Below are positions 1-38,089 of a stretch of 38,089 bases of DNA, piece by piece (within the stretch, counting starts at the first letter, position 1; each line of letters begins with the position of its first letter). A program made the translations under genes and the position numbers. The DNA comes from an uncultured Bacilli bacterium (GTDB lineage Bacteria; Bacillota_I; Bacilli_A; RF39; UBA660): positions 1 to 38,089 of the forward strand of contig CANRCZ010000012.1 in NCBI GenBank assembly GCA_947629265.1. The letters run 5' to 3'. The notes below the pieces were generated by a model. It did no database searches. It saw only the letters and a list, made by a program, of their open reading frames with translations, and was not told the origin of the DNA.

Positions 1-249
1 AATCCTAAACTTGCTAAAAATGGAAATATAAGAGATTATACTGATCTACTTCATTTAGTAATATTAAATAATTTACAAAATACAAATGCAGAATTAATTG
101 AAGAAAAAGTTCCACAAAGCGAGAGGTTAGTAAAACTTAATAACTCTGCAAGAAGACAAATGAAAGTATTAAAGGATAATAAGAATATTAAAGGTTTAGA
201 ATTATTACAAAAACAAGTTAACGAAGAAAATAAGTTAATATCAGATTAA
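1..249 (+). CDS. C-terminal fragment, probable KilA-N domain protein
   Basis: The window opens inside a reading frame that runs 82 codons to a TAA. The piece reads NPKLAKNGNIRDY, then a helix with NNLQNTNAELIEE, then SERLVKLNNSARRQMKVL. This pattern (N-x-x-GN-x-RDY followed by 'N-A-x-L-I-E ... Q-x-x-RL') is one I associate with the C-terminal part of KilA-N domain proteins, phage and prophage DNA-binding proteins. The DNA-binding domain itself is upstream of the window, so the assignment rests on recall of the tail only. It is followed by decayed sequence rather than a normal neighbour, which fits an accessory or prophage-remnant setting. Confidence 0.4.
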   Translation, partial: NPKLAKNGNIRDYTDLLHLVILNNLQNTNAELIEEKVPQSERLVKLNNSARRQMKVLKDNKNIKGLELLQKQVNEENKLISD

Positions 250-289
250 TAAAGTATTAGTATTCATTGTTAATATTTTTTTCGTTATA

Positions 290-517
290 AAAGAACATAC
301 TGCTGATTTATATTTAATTGAATTAAAAGTAAATAAATCTGTTATAGAAAGACAAAGATATATCTATTCTAAAATCAAGTAAACCATTAATATAATATAT
401 CAACAAGTTAAATAAACAAATAAACAATATCCTATGGACGTAAAATTCTTTTTGAATTCAGCAGATGAAACTACTTATCATATAAATTTTAATGATTTTA
501 AATTATTAGATCTCTAA
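290..517 (+). pseudogene. Decayed reading frame with two in-frame TAA stops
   Basis: One forward frame stays protein-like from about 290 to the TAA at 515-517 but is broken by TAA at 380-382 and 413-415. The first piece reads ADLYLIELKVNKS, the last reads PMDVKFFLNSADETTYHI and ends FNDFKLLDL. Both breaks could be CAA-to-TAA changes. 'LIELKV' resembles the E-x-K strand of PD-(D/E)XK nucleases, but that is a weak hint. No intact start or ribosome binding site is visible. The short open piece from ATG 434 to 517 could be an independent 27-codon ORF, but it has no ribosome binding site. Confidence 0.35.
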
Positions 518-568
518 AATAGTTAAAATTATAACAATGTTCCCAATTTGTAGATATAGCTGTATAAA

Positions 569-594
569 TGTCAGCATCTATGTTGGCATTTTTT
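569..594 (+). terminator. Rho-independent terminator
   Basis: An 8-bp stem (TGTCAGCA pairing with TGTTGGCA, with two G-U pairs), loop TCTA, is followed by six T. It closes the decayed region before the 723 gene. Confidence 0.7.
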
Positions 595-666
595 ATTGAT
601 GAAATAGTAAAATTTGATTTATAATTTTATATTTTTACTAAAATACCATCTAATACTATCTGAAAG

Positions 667-675
667 TGATATAAT
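667..675 (+). promoter_or_regulatory. Extended -10 promoter for the 723 gene
   Basis: TGaTATAAT is an extended -10 element. No convincing -35 is present at 17 bp. The same TGaTATAAT form recurs before the HD gene at 7043-7051. Confidence 0.5.
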
Positions 676-722
676 ACTTAGTGAAACAAATATTAATTTG
701 TATTAGAAAGGAAAATAATCAT

Positions 723-1235
723 ATGGGAAAGGTAATTTTAACTTGTGGAAAAATATGTAGTGGCAAAAGTTATTATTCCAATGCTATCAGAGAGTCTTTA
801 AATGCTGTTATAATATCACCAGATGAAGCTACTTATGAATTAATAAATAATGAACAGGGAGAATTTTATGATATTTTTTCTGAAAGACTAAATAAATATC
901 TAACAAAAAAAGTTGGCGAAATAGCTAAAGCTGGCGCTAATGTGATTTTTGATAGAGGTCTTTGGACTAGAAAAGAAAGAGAACAAATTGTTAAATATTA
1001 TAAAGATAATGACATTGAATGTGAAATTCACTATGTATGCGTTGATGATAAAACTTGGAAACAAAATATAGATGAAAGAAATAAAAGAATAAAAGATGGA
1101 AATGGTGGCTCAGACTTTTATTTAGATGATGGTTTAATGAAAAAGTTAGAATCTATGTGGGAAGAACCACTAGAAGAAGAAATTGATGTATGGTATCATT
1201 GTGATAGAAACAATGAAATTACCAATAAATACTAA
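723..1235 (+). CDS. P-loop kinase-like (AAA_33/zeta-toxin-like) protein
   Basis: A 170-residue protein with an N-terminal Walker A motif GKICSGKS (residues 9-16) right after the first beta strand. It continues with ISPDEATYELI, where a substrate-binding Asp is expected, and NVIFDRGLW, a Walker-B-like strand. Size and motif order fit small P-loop phosphotransferases of the AAA_33, polynucleotide-kinase and zeta-toxin group, which phosphorylate small molecules or nucleic-acid ends. The substrate cannot be read from the sequence. A GTG at 681 would extend the frame, but ATG 723 follows GAAAGGAAAAT at good spacing and starts exactly at the domain, so it is preferred. The GNAT gene starts 12 bp downstream, so the two are probably co-transcribed. 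A zeta-like toxin role is possible, but no antitoxin is adjacent. Confidence 0.65.
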   Translation: MGKVILTCGKICSGKSYYSNAIRESLNAVIISPDEATYELINNEQGEFYDIFSERLNKYLTKKVGEIAKAGANVIFDRGLWTRKEREQIVKYYKDNDIECEIHYVCVDDKTWKQNIDERNKRIKDGNGGSDFYLDDGLMKKLESMWEEPLEEEIDVWYHCDRNNEITNKY

Positions 1236-1247
1236 AGTGGTGATAAA

Positions 1248-1856
1248 ATGAAATTTCGCGATATGAAAAGAGCAGTTGAATTATTAGAAAATGAATGGGA
1301 TTTAGGTAAAGTTGAAAGTGGCGCTAGTGGGAGATTATGTGCTTGGATTTACCTATTAGAAATATTAGAAGAAACAGAACAATTTGTCTATTATAGAGAA
1401 AATGGTAAATTATTAGGTTTTGCAGGTTATTCAAAATGGAACTCAAAAAAACATCCATTAAAGAAAAAAATTTATGCTTTCATCAAAAAACAATTATATA
1501 AAAGTAAAGAAATAAAAGATATTAACGCTTTAAAGGAATATGAAAAGAATTATGATTATGTTCCTGATAATATGAGGGATTATTTTGATGGAGAGGTATC
1601 TATGTTGATTTTGGATAAATCATGTAGAGGAAAAGGTATAGGCAAAAAATTATTGTTAGATATTTTTGATTTAGCTAAAAAAGACAATATGAAAAATCTT
1701 CAAATATTAACTGATGAATCATGTAGTTATAAAGTATATGAAAGTGTTGGATGCCAAAAAGTTTATCAGACTATTGTTGAAAATAAAGAATATGGAAAAT
1801 TAGGAAAAGTTAATAAAGAAACAGCATTTATATACGAAAAAAATTTTTTAAATTAA
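1248..1856 (+). CDS. GNAT family N-acetyltransferase
   Basis: A 202-residue protein with the acetyl-CoA pyrophosphate-binding motif CRGKGIGKKLL at residues 126-136. Before it is the strand MLILDKS, after it the strand LQILTDESC, and then YKVYESVGC, the usual GNAT motif B region. The 70-115 stretch is a lysine-rich insertion longer than in minimal GNATs. GNAT proteins transfer an acetyl group from acetyl-CoA to an amine; the substrate here is unknown. Start ATG 1248 follows AAGTGGTGA, 12 bp after the kinase-like gene. The pair could form a small-molecule or antibiotic-modification unit, but that is inference. Confidence 0.8.
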   Translation: MKFRDMKRAVELLENEWDLGKVESGASGRLCAWIYLLEILEETEQFVYYRENGKLLGFAGYSKWNSKKHPLKKKIYAFIKKQLYKSKEIKDINALKEYEKNYDYVPDNMRDYFDGEVSMLILDKSCRGKGIGKKLLLDIFDLAKKDNMKNLQILTDESCSYKVYESVGCQKVYQTIVENKEYGKLGKVNKETAFIYEKNFLN

Positions 1857-1961
1857 ATATTTTAAATTGCATATGTGTATCTTTATGAAAAATTAGATAA
1901 AGTGTTAAATTTTAATAAATTATTTTTTTTATTCGTTAATGCCAAATAGAAGAAATTACTC

Positions 1962-1991
1962 TTGATTTTAAGTTAAAAAATATTCTATAAT
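1962..1991 (+). promoter_or_regulatory. Sigma-70 promoter for the dCTP-deaminase-like operon
   Basis: TTGATT (1962-1967), 18-bp spacer, TATAAT (1986-1991). A strong AAGGAGGG ribosome binding site lies at about 2014-2021, just before ATG 2025. Confidence 0.7.
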
Positions 1992-2024
1992 AGAAGCATG
2001 CCAAAAGGTATTTAAGGAGGGTTT

Positions 2025-2573
2025 ATGTTAAGTAGTAAAGGTTTAAAAGAAGCTATTGAAAGAGAAGAAATCTATGTAGATAATGGAATAGATAATTTAG
2101 GTGAAAATTATATTGACGTAACATTAGGAGATATGCTAAAAATATATGATACTCCCGTTTTAGATATTAAAACTCCTAGTCCTACTAAAATTATTAAGAT
2201 ACCTGAAGAGGGATTAATTCTTGAACCTAATATTTTATATTTAGGAAGAACTAATGAATATACTAAAACTTATGGTTATGTACCTCTTTTATCTGGGTTA
2301 CCTGAACTCGCTAGTTTAGGAGTTGAAATTCATATAACCGCTGGTTTTGGCGATAATGGATTTGAGGGAACTTGGACTTTAGAAATTATTTGTGCAAATC
2401 CGACGAGGGTTTATCCGAATATTCCAGTCGGTAGAATATATTATTATCCACTTGTTGGCGATTCCTCTATTGAATATCGTGGAAAATATTTTGGTCAAAT
2501 CGAAGCAACCGAATCAAGATTATCAAAAGAATATTCCAAAAAACGAGTTAAAGAGGGTGGGATAAAATGTTAA
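2025..2573 (+). CDS. dCTP deaminase/dUTPase-fold protein with degenerate GRSS motif
   Basis: A 182-residue protein of normal Dcd length. It keeps the Dcd layout: N-terminal helix, NYIDVTLGD, ILEPNILYLGRTNEY, HITAGFGDNGFEG, TWTLEI and a C-terminal KYFGQIEATESRL tail matching the Q...SR tail of Dcd. The strand TLEI carries the glutamate equivalent to the catalytic Glu138 of E. coli Dcd. The GRSSLARLG loop is replaced by GLPELASLG, so the Ser111 and Arg115 equivalents are gone. Dcd converts dCTP to dUTP; here activity would need a partner to supply the missing residues. The next gene overlaps it by 7 bp and has two more copies of the fold. Start ATG 2025 has an ideal ribosome binding site. Confidence 0.75.
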   Translation: MLSSKGLKEAIEREEIYVDNGIDNLGENYIDVTLGDMLKIYDTPVLDIKTPSPTKIIKIPEEGLILEPNILYLGRTNEYTKTYGYVPLLSGLPELASLGVEIHITAGFGDNGFEGTWTLEIICANPTRVYPNIPVGRIYYYPLVGDSSIEYRGKYFGQIEATESRLSKEYSKKRVKEGGIKC

Positions 2574-3586
2574 CTAATAAAGAAATAATGAAACAAATGG
2601 AAATTGGTAATATCCAGATAGATAATTTATTAAATGGTGCATTAGATAAACCTAATAGTTGTATGGTAAGTTTGAGTGATGAATTATACACATTTGATTA
2701 TTCAATCGTCGATACTAAAGATAGTAGTTTATATATGAGAGAGGTACTAACTGATAAAATCGATAAATTAAAAAGAACGATAATACCAAAAAATGGAATG
2801 TTGTTAGAACCTCGTAAAGTCTATTTAGCGAGAACAAATGAAAGTATAAAAACAAATGGTTATATCCCAGTTTTAAATGGTAGAACCTCTCTTTCCTTAC
2901 TTGGCGTAAGTATTGAATTAACAAGTGGTTATACTCAAGATAATATTGATGGTCCATTTTTATTAAGTATCATCTGTACTAAACCTACCATTATTTATCC
3001 TAATATAGAAATAGGTAATTTAACTTTTTTTCCAAGTTTAGATGAAAAAAGTGCCGATATTGGAATGCTTAGTGGTGAAGAAATAAAACGTCGTATGCAA
3101 ACAGGAGATATTATTATCACACCACAAGATAATATAGTCATAAATCCAAATTCCGTAAATTTGAGTTTAAATAAAACAATTGGTTACTATACAGAACCAT
3201 ACTTAGATTTAAAAGAAGATAATCCAGTTGAGTATTTTACCCTTGACGAAGATGGGGCAATATTATATCCAGATAAAATCTACTTAGCTAGATCAAACGA
3301 ATGGACAGAAACTGATAATTTAGTTCCTATGATGAGTGGAAGAAGCTCTTTAGGTAGACTTGGTTATCATGTTCATTGTTCAGCTGGAATGGGTTCAATT
3401 GGCTATAAAGGTTATTGGCATATGGGCGTTAGACCTACAATCCCAATTAGAGTATATGAAAATATGAAATGTTGTCAAATTTATTATTTTACTGTTGAGG
3501 GTGAAATCGCTAACACTTATGAGGGTAGTATGCAAAATGTTGGTGTTGAACTTGGTAGTCAAATGCATAAAATTTTAAGAAAATAA
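2567..3586 (+). CDS. Tandem two-domain dCTP deaminase-like protein
   Basis: A 339-residue protein made of two Dcd-like folds. Domain 1 (about 1-165) has LLEPRKVYLARTNES, NGRTSLSLLG and LLSIICTKPT. Domain 2 (about 166-339) restarts with MLSGEEIKRRMQTGDI and has ILYPDKIYLARSNEW, SGRSSLGRLG and YWHMGVRPT. Domain 2 keeps the full GRSS-x-x-R loop but has Gly where the catalytic Glu sits. Domain 1 keeps GRTS but has Leu for the Arg115 equivalent and Ser for the Glu. Neither domain alone looks catalytically complete. Start ATG 2567 lies inside the upstream gene behind GAGGGTGGG, so translation is coupled. Dcd is normally a homotrimer, and one copy of each product gives three domains. Confidence 0.75.
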   Translation: MLTNKEIMKQMEIGNIQIDNLLNGALDKPNSCMVSLSDELYTFDYSIVDTKDSSLYMREVLTDKIDKLKRTIIPKNGMLLEPRKVYLARTNESIKTNGYIPVLNGRTSLSLLGVSIELTSGYTQDNIDGPFLLSIICTKPTIIYPNIEIGNLTFFPSLDEKSADIGMLSGEEIKRRMQTGDIIITPQDNIVINPNSVNLSLNKTIGYYTEPYLDLKEDNPVEYFTLDEDGAILYPDKIYLARSNEWTETDNLVPMMSGRSSLGRLGYHVHCSAGMGSIGYKGYWHMGVRPTIPIRVYENMKCCQIYYFTVEGEIANTYEGSMQNVGVELGSQMHKILRK

Positions 3587-3618
3587 AAGATGACAAATTT
3601 TAAATTGTTATCTTTTTA
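3585..3618 (+). terminator. Rho-independent terminator
   Basis: AAAAGATGACAA pairs with TTGTTATCTTTT around a loop of about nine bases and runs into T. The left arm overlaps the stop codon of the tandem Dcd-like gene. Confidence 0.6.
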
Positions 3619-4201
3619 ATTAACAAAAAATTTAATTATTTGATATTAATATTACTAAAAAACTGTAAAAAAAATGTAAAAAATAAAAACATAATAAAAA
3701 ATATGCTAACATTTATATAAAGCATTTATTTTTAAACAATGATACCTATTATATATCAAATGATAAGATAAAATTGATAACTAAAATCCTAACTACACTT
3801 TTTTGATGTGATAAAAATGGTGTCGTTTTTATTTAAACTATGGTATAATTAGGGAGAATAGGAGTGATTAAGAATAGTAAGTTAAGAAGCAGATGTTTAA
3901 CAATGGTTTTGTTGAAATTATAGTATGAGATTAAAAATTATAAAACCGCTTCCTTTTTCTCATATATGGAAAAGTTTTTGAAATTAAGATATGTGTTTTA
4001 AATTTGAATTTCTATACTAATTACTCTACTTTGCTTAAGTTATTCGGGAAGGAGGATAAAAGGTTTTAATTAAATAACTATATACCAATAAAAATTTTTG
4101 TTTCAGAACTTAAAAGCGTTAATCTACTTATTCTTAATAAATTAAAAAATAATGCTAAAACACTACAAAAGCATTATTGATAGAAATGAGAGGTCAAAAA
4201 T
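3619..4201 (+). other. Gene-free region; candidate structured leader or ncRNA at 3856-4138
   Basis: No coding frame is credible here. An extended -10 (TGgTATAAT, TATAAT at 3844-3849) predicts a transcript from about 3856. A perfect 10-bp long-range stem joins ATTAAGAATA (3867-3876) to TATTCTTAAT (4129-4138). Inside, GAAGC (3886-3890) can pair with GCTTC (3948-3952), and TATGAGA (3924-3930) with TCTCATA (3958-3964). These two pairings cross, so they form a pseudoknot or exclude each other. A second hairpin, AATAATGC (4148-4155)/GCATTATT (4171-4178), sits just before the next gene's ribosome binding site and has no T tract. I do not recognise a known RNA family: RNase P, tmRNA and SRP signature bases are absent. 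It may be a long leader of the 4202 operon. Confidence 0.35.
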
Positions 4202-5410
4202 ATGGGATTTATTAAAGCATTTGGAGGAGCATTAGGTGGAACTTTTGCAGACCAATGGAAAGATTTTTATGCACCAAAACCTGGTGTACCAGCAACAGCT
4301 GGATTATTCCCAGCTGTACCACAAGGTACTAACGCTGGAAGAGGCGAGAACACAAAAGGTTCTGAAAATATAATTACCAATGGTAGTAAAATTATTGTAC
4401 CAGAGGGAACAGCCTTAATTACCGTTCAAGATGGTCAAATTACTGGTTTAATTGCTGAACCAGGAGGATTTGAATTTAGATCTGATGATCAAAACTCACA
4501 ATCTTTATTCGCTGGTGATGGAATAATTTCATCTACCTTAAAAACAACTTGGGAAAGATTTAAGTTTGGTGGACAACCAGGAGCTCAACAATTAGCGTTC
4601 TATGTTAATTTAAAAGAAATTCCTAACAATAGATTTGGTACACAATCGGAAATTTATTGGGATGACGCTTACTTTGGAACACAAGTAGGAGCAGTTACTA
4701 GAGGTACTTATACTTTAAAAATTGTCGATCCACTACTATTTGTTAAAAATTTTGTACCAGCAACTTACTTACAACCTAATTCACCAGTATTTGATTTTGC
4801 CGATATGGATAATGATGCCGGTAATCAATTATTTAACGAGGTAGTTGGTACTTTATCAGCAGCATTTTCAAATTATACAAACGATCCAAGTAAAGGAAAT
4901 CGTATTTCAAAAATTCAAGCTGATCAAATCGGTTTTGCCCAAGCTATGGCGCAAGCCGTTGAAGATGCTTATCAATGGAAAACTGATCGTGGTTTAGAAA
5001 TCGTTAAAACAGCTATCTTATCTATCGAATACGATGAAGATACTAAGGAATTAATGAAAGACGTTAAAAAGGCCGATGCTTTATCTGGAGCTAGAGGAAA
5101 CGCTTTCATGCAACAAGCTGCTGCAAGAGGTATGCAAGCTGCTGGTGAAAATGGTGGCGGAGCTGGTATGGCTTTCATGGGAATGGGCATGAATGCAGCT
5201 GGTGGAATGATGGGAGCTATGCAACAACAACCAACGCAATCATCATATCAACCTGCCTTTGGTCAAGCTGCACAACCTAGTCAACCAGAACCATCAGCTA
5301 CCCAACAAGATCCAATGGCAGTATTAAGTGAACAGAAAAAATTGTTAGATGCTGGTTTAATTACTCAAGAAGATTATGATAAAATAAAAAATAAATTATT
5401 GGGGATATAA
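4202..5410 (+). CDS. SPFH/Band-7 domain protein with SHOCT tail, YdjI-like
   Basis: A 402-residue protein. The N-terminal half has the SPFH-like core seen in B. subtilis YdjI ('virion core protein' annotations): KIIVPEGTALITVQDGQI, then TTWERFKFGG and IYWDDAYFGTQVGAV. Residues 290-365 are a low-complexity Ala/Gly/Met/Gln stretch. The end is a SHOCT-type helix hairpin, VLSEQKKLLDAGLITQEDYD, about residues 375-395. There is no signal peptide. YdjI homologues act at the cytoplasmic membrane face, and the ydjFGHI operon belongs to cell-envelope stress responses in Bacillus. The zinc-ribbon YdjG-like gene follows 3 bp downstream, as in that operon, while PspA/YdjF and YdjH are absent here. Start ATG 4202 follows GAGAGGTC. 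Confidence 0.8.
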   Translation: MGFIKAFGGALGGTFADQWKDFYAPKPGVPATAGLFPAVPQGTNAGRGENTKGSENIITNGSKIIVPEGTALITVQDGQITGLIAEPGGFEFRSDDQNSQSLFAGDGIISSTLKTTWERFKFGGQPGAQQLAFYVNLKEIPNNRFGTQSEIYWDDAYFGTQVGAVTRGTYTLKIVDPLLFVKNFVPATYLQPNSPVFDFADMDNDAGNQLFNEVVGTLSAAFSNYTNDPSKGNRISKIQADQIGFAQAMAQAVEDAYQWKTDRGLEIVKTAILSIEYDEDTKELMKDVKKADALSGARGNAFMQQAAARGMQAAGENGGGAGMAFMGMGMNAAGGMMGAMQQQPTQSSYQPAFGQAAQPSQPEPSATQQDPMAVLSEQKKLLDAGLITQEDYDKIKNKLLGI

Positions 5411-5413
5411 TCT

Positions 5414-6913
5414 ATGCAAAATGGTTATGAAAATATAACTCCTACAAACAATAACCAATCTGATGCACCTACTATCATTCAAACAGATATAGGTGCTAAA
5501 GATGGTCAAAATAAATGTCCAAAATGTGGGGCAACTGATATATCTTTAAATGTTAGCAATGGCAAATTAAGGTGTAACTTTTGTAGATATGAATTTGAAC
5601 CAGAAAAGTTAGGTAATATGCAACAAGATATTAGTCAGTTACAAGGACAAGTTATGGGTTCTGGAGCGGCTAATATTGATGCTGATACAAAAGATATCGT
5701 CGCTTTAAAATGTAGTAGTTGTGGAGCTGAGGTAGTAATCGATACCGCTTCTTCAACGCAAGCTAGGTGTCACTGGTGTAGAAATACATTATCATTAAAT
5801 CAACAAATTCCAAACGGTAGTATACCCGATGTCGTATTACCATTTGGTATATCTAAAGATGAAGCTAAAACTGAAATTGAAAAGTTTGTAGGCAAAAGAA
5901 AATTTTTTGCACATCCAAAATTTAGACGAGAATTTACAACTGAAAATATAATGGGTGTATATTTACCATATATGTTAGTTGATGCAAATGCTCATGTTAA
6001 TCTTGTTGGTAATGGTGAACATTTAAAAAGGACATATTCTCGTGGTAACGATGATAATAGAGAAACTTATTATGATGCCGATCTTTATCATGTTGAAAGA
6101 GAGTTTGATCTAGTTATACAAGGATTAACGATTGAATCTAGTGCCGATAAATTAAATAATTCTTCATCAAAGGCAACCAATAATGTTATCAATGCTATAA
6201 TGCCATTCGATTTAGAAAATTGTGTTAAATTTAATGCTAATTATTTAAAAGGTTATACCTCAGAAAAACGTGATACAAATGTTGATGATTTGCGATCTTT
6301 AGTCGATAAAGAATCGAAAGATATCGCGAAATTTGCAGCTAACGACACTATAAAGGAATATGACCGTGGAGTAGCTTGGAGTAGTGAACAACTTGACGTT
6401 AAAGGACAACAATGGAAAGCTGCATATTTACCTGTTTGGTTATATAGCTATTTACAAGTAAATGGTCAAAAGAAAGTACTACATTATGTTGCTGTAAATG
6501 CAAGAACTAAAGAAACAATGGGTAGTGTACCTATTCATATGCCAAAATTATTAGGAATTTCTTTCCTAGTAGAAATTTTAGGTGTTTTAGCAATGTTATT
6601 TGTCGATTTTGATTATAGTTGGGCATTTTTACTAGCAGGATTTATTTATTTCTTCTTAATGTTTGCCCGTTATCGTAATTCAAGTGCTAGACATAAGTAT
6701 GAAACAGAAACTAAAACAAATATGACTAATTTGCGAAAAGTTGATAAGTTTATTAAAACAGAAACAGGATTGACTAGTTCAAGAATAAGTGGGGCTAATA
6801 ATAATACGATTAGTGGTCAAGGATTAGGAAATCAGTTATTAAATTCGCTAATGGATGAAAATCCTGTCGCTAGTTTAGTAAGAGATGTCACAAATCAAAA
6901 ACAAGGAAAATAA
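5414..6913 (+). CDS. TFIIB-type zinc-ribbon membrane protein, YdjG-like
   Basis: A 499-residue protein with two N-terminal zinc ribbons: CPKCG with CNFC (Cys35, 38, 54, 57) and CSSCG with CHWC (Cys100, 103, 119, 122). A soluble middle domain includes PDVVLPFGI and MGVYLPYMLVDA. Two membrane segments lie near residues 378-420 (LLGISFLVEILGVLAMLFV and WAFLLAGFIYFFLMFA), leaving a short cytosolic tail. This architecture matches YdjG-type proteins found beside SPFH/YdjI proteins, and the 3-bp gap to the YdjI-like gene supports a shared function at the membrane. The molecular role of the family is poorly known. The C-terminal 70 residues are Asn/Ser-rich and probably disordered. Confidence 0.75.
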   Translation: MQNGYENITPTNNNQSDAPTIIQTDIGAKDGQNKCPKCGATDISLNVSNGKLRCNFCRYEFEPEKLGNMQQDISQLQGQVMGSGAANIDADTKDIVALKCSSCGAEVVIDTASSTQARCHWCRNTLSLNQQIPNGSIPDVVLPFGISKDEAKTEIEKFVGKRKFFAHPKFRREFTTENIMGVYLPYMLVDANAHVNLVGNGEHLKRTYSRGNDDNRETYYDADLYHVEREFDLVIQGLTIESSADKLNNSSSKATNNVINAIMPFDLENCVKFNANYLKGYTSEKRDTNVDDLRSLVDKESKDIAKFAANDTIKEYDRGVAWSSEQLDVKGQQWKAAYLPVWLYSYLQVNGQKKVLHYVAVNARTKETMGSVPIHMPKLLGISFLVEILGVLAMLFVDFDYSWAFLLAGFIYFFLMFARYRNSSARHKYETETKTNMTNLRKVDKFIKTETGLTSSRISGANNNTISGQGLGNQLLNSLMDENPVASLVRDVTNQKQGK

Positions 6914-6944
6914 AGTGTAACAATTAAAATGTTATACTTTTTTT
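6912..6944 (+). terminator. Rho-independent terminator of the YdjI-YdjG-like operon
   Basis: AAAGTGTAACA pairs with TGTTATACTTT (one G-U) around a 7-base loop, followed by a T run. Confidence 0.75.
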
Positions 6945-7042
6945 GTAAAATAATTAAAAAAATCTCATTAATTTAAACTTATTTCTTTTTAAATGATAAT
7001 GTCAAAAATAAAATTGTGGTGTAGACTATTCTTTATTATAAG

Positions 7043-7051
7043 TGATATAAT
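7043..7051 (+). promoter_or_regulatory. Extended -10 promoter for the HD gene
   Basis: TGaTATAAT without a clear -35, identical to the element at 667-675. It leaves an untranslated leader of roughly 75 bases. Confidence 0.45.
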
Positions 7052-7134
7052 AAATCTGCAAGCTAATTATAGTGATATTTTAATTTTATAAGTAGATTTT
7101 ATAATGATTTATTTAAAAAGTTAGGAGGGTAAGT

Positions 7135-7743
7135 ATGAAATTAAATAGTAAAGAAGCAAGAGAACTATTAGAACAAGAACGAAAAAATACGATTAATGAT
7201 GGATGGGTAGATCACAGTATATCTGTTGGTGATACTGCCGGTAGAATTGCCAAAGCACTAAGTGATAAAAACTATGCTGTCGATATTGATAAAACTATAA
7301 CTCTTGGATATTTACACGATATCGGTAAATACAATGGTGAATCACAAGGACACATTATGAGGGGATATAACTATTTAAAAGATAAAGGATACGATGAAGA
7401 ATATTGTAGTATATGTTTAACGCATTCTTACTTAAATAATGATATTATTTGTACAGCTGGTGGAATTCCAAATCCAGTTGATAATCCTTTTTTAGATGAA
7501 TTTATAAAAAATCATAAATATACATTAGAAGAAAAGATAATCAATCTATGTGATTTAATGTGTCCACAAGGTGGTAAAATATATACAGTCGATAAGAGAT
7601 TGATTACTATTATGCTTAGAAGAGGAGCATATTCAAATACCCAATATCATATTAAAGAGGCATATAAATTAAAAGAATATTTTGATAATTTATTAGGGTA
7701 TAATCTTTATGATTTATTTCCAGAAATAAAAGATAATCTATAA
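7135..7743 (+). CDS. HD domain phosphohydrolase
   Basis: A 202-residue protein with the HD-superfamily metal ligands: His27 (VDHSIS), His61-Asp62 in YLHDIGK, His97 in LTHSYL and Asp140 in LCDLM. The spacing fits small HD phosphohydrolases that hydrolyse nucleotides or other phosphoesters; the substrate is not evident. The VDHS...HDIGK pattern resembles YqeK-like and 'HD domain-containing' proteins, but there is no nadD neighbour. Start ATG 7135 follows TTAGGAGGG at ideal spacing. It appears to be a single-gene unit between a terminator and an AT-rich spacer. Confidence 0.75.
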   Translation: MKLNSKEARELLEQERKNTINDGWVDHSISVGDTAGRIAKALSDKNYAVDIDKTITLGYLHDIGKYNGESQGHIMRGYNYLKDKGYDEEYCSICLTHSYLNNDIICTAGGIPNPVDNPFLDEFIKNHKYTLEEKIINLCDLMCPQGGKIYTVDKRLITIMLRRGAYSNTQYHIKEAYKLKEYFDNLLGYNLYDLFPEIKDNL

Positions 7744-7873
7744 ATTAAAGAATACTTAAAATTTATATAGTAGTACTCTAAATATAGATAATTCATAAAA
7801 ATTTCAAAATAATGTAATTAAAAACCTAACCATTTATAAAAAATTAACACTATATAATTGAAAGGTGATCATT

Positions 7874-8347
7874 GTGGACAAAATTTATGATGAATATTAT
7901 TATAAAATATATAATTGGGCAATCAAAAAAACACATTGTAAAGAAGATGCTGAAGATCTAACCAATAGCGTTTTTTTAGCAATATTTGAATACTTTAATA
8001 AAAATATTAAAGTTGAAAAACTGGAAAATTTAATATGGAAAATAGCTTATAACTTATGGTGCACCAAAGCTAAAAAATATATTAAAGAAAAAAACACTAT
8101 AGCGGTCCTAGACAATTATGAATTAGGATACGAAATTCCCATGTTAGATAAAATTATATATAAAGAAATCATAAATGACTTAGATAATATTGGTTTAACC
8201 AATAAAGAAATGGTGGCATTTAAAATGTACTATATAGATGACCTTTCAATAAAAGAAATTAGTGAAAAAATGAACACTAAAGAAGCTAATATAAAATACT
8301 TTTTATATAGTGCTAGAAATAAAATAAAGGAGAGATATTATGAATAA
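7874..8347 (+). CDS. RNA polymerase sigma factor, sigma-70/ECF type
   Basis: A 157-residue protein from GTG 7874; an upstream in-frame GTG at 7865 lies within the AAAGGTG ribosome binding site. Region 2 spans about residues 5-60, with the helix CKEDAEDLTNSVFLAIFEY. Region 4 spans about 105-155, with LTNKEMVAFKMYYIDDLSIKEI followed by NTKEANIKYFLYSARNKIK, a typical ECF sigma-4 helix-turn-helix. The short length without sigma-3 identifies an ECF-like factor. The downstream gene overlaps by 8 bp and would be the natural place for an anti-sigma or regulated partner. Genes that follow include an M3-like protein and sortase B, so an envelope regulon is plausible. Confidence 0.75.
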   Translation: MDKIYDEYYYKIYNWAIKKTHCKEDAEDLTNSVFLAIFEYFNKNIKVEKLENLIWKIAYNLWCTKAKKYIKEKNTIAVLDNYELGYEIPMLDKIIYKEIINDLDNIGLTNKEMVAFKMYYIDDLSIKEISEKMNTKEANIKYFLYSARNKIKERYYE

Positions 8348-9029
8348 TTTAAGTTTAGATAAGTACTTAAATATCGTTAATGAAGAAAAAATAAAAAGAG
8401 GATTAGAAAATTATATTCCTCTATATCCAATGTTTAGAGTAGATAATGATAAACTATACGTTAGTGTAATGTTAACCGAAGATAAAGATAATGTTTGGAG
8501 TAAAGATGAACATATCAAGTCAGAGTATTGGGTTTTAATCGACATTAACAACGATAAAATTTTAGAATTTAATAAAACTGATGATAAAGATTTTGTGATA
8601 GGAAATTTAATACCTAAAAATACCGATGATAAACAGCAAGAACTTTCAAAATATACTGTTCAAAAGACATTACAATATAAAAATTATTTAATCAATGATA
8701 TAAAAAATGAAGAATTACCTTTACAAAAAAAATTATCAGCTGTTTTAAATAGTGAGATGGATATCGATGGTGAAAAAGTTAATATAAATGATTATTTGCT
8801 ATCAAATTTAGAAGAAGATATCAAATCAAAAATTAATGATTTAGTCGATATTTTAATTCAATCAAAATATGGTTCGATTACTTTTTATTACGATCAATTA
8901 TTTAATACTATTGCAAATAATTATAAAAATGATAAAATTATAGATAGAGATAAAATTAAATTATGCATTGAAATAATGAATAATTATTATGATGGTGTTA
9001 TCGGTATCGATAATATGTTTAATATTTAA
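8340..9029 (+). CDS. Unknown protein co-translated with the sigma factor
   Basis: A 229-residue protein I do not recognise. It has no signal peptide and no membrane segment, so it is not a classical membrane anti-sigma factor. Residues 25-75 look like a beta-rich domain (YPMFRVDNDKLYVSVML, then EYWVLIDINNDKILEF). Residues 100-229 are predicted helical, with charged Lys/Asp/Asn-rich stretches. Start ATG 8340 sits inside the sigma gene behind GGAGAG, giving an 8-bp overlap and coupled translation. A cytosolic partner or regulator of the sigma factor is the simplest inference from position, but no sequence motif proves it. Confidence 0.5.
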   Translation: MNNLSLDKYLNIVNEEKIKRGLENYIPLYPMFRVDNDKLYVSVMLTEDKDNVWSKDEHIKSEYWVLIDINNDKILEFNKTDDKDFVIGNLIPKNTDDKQQELSKYTVQKTLQYKNYLINDIKNEELPLQKKLSAVLNSEMDIDGEKVNINDYLLSNLEEDIKSKINDLVDILIQSKYGSITFYYDQLFNTIANNYKNDKIIDRDKIKLCIEIMNNYYDGVIGIDNMFNI

Positions 9030-9051
9030 TAGCAAGTGTTGGTGATATATT

Positions 9052-10176
9052 ATGTGGAATATAAAAGAAATAAATTTAAAAAAAGATTATGTTACAGAAA
9101 GACTAAAAAATTGTGATGACTTAAAAGAAAAAGAAAAACTAAATTTATCTTTAGCATCTTATAAAGCATTACTTGATAATAGTGGAACTTTGCGTTATAC
9201 AGGTCTTTATAATACGATGGATAAATTAACCGAAAATAAATTTTCAGAAAAACAACAAGATGGTATTGAAAAGTTAGAATTGTTCTCTAAAAATGGTGAT
9301 TATATCGATAATGATTACCTACAATTTTTAGTTGACCTTTGTAATAATATCGCTAGAACTAAAGAAATTACCTTTGATGATAAAGACTTTTCACCTATTA
9401 ATACTGATTATAAAAATATGTTGGATACGTCTTATGATTTTTATAATGATTTAGGTGATACAGAGATTTTAGCGAATGCTAAAAAACTTTTACTTGATGA
9501 ATCTAGTATCAATATATCAAAACTACCTAGACGTGGTATGGATGAACATAACGGATTATCTTTCAATGATTACGTGTTTAATAAAGCTTATATTACCATG
9601 ACAAAACAAAATAATATCTTCGATTATCAAGTTTTAAATCACGAGGTAATGAATGGAGTAGACTTTTATATAAAAAATAAAGTTCCTAGTGAAAATTACG
9701 TTGGATTTAATGAGGTACCAGCTTATACGATGGATTACTTATTTATCGATTACTTATCATCAAAAGGAATGGATGAAAATGAAATTCAAAAATTAAAATT
9801 AAAAAAAGATAACTATCTTAAAACATTAGCTACATCCGCTAAAACCCAAATTAGAAATGGCTTAATCAGAAATAACAAGTATCAATTTACGATGGATGAT
9901 ATAAGAGAAATATTAAGTCCTGAATTAACAAAACAATTGTTAGAATTAGAAGCTGGTGTCGTTTCTTATGGACTATATAATCAAATAAAGATGAATAAAC
10001 AAAGAGGATTAGATAACTTAAAAAAATTTATGCAAAATATTCTACCTAAATCCCAAACACCAAATTTTTCATTTATCGATTTAGATAATGAAACACTATT
10101 AAAATTAAGTAAACAAATTGGAACTTACTCAAAAGATACTATGAATTTACAAGATAATAAAAATATCAAAAGATAA
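9052..10176 (+). CDS. M3-peptidase-like protein with altered zinc motif
   Basis: A 374-residue, mostly helical protein without a signal peptide. Residues 170-240 resemble the active-site region of oligopeptidase-like gluzincins (M3). A strand or helix with NKAYITMTKQNN leads to YQVLNHEVMNG, and about 20 residues later comes FNEVPAYTMDYLF, which looks like the third-ligand Glu helix. The usual HExxH is HEVMN here: His and catalytic Glu are present, but the second zinc His is Asn. It is also shorter than M3 enzymes (about 560-700 residues). It may be an inactive relative or use another ligand. It lies 22 bp after the unknown gene and ends at a terminator, so it belongs to the sigma-factor operon. 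The family call is tentative. Confidence 0.4.
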   Translation: MWNIKEINLKKDYVTERLKNCDDLKEKEKLNLSLASYKALLDNSGTLRYTGLYNTMDKLTENKFSEKQQDGIEKLELFSKNGDYIDNDYLQFLVDLCNNIARTKEITFDDKDFSPINTDYKNMLDTSYDFYNDLGDTEILANAKKLLLDESSINISKLPRRGMDEHNGLSFNDYVFNKAYITMTKQNNIFDYQVLNHEVMNGVDFYIKNKVPSENYVGFNEVPAYTMDYLFIDYLSSKGMDENEIQKLKLKKDNYLKTLATSAKTQIRNGLIRNNKYQFTMDDIREILSPELTKQLLELEAGVVSYGLYNQIKMNKQRGLDNLKKFMQNILPKSQTPNFSFIDLDNETLLKLSKQIGTYSKDTMNLQDNKNIKR

Positions 10177-10203
10177 AATTGGTAATGATTATACCAATTT
10201 TTT
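10176..10203 (+). terminator. Rho-independent terminator of the sigma-factor operon
   Basis: AAATTGGTA (10176-10184) pairs with TACCAATTT (10192-10200), followed by TTT. It separates this operon from sortase B. Confidence 0.7.
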
Positions 10204-10253
10204 AATGTTATAAAATATTAAATTTTAATCATACTATTAACAGGAATGGTTAT

Positions 10254-11063
10254 ATGAAAAAGAAACAATATGCATATATTTCAGTTGTTATATTTTTATT
10301 GGTTTTAATCTTTAGTACTTTTAATATTATGTTATGGTTAAATGATCAAAAAAGTTTAAAAAAAATAAACGATAATATTAAAGATATTACAATATCAAAA
10401 GAAATACCCCAAGAAATAAAAACCGATGATTACCTTATAAATCCACCATCTAATAAAGATGATGATTATTGGAACTATACCGACGTTTCTTTTTTACAAG
10501 TTGATTTTGATAAACTTATAGCTAAAAATAATGATACGGTAGCTTGGATTAAATTACCTAATACGAAGATTGATTATCCGGTCGTTCAAGCTAAAGATAA
10601 TAAGTATTATCTAACCCATACTTTTGATAAATCGACAAATAAAGCCGGATGGATCTTTTTAGATTACCGAAATAATTTAGATGAACTAGATTATAATAAT
10701 GTTATCTACGGTCATAATCGATTAGATAAAACGATGTTTGGTAGTTTAAAAAACGTCTTAAAAGATGACTGGTATAACGATAAAGATAATCATATTATAA
10801 AATTATCGACTCCTAAATATGATACTGTTTGGCAGATTTTTAGTATTTATACAATATATAAAGAAAGCTACTACATTAATGTTGCTTTTGATAATTTAAA
10901 AGACTATGATCAATTTTTAGATACTATATATAAAAGGAGTTTATATAAATTTAATACCACAGTTAACAATAAAGACCATATTTTAACCTTATCAACTTGT
11001 AAGGATTCAAATGGTAATCGCTTAGTCGTTCATGCTAAATTAATTAAAAAGAAAGATCACTAA
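10254..11063 (+). CDS. srtB: Class B sortase
   Basis: A 269-residue membrane-anchored transpeptidase. An uncleaved N-terminal signal anchor (about residues 7-28) precedes an extracellular sortase domain from about residue 75. The catalytic triad is visible: His154 in YGHNR, Cys249 in TLSTC and Arg256 in DSNGNRLVVHA. The TLSTC...R spacing and the long helix between the His and Cys strands (residues 212-230) are characteristic of class B. SrtB cleaves NPxTG/N-type signals and links the substrate to peptidoglycan or a partner. The convergent gene immediately downstream ends in NPKTG, a textbook substrate, so the two form an enzyme-substrate pair. Start ATG 10254 follows CAGGAATGG. Confidence 0.9.
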   Translation: MKKKQYAYISVVIFLLVLIFSTFNIMLWLNDQKSLKKINDNIKDITISKEIPQEIKTDDYLINPPSNKDDDYWNYTDVSFLQVDFDKLIAKNNDTVAWIKLPNTKIDYPVVQAKDNKYYLTHTFDKSTNKAGWIFLDYRNNLDELDYNNVIYGHNRLDKTMFGSLKNVLKDDWYNDKDNHIIKLSTPKYDTVWQIFSIYTIYKESYYINVAFDNLKDYDQFLDTIYKRSLYKFNTTVNNKDHILTLSTCKDSNGNRLVVHAKLIKKKDH

Positions 11064-11070
11064 ATATGAA

Positions 11071-11097
11071 AAAAGGACTGTTAATAAGACCTTTAAT
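11071..11097. terminator. Weak bidirectional terminator between sortase and its substrate
   Basis: AAAGGAC and GACCTTT flank a 9-base loop, with one A-A mismatch in the stem. It lies between the convergent sortase and NPKTG-protein genes and overlaps the latter's stop codon. T-runs are short on both sides, so strength is doubtful. Confidence 0.3.
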
Positions 11098-11851
11098 CAT
11101 TAGCTAAAGTATAAAAACTTTTAATTAAACTAGCACTAGCTAATAAACCTAATAATATGTACATAACTATATTGTCACCTGTTTTAGGGTTTTCTTCTTT
11201 ATTATCGATTTCAAATAATTCTTCGATAACGTCAAGACGTAGTTCATCGCCAGATTCGATTTTCTTAGTTATACCATTCATTATAACGGTAGCAGGTTCT
11301 GAATCAGATGGTACCCATAAGGTTGGTTTATCATTAGAATCAGTCGTATTTACTAAAGTAGCATCATCGCTAAGTGATAGTTTATTAGCTTGATCGACAC
11401 CACTACCTTGACCTAATTCAATACCACCAAAACCATTACCAGAAACATCTATTTTACCCTCTAAGGTTACATTTGAACCATTAACTAGTAAGGCAGCGTT
11501 ACCACCAGTTAATTTGATATCTTTAATAGTAGCTGTTGTCTTATATACTTGTAAAACATAAATTCCACCCCATACGGTGTTGCTACTGCTGTTGCTATCT
11601 CCAAATGTTCCAATATACTTGATAGTATGACCTTTACCATCGATAGTTACTGGACGTGTAATGTTGATCTTTTGAGTTGTTTCAATATCTTCACTCAAAG
11701 TTATAGTTTTAGTTTCACTATCTTGTAATGCTTCAAGGAGTTCTGATTGATTTTTAACGGTTCTATCAGTTAAAGCACTAGCATTAATCATTGGTATTAC
11801 TAAAAAAGCTATAGAAAATATTGAAATAACTTGAACAAATTTTTTAATCAT
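11093..11851 (-). CDS. Secreted beta-helix protein with NPKTG sorting signal
   Basis: A 252-residue surface protein. A signal peptide (about 1-27, FSIAFLVIPMINASA) precedes a pectate-lyase-like right-handed beta-helix: SELLEAL...TITLSEDI, PVTIDGKGHTI, then repeats with IKLTGGNAALLVNGSN and LEGKIDVSGNGFGGIELG. The end holds a cell-wall sorting signal: NPKTG at residues 221-225 and then a hydrophobic helix of about 20 residues. The tail after the helix ends FYTLAND and is barely basic, unusual for sorting signals. Class B sortase lies tail-to-tail next door. The start has an excellent AGAAAGGAGG ribosome binding site. The protein is likely anchored by that sortase, perhaps as an adhesin or ligand-binding repeat protein. 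Confidence 0.85.
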   Translation of the reverse strand: MIKKFVQVISIFSIAFLVIPMINASALTDRTVKNQSELLEALQDSETKTITLSEDIETTQKINITRPVTIDGKGHTIKYIGTFGDSNSSSNTVWGGIYVLQVYKTTATIKDIKLTGGNAALLVNGSNVTLEGKIDVSGNGFGGIELGQGSGVDQANKLSLSDDATLVNTTDSNDKPTLWVPSDSEPATVIMNGITKKIESGDELRLDVIEELFEIDNKEENPKTGDNIVMYILLGLLASASLIKSFYTLAND

Positions 11852-12039
11852 AATTTTCCTCCTTTCTAATTATATTTTGTTTTAAATAGAAGAGTTTATA
11901 CTAATGTGATGATTAAAAAAAGGTAATAAATTTTGGCAATTTTGATATAGTAATAATATAGTTATTTTATTTAAAATTTTAAAAAATGACTTAATTTTAA
12001 GTCAAATTTTTTTATAAAATGTGAAAATAATGTGTAAAA

Positions 12040-12059
12040 ATAGTTAAGTACTTGACTAT
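12040..12059. promoter_or_regulatory. Palindromic operator candidate for the MarR regulator
   Basis: A 20-bp near-perfect palindrome, ATAGT-T-AAGTACTT-G-ACTAT, with only one mismatched symmetric pair. It overlaps the -35 element of the marR-ABC operon, the position expected for autorepression by a MarR dimer. The regulator assignment is inference. Confidence 0.6.
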
Positions 12060-12080
12060 TGTTATTTTGTGTTGTAACAT
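12052..12080 (+). promoter_or_regulatory. Promoter of the marR-ABC exporter operon
   Basis: TTGACT (12052-12057), 17-bp spacer, TAACAT (12075-12080). The -35 lies within the palindrome at 12040-12059. Confidence 0.7.
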
Positions 12081-12109
12081 GAAAAGGTACCGTTATAAGA
12101 GGGTGGAAA

Positions 12110-12568
12110 ATGGATAATCATATTTTAAAAGAATTAAAAAAAATTGATATCGCTATATTGCAACAGATGTTTGCAATGACTAAAGAAAAAAATATAAAGC
12201 AACCACCTAGTCCTTTACAATGTAGGATATTAGGTTATTTAATTGAAAATAAAAATATAAAAGTGTGTCAAAGAGATTTAGAGATCAATATAAATGTTAG
12301 CAAGGCCGCTATATCAGGTGTGATTAATACGATGGAAGCTAGTGGATTAATTAAAAGGAGTTCATCTAGTAATGACGCTAGAAGTAAGATAATAGTTATT
12401 ACTGATGATGGTTTAAATCGTTTTAATCAATTAAAAGAATTAGAAAATAAGTTAGAAAAGAAAATTATAAATAATATACCTGATGATGAATTGCATATAT
12501 TTTTATCGGTACTAAATACCATGCAAAGTAATTTAGAAATTATTAAAGGGAGGAAATATAAATGTTAA
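12110..12568 (+). CDS. MarR family transcriptional regulator
   Basis: A 152-residue winged-helix protein. Helices at the N terminus and residues 105-145 would form the MarR dimer interface. The recognition region is about 50-95: QRDLEININVSKAAISGVINTM, then SGLIKRSSSSNDARSKIIVIT, the wing with the conserved D-x-R. The position directly ahead of, and overlapping by 7 bp, two ABC exporter genes is the standard layout for MarR repressors of drug or peptide exporters. An almost perfect palindrome over the -35 box suggests autoregulation. The ribosome binding site is AGAGGGTGG before ATG 12110. The effector is not predictable. Confidence 0.85.
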   Translation: MDNHILKELKKIDIAILQQMFAMTKEKNIKQPPSPLQCRILGYLIENKNIKVCQRDLEININVSKAAISGVINTMEASGLIKRSSSSNDARSKIIVITDDGLNRFNQLKELENKLEKKIINNIPDDELHIFLSVLNTMQSNLEIIKGRKYKC

Positions 12569-14322
12569 AATTGTTTAAAAACTTAAATAAAAAACAATAT
12601 GGATATATACTAGTTTGTATTATATTAATTGTTTTTCAAGTTTGGTTAGATTTAAAATTACCAGATTATATGAGTGAAATAACCGTTTTAATACAAACTG
12701 AGGGTAGCAAAATGGGCGACATAATTAAAGAGGGAACCTATATGTTATTATGTGCGTTAGGTAGTTTATTATCCGCTATTTTAGTCGGTTATTTAGCTGC
12801 TAGTATATCATCTAGTTTTTCAATGACATTAAGAGATAAAATATTTGATAAAGTTGAAAAATTTTCGACAGCTGAAATGAAAAAATTTTCAACTAGTAGT
12901 TTAATAACTAGAACGACTAATGATGTTACACAGATGGAAATGCTTATCGCTATGGGGTTACAAATGTTGATAAAAGCACCAATTATGGCGGTTTGGGCTG
13001 TTTCTAAAATATTAAATAAAAGTATCGAACTAAGTATTTTAACTGGATGCTGTGTTGGTGTTTTATTAGTAACGATTATTACTATAATGATTATCGTTTT
13101 ACCAAGATTTTCTATCGTTCAAAAACTTATTGATCGAGTAAATGGAGTTACGAGAGAGAATTTAACAGGTATTAGAGTAATTAGAGCTTTTAATGCTGAA
13201 AAATATCAAGAGAACCGTTTTGATGAGGTCAACAATAAACTTACTAATACGCAATTATTTAATCAAAGAACGTTCGCTTTTATGATGCCAATTATGAATT
13301 TTGTTATGAACTTTTTATCATTAGGTATTTATTTTATCGGGGCTATATTGATCGATAAAGCTATGCTTTTAGATAAAATAACGATCTTTAGTAATGTTGT
13401 TGTCTTTATCAGCTATGGTATGCAAGTTATAATGTCTTTCTTAATGTTGGCGATGATTTTTATGATCGTACCAAGAGCACAAATATCAGCTAAGCGTATC
13501 AGTGAGGTATTAGATGAGGATTTATCAATTAAAGATGGTGATTATGACTTACCAACTAAAGAGATAGGAACGGTCGAATTTAAAAATGTATCTTTTAAAT
13601 ATCCTGATGCTGATGAATATTTGATTAAAAATATTTCTTTTAAGGTTAAAAGAGGTGAAACCGTCGCTTTTATCGGTTCAACTGGTAGTGGTAAATCGAC
13701 TTTGATTAATTTAGTACCAAGATTTTATGATGCCACTGATGGTGAGGTATTAGTTGATGGTGTCAATGTAAAAGATTACAAACTTAAAAATTTACATAAT
13801 AAATTAGGATACGTTTCACAAAAGGCTTTTATGTTTGATAGTACCGTAAAAGAAAATGTAACTTATGGTGATAATGGTAAAACAACACCTAGTGATGAAA
13901 AGGTTAAAGAAGCTATTGAGGTAGCCCAAGCTAAGGAGTTTGTTTTAGAACTTGATGGTGGTTATGATGCTCATATAGCTCGTGGTGGAACTAATGTAAG
14001 TGGTGGTCAAAAACAGCGTCTATCGATCGCTCGTGCCATCGCTCGTGATCCTGAAATATATATCTTTGATGATTCTTTTTCAGCGTTAGATTTTAAAACG
14101 GATGCAACTTTAAGACACGAACTTAAAAAATATACGAAAGATGCAACTAGTTTAATAGTAGCGCAACGTATCGGTACGATTATCGATGCTGATAAAATCA
14201 TCGTTTTGGATAAGGGTGAATGTGTTGGAATAGGTAATCATAAGGAACTACTTAAAAATTGTGATATTTATAAAGAGATCGCTTTATCACAATTATCAAA
14301 GGAGGAATTAGAAAATGCCTAG
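12562..14322 (+). CDS. ABC exporter half-transporter, subunit with degenerate ATPase site
   Basis: A 586-residue type IV exporter subunit: six membrane helices (about 1-310) followed by a nucleotide-binding domain. Walker A is GSTGSGKST (372-380). The signature is canonical, VSGGQ (479-483). Walker B reads IYIFDDSFSALD, so the catalytic Glu is Asp504, and the H-loop His is Gln535 (VAQRIGTI). This is the degenerate-site subunit of a heterodimeric exporter such as BmrCD, LmrCD or TM287/288. Its intact signature would complete the working ATP site of the partner encoded next, which overlaps by 8 bp. Start ATG 12562 sits inside marR behind AAGGGAGG. Likely substrates are drugs, peptides or lipids; none can be named. 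Confidence 0.85.
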   Translation: MLKLFKNLNKKQYGYILVCIILIVFQVWLDLKLPDYMSEITVLIQTEGSKMGDIIKEGTYMLLCALGSLLSAILVGYLAASISSSFSMTLRDKIFDKVEKFSTAEMKKFSTSSLITRTTNDVTQMEMLIAMGLQMLIKAPIMAVWAVSKILNKSIELSILTGCCVGVLLVTIITIMIIVLPRFSIVQKLIDRVNGVTRENLTGIRVIRAFNAEKYQENRFDEVNNKLTNTQLFNQRTFAFMMPIMNFVMNFLSLGIYFIGAILIDKAMLLDKITIFSNVVVFISYGMQVIMSFLMLAMIFMIVPRAQISAKRISEVLDEDLSIKDGDYDLPTKEIGTVEFKNVSFKYPDADEYLIKNISFKVKRGETVAFIGSTGSGKSTLINLVPRFYDATDGEVLVDGVNVKDYKLKNLHNKLGYVSQKAFMFDSTVKENVTYGDNGKTTPSDEKVKEAIEVAQAKEFVLELDGGYDAHIARGGTNVSGGQKQRLSIARAIARDPEIYIFDDSFSALDFKTDATLRHELKKYTKDATSLIVAQRIGTIIDADKIIVLDKGECVGIGNHKELLKNCDIYKEIALSQLSKEELENA

Positions 14323-16471
14323 AATGAATAGAATGCGTAATGAAAAAGCTAATGACTTTAAAGGTTCGATGAAACGAATATTAAAGAGTATGCAAAAATG
14401 GAAAGTTATAATGTTTGTAGCGATAGTTCTAGCGATGATAAGTTCTATTTTTTCCCTAATTTCACCTAATAAGTTATCAGATATAACTGATGCTATAACA
14501 CAAGGTATTACACCAAATACGAAAGTGTTATCTAAAATAACCGAAAAAATATCGATTAATCTGACTGATCAAGAGTTATTGTCTAAAAAAGTTCAAAGTA
14601 TCATGTTAGATCAAAATATTGATAATGATGACAAGCTAGTTTTACAAGATACTTTAGCTAAAATGGCTAATTTAAGTGATGAAGAAAAAGGTAAAGCTAT
14701 AATGTCTTTACCAGATACTATTTTATTAAATCTTTTAGATGAGATAGAGGTTAGTAATAAAAAAATTAGTCCATCTAGTCAATTAGCAACTATTAAAATA
14801 TTAGGTAGTATTGATAAGGATGATAATGATAAAGCTTTAAAGGCAATATCCGATTTACCTAGTGATATTTATGAACTTATAAAACCAAAAATGGATATGG
14901 ATTATATTAAAAAAATCGCTTTATTTTTATTAATTTTATATATTATAGGAGCAACATTCGGTTACATTCAACATTTTATTTTAAGTACTGTATCTAATCG
15001 TTTCGCTCAGAATTTAAGGGATGCTATTTCTAAAAAGATAAATCGTTTGCCACTTAAATATTTTGATAATCATGAAATGGGTGACGTTTTATCTAGAATT
15101 ACTAATGATGTGGATGCGATAGCCCAACATTTGAATAATAGTTTAGCATCGTTAGTTTCAGCTTTAACTTTATTTTTAGGATGCATATTCATGATGTTTT
15201 ATACCAATTATATCATGGCTATAACAGCGATTTTAGCATCATTAATCGGTTTTGTTTTAATGTTCTTGATATTGAGTAAATCACAAAAGTATTTCAATCA
15301 AAAACAAAAAGAATTAGGTAAATTAAATGGTCATATTGAAGAGATTTATTCTGGTCATAATGTGGTAAAAGCTTATAATGGTGAAGAGGATGCTAAAAAA
15401 GAATTCGATAAATTAAATCAAAATTTATATAATTGTAATCAAAAAAGTCAATTTTTATCTGGTTTAATGCCATCATTAATGGGCTTTATTGGTAACTTTG
15501 GATATGTCGCTGTATGTGTTGTAGGAGCTCTACTTACCATGAACGATGTAATCAGTTTTGGTGTTATTGTTGCCTTTATGATCTATGTTAGATTATTTAC
15601 ATCACCATTATCACAAATCGCTCAGGCGATGACTGGTCTTCAAAGTGTTGCAGCAGCAGGGGAGAGAGTATTTGAGTTTTTGGATGAAGAGGAATTATCT
15701 AGTCAAGAACATATTCATAAGTCATTAGAACTTGATAAAGTAAAAGGTGATATTGAATTTAAAAATGTTAAATTTGGTTACGATAAGAATAAGACGATTA
15801 TAAATGATTTTAGTGTTAAAGCTAAAAGTGGTGAAAAAATCGCTATTGTAGGACCTACCGGAGCTGGTAAGACGACGATGGTTAATCTACTTATGAAATT
15901 TTATGAAATCGATGGTGGTGATATTTTAATCGATGGTGTTTCAACTAAAGAATTAACTAGAGAAAACATTCATAAGTTATTTACGATGGTTTTACAGGAT
16001 ACTTGGTTATTTGAGGGTACTGTAAGAGATAATGTCAAGTTTAATAGAGAAAATGTTACTGATGAAGAGATATGGGAAGCTTTAAAAGTCGTTGGTGTCG
16101 ATCACTTTGTTAAAACTTTACCAGGTGGTTTAGATGCTAAAATCGACGATAGTGACTCGATATCAAGTGGTCAAAAGCAGTTGCTTACGATCGCTCGTGG
16201 TATGATCGATAATGCTCCATTCTTGATTTTAGATGAAGCTACTAGTAATGTGGATACCAGAACTGAGGAACTTGTTAGTAAGGCGATGGATAAGTTGACT
16301 AAAGGTAAAACGTCATTTATTATAGCGCACCGTTTATCTACTATTAAGAATGCTGATATTATTTTAGTTATGCAAAATGGTAATATTGTGGAACAAGGAA
16401 ATCATGATACTTTAATGAAAAAGAATGGTTTCTATGCTGATTTATACAATTCACAATTTTCAGGTAATTAG
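14315..16471 (+). CDS. ABC exporter half-transporter, catalytic subunit with extracytoplasmic insertion
   Basis: A 718-residue partner subunit. Walker A is GPTGAGKTT (513-521), Walker B LILDEATSNVD has the catalytic Glu641, and the H-loop has His672 (IIAHRLSTI). The signature is degenerate, ISSGQ (616-620). The pattern is exactly complementary to the upstream subunit, giving one consensus and one degenerate ATP site. About 140 residues (roughly 52-195) are inserted between transmembrane helices 1 and 2. They are helical and Asp/Lys/Ser-rich and should face outside; BmrD-like subunits also carry an extracellular domain there. Overlap by 8 bp and AAAGGAGG at the start show coupled translation. 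Regulation is probably by the MarR protein at the operon head. Confidence 0.85.
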   Translation: MPRMNRMRNEKANDFKGSMKRILKSMQKWKVIMFVAIVLAMISSIFSLISPNKLSDITDAITQGITPNTKVLSKITEKISINLTDQELLSKKVQSIMLDQNIDNDDKLVLQDTLAKMANLSDEEKGKAIMSLPDTILLNLLDEIEVSNKKISPSSQLATIKILGSIDKDDNDKALKAISDLPSDIYELIKPKMDMDYIKKIALFLLILYIIGATFGYIQHFILSTVSNRFAQNLRDAISKKINRLPLKYFDNHEMGDVLSRITNDVDAIAQHLNNSLASLVSALTLFLGCIFMMFYTNYIMAITAILASLIGFVLMFLILSKSQKYFNQKQKELGKLNGHIEEIYSGHNVVKAYNGEEDAKKEFDKLNQNLYNCNQKSQFLSGLMPSLMGFIGNFGYVAVCVVGALLTMNDVISFGVIVAFMIYVRLFTSPLSQIAQAMTGLQSVAAAGERVFEFLDEEELSSQEHIHKSLELDKVKGDIEFKNVKFGYDKNKTIINDFSVKAKSGEKIAIVGPTGAGKTTMVNLLMKFYEIDGGDILIDGVSTKELTRENIHKLFTMVLQDTWLFEGTVRDNVKFNRENVTDEEIWEALKVVGVDHFVKTLPGGLDAKIDDSDSISSGQKQLLTIARGMIDNAPFLILDEATSNVDTRTEELVSKAMDKLTKGKTSFIIAHRLSTIKNADIILVMQNGNIVEQGNHDTLMKKNGFYADLYNSQFSGN

Positions 16472-16473
16472 CT

Positions 16474-16899
16474 ATGAATAATTTTTATAAGTTTATGTAT
16501 GGTAGATATGGTATTGATGATCTATATAAATTTAATTTAGTTTTATATTTGATTTTTCTAATTATTCAGTTGTTTGTTAGAAATAAAGTTATATCGATAC
16601 TAGAGTTAATCATCATCATTATAATGTTTTACCGTTTTTTATCTAAAGATATCGTTAAAAGAAAAAAAGAAAATGATCTTTATTTAAAGATTAAAAATGA
16701 TATTTTAAAACCTTTTATAAATATTAAACGCAATATAATGGATAAAGATAGTGTCTATAAAAGATGCCATAAGTGCCATAAGGTATTAAAATTACCTCTA
16801 CCTGATCATAAGGGTATTAAGAAAGTAATTTGTCCAAAATGTAAGTATAAGAATAAATTTATCGTTTTAAAAAGAGAAAAGATAGAAATAATTAAATAA
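16474..16899 (+). CDS. Small membrane protein with C-terminal zinc ribbon
   Basis: A 141-residue protein with the N-terminal motif FMYGRYGIDDLYKF and two hydrophobic segments (about 20-36 and 41-58). A basic linker leads to a zinc ribbon, CHKCHKVLKLPLPDHKG...CPKCKYKN (Cys112, 115, 130, 133 approximately). This is a widespread uncharacterised Firmicutes family as I recall it, recognisable by the N-terminal FMxGRYG. It begins 2 bp after the ABC gene with a weak ribosome binding site (CAGG), so it is read with the exporter operon, though a functional link is unproven. Confidence 0.6.
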   Translation: MNNFYKFMYGRYGIDDLYKFNLVLYLIFLIIQLFVRNKVISILELIIIIIMFYRFLSKDIVKRKKENDLYLKIKNDILKPFINIKRNIMDKDSVYKRCHKCHKVLKLPLPDHKGIKKVICPKCKYKNKFIVLKREKIEIIK

Positions 16900-16923
16900 T
16901 TTATATCTAATTTTTAAAAACTA

Positions 16924-16932
16924 TGTTATAAT
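16924..16932 (+). promoter_or_regulatory. Extended -10 promoter for the PH-like gene
   Basis: TGtTATAAT without an obvious -35. The predicted start of transcription is about ten bases before the GAGGAG ribosome binding site. Confidence 0.5.
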
Positions 16933-16958
16933 GGACTTGAAAGTGAGGAGCGGTTGCC

Positions 16959-17396
16959 TTGAAAGATGTATGCGAAGAAGCTTTAAAGTTTAAAAATAAA
17001 TACAAATATACCATAGCATGGCGTGTATCAAAGCATGCTGAGGTAGTAAAGAAACATTTAAATCCTGATGAAGAGGTATTATATGTATTCTGTGCTCAAA
17101 AAAACGATAGAGTATTTGATATTTTCACATCATGTGTAGTAGCACTTACTAATCGTCGTATTATTATAGGTCAAAAGAGAGTTTTATTCGGTTACTTTAT
17201 GACGTCGATAACTCCTGATTTATTTAATGATCTAGAGGTAAGAAAAGGTTTAATATATGGTCGTATTTATATTGATACTGTAAAAGAAGTTGTAAAATTT
17301 TCAAACATCCAACCATCAGCACTTAACAATATCGAAACTGCTATTTCATCTTATATGATGGAAGAAAAGAAAAAGTACTGTCAAACAGTTGGTTAG
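16959..17396 (+). CDS. Bacterial PH-like domain protein
   Basis: A 145-residue protein. An N-terminal helix (EALKFKNKYKYTIAWRVSKH) is followed by a beta-rich domain with LNPDEEVLYVFCAQKND, SCVVALTNRRIIIGQKRVLFG and IYIDTVKEVVKF, and a closing helix. The strand pattern 'E-E-V-L...A-L-T-N-R-R-I-I-I' is typical of YokE-like/bPH_2 bacterial pleckstrin-homology domains. Its function is unknown and it has no membrane segment. The start is TTG 16959, chosen because GAGGAG lies 8 bp upstream and no ATG or GTG fits. It overlaps the start region of the DUF4234 gene, so the two form an operon. Confidence 0.65.
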   Translation: MKDVCEEALKFKNKYKYTIAWRVSKHAEVVKKHLNPDEEVLYVFCAQKNDRVFDIFTSCVVALTNRRIIIGQKRVLFGYFMTSITPDLFNDLEVRKGLIYGRIYIDTVKEVVKFSNIQPSALNNIETAISSYMMEEKKKYCQTVG

Positions 17397-17406
17397 GAGG
17401 TATAGA

Positions 17407-17763
17407 ATGATTCAAAAGAGAAATATTGTAACTTGTATATTGTTAACAATCATCACTTGTGGAATTTATGGTATCATTTGGATGTATCAATTGACTAATG
17501 ATGCTGCAACAGCTAATCAAGACGTTAATCTTAATGGAACAAATGCTGTATTATTTACAATCATCACTTGTGGTATTTACGGTATATATTGGAATTACAA
17601 AATGGGTAAAGAGGTTTATGAAGCTCAAACCAAAAAAGGATTAAGTGGTAGTGATAATTCTATTTTATACTTAATTCTTGATATTATTGGTTTAGGTATC
17701 GTAAACTATTGTTTAATCCAATCTGATTTAAATGCTATTGCAGAAAAACAATTTAATAATTAA
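17407..17763 (+). CDS. DUF4234 family membrane protein
   Basis: A 118-residue protein from ATG 17407, behind a perfect AGGAGG at 17395-17400; an upstream GTG would overlap the previous gene without a ribosome binding site. It contains three hydrophobic segments (about 8-26, 45-63, 82-103). The first two share an internal repeat, TIITCGIYGIIW and TIITCGIYGIYW, the hallmark of DUF4234. The family is uncharacterised and often lies next to small membrane proteins, such as the DUF2752 protein that follows here. Confidence 0.75.
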   Translation: MIQKRNIVTCILLTIITCGIYGIIWMYQLTNDAATANQDVNLNGTNAVLFTIITCGIYGIYWNYKMGKEVYEAQTKKGLSGSDNSILYLILDIIGLGIVNYCLIQSDLNAIAEKQFNN

Positions 17764-18133
17764 AAGAGCTTTGGTAGTTTTGCTCTTTTTAGTTACCATT
17801 TTATTAATCGTTAACCTTAATATATATATACCGTGTCTATTTCATGAGATAACCAATTTATACTGTCCTGGATGTGGAATTACGAGAATGTTTATATCGA
17901 TTTTTAAACTTGATTTTTATCAAGCGTTTAGATATAATCCATTATGTTTTATCTTGCTACCGATCATTATTCCTTATATATTATATTTAGTATATATGTG
18001 GGTATTTAATAAAACTAATAAAATAAATAAGTATGTAGATAAAGTTATTTTAGTAATAACCGTTTTGTTAATAATATATGGAATAATTAGAAATATTGAT
18101 ACGTATTCTTATTTAAGACCAACAATTGTTTAA
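17732..18133 (+). CDS. DUF2752 family membrane protein
   Basis: A 133-residue hydrophobic protein with the defining motif YCPGCGITRMF (Cys45, Cys48) between the first and second membrane helices, then YQAFRYNPL. Four hydrophobic segments lie at about 11-30, 50-58, 67-90 and 102-120. The only ATG is at 17732, giving a 32-bp overlap with DUF4234 and no good ribosome binding site. The true start may be an alternative codon close to IIKRALVV, so the first ten residues are doubtful. The family role is unknown, and membership is clear from the CPxCGxTR motif. Confidence 0.75.
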   Translation: MLLQKNNLIIKRALVVLLFLVTILLIVNLNIYIPCLFHEITNLYCPGCGITRMFISIFKLDFYQAFRYNPLCFILLPIIIPYILYLVYMWVFNKTNKINKYVDKVILVITVLLIIYGIIRNIDTYSYLRPTIV

Positions 18134-18150
18134 AAAAGTTCATAAAATCA

Positions 18151-18179
18151 TTGACTTTTAAACCTATTTTTAATATAAT
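18151..18179 (+). promoter_or_regulatory. Promoter of rplM-rpsI
   Basis: TTGACT (18151-18156), exactly 17 bp, TATAAT (18174-18179). Strong and expected for ribosomal protein genes. Confidence 0.85.
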
Positions 18180-18200
18180 TTTAATTGGTACATTTATTAA

Positions 18201-18231
18201 TCCCATGAAACAACTGTTGGGACCAGTTGTT
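18201..18231 (+). promoter_or_regulatory. L13-type ribosomal protein leader
   Basis: The rplM leader holds a perfect 8-bp hairpin, AACAACTG (18209-18216)/CAGTTGTT (18224-18231). Its loop TTGGGAC contains TGGGA, which is complementary to TCCCA at 18201-18205, so an H-type pseudoknot is possible. Firmicutes rplM genes often carry an autoregulatory L13 leader. I see the structure but cannot align it to the family model. Confidence 0.55.
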
Positions 18232-18255
18232 TAAACTAAAAAGGAAGGGACAAAT

Positions 18256-18690
18256 ATGAAAAATACTTATATGCAAAAAAAAGAAACCGTAGAACGCAAA
18301 TGGTATGTAGTCGATGCTAAAGGTCAAAATTTAGGTCGTGTTGCAGCTAAAGTAGCTATGGTACTACAAGGTAAGCATAAACCAACATATACACCTCATA
18401 TCGATTGTGGTGATTATGTAATCGTCGTTAATGCTTCAAAAGTTAATTTAACTGGTAATAAGTTAAATGACAAAATCTACTATAATCATAGTGGATATAC
18501 TGGTGGTTTAAGAGAAAGAACTGCTAAAGAAATGAAAGAAAACTATCCAGAAGAAATGATGGAAAGAGCTATTAAAGGTATGCTTCCAAAAGGAAGATTG
18601 GGTCGTGCAATGTATAGAAAGTTATTTGTGTATAGGGATGAAAATCATCCTCATACCGCTCAACAACCAGTTGAGTTAAAATTAAACTAG
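18256..18690 (+). CDS. rplM: 50S ribosomal protein L13
   Basis: A 144-residue protein of standard length. Recognisable L13 blocks are [53 protein letters not shown]-type residues near 70-85, and [19 protein letters not shown] near 108-127. L13 is an early assembly protein of the large ribosomal subunit and in Firmicutes can bind its own leader. The start follows GGAAGGGACAA. It is the first gene of the usual L13-S9 pair, with rpsI 11 bp downstream. Confidence 0.97.
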
Positions 18691-18701
18691 GAGGTTTTTA
18701 A

Positions 18702-19121
18702 ATGGCAGATAAAAAAGTTTATATCGGAACAGGTAGAAGAAAGTCATCAATCGCACAAGTTAGAATGACTCCAGGTAGTGGAAAAATAACTGTTAATGGT
18801 ATTGATGTTAATGAATACTTTCCATACGAAACAAATGTAATGGATTTAAAACAACCTCTAGTAGCTACTAGTACTGATGGAATGTTTGATATCGAGGTTA
18901 AAGCTAACGGTGGTGGCTTTACAGGTCAAACAGGAGCTATCCGTCTAGGTATTGCAAGAGCTTTGTTAGCATATGATGAAAATAATGATCCAAATAGCGA
19001 AACAAGTTATAGAAAGATTTTAAAAAGAGCTGGATTTATAACTAGAGATTCTAGAAGCAAAGAACGTAAGAAACCAGGTCTTAAGGCAGCTCGTAGAGCA
19101 CCTCAATTCTCAAAACGTTAA
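18702..19121 (+). CDS. rpsI: 30S ribosomal protein S9
   Basis: A 139-residue protein with the S9 hallmarks: [15 protein letters not shown] at the N terminus, [20 protein letters not shown] in the middle, and the basic C-terminal tail ending in PQFSKR, whose final Lys-Arg contacts P-site tRNA. Ribosome binding site AGGAGG lies 6 bp after the rplM stop. It is co-transcribed with rplM and ends at a strong terminator at 19140. Confidence 0.97.
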
Positions 19122-19139
19122 TAATAAGTTTTCTTTTAT

Positions 19140-19169
19140 ACCCTATAACCAAGTGTTATGGGGTTTTTA
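19140..19169 (+). terminator. Rho-independent terminator of rplM-rpsI
   Basis: ACCCTATAAC pairs with GTTATGGGGT (one G-U) around a 5-base loop and runs into T5. Confidence 0.85.
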
Positions 19170-19177
19170 TAAATTAG

Positions 19178-19879
19178 GTGGTGATCGATATAAATACTTT
19201 CTATATAGATGAGTCAGGTAGTATGACTAAGAAATATTTGAATTTTTGTAAAAATAAATATTTTGTTATTTGTATCATTATGCCTAAAAATAAGGATCGT
19301 TTAAAAAGAGTTTTTAAAAGGTTTGTAAGTAGTAATTTAGATGATTTAAGGAAAATTGATAAAGATAAAAAAATGTTTTATGATAATGGAAAGTTTAAAG
19401 AGTTAAAAGGTAGTTGTTTTAATGCTAATATGAAAAGAAAGTTTATAAACTTTTTTTGTCAGAATGATTTATTTAAAATATATTATATAGTCTGTGATAA
19501 TAAAAAAGTTAAAGATTACTTTTATAATAATACCGCTAGAGCATTTAACTATCTTTTAAAATTGACGTTTGAACATTTTACTAATTATAATAAGATACCT
19601 GTTAAAGAAAATTATTTGTTTATCGATGAGAGAAATGTTAAAACGGAAACGAGGACTACTTTAGAAGAGTATTTGAATACGGAATTAGTGACAGGTAATC
19701 ATATACAAGAAGAATTTTATGTTGAATATTGTCAATCAGAAAATAGAGAATTAATACAAATCGCTGATGTGTTTTCTAATATTTATTATACTAATTTAAT
19801 TGCAGATAATTGTTTTAGTAGTGAACTTAAAAAAATACATGAATATATATCAGGTGAATTTTTCTTTCCAATAAAATAG
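19178..19879 (+). CDS. DUF3800 family protein
   Basis: A 233-residue protein opening with TFYIDESGSM, the signature of DUF3800 (acidic Asp11-Glu12). Further family-like blocks are FVICIIMPKN, YLFIDERN near residue 150, and IQIADVFSNIYYT near 205. Together these give an RNase-H-like acidic constellation, so nuclease activity is often proposed but not shown. DUF3800 genes are frequent in mobile or defence contexts. This one sits alone after the rpsI terminator. The start is uncertain: GTG 19178 or GTG 19181 lies within the only ribosome-binding-site-like AGGTGGTG. There is no separate promoter, so it may be read through from rpsI. Confidence 0.7.
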   Translation: MVIDINTFYIDESGSMTKKYLNFCKNKYFVICIIMPKNKDRLKRVFKRFVSSNLDDLRKIDKDKKMFYDNGKFKELKGSCFNANMKRKFINFFCQNDLFKIYYIVCDNKKVKDYFYNNTARAFNYLLKLTFEHFTNYNKIPVKENYLFIDERNVKTETRTTLEEYLNTELVTGNHIQEEFYVEYCQSENRELIQIADVFSNIYYTNLIADNCFSSELKKIHEYISGEFFFPIK

Positions 19880-19884
19880 ATGTA

Positions 19885-19913
19885 TTGACATGTATTTATT
19901 TACATAATATAAT
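19885..19913 (+). promoter_or_regulatory. Perfect consensus promoter of a small RNA
   Basis: TTGACA (19885-19890), exactly 17 bp, TATAAT (19908-19913). I saw no other perfect match to both hexamers in this window. It fires into a non-coding segment with its own terminator. Confidence 0.85.
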
Positions 19914-19917
19914 AATA

Positions 19918-20029
19918 GTGTTATCAGTAAGTCCTTGTTTCGCGCCATAAATTTATTAGGTAAGCGCTATGTGTTAGCGTCGCACCAAGGCAAATAACAC
20001 GGGAATTAAAGAGCGTTTAAGCTCTTTTT
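19918..20029 (+). ncRNA. Unidentified small structured RNA of about 110 nt
   Basis: Between the consensus promoter and a terminator lies a non-coding, relatively GC-rich segment. GTGTTAT (19918-19924) pairs with ATAACAC (19994-20000) as a closing stem. CCTTG (19933-19937) can pair with CAAGG inside it (19986-19990). A hairpin CGCTA-tgtgt-TAGCG lies at 19966-19980. A rho-independent terminator follows: AAAGAGC (20008-20014), loop, GCTCTTT (20021-20027) and T. The fabG gene has its own promoter downstream, so the RNA is probably independent rather than a leader. I compared it from memory with SRP RNA, tmRNA, RNase P, 6S and the common riboswitches and see none of their conserved cores. Confidence 0.6.
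20008..20029 (+). terminator. Terminator of the small RNA
   Basis: AAAGAGC pairs with GCTCTTT around a 6-base loop, followed by T. Confidence 0.75.
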
Positions 20030-20039
20030 AAATTAACAA

Positions 20040-20068
20040 TTGATTTTAAATATATTATAATTTATAAT
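20040..20068 (+). promoter_or_regulatory. Promoter of the fabG-like operon
   Basis: TTGATT (20040-20045), 17-bp spacer, TATAAT (20063-20068). This leaves a very short leader before ATG 20085. Confidence 0.7.
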
Positions 20069-20084
20069 AAGTCTAGGTGATTTT

Positions 20085-20819
20085 ATGTTTGATAATAAAG
20101 TAGCGTTAGTAACTGGTTCAAGTAGAGGAATAGGTAAAGCTATTGTTAAAGAGTTAGCAAGTAAAAAATGTAATGTTGTTATCAATTATCATAATGATTT
20201 AGATAGTGCTTTAAAATTAAATGATGAAATTAAAGAGTATGGTGTAAAAAGTTTAGTTATTAAATCTGATGTATCTAATGAAGAAGAGGTTAAAATGATG
20301 GTTGATACGGTATTAAAAGAATTTGGTAAAATCGATATTTTAGTAAATAATGCTGGTATCGCTATCGATACGTTATTTATAGATAAAACTTTAGAAAATT
20401 TTAAAAAAACTTTAGATATTAATTTGCTAGGTACTTTTTTAGTTAGTAAGTATGTTGGTGAAGCTATGTTACAAAGACAGTATGGTAAGATTATCAATAT
20501 TTCATCAACTAATGGTATCGATACTTATTATCCTATGAGTATTGATTATGATGCTTCTAAAGCTGGTGTTATATCACTTACGCATAATTTAGCGAAAGCT
20601 TATGCTCCATATATAAATGTTAATGCTATTGCCTGTGGTTGGGTAGATACTGATATGAATAAAGATATGGATGAAGAATTTAAAAATGAAGAATTAAAAA
20701 AAATATTTTTACATAGGTTCGCGGATGCTTATGAAATAGCGAAAGTTGTTAGCTTTTTAGCAAGCGATGATGCTAGTTATGTTAATGGTTCAATTATAAG
20801 AGTGGATGGAGGATATTAG
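20085..20819 (+). CDS. SDR family oxidoreductase, FabG-like
   Basis: A 244-residue classical short-chain dehydrogenase/reductase. Visible motifs are TGSSRGIG (10-17) for NAD(P) binding, NNAG (88-91), catalytic Ser140/141 in INISST, Tyr155 and Lys159 in YDASKAG, and a C-terminal SIIRVDGGY typical of FabG. FabG reduces 3-oxoacyl-ACP with NADPH in fatty-acid elongation. No other fab genes are nearby, so a different keto substrate is equally possible and no gene symbol is given. It is followed after 1 bp by the PLP enzyme gene, whose ribosome binding site (GGAGG) is inside its last codons, so the two are translationally coupled. Confidence 0.85.
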   Translation: MFDNKVALVTGSSRGIGKAIVKELASKKCNVVINYHNDLDSALKLNDEIKEYGVKSLVIKSDVSNEEEVKMMVDTVLKEFGKIDILVNNAGIAIDTLFIDKTLENFKKTLDINLLGTFLVSKYVGEAMLQRQYGKIINISSTNGIDTYYPMSIDYDASKAGVISLTHNLAKAYAPYINVNAIACGWVDTDMNKDMDEEFKNEELKKIFLHRFADAYEIAKVVSFLASDDASYVNGSIIRVDGGY

Positions 20820-20820
20820 T

Positions 20821-22065
20821 ATGTATGAACAGTTTGGTATTAGTGATTATGTTGTTAATTTAGTTAATGATGCTTCCAATAATTTAGAGAATGAATTTCA
20901 TAAAATTGATGATATTTGTGAATTTAATAGTTTAAAAGTTTTACATGCTTTTAATAAGGTTGGTATATCAGAAGCTCATTTTAATGAAACGACGGGGTAT
21001 GGTTATAATGATATTGGTCGTGATGCTGTTGAAAAAGTTTATGCTGATATATTTAAAGCTGAGGATGCTTTAGTTAGAGGTCAATTTATATCAGGTACCC
21101 ATGCTTTATCGACAACTTTAAATGCTCTACTTAGACCAAATGATATATTATTAAGTATTACTGATAAACCTTATGATACTTTAGATGAGGTTATTGGTCT
21201 TAAGGATAATCCTAGTAGTTTAATGTCATATGGTGTTAAGTATGAACAGATTGATTTAATCGATAATGATTTTGATTATGATAAAATAAAAAAAGTTTTA
21301 TTAAGTAAAAAAATAAAATTGATTGAAATTCAAAGATCAAAAGGTTATTCAAGTAGAAAGACAATATCGATTGATAAGTTAAAAAAAGTTATCGACGTTA
21401 TAAGGAGTGTCGATAAACAGGTTATCATTATGATCGATAATTGTTATTGTGAGTTTGTTACTAAGTATGAACCTATTGAATTAGGAGCTGATATTGTAGT
21501 TGGTTCTTTGATTAAAAATTTAGGTGGGGGTATCGCTCCTAATGGAGCTTATGTTGTCGGTAAGAAAGATTTAATTGAATTAGTCGCTAGTAGATTGAAT
21601 GTACCTGGTGAGGGTAAAGAGGTAGGACCTACTTTAGGAATGAATAAATTATTTTTACAAGGTTTATTTTTAGCGCCATCGGTAGTTAAAAGTAGTTTAA
21701 AGATTTCTATTTTAACCAGTTATGTTTTAGAAAAGTTAAATTATAAGGTAGAACCTAGATATAATGAAGAAAGATACGATATTGTTCAAAGTATTATTTT
21801 TAATGATAGGGATAAATTAATTAAGTATTGTCAAGGTATTCAACATGCTTCAGCGATCGATTCTAATGTTCTAGCTATTCCATCAGATATGCCAGGTTAT
21901 GATGATCAAGTTATTATGGCATCTGGATCTTTTGTTCAAGGTAGTTCGATTGAATTATCTTGTGATGGACCTTTAAGAGAACCTTTTATAGCTTATCAAC
22001 AAGGTGGTTTAACTTATGAATATGGTAAAATTGGTTTAATGAAAGCTATTGAGGAGATAATGTAG
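20821..22065 (+). CDS. Methionine gamma-lyase family protein (YnbB-like PLP enzyme)
   Basis: A 414-residue fold-type-I PLP enzyme resembling the 'aluminium resistance / Met_gamma_lyase' family (YnbB). Motifs are LHAFNKVGISEAHFNETTGYGYND at the N terminus (family hallmark), GQFISGTHAL for phosphate binding, Asp206 in MIDNCYCEF, and the presumed PLP lysine Lys232 in VGSLIKNLGGGIAPNGAYVVG. The family probably cleaves C-S bonds in amino acids, and the true substrate is not established. ATG 20821 is chosen over ATG 20806 because GGAGG at 20808-20812 is correctly spaced. It is in operon with FabG-like upstream and a small gene 2 bp downstream. Confidence 0.85.
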   Translation: MYEQFGISDYVVNLVNDASNNLENEFHKIDDICEFNSLKVLHAFNKVGISEAHFNETTGYGYNDIGRDAVEKVYADIFKAEDALVRGQFISGTHALSTTLNALLRPNDILLSITDKPYDTLDEVIGLKDNPSSLMSYGVKYEQIDLIDNDFDYDKIKKVLLSKKIKLIEIQRSKGYSSRKTISIDKLKKVIDVIRSVDKQVIIMIDNCYCEFVTKYEPIELGADIVVGSLIKNLGGGIAPNGAYVVGKKDLIELVASRLNVPGEGKEVGPTLGMNKLFLQGLFLAPSVVKSSLKISILTSYVLEKLNYKVEPRYNEERYDIVQSIIFNDRDKLIKYCQGIQHASAIDSNVLAIPSDMPGYDDQVIMASGSFVQGSSIELSCDGPLREPFIAYQQGGLTYEYGKIGLMKAIEEIM

Positions 22066-22067
22066 TT

Positions 22068-22292
22068 ATGGATGAATTTATGCTTAAAAGAAGAGAAAAT
22101 GGTTTATTACTTACTGATGAAGATATTGAGATATTAAAAAAGTATAATTTTGATTATACTAAATATAGTGATTTAAACAGTTTGATATATGATATAGAAT
22201 ATTATTTGAATGCTAATCCTGGTTCTAGTGATTTGGATTATCTATCTAGTGTTTTATCGGAAATGAATTATTATCAAAATACGAATAAGTAG
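22068..22292 (+). CDS. Small conserved-looking protein of unknown function
   Basis: A 74-residue acidic protein starting 2 bp after the YnbB-like gene. It reads MLKRRENGLLLTDEDIEIL, then KYSDLNSLIYDIEYYLN, and ends SSVLSEMNYYQNTNK. It is helical throughout, with no membrane segment or metal motif. I recall similar short proteins in related Firmicutes but cannot name a family. An in-frame ATG at 22080 (MLKRREN) is an alternative start. The terminator at 22284 overlaps its stop. Confidence 0.6.
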   Translation: MDEFMLKRRENGLLLTDEDIEILKKYNFDYTKYSDLNSLIYDIEYYLNANPGSSDLDYLSSVLSEMNYYQNTNK

Positions 22293-22309
22293 TTATTACT
22301 TATTTTTTT
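22284..22309. terminator. Bidirectional terminator between convergent genes
   Basis: AATAAGTA (22284-22291) pairs with TACTTATT (22297-22304), followed by T on the plus strand. It overlaps the stop codons of both the 22068 gene and the minus-strand XRE gene. Confidence 0.65.
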
Positions 22310-22749
22310 ATTTTCTTTAATTTACCTAATAATATATCAGCGGATACGTCAAAGATAATTGATAGTTCTCTTAATATACTTACGGGTACCTCTCTTAAAC
22401 CTAGTTCGTAGTTATGTAAAGCTTGTGGTGTTATATAAAGTTTTTCAGCTAATGTAGTTAATGTATATTTGTTTAGTTTTCGATAATTTCTGATATTTGT
22501 TAAAAAAATATGGTAGTTCATCTTTCTGACCTTACCATAATTTCTTTGTTTAGTTATATCTAGTAAGTAATCGACGCTCACATTTAATTTAATTGATATT
22601 TTATCTAGTACATCAATAGGTATGTTTAAAAATCCATTCTCGTATTTCGAATAAGTTGTAAGTTTAATATCCAAATCTTTTGCAAATTCATATTGTTTAA
22701 TGTCTAAATCTTCTCTCGTGTTTTTAATTTTATTGTATAATTCAATCAT
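22300..22749 (-). CDS. XRE-type regulator with two helix-turn-helix domains
   Basis: A 149-residue protein made of two tandem HTH_3 domains. The first spans about residues 3-62, with KQYEFAKDLDIKLTTYSKYENG followed by PIDVLDKISIKLNVSVDYLL. The second spans about 78-142, with TLTTLAEKLYITPQALHNYELG followed by PVSILRELSIIFDVSADILLG. Both keep the YENG/YELG turn. Two HTH units in one chain would recognise a bipartite site. The divergent intergenic region carries two inverted copies of a 19-bp element around the promoter of the surface-protein gene. ATG 22749 is preferred to GTG 22758 because CGGTGA lies at the right distance. Confidence 0.85.
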   Translation of the reverse strand: MIELYNKIKNTREDLDIKQYEFAKDLDIKLTTYSKYENGFLNIPIDVLDKISIKLNVSVDYLLDITKQRNYGKVRKMNYHIFLTNIRNYRKLNKYTLTTLAEKLYITPQALHNYELGLREVPVSILRELSIIFDVSADILLGKLKKIKK

Positions 22750-22794
22750 ATGTGTCACCGATTTAATTCTATAATGGAAATCGCAAAAAAATAA

Positions 22795-22882
22795 TATTAT
22801 TCACAAATTGTTTGATAAATATTGCATTTTAAGTTAAAAAGTAGTAATATTTAATTATAAATTAAACAATAGATGAATAATA
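22795..22882. repeat. Inverted repeat pair flanking a promoter
   Basis: The left arm TATTATTCAcaaATTGTTT (22795-22813) and the right arm AAACAATagaTGAATAATA (22864-22882) are inverted copies matching at 16 of 19 positions, with the three mismatches in identical central positions. They flank a 50-bp segment that contains the promoter at 22822-22850. They may be paired operators for the double-HTH regulator or inversion sites. Confidence 0.65.
22822..22850 (+). promoter_or_regulatory. Promoter of the variable surface-protein gene
   Basis: TTGCAT (22822-22827), 17 bp, TAATAT (22845-22850), lying wholly between the inverted repeat arms and pointing to the 22937 gene. Confidence 0.6.
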
Positions 22883-22936
22883 ATAGTAGAATAATAAGTC
22901 TAAATATTGTTAATAATAGTAGTAAAGGAGCGTTTT

Positions 22937-24034
22937 ATGAGGAAAATAATTGATAAGATACTTAATCAGAAAAAGTTTATTTTAGGAACTATTTTCGGGG
23001 TTATGATTATGGGTGGTATCAGCTATGCTGCTAATAATTATACTAGTGAAAGTGTTAGTTACACAAGAGGTAATGACACTATGAGTGTAAAGCAAGCGTT
23101 AGATGACCTTATTGTTAAAGTGGATAAGAAGAGTGGTAACTTTAATATTGAGTTAGCTGAAAGACCACTAGGAATAAATTTTACAGAAAGTACAACAACA
23201 TATCAGTCACTTGTTAATGATTTACTTGGAAGAATGATAACAGCAATGGGAACAGCTAATACAGCCGATTTATCAGCAATAAAAAGTTCAACACTAACCT
23301 GGAAAAGTGAAGATCCAAACACAGCAAGTGTAACTGGAACAGTCGTAAAAGGTGTTAAAGAGGGAAAAACAAAAATAATAGGAACAGCGACAAATGGAAA
23401 ACAAGTAATAGTACCAGTAAATGTCAAATCAGCGGTAGTTTTAGCGGAAAAAGCCCATGTAGGAGAATATGTTGCATATGATGCTGGACAATGGAACGCT
23501 GATGCTGCTAGACCAACGAAATCAGGACAGTTCGGTGGATATAGTAAAAATCAAAGTAAGAACGCCAGTGTAGAATGGTGCAATAATGATAGTCATAAAA
23601 CAACATTACAAGGTTGGCGAATACTTGATATAAACACAAGTACTAAAACTGTAACTATCGTACATGCTGGCCAACCTGAATGTTACTACCATGGAACTAA
23701 TACAAATTCTAGTAAAACATATTTGGATAATAGGGCAGACACAGAATATAAAAATTCAATATACGCTGATTCCGCTCATGCTATGACATACGATGAAGCA
23801 AATTCAATGTCCGTTGATTTACGAAAAACCGGAGATTTATATTGGCTGGCTACTGCATACAGCGGCACTGACTTGTATCGCGTGGGCGACACAGGCAGCA
23901 TCTACATCAACGGCACCAGCAACTCGTACGGTTTCCGGCCGGTTGTAGTTCTAAAATCTGGTATCCTAACTACAGGACAAGTATCAGATGGCCTTGGACA
24001 CAATAATGCATGGAATTTAGTATTACCAAGTTAA
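22937..24034 (+). CDS. Exported Big2-like protein with candidate DGR variable region
   Basis: A 365-residue protein from ATG 22937, behind AAAGGAG. An N-terminal membrane or signal segment (about 10-30, ILGTIFGVMIMGGISYA) precedes SVSYTRGNDTMSVKQALDDL and a bacterial Ig-like (Big2-type) domain at about 85-162 (TWKSEDPNTASVTGTVVKGV). The C-terminal domain (about 165-365) has CLec-like features: WRILDINTSTKTVTIV, DLYWLATAYSG and YGFRPVVVLKSG. The segment 23841-23950, coding for the YWLA...GFRPVVV cassette, is 62/110 G+C in a region that is otherwise strongly A+T-rich. From the Tyr of AYSG to the Phe of GFRP, 19 of 26 codons end in C. This fits a variable region copied from an AAC-rich template by a DGR. 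No reverse transcriptase or template repeat is in the window. Confidence 0.7.
   Translation: MRKIIDKILNQKKFILGTIFGVMIMGGISYAANNYTSESVSYTRGNDTMSVKQALDDLIVKVDKKSGNFNIELAERPLGINFTESTTTYQSLVNDLLGRMITAMGTANTADLSAIKSSTLTWKSEDPNTASVTGTVVKGVKEGKTKIIGTATNGKQVIVPVNVKSAVVLAEKAHVGEYVAYDAGQWNADAARPTKSGQFGGYSKNQSKNASVEWCNNDSHKTTLQGWRILDINTSTKTVTIVHAGQPECYYHGTNTNSSKTYLDNRADTEYKNSIYADSAHAMTYDEANSMSVDLRKTGDLYWLATAYSGTDLYRVGDTGSIYINGTSNSYGFRPVVVLKSGILTTGQVSDGLGHNNAWNLVLPS
23841..23950 (+). repeat. Candidate DGR variable repeat
   Basis: A GC-rich island (62 of 110 bases) at the 3' end of the surface-protein gene. It is dense in NNC codons (TAC, AGC, GGC, GAC, ATC, AAC) that are otherwise rare here. It ends with TACGGTTTCCGGCCGGTTG, containing the palindrome CCGGCCGG (23935-23942). 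A G/C-rich 3' end is the usual initiation-of-mutagenic-homing position. The template is not in this window. Confidence 0.5.
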
Positions 24035-24069
24035 TAATATACTTGCTATAAATTAAACAATATTACACT

Positions 24070-24091
24070 AAAGGACTAATGTCCTTTTTTG
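24070..24091 (+). terminator. Rho-independent terminator of the surface-protein gene
   Basis: AAAGGAC, loop TAAT, GTCCTTT, then T. Confidence 0.8.
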
Positions 24092-24184
24092 TATAAAATA
24101 ATCTTTTTTGTAAAATATTGCTTTAAATTCTTTTTATTTAAACAAAAATATTATATAATTATAACAGAATAAAAGGAGGGTAAT

Positions 24185-26563
24185 ATGAATACAGTATTAT
24201 CTACAGAAGAACTAAAAAAAATAGATGCTTACTTTAGAGCTTGTAATTACTTATCAGTAGGACAATTATACCTATTAGATAATCCATTATTAAAAAGACC
24301 ATTAACATTAAAAGATATAAAACCAAATGTCGTAGGACATTGGGGTACAACACCAGGTCAAAATTTTATATATACACACTTAAATAGAGTTATAAAAAAA
24401 TATGACCTAGATATGATATATGTATCAGGTCCAGGACATGGAGGACAAGCTGCTGTATCAAATACGTACCTAGAGGGTACTTATAGTGAAATATATCCTA
24501 ATATAACCCAAGATAGTGAGGGAATGAAAAAATTATTTAAACAATTCTCTTTTCCAGGTGGTATATCAAGTCATGTAGCCCCTGAAACACCAGGTTCAAT
24601 TAACGAGGGTGGAGAATTAGGTTATAGTTTAGCCCACGCTTATGGAGCTGTTTTAGATAATCCAGACTTAATCGCTGCTTGTGTTGTAGGTGATGGTGAA
24701 GCTGAAACCGGACCTCTCGCTACAAGTTGGCATTCAAATAAATTTATCAATCCTAAAACTGATGGCGCTGTATTACCAATCTTACACTTAAATGGTTATA
24801 AAATCGCTAACCCGACAGTACTATCAAGAATTTCAAAAACAGAACTAGATAGTTTCTTTAGAGGTTGTGGATACGAACCATATTATGTTGAGGGATCAGA
24901 TCCTATGGTTATGCATCAAAAAATGGCCGCTACCTTAGATAGAGTAATTACTAAAATTAAAGCTATTCAAAAAAAGGCTAGAGAAGAATATATCAAAGAT
25001 CGTTTTATTTGGCCTATGATAATACTTAGAACACCAAAAGGATGGACTGGACCAAAAGAGATCGATAAGAAAAAAATCGAGGGTAGCTTTAGATCACATC
25101 AAGTACCTGTTATCGTTGATAAAGACCATACTAAAAATTTAGCGATCTTAGAAAAATGGATGAAAAGTTACCATCCTGAAGAGTTGTTTGATGAAAACGG
25201 AACTTTAAAAAAAGAACTACAAGAATTAGCGCCTACTGGTAATAGAAGAATGGGGGCTAATCCTCATGCTAATGGTGGATTATTATTAGAAGAATTAAGG
25301 TTACCAGATTTTAGAGATTATGCTGTCGATGTTAAAGTACCTGGTAGTGTTTTAAAACAAGACATGTTAGAACTAGGTAACTATGTAAGAGATGTTATTA
25401 AATTAAATGAAGATAAAAAGAATTTTAGATTGTTTGCACCAGATGAAACTATATCGAATCGTTTAACAAACGTTTTTGAGGTAACAAATCGAAAATGGAA
25501 TAACGGTATTTTTGAGGGTGATGAATACCTATCACAAGATGGTCGAGTAGTTGATTCAATGCTATCTGAGCATTTATGCGAGGGATGGTTAGAGGGATAC
25601 TTATTAACAGGTAGACATGGTTTCTTTTCTAGCTATGAAGCTTTTATTAGAATTATCGATTCGATGGTTAGCCAACATGCTAAATGGTTGAAAGTTACAA
25701 GAAATATCCCATGGCGAGAAGAAATATCATCATTAAATATTTTATTATCTTCTCACTGTTGGCAACAGGATCATAATGGTTTTACCCATCAAGATCCAGG
25801 CTTTTTAAATCATCTAGTCACTAAAAAAGCTGATATTGTTAGAATGTATTTGCCACCAGATGCTAACTGTCTACTTTCAACATTTGATCATTGTATCAAA
25901 AGTAAAGACTATATAAATGTCATAGTAGCATCAAAACACCCAAGACCTCAATGGCTTACCATGGAACAAGCTATTAAACATTGTACCGAGGGAATTGGTA
26001 TTTGGACATGGGCTAGTAACGACAAAGATACAGAACCTGATATCGTTATGGCATGTTGTGGTGATACGCCAACTTTAGAAACTTTAGCAGCTGTTTCTAT
26101 TTTAAGAAACAACTTTAAAGATTTAAAAATAAGGGTTGTCAATGTTGTTGACTTAATGCGTCTACAATCTAATACTGTTCATCCACATGGATTAACTGAT
26201 GATGAATATAATATGTTATTTACAACTGATAAACCAATCGTCTTTGCGTTCCATGGTTATCCATCTTTAATTCATCAATTGACATATAAACGTGAAAATA
26301 AAGAATTACATGTTCATGGTTATAATGAAGAGGGAACGATAACGACACCTTTTGATATGCGTGTTCAAAATGAAATAGATAGATATCATTTAGTTATGTC
26401 AGCTTTAAAATATCTACCAAAATTAGGTAATGGAAGAGCTACTTTAAATCAGTGGTGTAAAGATAAATTAGTTGAACATAAAGAATATATTAAAGAGTAC
26501 GGTATCGATATGGAAGAGATCAGAAATTGGACTTTTGAAGAGTCAATGAAGCAATGTAAATAA
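24185..26563 (+). CDS. xfp: D-xylulose 5-phosphate/D-fructose 6-phosphate phosphoketolase
   Basis: A 792-residue thiamine-diphosphate enzyme of full family length. Diagnostic blocks include [78 protein letters not shown] (ThDP/Mg site), [21 protein letters not shown] and [18 protein letters not shown]. It cleaves xylulose 5-phosphate, and often fructose 6-phosphate, with phosphate to acetyl phosphate plus glyceraldehyde 3-phosphate or erythrose 4-phosphate, linking pentose catabolism to acetate and ATP. It is monocistronic: AAAAGGAGGG ribosome binding site, TATAAT at 24154-24159 and a strong terminator downstream. Whether it prefers pentose or also hexose phosphates cannot be read here. Confidence 0.95.
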
Positions 26564-26569
26564 ATTTTT

Positions 26570-26600
26570 AAAAGCAAGGATTAATACCCTTGCTTTTATA
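26570..26600 (+). terminator. Rho-independent terminator of xfp
   Basis: A perfect 10-bp stem, AAAAGCAAGG (26570-26579)/CCTTGCTTTT (26588-26597). Confidence 0.85.
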
Positions 26601-26690
26601 TACAAATGATTGATTATTGATATACATGTTATATACAATTTAATATCTAAATGTCGGTATTAACATATTTGAAATTATATATTTTAATAA

Positions 26691-26722
26691 ATAAATTTTA
26701 TTATCAATTCAATAAAATTTAT
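26691..26722. repeat. Perfect A/T-only inverted repeat
   Basis: ATAAATTTTATT and AATAAAATTTAT flank an 8-base loop (ATCAATTC). It lies in the spacer between xfp and the Fic gene. It has no T tract and its function is unclear. Base composition makes chance plausible. Confidence 0.4.
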
Positions 26723-26765
26723 ATAAAAATTGTAAATATATAATATAAATGATTAAAAAATGAAC

Positions 26766-26792
26766 AAGATTTAAGCAAGATTTAAGTAAGAT
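26766..26792 (+). repeat. Short tandem repeat upstream of a Fic promoter
   Basis: Two tandem 11-bp units AAGATTTAAGY plus a partial third (AAGAT) end 5 bp before the -35 box of the Fic gene at 26848. The spacing of one helical turn suggests cooperative regulator sites. The winged-helix tail of the Fic protein is a candidate binder, by inference. Confidence 0.45.
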
Positions 26793-26796
26793 GGTA

Positions 26797-26825
26797 TTGT
26801 CTAATTAATTAATTTACTTTATAAT
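26797..26825 (+). promoter_or_regulatory. Promoter of the first Fic gene
   Basis: TTGTCT (26797-26802), 17 bp starting AATTAATTAATT, TATAAT (26820-26825). The promoter at 27859 shares TTGTCTAATTAAT. Confidence 0.75.
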
Positions 26826-26847
26826 AATTTATATCGGAGGAATGATT

Positions 26848-27843
26848 ATGAATGACTATAAGCCACCATTTACTATAACTAATAAGATGCTAGATTATAT
26901 ATCTAGTATTATGGAAAAAATCGGTAAATTAGATAACTATACAAACTTAAATAAAATGCCTCACTTGCGAAGAAATAACAAAATAAAATCCATTCATTCC
27001 TCTTTAGCAATCGAAGCTAATTCATTATCATTAAATCAAGTTAAAGACGTTATCGATGGTAAACTTGTTTTAGGTTCTAAAAGAGAAATACAAGAGGTAA
27101 AAAATGCTTACAAAGCTTATGAGATGATAAAAGAATTTAACCCTTATTCTATAAAAGATTTAAAAAAAGCTCATGGAATAATGACATATTTAATCACTTT
27201 AGAAAGTGGTGACTTTAGAAAAGGTGATGAGGGGGTATTTGATGAAAAAGGTGTATGTATTCACATATGTCCACCTCCTGATCAATTAGATATTTTAATG
27301 AATAATTTATTTAATTGGATTAAAAAAAATAAAGATCAAATTCATCCTTTAATCCTATCATCTGTCTTTCATTATGAATTTGTTTTTATTCATCCTTTTT
27401 CTGATGGTAATGGTAGAATTTCTAGGTTGTGGCAAAATATTATTTTATCTAATTGGAAAGATATATTTGAATATATACCGATCGAATCACAATTGTTTAA
27501 ATATCAAAATGATTACTATGAAGCAATTGCAAAATGTAATAAAAACGGTGACTCTACCATATTTGTTGAATTTATGTTAAACATGTTTGATCAAGTATTA
27601 GATGAAATTATAAATAATACACCACCATCTTTAAATGAAGATGATATAAATATCAATAAAATTTTAAATGTTATGGATATAAATATACCGATGACCGCTA
27701 AGGAAATAATGAATAAATTAGGTATTAAATCTAAGGAAACTTTAAGAAAAAATTATTTAAATCCAGCGATGGAAAAAGGTTTAATAAAACAGACAATACC
27801 TGATAAACCAACAAGTAAAAGACAAATGTATTATAAAGTTTAA
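26848..27843 (+). CDS. Fic family protein (AMP-transferase type) with winged-helix tail
   Basis: A 331-residue protein. The Fic core motif HPFSDGNGR is at residues 182-190 (catalytic His182, Asp186, Arg190). A flap-type strand, GVCIHICPPP, precedes it. SSLAIEAN at 51-58 fits the (S/T)xxxE inhibitory helix of class II Fic proteins (Ser52, Glu56), which blocks the ATP gamma-phosphate site, so the enzyme is probably auto-inhibited. About residues 265-331 form a winged helix (MTAKEIMNKLGIKSKETLRKN...GLIKQTI). Fic proteins usually transfer AMP to a protein hydroxyl; the target is unknown. ATG 26848 is chosen over ATG 26842, which is only one base from GGAGG. Confidence 0.85.
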   Translation: MNDYKPPFTITNKMLDYISSIMEKIGKLDNYTNLNKMPHLRRNNKIKSIHSSLAIEANSLSLNQVKDVIDGKLVLGSKREIQEVKNAYKAYEMIKEFNPYSIKDLKKAHGIMTYLITLESGDFRKGDEGVFDEKGVCIHICPPPDQLDILMNNLFNWIKKNKDQIHPLILSSVFHYEFVFIHPFSDGNGRISRLWQNIILSNWKDIFEYIPIESQLFKYQNDYYEAIAKCNKNGDSTIFVEFMLNMFDQVLDEIINNTPPSLNEDDININKILNVMDINIPMTAKEIMNKLGIKSKETLRKNYLNPAMEKGLIKQTIPDKPTSKRQMYYKV

Positions 27844-27858
27844 TATAATTTTTAAACA

Positions 27859-27887
27859 TTGTCTAATTAATAATTTTAATATATAAT
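27859..27887 (+). promoter_or_regulatory. Promoter of the HAD gene
   Basis: TTGTCT (27859-27864), 17 bp, TATAAT (27882-27887). It nearly duplicates the promoter at 26797-26825 (shared ATTGTCTAATTAAT). Confidence 0.75.
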
Positions 27888-27911
27888 AACTGACTAGAAA
27901 CGAGGCAAACT

Positions 27912-28547
27912 ATGAAAAAATATAAAAAGTATATATTCGATTTAGATTATACATTACTTATTCCTGATTGGTCTAAAGAGGATGACTATTTTAAAAAATA
28001 TATACCATTAGATGAACAAGAAGAATTTTTTAAACAAAAGCAAGAGATATTAAATAAATATGAATTAGAATTTCCAAAGTATGATTTAAAAACATTGAGT
28101 GATTTTTTTAAAGAATATGGTTTTAATGTAACCGAAGATATTATATATGGTTGGATGATATATAATGGTGAAACTATCGAAGATGAATTAGTTGATGGTG
28201 TTATAGATTTATTTGACTATTTGAAAGCTAATGATAAAGATATTGTCGTACTAACTAGTTGGTTCAGTAAAACACAAATACCTAGATTAAAAAGAGCTGG
28301 TATATACGACTATATAGATTATGTTGTAGCGGGTGACGATGCTATGAAACCTGATTTAAAATCTTTTGAATTAGCAATCAAAAATACTGATAAAGAGGAT
28401 TGTATTATGATTGGAGATAGTATAAAAAGTGATAAAATTGGTGCTCAAAATGCTGGTATCGACAGCTATATAATCGATAAAGATCATAGTATCAGAGATT
28501 TATTACAGATGATAATAGATAATGAAAAGATAAAAACTTTTAAATAA
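27912..28547 (+). CDS. HAD superfamily hydrolase
   Basis: A 211-residue HAD phosphatase of subclass I layout: motif I DLDYTLL (FDLDYT, residues about 9-16), a helical cap (20-95), motif II VLTSW near 118-122, motif III Lys in MKPDLKSF, and motif IV MIGDSIKSDKIGAQNAG. All four catalytic motifs are present. It likely dephosphorylates a small phosphometabolite or nucleotide; the substrate is unknown. It is monocistronic, with its own promoter matching that of the Fic gene upstream and a terminator downstream. The shared promoter hints at co-regulation. Confidence 0.85.
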   Translation: MKKYKKYIFDLDYTLLIPDWSKEDDYFKKYIPLDEQEEFFKQKQEILNKYELEFPKYDLKTLSDFFKEYGFNVTEDIIYGWMIYNGETIEDELVDGVIDLFDYLKANDKDIVVLTSWFSKTQIPRLKRAGIYDYIDYVVAGDDAMKPDLKSFELAIKNTDKEDCIMIGDSIKSDKIGAQNAGIDSYIIDKDHSIRDLLQMIIDNEKIKTFK

Positions 28548-28549
28548 AT

Positions 28550-28570
28550 ATCCTAAAATATAGGATTTTT
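28550..28570 (+). terminator. Terminator with recurring ATCCT/AGGAT stem (copy 1)
   Basis: ATCCTA pairs with TAGGAT, followed by T. The preceding AAATAAATATCCTAAAA is repeated at 29882 and 30308. Confidence 0.65.
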
Positions 28571-28576
28571 AATTTC

Positions 28577-28618
28577 AAAGTGCAAAAAAATAATTTCAAA
28601 GTGCAAATTTTGCACTTT
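28577..28618. promoter_or_regulatory. GTGCAAA operator-like dyad plus half-site
   Basis: Half-site AAAGTGCAAA (28577-28586) recurs 21 bp later as the left arm of a perfect dyad, AAAGTGCAAA-T-TTTGCACTTT (28598-28618). The dyad ends 4 bp before the -35 of the second Fic gene. Two-turn spacing suggests cooperative binding. Confidence 0.6.
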
Positions 28619-28622
28619 AGAA

Positions 28623-28651
28623 TTGTATATTCCTAAATAAAATGTTATAAT
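28623..28651 (+). promoter_or_regulatory. Promoter of the second Fic gene
   Basis: TTGTAT (28623-28628), 17 bp, TATAAT (28646-28651), preceded by TGt for an extended -10. Confidence 0.75.
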
Positions 28652-28675
28652 AATAAACATAAAGGAATGATTTGT

Positions 28676-29731
28676 ATGAGTCAAAAAAAGGAAAATTGGA
28701 ATTTAGAATTATCAGAATATATTAAACAAGAAGAACCAAATAAAAAAGAAAAAGCTAAAATATGGGAAACCGCTATCGGGTTACAAGATGTCGATCGATT
28801 AAAACCATCAAAATACCTAATCGATACCGCTAAAGAACATATCGAGGGAAATATCAATATCGATCAAGCTATAAAAAAAATAGATGAATATTATAAAGCA
28901 TCTGATAACCGAAAAAGTGGAGAAAATGAAAATAGTGAAGAAGCCGATAAAGTTGCTGTTAGAATAACTGAAATTTTGAGTGAAACAGGTTTTAATTTTA
29001 ATATTTTTGAACTTATTAATATTCACTTAAGATTGTTTAAAGGCATATATAAAGAAGCTGGTAAAATTAGGGATTATAACTTTACCAAAAAAGAGTGGAT
29101 CTTAAATAATGATACAGTTACTTATTCATCATATGAAACAATAAGAGATACTTTAGAATATGATTTAAGCCAGGAAATTAACTTTTCTTATAAAGATTTA
29201 TCGCTAGAAGAGTCAATCAAACATATCGCTCGGTTTATTTCTAATCTTTGGCAAGTGCATCCATTTTGTGAGGGAAATACCAGAACTACAGCAGTATTTA
29301 TGATAAAATACCTAAGAACATTTGGTTTCAATATAAACGATAATGTTTTTGCCGAAAATTCATGGTATTTTAGAAATTCCTTAGTTCGAGCTAATTACAA
29401 AAATTTTGAAAAAAATATATTTGAAGATACATCTTATTTAGAAAAATTTTTATTTAATCTATTAAGTGATACTAACTATGAACTTAAAAATAGATATACA
29501 CATATAGATTATAAAAAGAAAGATGATAGTATAAGTAATAAAAAATATACCTTAGAAGAGCAAGCAATCATAAATATTATTAAAGATAATCAATCAATTA
29601 AACAAGAAGATATCGCTAAAGTAATGAATAAGTCTGTTAGAAATATAAAATATATAATGAAAGACATGCAAGAAAAAGGTATTATTGAAAGAGTTAAAGG
29701 AAAAAGAAATGGTAAATGGATAGTACTATAA
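28676..29731 (+). CDS. Fic family protein with VbhA-like N-terminus and C-terminal HTH
   Basis: A 351-residue protein from ATG 28676 (AAAGGA 9 bp upstream; ATG 28667 is too close). The N-terminal helices, IGLQDVDRLKPSKYLIDTAKEH and IEGNINIDQAIKKIDEYY, resemble the VbhA-type antitoxin/inhibitory region found in some Fic proteins. The catalytic motif is HPFCEGNTR (195-203; His195, Glu199, Arg203). Residues 290-351 form a winged helix (TLEEQAIINIIKD...QEDIAKVMNKSVRNIKYIM...GIIERVKGKRNGKW), suggesting it represses its own promoter. The GTGCAAA dyad at 28598-28618 is a candidate site. It is a different subclass from the 26848 Fic protein. Confidence 0.85.
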   Translation: MSQKKENWNLELSEYIKQEEPNKKEKAKIWETAIGLQDVDRLKPSKYLIDTAKEHIEGNINIDQAIKKIDEYYKASDNRKSGENENSEEADKVAVRITEILSETGFNFNIFELINIHLRLFKGIYKEAGKIRDYNFTKKEWILNNDTVTYSSYETIRDTLEYDLSQEINFSYKDLSLEESIKHIARFISNLWQVHPFCEGNTRTTAVFMIKYLRTFGFNINDNVFAENSWYFRNSLVRANYKNFEKNIFEDTSYLEKFLFNLLSDTNYELKNRYTHIDYKKKDDSISNKKYTLEEQAIINIIKDNQSIKQEDIAKVMNKSVRNIKYIMKDMQEKGIIERVKGKRNGKWIVL

Positions 29732-29811
29732 AATATCTTAAAACTTTTGATTAGTTTATAATTGTGATAAGAAATAAATTAATATTTGATAAACAAATGG
29801 GGATGGAAGCA

Positions 29812-29883
29812 ATGTTATCAGATAATATTTTAATTAGGTATGAGGTAATTATGAAAACTATAAATGATGAAAAAAGTAGCTAA
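29812..29883 (+). CDS. Very short ORF, possible gene remnant
   Basis: A 23-codon ORF (MLSDNILIRYEVIMKTINDE...) follows GGGGATGGAAG and is followed by a terminator copy and a GTGCAAA half-site. It looks like the first codons of a lost gene in a cassette-like array. No family is recognisable, and it could be spurious. Confidence 0.2.
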   Translation: MLSDNILIRYEVIMKTINDEKSS

Positions 29884-29909
29884 AATAAATATCCTAAAAA
29901 AGGATTTTT
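29877..29909 (+). repeat. Recurring spacer repeat with terminator (copy 2)
   Basis: A 27-bp sequence beginning TAGCTAAAATAAATATCC (29877-29903) is identical to 30303-30329. It contains the ATCCT-AAAAA-AGGAT stem and here runs into T5, a working terminator shape. Confidence 0.75.
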
Positions 29910-29917
29910 AATATTTC

Positions 29918-29927
29918 AAAGTGCAAA
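29918..29927 (+). promoter_or_regulatory. GTGCAAA half-site before the ASCH gene
   Basis: AAAGTGCAAA, in the same TTTCAAAGTGCAAA context as 28574-28586, lies directly ahead of the GGAGG of the ASCH gene. No second arm is present. Confidence 0.4.
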
Positions 29928-29947
29928 AATGGAGGTAAAAAAATAAT

Positions 29948-30289
29948 ATGGAACATGAAATGAAACTACAACCTGAGTATTATAATTTTATACTTAACGG
30001 TACAAAAAGAATTGAAATTAGACTTAATGATGAAAAAAGACAACAAATTAAGATTGGAGATACTATCAAATTTTTAATGGAACCAGAATTAAATGAATCT
30101 TTTAAAGTAAAAGTTATTGGCTTGTTAAGATATAACACTTTTGAAGATATGTTTAAAGATTTTGATATTTCTATTTTATCAGACAAATCGATGACTAAAG
30201 ATGAATTGATTGCTGTTCTTGAGCAATTTTATACAAAAGAAAAACAAAAACAATATGGTGTTTTAGGAATAAGAATTGAATTAATATAA
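29948..30289 (+). CDS. ASCH domain protein
   Basis: A 113-residue PUA-like ASCH protein: MKLQPEYYNFILNGTKRIEIRL, then NDEKRQQIKIGDTIKF, then a KVKVIGLLRYNTFEDMF strand-helix, ending YGVLGIRIE. The G-x-K-x-x-E-x-R and 'I-G-D-x-I-x-F' blocks are characteristic. ASCH domains bind RNA or act on modified nucleosides (the YqfB branch is an amidohydrolase). Which applies here is unknown. Start ATG 29948 follows GGAGG at 12 bp, longer than ideal; ATG 29960 (MKLQ) is an alternative. It lies within the repeat-spacer island. Confidence 0.8.
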   Translation: MEHEMKLQPEYYNFILNGTKRIEIRLNDEKRQQIKIGDTIKFLMEPELNESFKVKVIGLLRYNTFEDMFKDFDISILSDKSMTKDELIAVLEQFYTKEKQKQYGVLGIRIELI

Positions 30290-30302
30290 TTTTATTTATA
30301 TC

Positions 30303-30329
30303 TAGCTAAAATAAATATCCTAAAAAAGG
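30303..30329 (+). repeat. Recurring spacer repeat (copy 3, truncated)
   Basis: Identical for 27 bp to 29877-29903, but the stem is broken after AGG, and the sequence jumps directly into a copy of the LysM gene start. The terminator function is therefore lost. Confidence 0.8.
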
Positions 30330-30332
30330 TCG

Positions 30333-30391
30333 ATTATGCAAACTTATATAGTATAAAGAGGAGATACATTATATGAGGAATAATGAGTAGT
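30333..30391 (+). pseudogene. Fragmentary copy of the LysM gene start
   Basis: 30333-30373 matches 31503-31543, the ribosome-binding and first-codon region of the LysM gene, with one mismatch in 41 bases. That mismatch turns codon 7 (CAA) into TAA. After 30373 the match continues only with small indels (ATGAGGAATAATGAGTAG versus ACGGAATTAGTAG). It is a duplicated, dead gene start fused to a truncated spacer repeat. Confidence 0.8.
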
Positions 30392-30403
30392 AATATATAT
30401 GAC

Positions 30404-30432
30404 GTTGACTTATTTTGGAAAAAGTTTATAAT
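30404..30432 (+). promoter_or_regulatory. Promoter of the 30454 gene pair
   Basis: TTGACT (30404-30409), 17 bp, TATAAT (30427-30432). Confidence 0.75.
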
Positions 30433-30453
30433 ATGTGGCAAGAAAGGAAAACC

Positions 30454-30828
30454 ATGGAAGATAGAAAAAATTTAAATACAGATTTTCAAATTAATTTTGA
30501 TTATGTATTAACTAATTTAGAAAAAGATATATTAAAAGCTAATAGTTTAGAAGATAAGTTGTATTTAGAAATATCTAAAAGTAAAGTAATCAGTCTTTTA
30601 AATTATGTTTATAAAAATATAAAATGTTGGGGAAATAGTTATAATATGAAACAATATGAAACAATTATAGATAAATATGCTGAAATAGAATCTATTGTTT
30701 CGCAATTAGAATTGTGTTTAGCTGATTATGAAAAGCAGTTTCATATGAATGGTATATCTTATTCTATATTTCAGATTGGTAAAATTTTATCGAACGTAAT
30801 GGAGAAGAGTGATAAAAATGGCAGATGA
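30454..30828 (+). CDS. Unknown helical protein, first of a pair
   Basis: A 124-residue all-helical protein starting at ATG 30454, behind AGAAAGGA. A TTG at 30415 in the same frame lies within the promoter and is rejected. Four or five amphipathic helices are seen (FDYVLTNLEKDILKANSLED, SKSKVISLLNYVYKNIK, ETIIDKYAEIESIVSQLEL), with no membrane segment or metal motif. I do not recognise it. It ends in TGA, the only TGA stop in the window, immediately followed by TAA, and overlaps the start of the next gene by 11 bp. The coupled pair could be a two-component accessory module. Confidence 0.55.
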   Translation: MEDRKNLNTDFQINFDYVLTNLEKDILKANSLEDKLYLEISKSKVISLLNYVYKNIKCWGNSYNMKQYETIIDKYAEIESIVSQLELCLADYEKQFHMNGISYSIFQIGKILSNVMEKSDKNGR

Positions 30829-31363
30829 TAAACATATAATAAAAGCGTCCACACCAAATAGTAGTAAATATGATTCAAAAATAGATATTTATACTTCCGA
30901 CCCTAGAGGACCACATGAATCGATTCATGTAGCTGTTGATAGTGATACAAAATCGGCTCATATTATTGATACAACAAATGGCGATACAGAACATACTGAT
31001 GTTAAATGTTATCTAACCTCTGCTTGTATGAAATATTTTCAAGAAAAATTTGATGATAATTGTTATGAGTTAACAGTACTAAGATGGTTTAGGGATAATT
31101 TTGTTTCAAAAGAAGATATATTACATTATTATGAGGTAGCACCAATAATTGTTGAAACTATTAATAAAGAAGAAAAAGCAGGTATTATTTATAATTATAT
31201 TTATGATAATATAGTACATTATTGTGTCAAACAAATTGAAAAAGGAAATTATGATTCGGCATATAGTAGATATAAAAATAGTGTTTTAATATTGGAAGAA
31301 CAATTTGCAAAGCCAGCATTAAAAGATAGATTTGTAAAGACTTTGAAATTAATAAATCAATAA
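30818..31363 (+). CDS. CFI-box-like protein of unknown function
   Basis: A 181-residue protein from ATG 30818 (GGAGAAGAG upstream). The N-terminal 65 residues are beta-rich and polar (KIDIYTSDPRGPHESIHVAV). Then comes CYLTSACMKYFQEKFDDNCYEL followed by TVLRWFRDNFVSKEDILHYY and EVAPIIVETIN. The order 'C-x-x-T-x-A-C ... C-Y-E-L-T-x-x-R-x-F-R-D ... Y-Y-x-x-A-P-x-I-V' matches what I recall as the CFI-box-CTERM domain, whose function is not known. It is translationally coupled to the helical 30454 gene and ends at a terminator of the recurring ATCCT/AGGAT type. Cys residues near 68, 73 and 84 might bind metal. Confidence 0.5.
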   Translation: MADDKHIIKASTPNSSKYDSKIDIYTSDPRGPHESIHVAVDSDTKSAHIIDTTNGDTEHTDVKCYLTSACMKYFQEKFDDNCYELTVLRWFRDNFVSKEDILHYYEVAPIIVETINKEEKAGIIYNYIYDNIVHYCVKQIEKGNYDSAYSRYKNSVLILEEQFAKPALKDRFVKTLKLINQ

Positions 31364-31372
31364 AAATTTTAT

Positions 31373-31396
31373 CATCCTAAAAAAGGATGTTTTTTT
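31373..31396 (+). terminator. Terminator with recurring ATCCT/AGGAT stem (copy 4)
   Basis: CATCCT, six A, AGGATG, then T7. It ends the 30454-31363 pair. Confidence 0.75.
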
Positions 31397-31400
31397 ATGT

Positions 31401-31427
31401 TTAAAAGTGCAAATTTTGCACTTTTAA
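31401..31427. promoter_or_regulatory. 27-bp perfect GTGCAAA palindrome upstream of the LysM gene
   Basis: Two perfect 13-bp arms, TTAAAAGTGCAAA and TTTGCACTTTTAA, around one central T. It has the same core as the dyad at 28598-28618. It lies about 60 bp ahead of the LysM promoter -10 (TATAAT 31485-31490). It has no T tract, so it is an operator candidate rather than a terminator. Confidence 0.65.
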
Positions 31428-31505
31428 CTATATATCTTACACAATGATTATAAATATTTAAGTGGTTAATATTATCAATTAGCATATAATATATCGAGGT
31501 GAATT

Positions 31506-32336
31506 ATGCAAACTTATATAGTACAAAGAGGAGATACATTATACGGAATTAGTAGACAATTTGGTGTATCTATCAACAGTATAAAACAAGCTAATAACAT
31601 CTTATCTAATTTTATATCCCCAGGCCAAGTTTTAAAAATACCAACCGAAGAAACATCGATTATTTATATAGTAAAAAAAGGCGACAGCTTATACTCTATC
31701 GCTAAAAAATATAATACAACCGTCGATGAATTAATAAGAATTAACAACTTAAAAACTACTAACTTACAAATAGGTCAACAATTAAGAATACCAGTTGAAG
31801 AAAACACACAAAATTATATAATCTATACCGTTAAAAGTGGTGATAATTTATATAGTATCGCTAGAAAATACGATACAACTGTCGATGAAATAAAAAAATT
31901 AAATAACCTATCTTCAAACTTATTAAGTATCAATCAACAACTAAAAATACCTACCCAAAAACAAGATGAACCCGTAGAAAACTATGGTACTTACACAGTC
32001 AAAAGTGGCGATAACCTATACGCTATTGCTAGAAAATATAACATAACCGTTGACGAATTAAAAACTATAAACAATCTTAAATCAGACCTTTTATCCATCG
32101 GTCAAGTTTTAAAAGTACCAATTGAAACAAACAACAACGAACCGACTATGGAAGCTTGTTATGGTACCGGTTATGTCGAACCAAGCTACGTAACTTATAC
32201 CGTTAAAAGTGGTGATAACTTATATAGTATCGCTAGAAAATTCGATACTAGTGTCGCTAATCTGATAATGTTAAACGACCTATCAAGTACCAATTTATCC
32301 ATCGGTCAAGTTTTAAAAATAAGGGAGGAAAAATAG
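31506..32336 (+). CDS. Protein with five LysM repeats
   Basis: A 276-residue protein composed of five LysM domains at roughly 2-46, 50-98, 104-151, 160-208 and 226-274. Each has the pattern Y-x-V-K-x-G-D-x-L-Y-x-I-A-x-K-Y ... L-x-x-x-N-N-L ... I-G-Q-x-L-x-I-P. LysM binds N-acetylglucosamine-containing glycans such as peptidoglycan. There is no signal peptide or membrane segment, and the first LysM starts at residue 2, as in SafA/YaaH-type spore proteins or phage-tail LysM proteins. The ribosome binding site is GAGGTGA. The following gene's GTG overlaps its stop by one base, so three genes (31506-34088) form one operon. A dead copy of its start is at 30333. Confidence 0.85.
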   Translation: MQTYIVQRGDTLYGISRQFGVSINSIKQANNILSNFISPGQVLKIPTEETSIIYIVKKGDSLYSIAKKYNTTVDELIRINNLKTTNLQIGQQLRIPVEENTQNYIIYTVKSGDNLYSIARKYDTTVDEIKKLNNLSSNLLSINQQLKIPTQKQDEPVENYGTYTVKSGDNLYAIARKYNITVDELKTINNLKSDLLSIGQVLKVPIETNNNEPTMEACYGTGYVEPSYVTYTVKSGDNLYSIARKFDTSVANLIMLNDLSSTNLSIGQVLKIREEK

Positions 32337-32755
32337 TGAATTTTATTAGTTATGATGATTTCAAAAATACAGATGACTATCAAAATTTTATAAAAGAAAA
32401 TCCGGATATCGGATATTTAAAAGTAATGGCCTTTACCGCTTATCAAGCTGTACCAGTTGAGGGCGTAGAAATACTGATAACCAAAGATATAGGTAATAAC
32501 CGCGTATTATTTTTTAAAGGATATACTAATTCAAGTGGTATCATCGATAATATTCAATTACCAGCTCCTAAAAGTGGCTATGATGCCAAAGATTTTAAAA
32601 TATCAAATTATACCATTTATGATTTAACCGCTATCAAACAAGATTTTGATACTATTCAAAAATACTATGTTGGTATGTTCGGAGATATTCAAGTTATCCA
32701 ATACGTAAAAATGATTACTGATGTTCCGATGAAAGGAGATAATAATGGCAATTAG
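32336..32755 (+). CDS. Small beta-sandwich-like protein
   Basis: A 139-residue protein starting at GTG 32336, within the previous stop (TAGTG), behind GGGAGGAA. The central part, YLKVMAFTAYQAVPVEGVEI, then VLFFKGYTNSSGIIDNIQLP, has the 'V-P-V-x-G-V-x-V ... T-x-x-x-G' pattern of carboxypeptidase-regulatory/prealbumin-like folds, which often serve as spacer or binding domains. There is no signal peptide. It overlaps the next gene by 11 bp. Located between LysM and SpoIID/peptidoglycan-binding proteins, it is probably part of the same wall-associated assembly; no activity is predicted. Confidence 0.55.
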   Translation: MNFISYDDFKNTDDYQNFIKENPDIGYLKVMAFTAYQAVPVEGVEILITKDIGNNRVLFFKGYTNSSGIIDNIQLPAPKSGYDAKDFKISNYTIYDLTAIKQDFDTIQKYYVGMFGDIQVIQYVKMITDVPMKGDNNGN

Positions 32756-34088
32756 TACCCCAACTATTCCTACTGATATTGTTGTACATTTAGGAGCTCC
32801 TAAAGAAGATGCTAAAAATATAACAGTACCTTTCATCGAATATATTAAAAATGTAGCTTCTAACGAAATATATCCAACTTGGCCAACTGACGCTATAAAA
32901 GCGAACGTTTTAGCCCAAATATCTTTTGCCTTAAATAGAATATATAATGAATGGTATCGTTCTCAAGGATATAACTTTGATATTACAAGTGATCCAGCAT
33001 ACGATCAAGCCTTTAGAGAAAATGGACCGTTTTTTGAAACCATATCATTGATTGTCGATGATATCTTCAATAGCTATATCGTTAAAGAGGGTCAAGTTCA
33101 ACCTTTATTTGCCAGCTACTGCGATGGTAAAAATACGACTTGTAATGGACTATCCCAGTGGGGAACTGTAACCCTCGCTAATCAAGGAAAAAATCCTTTA
33201 GAAATTTTAAGATACTACTATGGTGATGATATCAATATTATATATAATGTTCCAGTAACCGCTAATATAGCTAGTTATCCAGGTTATCCTCTAGAACTAG
33301 GTTCAACCGGTAATGAGGTTAGAGATTTAAAAATCCAACTTAATAGAATAAGTAGAAATTATCCAGCTATTCCTAAAATTAATAATCAAGGAATATACTT
33401 TGATATTGAAACCGAAAATGCTGTTAAAGTATTTCAAAATATTTTCAACTTAGAACAAAATGGTATCGTCGATAAATCAACATGGTATAAAATAAAATAT
33501 ATTTATAATGCCGTTAAAAACATATCAGATATATATTCTGAGGGTCTTACTTTAGAAGAGGTAAAACCGATTGTCAATCAGACTTTACAATTAGGAGATA
33601 GTGGCCCATATATCAGAACATTAAACTATCTACTTAGTGTTATAGCTTATTTTAACGATAATATTCCATTATTAAATTTAACTGATACCTTTAATGAAAA
33701 TACTAAAGAGATGGTAGTAGCGTTTCAAAATGCTTACAATTTAAGCCCAACTGGCATAGTGGACGCTATGGTATGGGGTGCTATCAATGAGGTTTATAAA
33801 GGTATAATCGATGCTATTCCAGAAAAGTATCTGATCTATGAAGATGAATTTTATCCTGGGTTATTTTTATCGATCGGTATAACTGGTAATGATATTGTAA
33901 GGTTACAAAAATTTTTATTAAAAATATGTAAACGGACACACGATATTCCAGGTGTTGTAGTTAATGGTATTTTTGATAGTTTAACCGAACAATCAGTCAA
34001 AGTTTTACAAAAAAGAGCTGGGTTAGAAGAGACAGGAGTCGTCGGACCAGCTACTTGGTATTATATTGTTGAACAGTCAAAATTATAA
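32745..34088 (+). CDS. SpoIID-like domain with three peptidoglycan-binding domains
   Basis: A 447-residue protein. Residues about 10-160 form a SpoIID domain: VASNEIYPTWPTDAIKANVL carries the presumed catalytic Glu and the WP...A-x-K-A motif, and SYCDGKNTTCNGLSQWG with PLEILRYYYG is the family's C-terminal signature. Three PG_binding_1 domains follow (about 187-250, 283-347, 377-443), each with L-x-x-G-x-x-G ... F-D-x-x-T-x-x-x-V-x-x-F/L-Q ... G-V-V/D. SpoIID is a lytic transglycosylase acting on denuded glycan strands during engulfment. Here no signal peptide or membrane anchor is seen, so export is unexplained. It is in operon with the LysM and small proteins. Confidence 0.8.
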   Translation: MAISTPTIPTDIVVHLGAPKEDAKNITVPFIEYIKNVASNEIYPTWPTDAIKANVLAQISFALNRIYNEWYRSQGYNFDITSDPAYDQAFRENGPFFETISLIVDDIFNSYIVKEGQVQPLFASYCDGKNTTCNGLSQWGTVTLANQGKNPLEILRYYYGDDINIIYNVPVTANIASYPGYPLELGSTGNEVRDLKIQLNRISRNYPAIPKINNQGIYFDIETENAVKVFQNIFNLEQNGIVDKSTWYKIKYIYNAVKNISDIYSEGLTLEEVKPIVNQTLQLGDSGPYIRTLNYLLSVIAYFNDNIPLLNLTDTFNENTKEMVVAFQNAYNLSPTGIVDAMVWGAINEVYKGIIDAIPEKYLIYEDEFYPGLFLSIGITGNDIVRLQKFLLKICKRTHDIPGVVVNGIFDSLTEQSVKVLQKRAGLEETGVVGPATWYYIVEQSKL

Positions 34089-34089
34089 A

Positions 34090-34117
34090 ACCAATTCAAA
34101 TTAGAATTGGCTTTTTT
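34090..34117 (+). terminator. Terminator of the LysM-SpoIID operon
   Basis: CCAATTC (34091-34097) pairs with GAATTGG (34104-34110), followed by CTTTTTT. It overlaps the 3' end of the convergent gene. Confidence 0.8.
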
Positions 34118-35078
34118 GATAAACTTTATTATTATTTTGAATAGCGAAATATTCATCTTGGTCATTACTGATTACCTCATGTAGTGATGCAACACTTTTA
34201 GCCCATTTATGATCAGGTTTGTTTATATCACCATGAACGTACATACCAGATAATTCCGTTATATTGTTGATATTCATTTTATCATATCTTTTTAAATTAC
34301 GACAGAAAGCTATAATACCAGCTTCAGGTGAAGCATAAGTAAAGTGTTCGCCATCTTCATTTCTAAGACCACCTACGTTATTTTGCACACGTAAAAGGCG
34401 ACTGTTAAGATGACTAGTTTCATGTAAACAAATAGGTAAGGCATAAGTTTTATCGATATCTATCATATCACAAACTTTACCAAAAAATTGATAGAAAGTT
34501 AAATTACTATCTTTTAAAGTTAAGTCATCATTGATAGTTGTTATTTCGTTATTTTTTAAGAAATCTTCTTTGGAATAACCTAAATCTTCTAAACTAGCAT
34601 ATAGGTCATCTCTCAATATTTGATGACAGAAAATCATACAGTTAGTTTCGATATCTTTATCGTTATAATTATCACAGTTGTTGATATCTTTAAATGGGAT
34701 AGTATAATTTTTAGTTAAATTTCTAGCGAAAGCTATAACTTTATCAGCATCAAAATTAAAGTATTTGGCGTATGTTGTTAGGTAGCTATCGTATAATACA
34801 TCTTCTGAATTTTGAAAATCAGTAAGTAAGTCATTACTTATACCAGCAGTAAAATTGTCGACTAAATTAATAGAACGTGCATATTCTGATAATGCTTTAG
34901 AATGTCCGCTTACAAATTGATCCATATATACTTTATTTTCTGTATCTTCATCAGTAGCTTTTTCATCAGCTTCGCTTTCGATTTGTGTTCCTATCGTATA
35001 TAGATTTTGATCAGTATTAACATTTGTTGCAAGGCATAAAGCCATTAAACTTAAATATAATTCTTTTTTTATTTTCAT
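34101..35078 (-). CDS. Secreted glucosaminidase-like (GH73/Bax-like) protein
   Basis: A 325-residue protein with an N-terminal signal peptide (about 1-22, ELYLSLMALCLATNVNT) and an acidic linker. The C-terminal domain has LPICLHETSHLNSRLLRVQNN, then VGGLR, then YASPEAGIIAFCRNLKRY. This is the layout of GH73-type glucosaminidases, with Glu220 as the likely catalytic acid, then NN-x-GG and the 'S-x-E-x-G-I' helix. It should cleave or remodel peptidoglycan glycan strands outside the membrane. Five or more cysteines (135, 147, 151, 203, 217) could form disulfides. The ribosome binding site is AGAGGGGGA before ATG at 35078. A strong minus-strand promoter lies at 35102-35130. Confidence 0.65.
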   Translation of the reverse strand: MKIKKELYLSLMALCLATNVNTDQNLYTIGTQIESEADEKATDEDTENKVYMDQFVSGHSKALSEYARSINLVDNFTAGISNDLLTDFQNSEDVLYDSYLTTYAKYFNFDADKVIAFARNLTKNYTIPFKDINNCDNYNDKDIETNCMIFCHQILRDDLYASLEDLGYSKEDFLKNNEITTINDDLTLKDSNLTFYQFFGKVCDMIDIDKTYALPICLHETSHLNSRLLRVQNNVGGLRNEDGEHFTYASPEAGIIAFCRNLKRYDKMNINNITELSGMYVHGDINKPDHKWAKSVASLHEVISNDQDEYFAIQNNNKVYQKSQF

Positions 35079-35101
35079 AATATCCCCCTCTTTCGGCGGT
35101 T

Positions 35102-35130
35102 ATATTATCATAATATTTAGAGGTTGTCAA
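35102..35130 (-). promoter_or_regulatory. Promoter of the glucosaminidase-like gene
   Basis: On the minus strand: TTGACA (35130-35125), 17 bp, TAATAT (35107-35102). A perfect -35 gives strong predicted activity. Confidence 0.8.
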
Positions 35131-35248
35131 GCGTTTTTGATGGTACCTACTATTTAAACAGTAAACAAATAGTAAAGTGAAATTTTAAGTATTAACTTTT
35201 ATAATATTAAAATTATTTTCGTTGTTATTTGAAAAATATGTGAAAAAC

Positions 35249-35277
35249 TTGATATTAGATAAATAAAGTGTTAAAAT
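35249..35277 (+). promoter_or_regulatory. Promoter of the membrane thioredoxin gene
   Basis: TTGATA (35249-35254), 17 bp, TAAAAT (35272-35277). Confidence 0.65.
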
Positions 35278-35298
35278 CTTATGTGAGGAGGAATTTGT

Positions 35299-35823
35299 GT
35301 GGAAAATGATAAAATGATGTCAAAAGTTTTGACGTGTTTATACATTATTATAGCTTTATTAGCAATTAATACTTTAGTGTTGATTATCGCTAATGTTGAT
35401 AGTGGTTCTGATAGCGATAATGCTGAGACCTCAGCAGAAGAAAGTGGCGAATACGACGTTAGTATGTTCGACGAGGTAACAGTTGATGATATTGATGAGA
35501 TGAAAGAAACAGAGGGTCTTCAAGTCGTTTATATCGGTAGAGCAACTTGTGGTTATTGTGTAGCCTTTTTACCATCATTACAACAAGCTCAATCTGAATA
35601 TGGATATGAAACTAAATATTTAGATATATCTAAAATAACTGATGAAGATGGACAAAATAAGGTTCTAGAGCTTGATAATGATGAGAAATTTATCAGTGAA
35701 AACTTTGGATCTACACCTATGGTTTTAATTCTAGAAGATGGTAAACTTAAAGATGGTTGGATCGGTTATGATGAATATGATGCTTTCACTGAATTCTTAG
35801 AGGAAAATGGAATAACTAAATAA
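35299..35823 (+). CDS. Membrane-anchored thioredoxin-like protein
   Basis: A 174-residue protein: one N-terminal membrane helix (about 9-31), an acidic Ser/Asp/Glu linker (34-60) and a thioredoxin fold outside the membrane. The active site is ATCGYC (Cys84, Cys87), followed by the cis-Pro region STPMVLILEDGKL and a closing helix. It is similar to bacteriocin-accessory or ResA-like thioredoxin proteins of Firmicutes. It probably reduces or forms disulfides in exported proteins; the Cys-rich glucosaminidase-like protein encoded divergently next door is a candidate client. Start GTG 35299 follows GAGGAGGAA; ATG 35314 is an alternative. Confidence 0.8.
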   Translation: MENDKMMSKVLTCLYIIIALLAINTLVLIIANVDSGSDSDNAETSAEESGEYDVSMFDEVTVDDIDEMKETEGLQVVYIGRATCGYCVAFLPSLQQAQSEYGYETKYLDISKITDEDGQNKVLELDNDEKFISENFGSTPMVLILEDGKLKDGWIGYDEYDAFTEFLEENGITK

Positions 35824-35838
35824 GGTTGTTCCTTTTTT
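35809..35838 (+). terminator. Terminator of the thioredoxin gene
   Basis: GGAATAAC (35809-35816, inside the last codons) pairs with GTTGTTCC (35825-35832, one G-U), followed by T6. Confidence 0.75.
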
Positions 35839-35858
35839 ATATTAATAAATCATCTTAC

Positions 35859-35876
35859 ATATAAAATAAGTGTTTT
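35859..35876 (+). repeat. Direct repeat, left copy
   Basis: ATATAAAATAAGTGTTTT is identical to 37902-37919 within the truncated amidase gene. The two copies bracket the beta-helix gene. Confidence 0.6.
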
Positions 35877-35900
35877 TTATGATAAACAATATTGATTTAA

Positions 35901-35938
35901 AAAAATCTGCACAAATTAAAAAAAGGTGTAGATTTTTT
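35901..35938 (+). terminator. Isolated terminator-like hairpin
   Basis: AAAAATCTGCAC pairs with GTGTAGATTTTT (one G-U) over 12 bp, in a gene-free spacer after the thioredoxin terminator. It may be a second terminator or the remnant of a lost gene. The spacer holds only a 27-codon ORF from 35879 that I do not trust. Confidence 0.6.
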
Positions 35939-36047
35939 AGTAGGATATGTCTTAATATATAAGAATTTAGTATTTAATAAAATATTTTAATATTTCTTTA
36001 ACTTTTATAATTTATATTTTAGTTGTAATAAGAAAGGAAGAAAAAAT

Positions 36048-37835
36048 ATGCAAAGAAAAACCAAAAATATCATATGCATTGTTATTATTATATTATTATG
36101 TGGAGGTATAGTTTTTACTGGATATTTAAGTACCAAATCATCTAGTAGTGATATGCCAAACATAAGTCAAAATGGAAATCAACCTCCAGAAATACCTAAT
36201 GGGAATAATCAAGGTGAGCCACCAGAAAAACCTGATGGTGAAATGAGTGATGAACAAGGAAACAGTAATTCTAACATGGAAGAACCACCAGAAAAACCTG
36301 AAGAAGATAATACGAATCCACCAGATATGCCTAATAATGGTGGTATGGATCAAATTCCAGAACAGCTAGAGAATACTAGTAACAACTACGTTTACTTAAT
36401 TATTTTCGGATTAGAAAGTTTAACTTTATCTATTATTGTACTTTATTTATTAATGTCAGGATTTAATAAAAAATCTTTGAAAGAAACATTTACAAGTACT
36501 GATAAAATATTAATCTATATTTTAGGATTGATTATTTTAACAAGTGGACTTACTTTTACAGAAAATTTAGTTGCAAGTAAATATAAAAATAATACAGCCA
36601 CCAATAATCCTAGTCAAAGTATAGGTAATGGACAAAGTACAAATATTTCTTATTCAGCTATAAAGGAAATTAAAGAGTCTACAACTGAAACAGATAGCGA
36701 ATATGCAAGTACAACTGCAGATCAAAATGCTATTTCAGTTAGCGGTGATATCGATGTAACTTTATCAGATATAAACGTAGATAAAAGTGGTGATTCTTCT
36801 GGAGGCGATAATACTAGTTTTTATGGTATTAATTCAGGAATATTAGCGAAAGATGGTGCTAATTTAACACTTAAAAATATGACAATAAATACAAATGCTA
36901 CAGGTGCAAATGGCGTTTTTAGTTACGGAGGAAGCGCAACAACCAATAATACAAATAGTGATGGTACCCAAGTAACAATAAGTGATTCTAAAATCACAAC
37001 AACCAAAGATAACTCCGGTGGCATTATGACAACCGGTGGTGGAACTATGATCGCTAAAAATTTAACTGTTAGTACTGCTGGTGTATCAAGTGCAGCTATT
37101 AGATCCGATCGCGGTGGTGGAAATGTCTTAGTTGATGGTGGAACATATAAAACAACTGGTGCAGGTTCTCCTACAATTTATTCAACCGCTGATATAACAG
37201 TTAAAAATGCCTCTTTAACCGCTACCGCCTCAGAGGGTGTAGTAGTTGAGGGTAAGAATAAAGTAACACTTGAAAATGTAACTTTAACTGATACTAACAA
37301 TAAATTAAATGGACAATCTACAACTTATAAAAATATTTTTCTTTACCAATCGATGAGTGGAGATGCTTCTACTGGCGTATCAGAATTTAGTGCCACCAAT
37401 TCAACCATAACTACTAATAAAGGTGATACTTTTTATATTACTAATACAAGTTCTAAAATTACTTTAAACAATAATAAGTTTATAAATAATGATTCTACGG
37501 GTAACTTTTTAAGAGCTAAAACAGATTCATGGGGAAATACTGGATCAAATGGAGGTATTGTAGAGTTATTAATGGAAAATCAAGAAGCTAAAGGTAATAT
37601 TGTTATAGATTCTATTTCAACTCTCGATATGACGATGAAAACAAACTCTTATTATGAGGGAACAATAAATGGTGAAAATAGCGCTAAAGAGATAAAATTA
37701 ACATTAGATAAAACATCTAAAATCAAATTAACAGGCGATAGTTATATAACCTCTCTTGATAATGCCGATAGTAGTAACAGCAATATCGATTTTAATGGTT
37801 ATACATTATACGTAAATGGTGAATCTATAAATTAA
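36048..37835 (+). CDS. Membrane-anchored beta-helix surface protein
   Basis: A 595-residue protein. Helix 1 (about 8-28) is followed by a Pro/Glu/Asn-rich linker with repeats of PPEKPDGE/PPEKPEED type, then two membrane helices (about 114-137 and 153-172). From about 215 to the end is a long Ser/Thr/Asn-rich right-handed beta-helix with rungs such as ISVSGDIDVTLSDINVDKSG, ANLTLKNMTINTNATGANG and SKITLNNNKFIN. There is no cell-wall sorting signal, so anchoring is by the membrane helices. It resembles carbohydrate-binding or adhesin-type beta-helix proteins of gut Firmicutes; no catalytic motif is visible. The ribosome binding site is AAGAAAGGAAG. It is flanked by 18-bp direct repeats. Confidence 0.7.
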   Translation: MQRKTKNIICIVIIILLCGGIVFTGYLSTKSSSSDMPNISQNGNQPPEIPNGNNQGEPPEKPDGEMSDEQGNSNSNMEEPPEKPEEDNTNPPDMPNNGGMDQIPEQLENTSNNYVYLIIFGLESLTLSIIVLYLLMSGFNKKSLKETFTSTDKILIYILGLIILTSGLTFTENLVASKYKNNTATNNPSQSIGNGQSTNISYSAIKEIKESTTETDSEYASTTADQNAISVSGDIDVTLSDINVDKSGDSSGGDNTSFYGINSGILAKDGANLTLKNMTINTNATGANGVFSYGGSATTNNTNSDGTQVTISDSKITTTKDNSGGIMTTGGGTMIAKNLTVSTAGVSSAAIRSDRGGGNVLVDGGTYKTTGAGSPTIYSTADITVKNASLTATASEGVVVEGKNKVTLENVTLTDTNNKLNGQSTTYKNIFLYQSMSGDASTGVSEFSATNSTITTNKGDTFYITNTSSKITLNNNKFINNDSTGNFLRAKTDSWGNTGSNGGIVELLMENQEAKGNIVIDSISTLDMTMKTNSYYEGTINGENSAKEIKLTLDKTSKIKLTGDSYITSLDNADSSNSNIDFNGYTLYVNGESIN

Positions 37836-37893
37836 AAAATAATAGTGATAAAATAAAAAAATTAATAAAACATATATTTTAATAGGTGATTTA

Positions 37894-38089
37894 ATGCTAA
37901 GATATAAAATAAGTGTTTTATTTATTTCCATACTACTATTATATAGTTTTAACTTTGTTTATGCTAAAGATAGACAAATGCCTCTTTTTAATAAAGTGAT
38001 CTATATCGATGCTGGCCATGGAGGTATCGGTTAAATCCAAAAATAGAAGAAATGGCTATTTTGGTAAGTAAATACAAGAGTTTAAGGTA
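37894..38089 (+). pseudogene. Truncated N-acetylmuramoyl-L-alanine amidase
   Basis: The frame begins at ATG 37894 behind AGGTGAT: a signal-anchor MLRYKISVLFISILLLYSF, then KVIYIDAGHGGIG, the N-terminal Amidase_3 (CwlD-like) motif with the first zinc His. It stops at TAA 38032-38034 after 46 codons, where intact enzymes continue for about 170 residues. A shifted frame then reads NPKIEEMAILVSKYKSL to the window edge and does not look like the expected continuation, so an internal deletion or frameshift is likely. The window ends before this can be resolved. Confidence 0.6.
37902..37919 (+). repeat. Direct repeat, right copy
   Basis: Identical to 35859-35876 and lies inside codons 3-9 of the truncated amidase gene. 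Confidence 0.6.

Follow-up and report, generated by a model that had tools for sequence, protein, structure and literature searches.

The question raised by this locus is whether an unusually G+C-rich stretch near the 3′ end of a gene is the variable repeat (VR) of a diversity-generating retroelement (DGR) target that is separated from its reverse transcriptase (RT). The window, i.e. the whole stretch of DNA that was analysed (38,089 nt), is contig C12 of a 1.22 Mb draft genome with 44 contigs (91% complete). We consider it very likely (probability about 0.9) that the stretch is the VR of a remote DGR target. The gene in question codes for a product of 365 aa and is neighboured by a methionine gamma-lyase gene and a phosphoketolase gene. 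Its in-frame ATG is preceded by AAAGGAG (Table 1). An Rfam scan of the window returned nothing at gathering cutoffs.

Table 1. Features of the remote DGR target gene and its surroundings (positions in the window).
Feature	Position	Strand	Basis
Remote DGR target gene (very likely): membrane leader, stalk, Big2-like segment, C-terminal DUF6273-like domain with VR	22937..24034	+	60% to 44% identity to ten other full-length paralogs in A1
Shine-Dalgarno-like AAAGGAG ahead of ATG	22924..22930	+	sequence
Hydrophobic leader KKFILGTIFGVMIMGGISYAA, signal/anchor segment	22970..23032	+	sequence; kept among paralogs
Big_2-like segment	23285..23407	+	Pfam match under curated cutoff (20.2 vs 22.8 bits)
C-terminal DUF6273-like domain	23435..24031	+	common to all 76 paralogs; AlphaFold2 model, weak DUF6273 matches in BFVD
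5′ part of variable repeat	23843..23887	+	TR1 match at all 31 non-A positions, 7/14 A altered
3′ part of variable repeat, NNC-rich	23888..23938	+	framework as in other VRs; exact match to neither TR1 nor TR2
CCGGCCGG element, where the G/C part of an IMH-like boundary would sit	23935..23942	.	sequence; role inferred
Terminator-like hairpin AAAGGACTAATGTCCTTTTTT	24070..24091	+	sequence

The initial annotation had counted 62 G+C among the 110 nt at 23841-23950, which holds exactly; the whole gene has 37% G+C and the window 28%. This is the G+C-richest region of the window, no 110-mer outside 23700-24050 reaching 62 G+C. The count of 19 NNC codons among 26 was a slight miscount: from AYSG up to GFRP, 18 of the 25 codons are NNC (15 of 21 without AYSG). 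None of the 8,300 stretches of 26 codons in 28 further ORFs of the window has more than 9. When 16,964 windows from the upstream stretches of 76 paralogs served as control, the NNC fraction had a mean of 0.08, a 99th percentile of 0.27 and a maximum of 0.385, compared to 0.69 in the window core, which is far outside chance. The C-terminal cassette WLA...YGFRPVVVL is present as described. The assignment as a Big2-like protein is backed only by a sub-threshold Pfam match.

A single RT gene occurs in the genome, on a different contig from the window (C1:57384-57980; L042:10205-11098). Its assignment rests on motifs (SQ-type IGSMTSQ, and YQDD) and on a match to the PHROG RT family (E=4e-75), without an RT tree. 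Along L042, a target gene with its VR (about 7818-8890, the cis VR) is followed by a G+C hairpin, a MutS-I-like ORF (8961-9407), Avd (9385-9759), the template repeat TR1, an RNA tail and the RT; this is a complete DGR cassette. Avd, next to the RT, matches PHROG with E=2e-19 and NCBIfam with 2e-12, the latter under the curated cutoff. TR1 (L042:9812-9912, approximate) lies between Avd and RT, is non-coding and AAC-rich, and has 21 A-bearing codons, none of which is able to yield a stop. RT-14 RNA (RF02921) was detected on the template tails, above the cutoff of 48.1 on C9 (49.9) and just below it on C1 (46.9). Folding of the template tail alone was no better than that of shuffles (z = -0.5), and the RT-14 assignment therefore rests on the covariance model. 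A second cassette, on C9, consists of a VR fragment, a MutS-I-like gene, Avd, a second template (TR2) and an RT-14 tail above threshold, and is devoid of an RT. In viral contigs, relatives of the RT show 30-43% identity only, and no copy of the template tail was found there.

A few observations concern cassette integrity. In the RT-less cassette at L043:6736-7879 (minus strand), a large serine recombinase gene runs into the VR, and a 6S RNA match is found just downstream. Decayed cassette remnants occur directly 3′ of target genes, one being truncated (C2:24915-25166; L051:6916-7164) and one a fragment (G000:C10:26698-26788, in the genome of the window). Possibly, cassettes duplicate with their target and then erode.

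The hallmark of DGR mutagenesis is evident when VRs are compared to the template. Over 101 nt, the cis VR differs from TR1 at 15 of 34 A positions and at none of 67 non-A positions (Fisher 1e-8), so that an adenine-only TR-VR pair is shown in cis. An adenine-only match to TR1 is also shown for the 5′ 45 nt of the window VR (23843-23887), where all 31 non-A positions agree and 7 of the 14 A are changed. This run was picked as the longest and its Fisher value (8e-5) is thus descriptive; the argument is carried by two controls. When C, G or T instead of A was allowed as the free base, the best run had only 15-17 nt. Among 500 codon shuffles of the window VR, at most 11 non-A bases were matched, compared to the 31 observed. 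Another remote VR, C24-1954, matches a different part of TR1 over 45 nt and departs from it at adenines only (10 of 19 A and none of 26 non-A positions changed).

The proposal that RT and template lie elsewhere in the genome has largely held: one RT, Avd, a MutS-I-like gene and an AAC-rich template are found on another contig. It would have been refuted if the genome had no RT or no A-restricted near-repeat, and both are present. The expected near-identical template of about 100 bp was confirmed only over the initial 45 nt of the window VR, its 3′ half being unmatched by TR1 and TR2.

A rival explanation is a horizontally acquired G+C-rich insert, or a loop that merely evolves fast and has biased codon usage. 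It is supported by the high G+C content within an A+T-rich genome and by undiversified DUF6273-like homologs in other Bacilli and in Clostridia. However, the G+C excess does not extend beyond the NNC codons of the VR, dozens of paralogs show it at this same site, and the A-specific match to TR1 would have to be coincidental. We regard this explanation as all but excluded.

As a whole, the window VR has no perfect template: it differs from TR2 at 14 of 81 non-A positions and from TR1 at 14 of 77, with gaps. The search for a third template scored the best 40 of 52-56 candidates per search. A template that would fit the 3′ half can be inferred, AAC ACA GGC AAC ATC (AAC)5 AGC AAC TCG TAC, i.e. ...AACACAGGCAACATC(AAC)5AGCAACTCG..., and was not found. 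Nor did a comparison of third codon positions reveal a sibling VR that fully matches the 3′ half and would share its template. As the 3′ half fits neither TR1 nor TR2, its template has been lost or superseded, or is unassembled; the assembly is broken at target genes, with 23 contig ends lying no more than 1 kb from a cassette, and a third template may thus lie in an assembly gap. We infer that the window VR is a mosaic of successive rounds, its 3′ half originating from another template that may have been lost, superseded, or be absent from the draft.

The initial annotation had singled out a G/C-only palindrome, CCGGCCGG, which occurs once in the window. As a special palindrome in its own right it was rejected, being the G/C end of the VR that is common to other VRs. 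It is followed by CCGGTTGTAG, as in both templates, while the next TTCTAAAATCT differs from them. Of an IMH-like boundary, the G/C element and a template-like CGGTTGTAG are present at the window VR. The conserved G+C hairpin located just 3′ of the cis target was not found downstream of the window gene, and its competence as a retrohoming site is therefore unproven.

It is conceivable that the window VR is a fossil, written earlier by the same DGR from a TR1-like and a lost template, no longer diversified and now part of an ordinary surface gene. In favour of this, the 3′ half is without exact template, cassettes decay in this genome (a truncated remnant on C2, a fragment on C10, the RT-less cassette on C9) and leftover VRs have been reported in Treponema denticola (PMC4891356). 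Against it, none of 75 cores has ameliorated less than the NNC core of the window, which ranks above that of the cis VR, and the 5′ half is still perfect relative to TR1 at non-A positions. On balance we lean against a fossil VR. Retrohoming at the present time is an inference; ongoing activity is untested, and no strain or read variation data are available.

The designation of the window gene as an orphan target proved to be an understatement, as the family linked to the single RT has at least 76 members, this gene included. At least 76 C-terminal cassettes of the target family were found, with ORFs that sum to 71 kb (about 6% of the 1.2 Mb genome). This number represents family size; how many members are currently DGR targets is not established. 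Among 75 paralog cores, NNC fractions range from 0.69 (window, rank 1) down to 0, the cis VR being lower than the window. NNC signatures are shown for about half of them, 38 being above the 99th percentile of the control and 28 above its maximum. Even in low-NNC cores, third codon positions are pyrimidine-rich. Our inference from this gradient is that cores were rewritten and then drifted towards the A+T bias of the genome.

With such a family, gene conversion among paralogs could shuffle cassettes in a vlhA- or msp2-like manner, without reverse transcription at the window locus. Indeed, 76 paralogs with common flanks would be expected to recombine, and the VR looks mosaic. However, such copying is blind to base identity and alone cannot yield differences restricted to A from a non-coding template. 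In addition, the nearest paralog, the cis VR, still differs from the window VR at 27 codon positions and by one gap. Gene conversion as the sole process is thus considered very unlikely.

The reading of the window gene as a remote DGR target is supported by a sister species of the same genus (G002). There, six template loci were found, at least five of them in an array around the RT (L110; G002:C30:9000-14600), each of these five templates having a conserved RNA tail. The sixth template-like match is on another contig (G002:C10:19972-20112). A perfect remote TR-VR pair, with the VR on yet another contig, is shown for this species (16 of 35 A changed, 0 of 68 non-A); its other VRs have 2-8 non-A differences from the best template. 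Among the genomes searched, the target family is large only in the RT-bearing genus (at least 76 genes in the genome of the window, 27 hits in G001 and 20 in G002), and two other family members yielded 1-3 hits. About half of the searched family members have an RT related to that of the window genome.

The leader of the window protein is a membrane or signal segment. At its C-terminus, DUF6273 is matched weakly in Pfam (15.5 vs a cutoff of 23.5). The AlphaFold2 model has a pLDDT of 71 and is of low confidence in the VR. A fold search of the PDB with this model gave no match, so that the proposed C-type lectin fold is unsupported by the model and its link rests on the DUF6273 literature. The best fold matches in BFVD are DUF6273 proteins (E 0.03-0.2), none being significant. 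A profile of the paralogs found no meaningful match among PDB sequences, and the window protein had no match in a genome-contig collection. Searching with the paralog alignment retrieved only distant homologs in Bacilli and Clostridia, without NNC cores. Surface display of the protein, with the VR as binding face, is inferred.

Five targets have type IV prepilin N-termini (C2+50602, C4-43400, C14-3024, C15-551, C30-2768), and the DGR domain may thus sit on pilins. A pilin-like protein (L043:2273-4159) ends with VTYTN..VKQALDYVYGKL, which is similar to the stalk motif SVSYT..VKQALDDL after the leader of DGR targets; a shared docking motif is possible.

In the mechanism that we propose, the RT, together with Avd and the MutS-I-like accessory, would reverse-transcribe non-coding AAC-rich template RNAs with an RT-14 tail, misincorporating at adenines. 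The cDNA would then take the place of the corresponding 3′ end in many unlinked genes with a DUF6273-like C-terminal domain.

DGRs, Avd, remote targets, DUF6273 targets and RT-14 RNA are already known. The TvpA-type DGR of T. denticola (PMC4891356) also has one RT, A-specific TR-VR pairs, dispersed surface-protein targets and leftover VRs with the template gone. It differs in having 2-7 targets per strain, compared to at least 76 paralogs here, and in its FGE-sulfatase-type target domain and HRDC accessory, in place of the DUF6273-like domain and MutS-I-like accessory. In the relevant sections of that report, neither a template array nor a poly-G tract is described. Cyanobacterial DGRs with remote variable proteins (PMC7517822) share dispersed paralogs, template homology at 3′ ends and proposed targeting in trans. 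There, however, 121 DGR-diversified genes are spread over 21 genomes and code mostly for cytosolic kinases and peptidases, not for secreted or pilin proteins. In DGR targets of Faecalibacterium prophages and in tentaclins (PMC11792537, PMC10743442), DUF6273 likewise has the VR at its C-terminus and was modelled in those studies as C-type lectin-like, but these are phage-encoded systems with one or two targets in cis. Thiohalocapsa PB-PSB1 (PMC10907252) resembles our case by activity in trans and by duplicated, decaying DGR loci, but this multicellular bacterium has nine DGR loci acting on conflict-system sensors, compared to a single RT here. A large survey of DGRs in metagenomes states that remote targets would escape its own detection (Roux et al., PMC8144416). 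As a 2019 survey lists 91 TR-VR pairs in one Pseudomonas record, called atypical (PMC6642488), we claim no record for repertoire size.

An additional level of variation is suggested by poly-G tracts. In 39 of the 76 targets, G9 or G10 is found about 21 nt after the ATG (e.g. G000 C1:54836, C9:3872, C1:705), and most G9+ tracts of the genome belong to the target family. The window gene has no poly-G at its start, and no G/C run of 7 or more occurs in the window. In the assembly, an intact start lies upstream of 36 tracts, all of which are out of frame; the long ORF is reached with one G fewer in 32 cases and one more in 1 case, and 3 are cut by contig ends. The in-frame leader is MKEKIRLGGGYLLIILILLVV... 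in poly-G targets, and a prepilin leader ending with KGFTLIELLAV in pilin-type targets. Pilin-type genes with the same DUF6273-like domain in G001 and G002 also have G9. They are out of frame in L120, L124, L130 and L134; for L121 and L161, G9 leaves an internal ATG in frame, and their state thus depends on the start used. Phase variation on top of DGR mutagenesis is possible, inferred from an assembly that gives the majority tract length only. The uniform out-of-frame state may mean that the repertoire is largely silent, that one leader was copied recently, or that slippage occurs during transcription or on the ribosome, and the data do not decide between these. In phase variation of surface genes by homopolymeric tracts (PMC1891110, PMC2831843), the reading frame is likewise set by poly-G after the start codon; here, in distinction, the tracts are on genes that are also DGR targets.

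In a bolder reading, one DGR RT with several interchangeable templates would write random binding faces into about 76 dispersed secreted or pilin-type proteins, and poly-G slippage would hold about half of these out of frame until a one-base slip brings a new variant to light. The genus to which this would apply consists of uncultured Bacilli with reduced genomes. Taken jointly, these statements could as well be wrong as right. Compared to the literature searched, three features are apparently new: the repertoire size linked to one RT, the array of templates whose tails are conserved, and poly-G on DGR targets. If variation in trans were confirmed by reads, this would be a DGR repertoire of unusual size for a single cell. 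If true, the poly-G layer would couple hypermutation to ON/OFF switching, a coupling that was not found in titles and abstracts holding both terms. Template arrays and decaying cassettes record template turnover. The system makes it possible to test how so many targets are served by one RT and whether copies that are silent get rewritten.

Poly-G tracts were also observed in promoters. Two G10 tracts are part of 19-nt spacers between TTGACA and TATAAT (L190:681-711, L191:351-381), and one of these promoters precedes the gene for a secreted, membrane-anchored protein. Phase variation by promoter-spacer length is possible for these.
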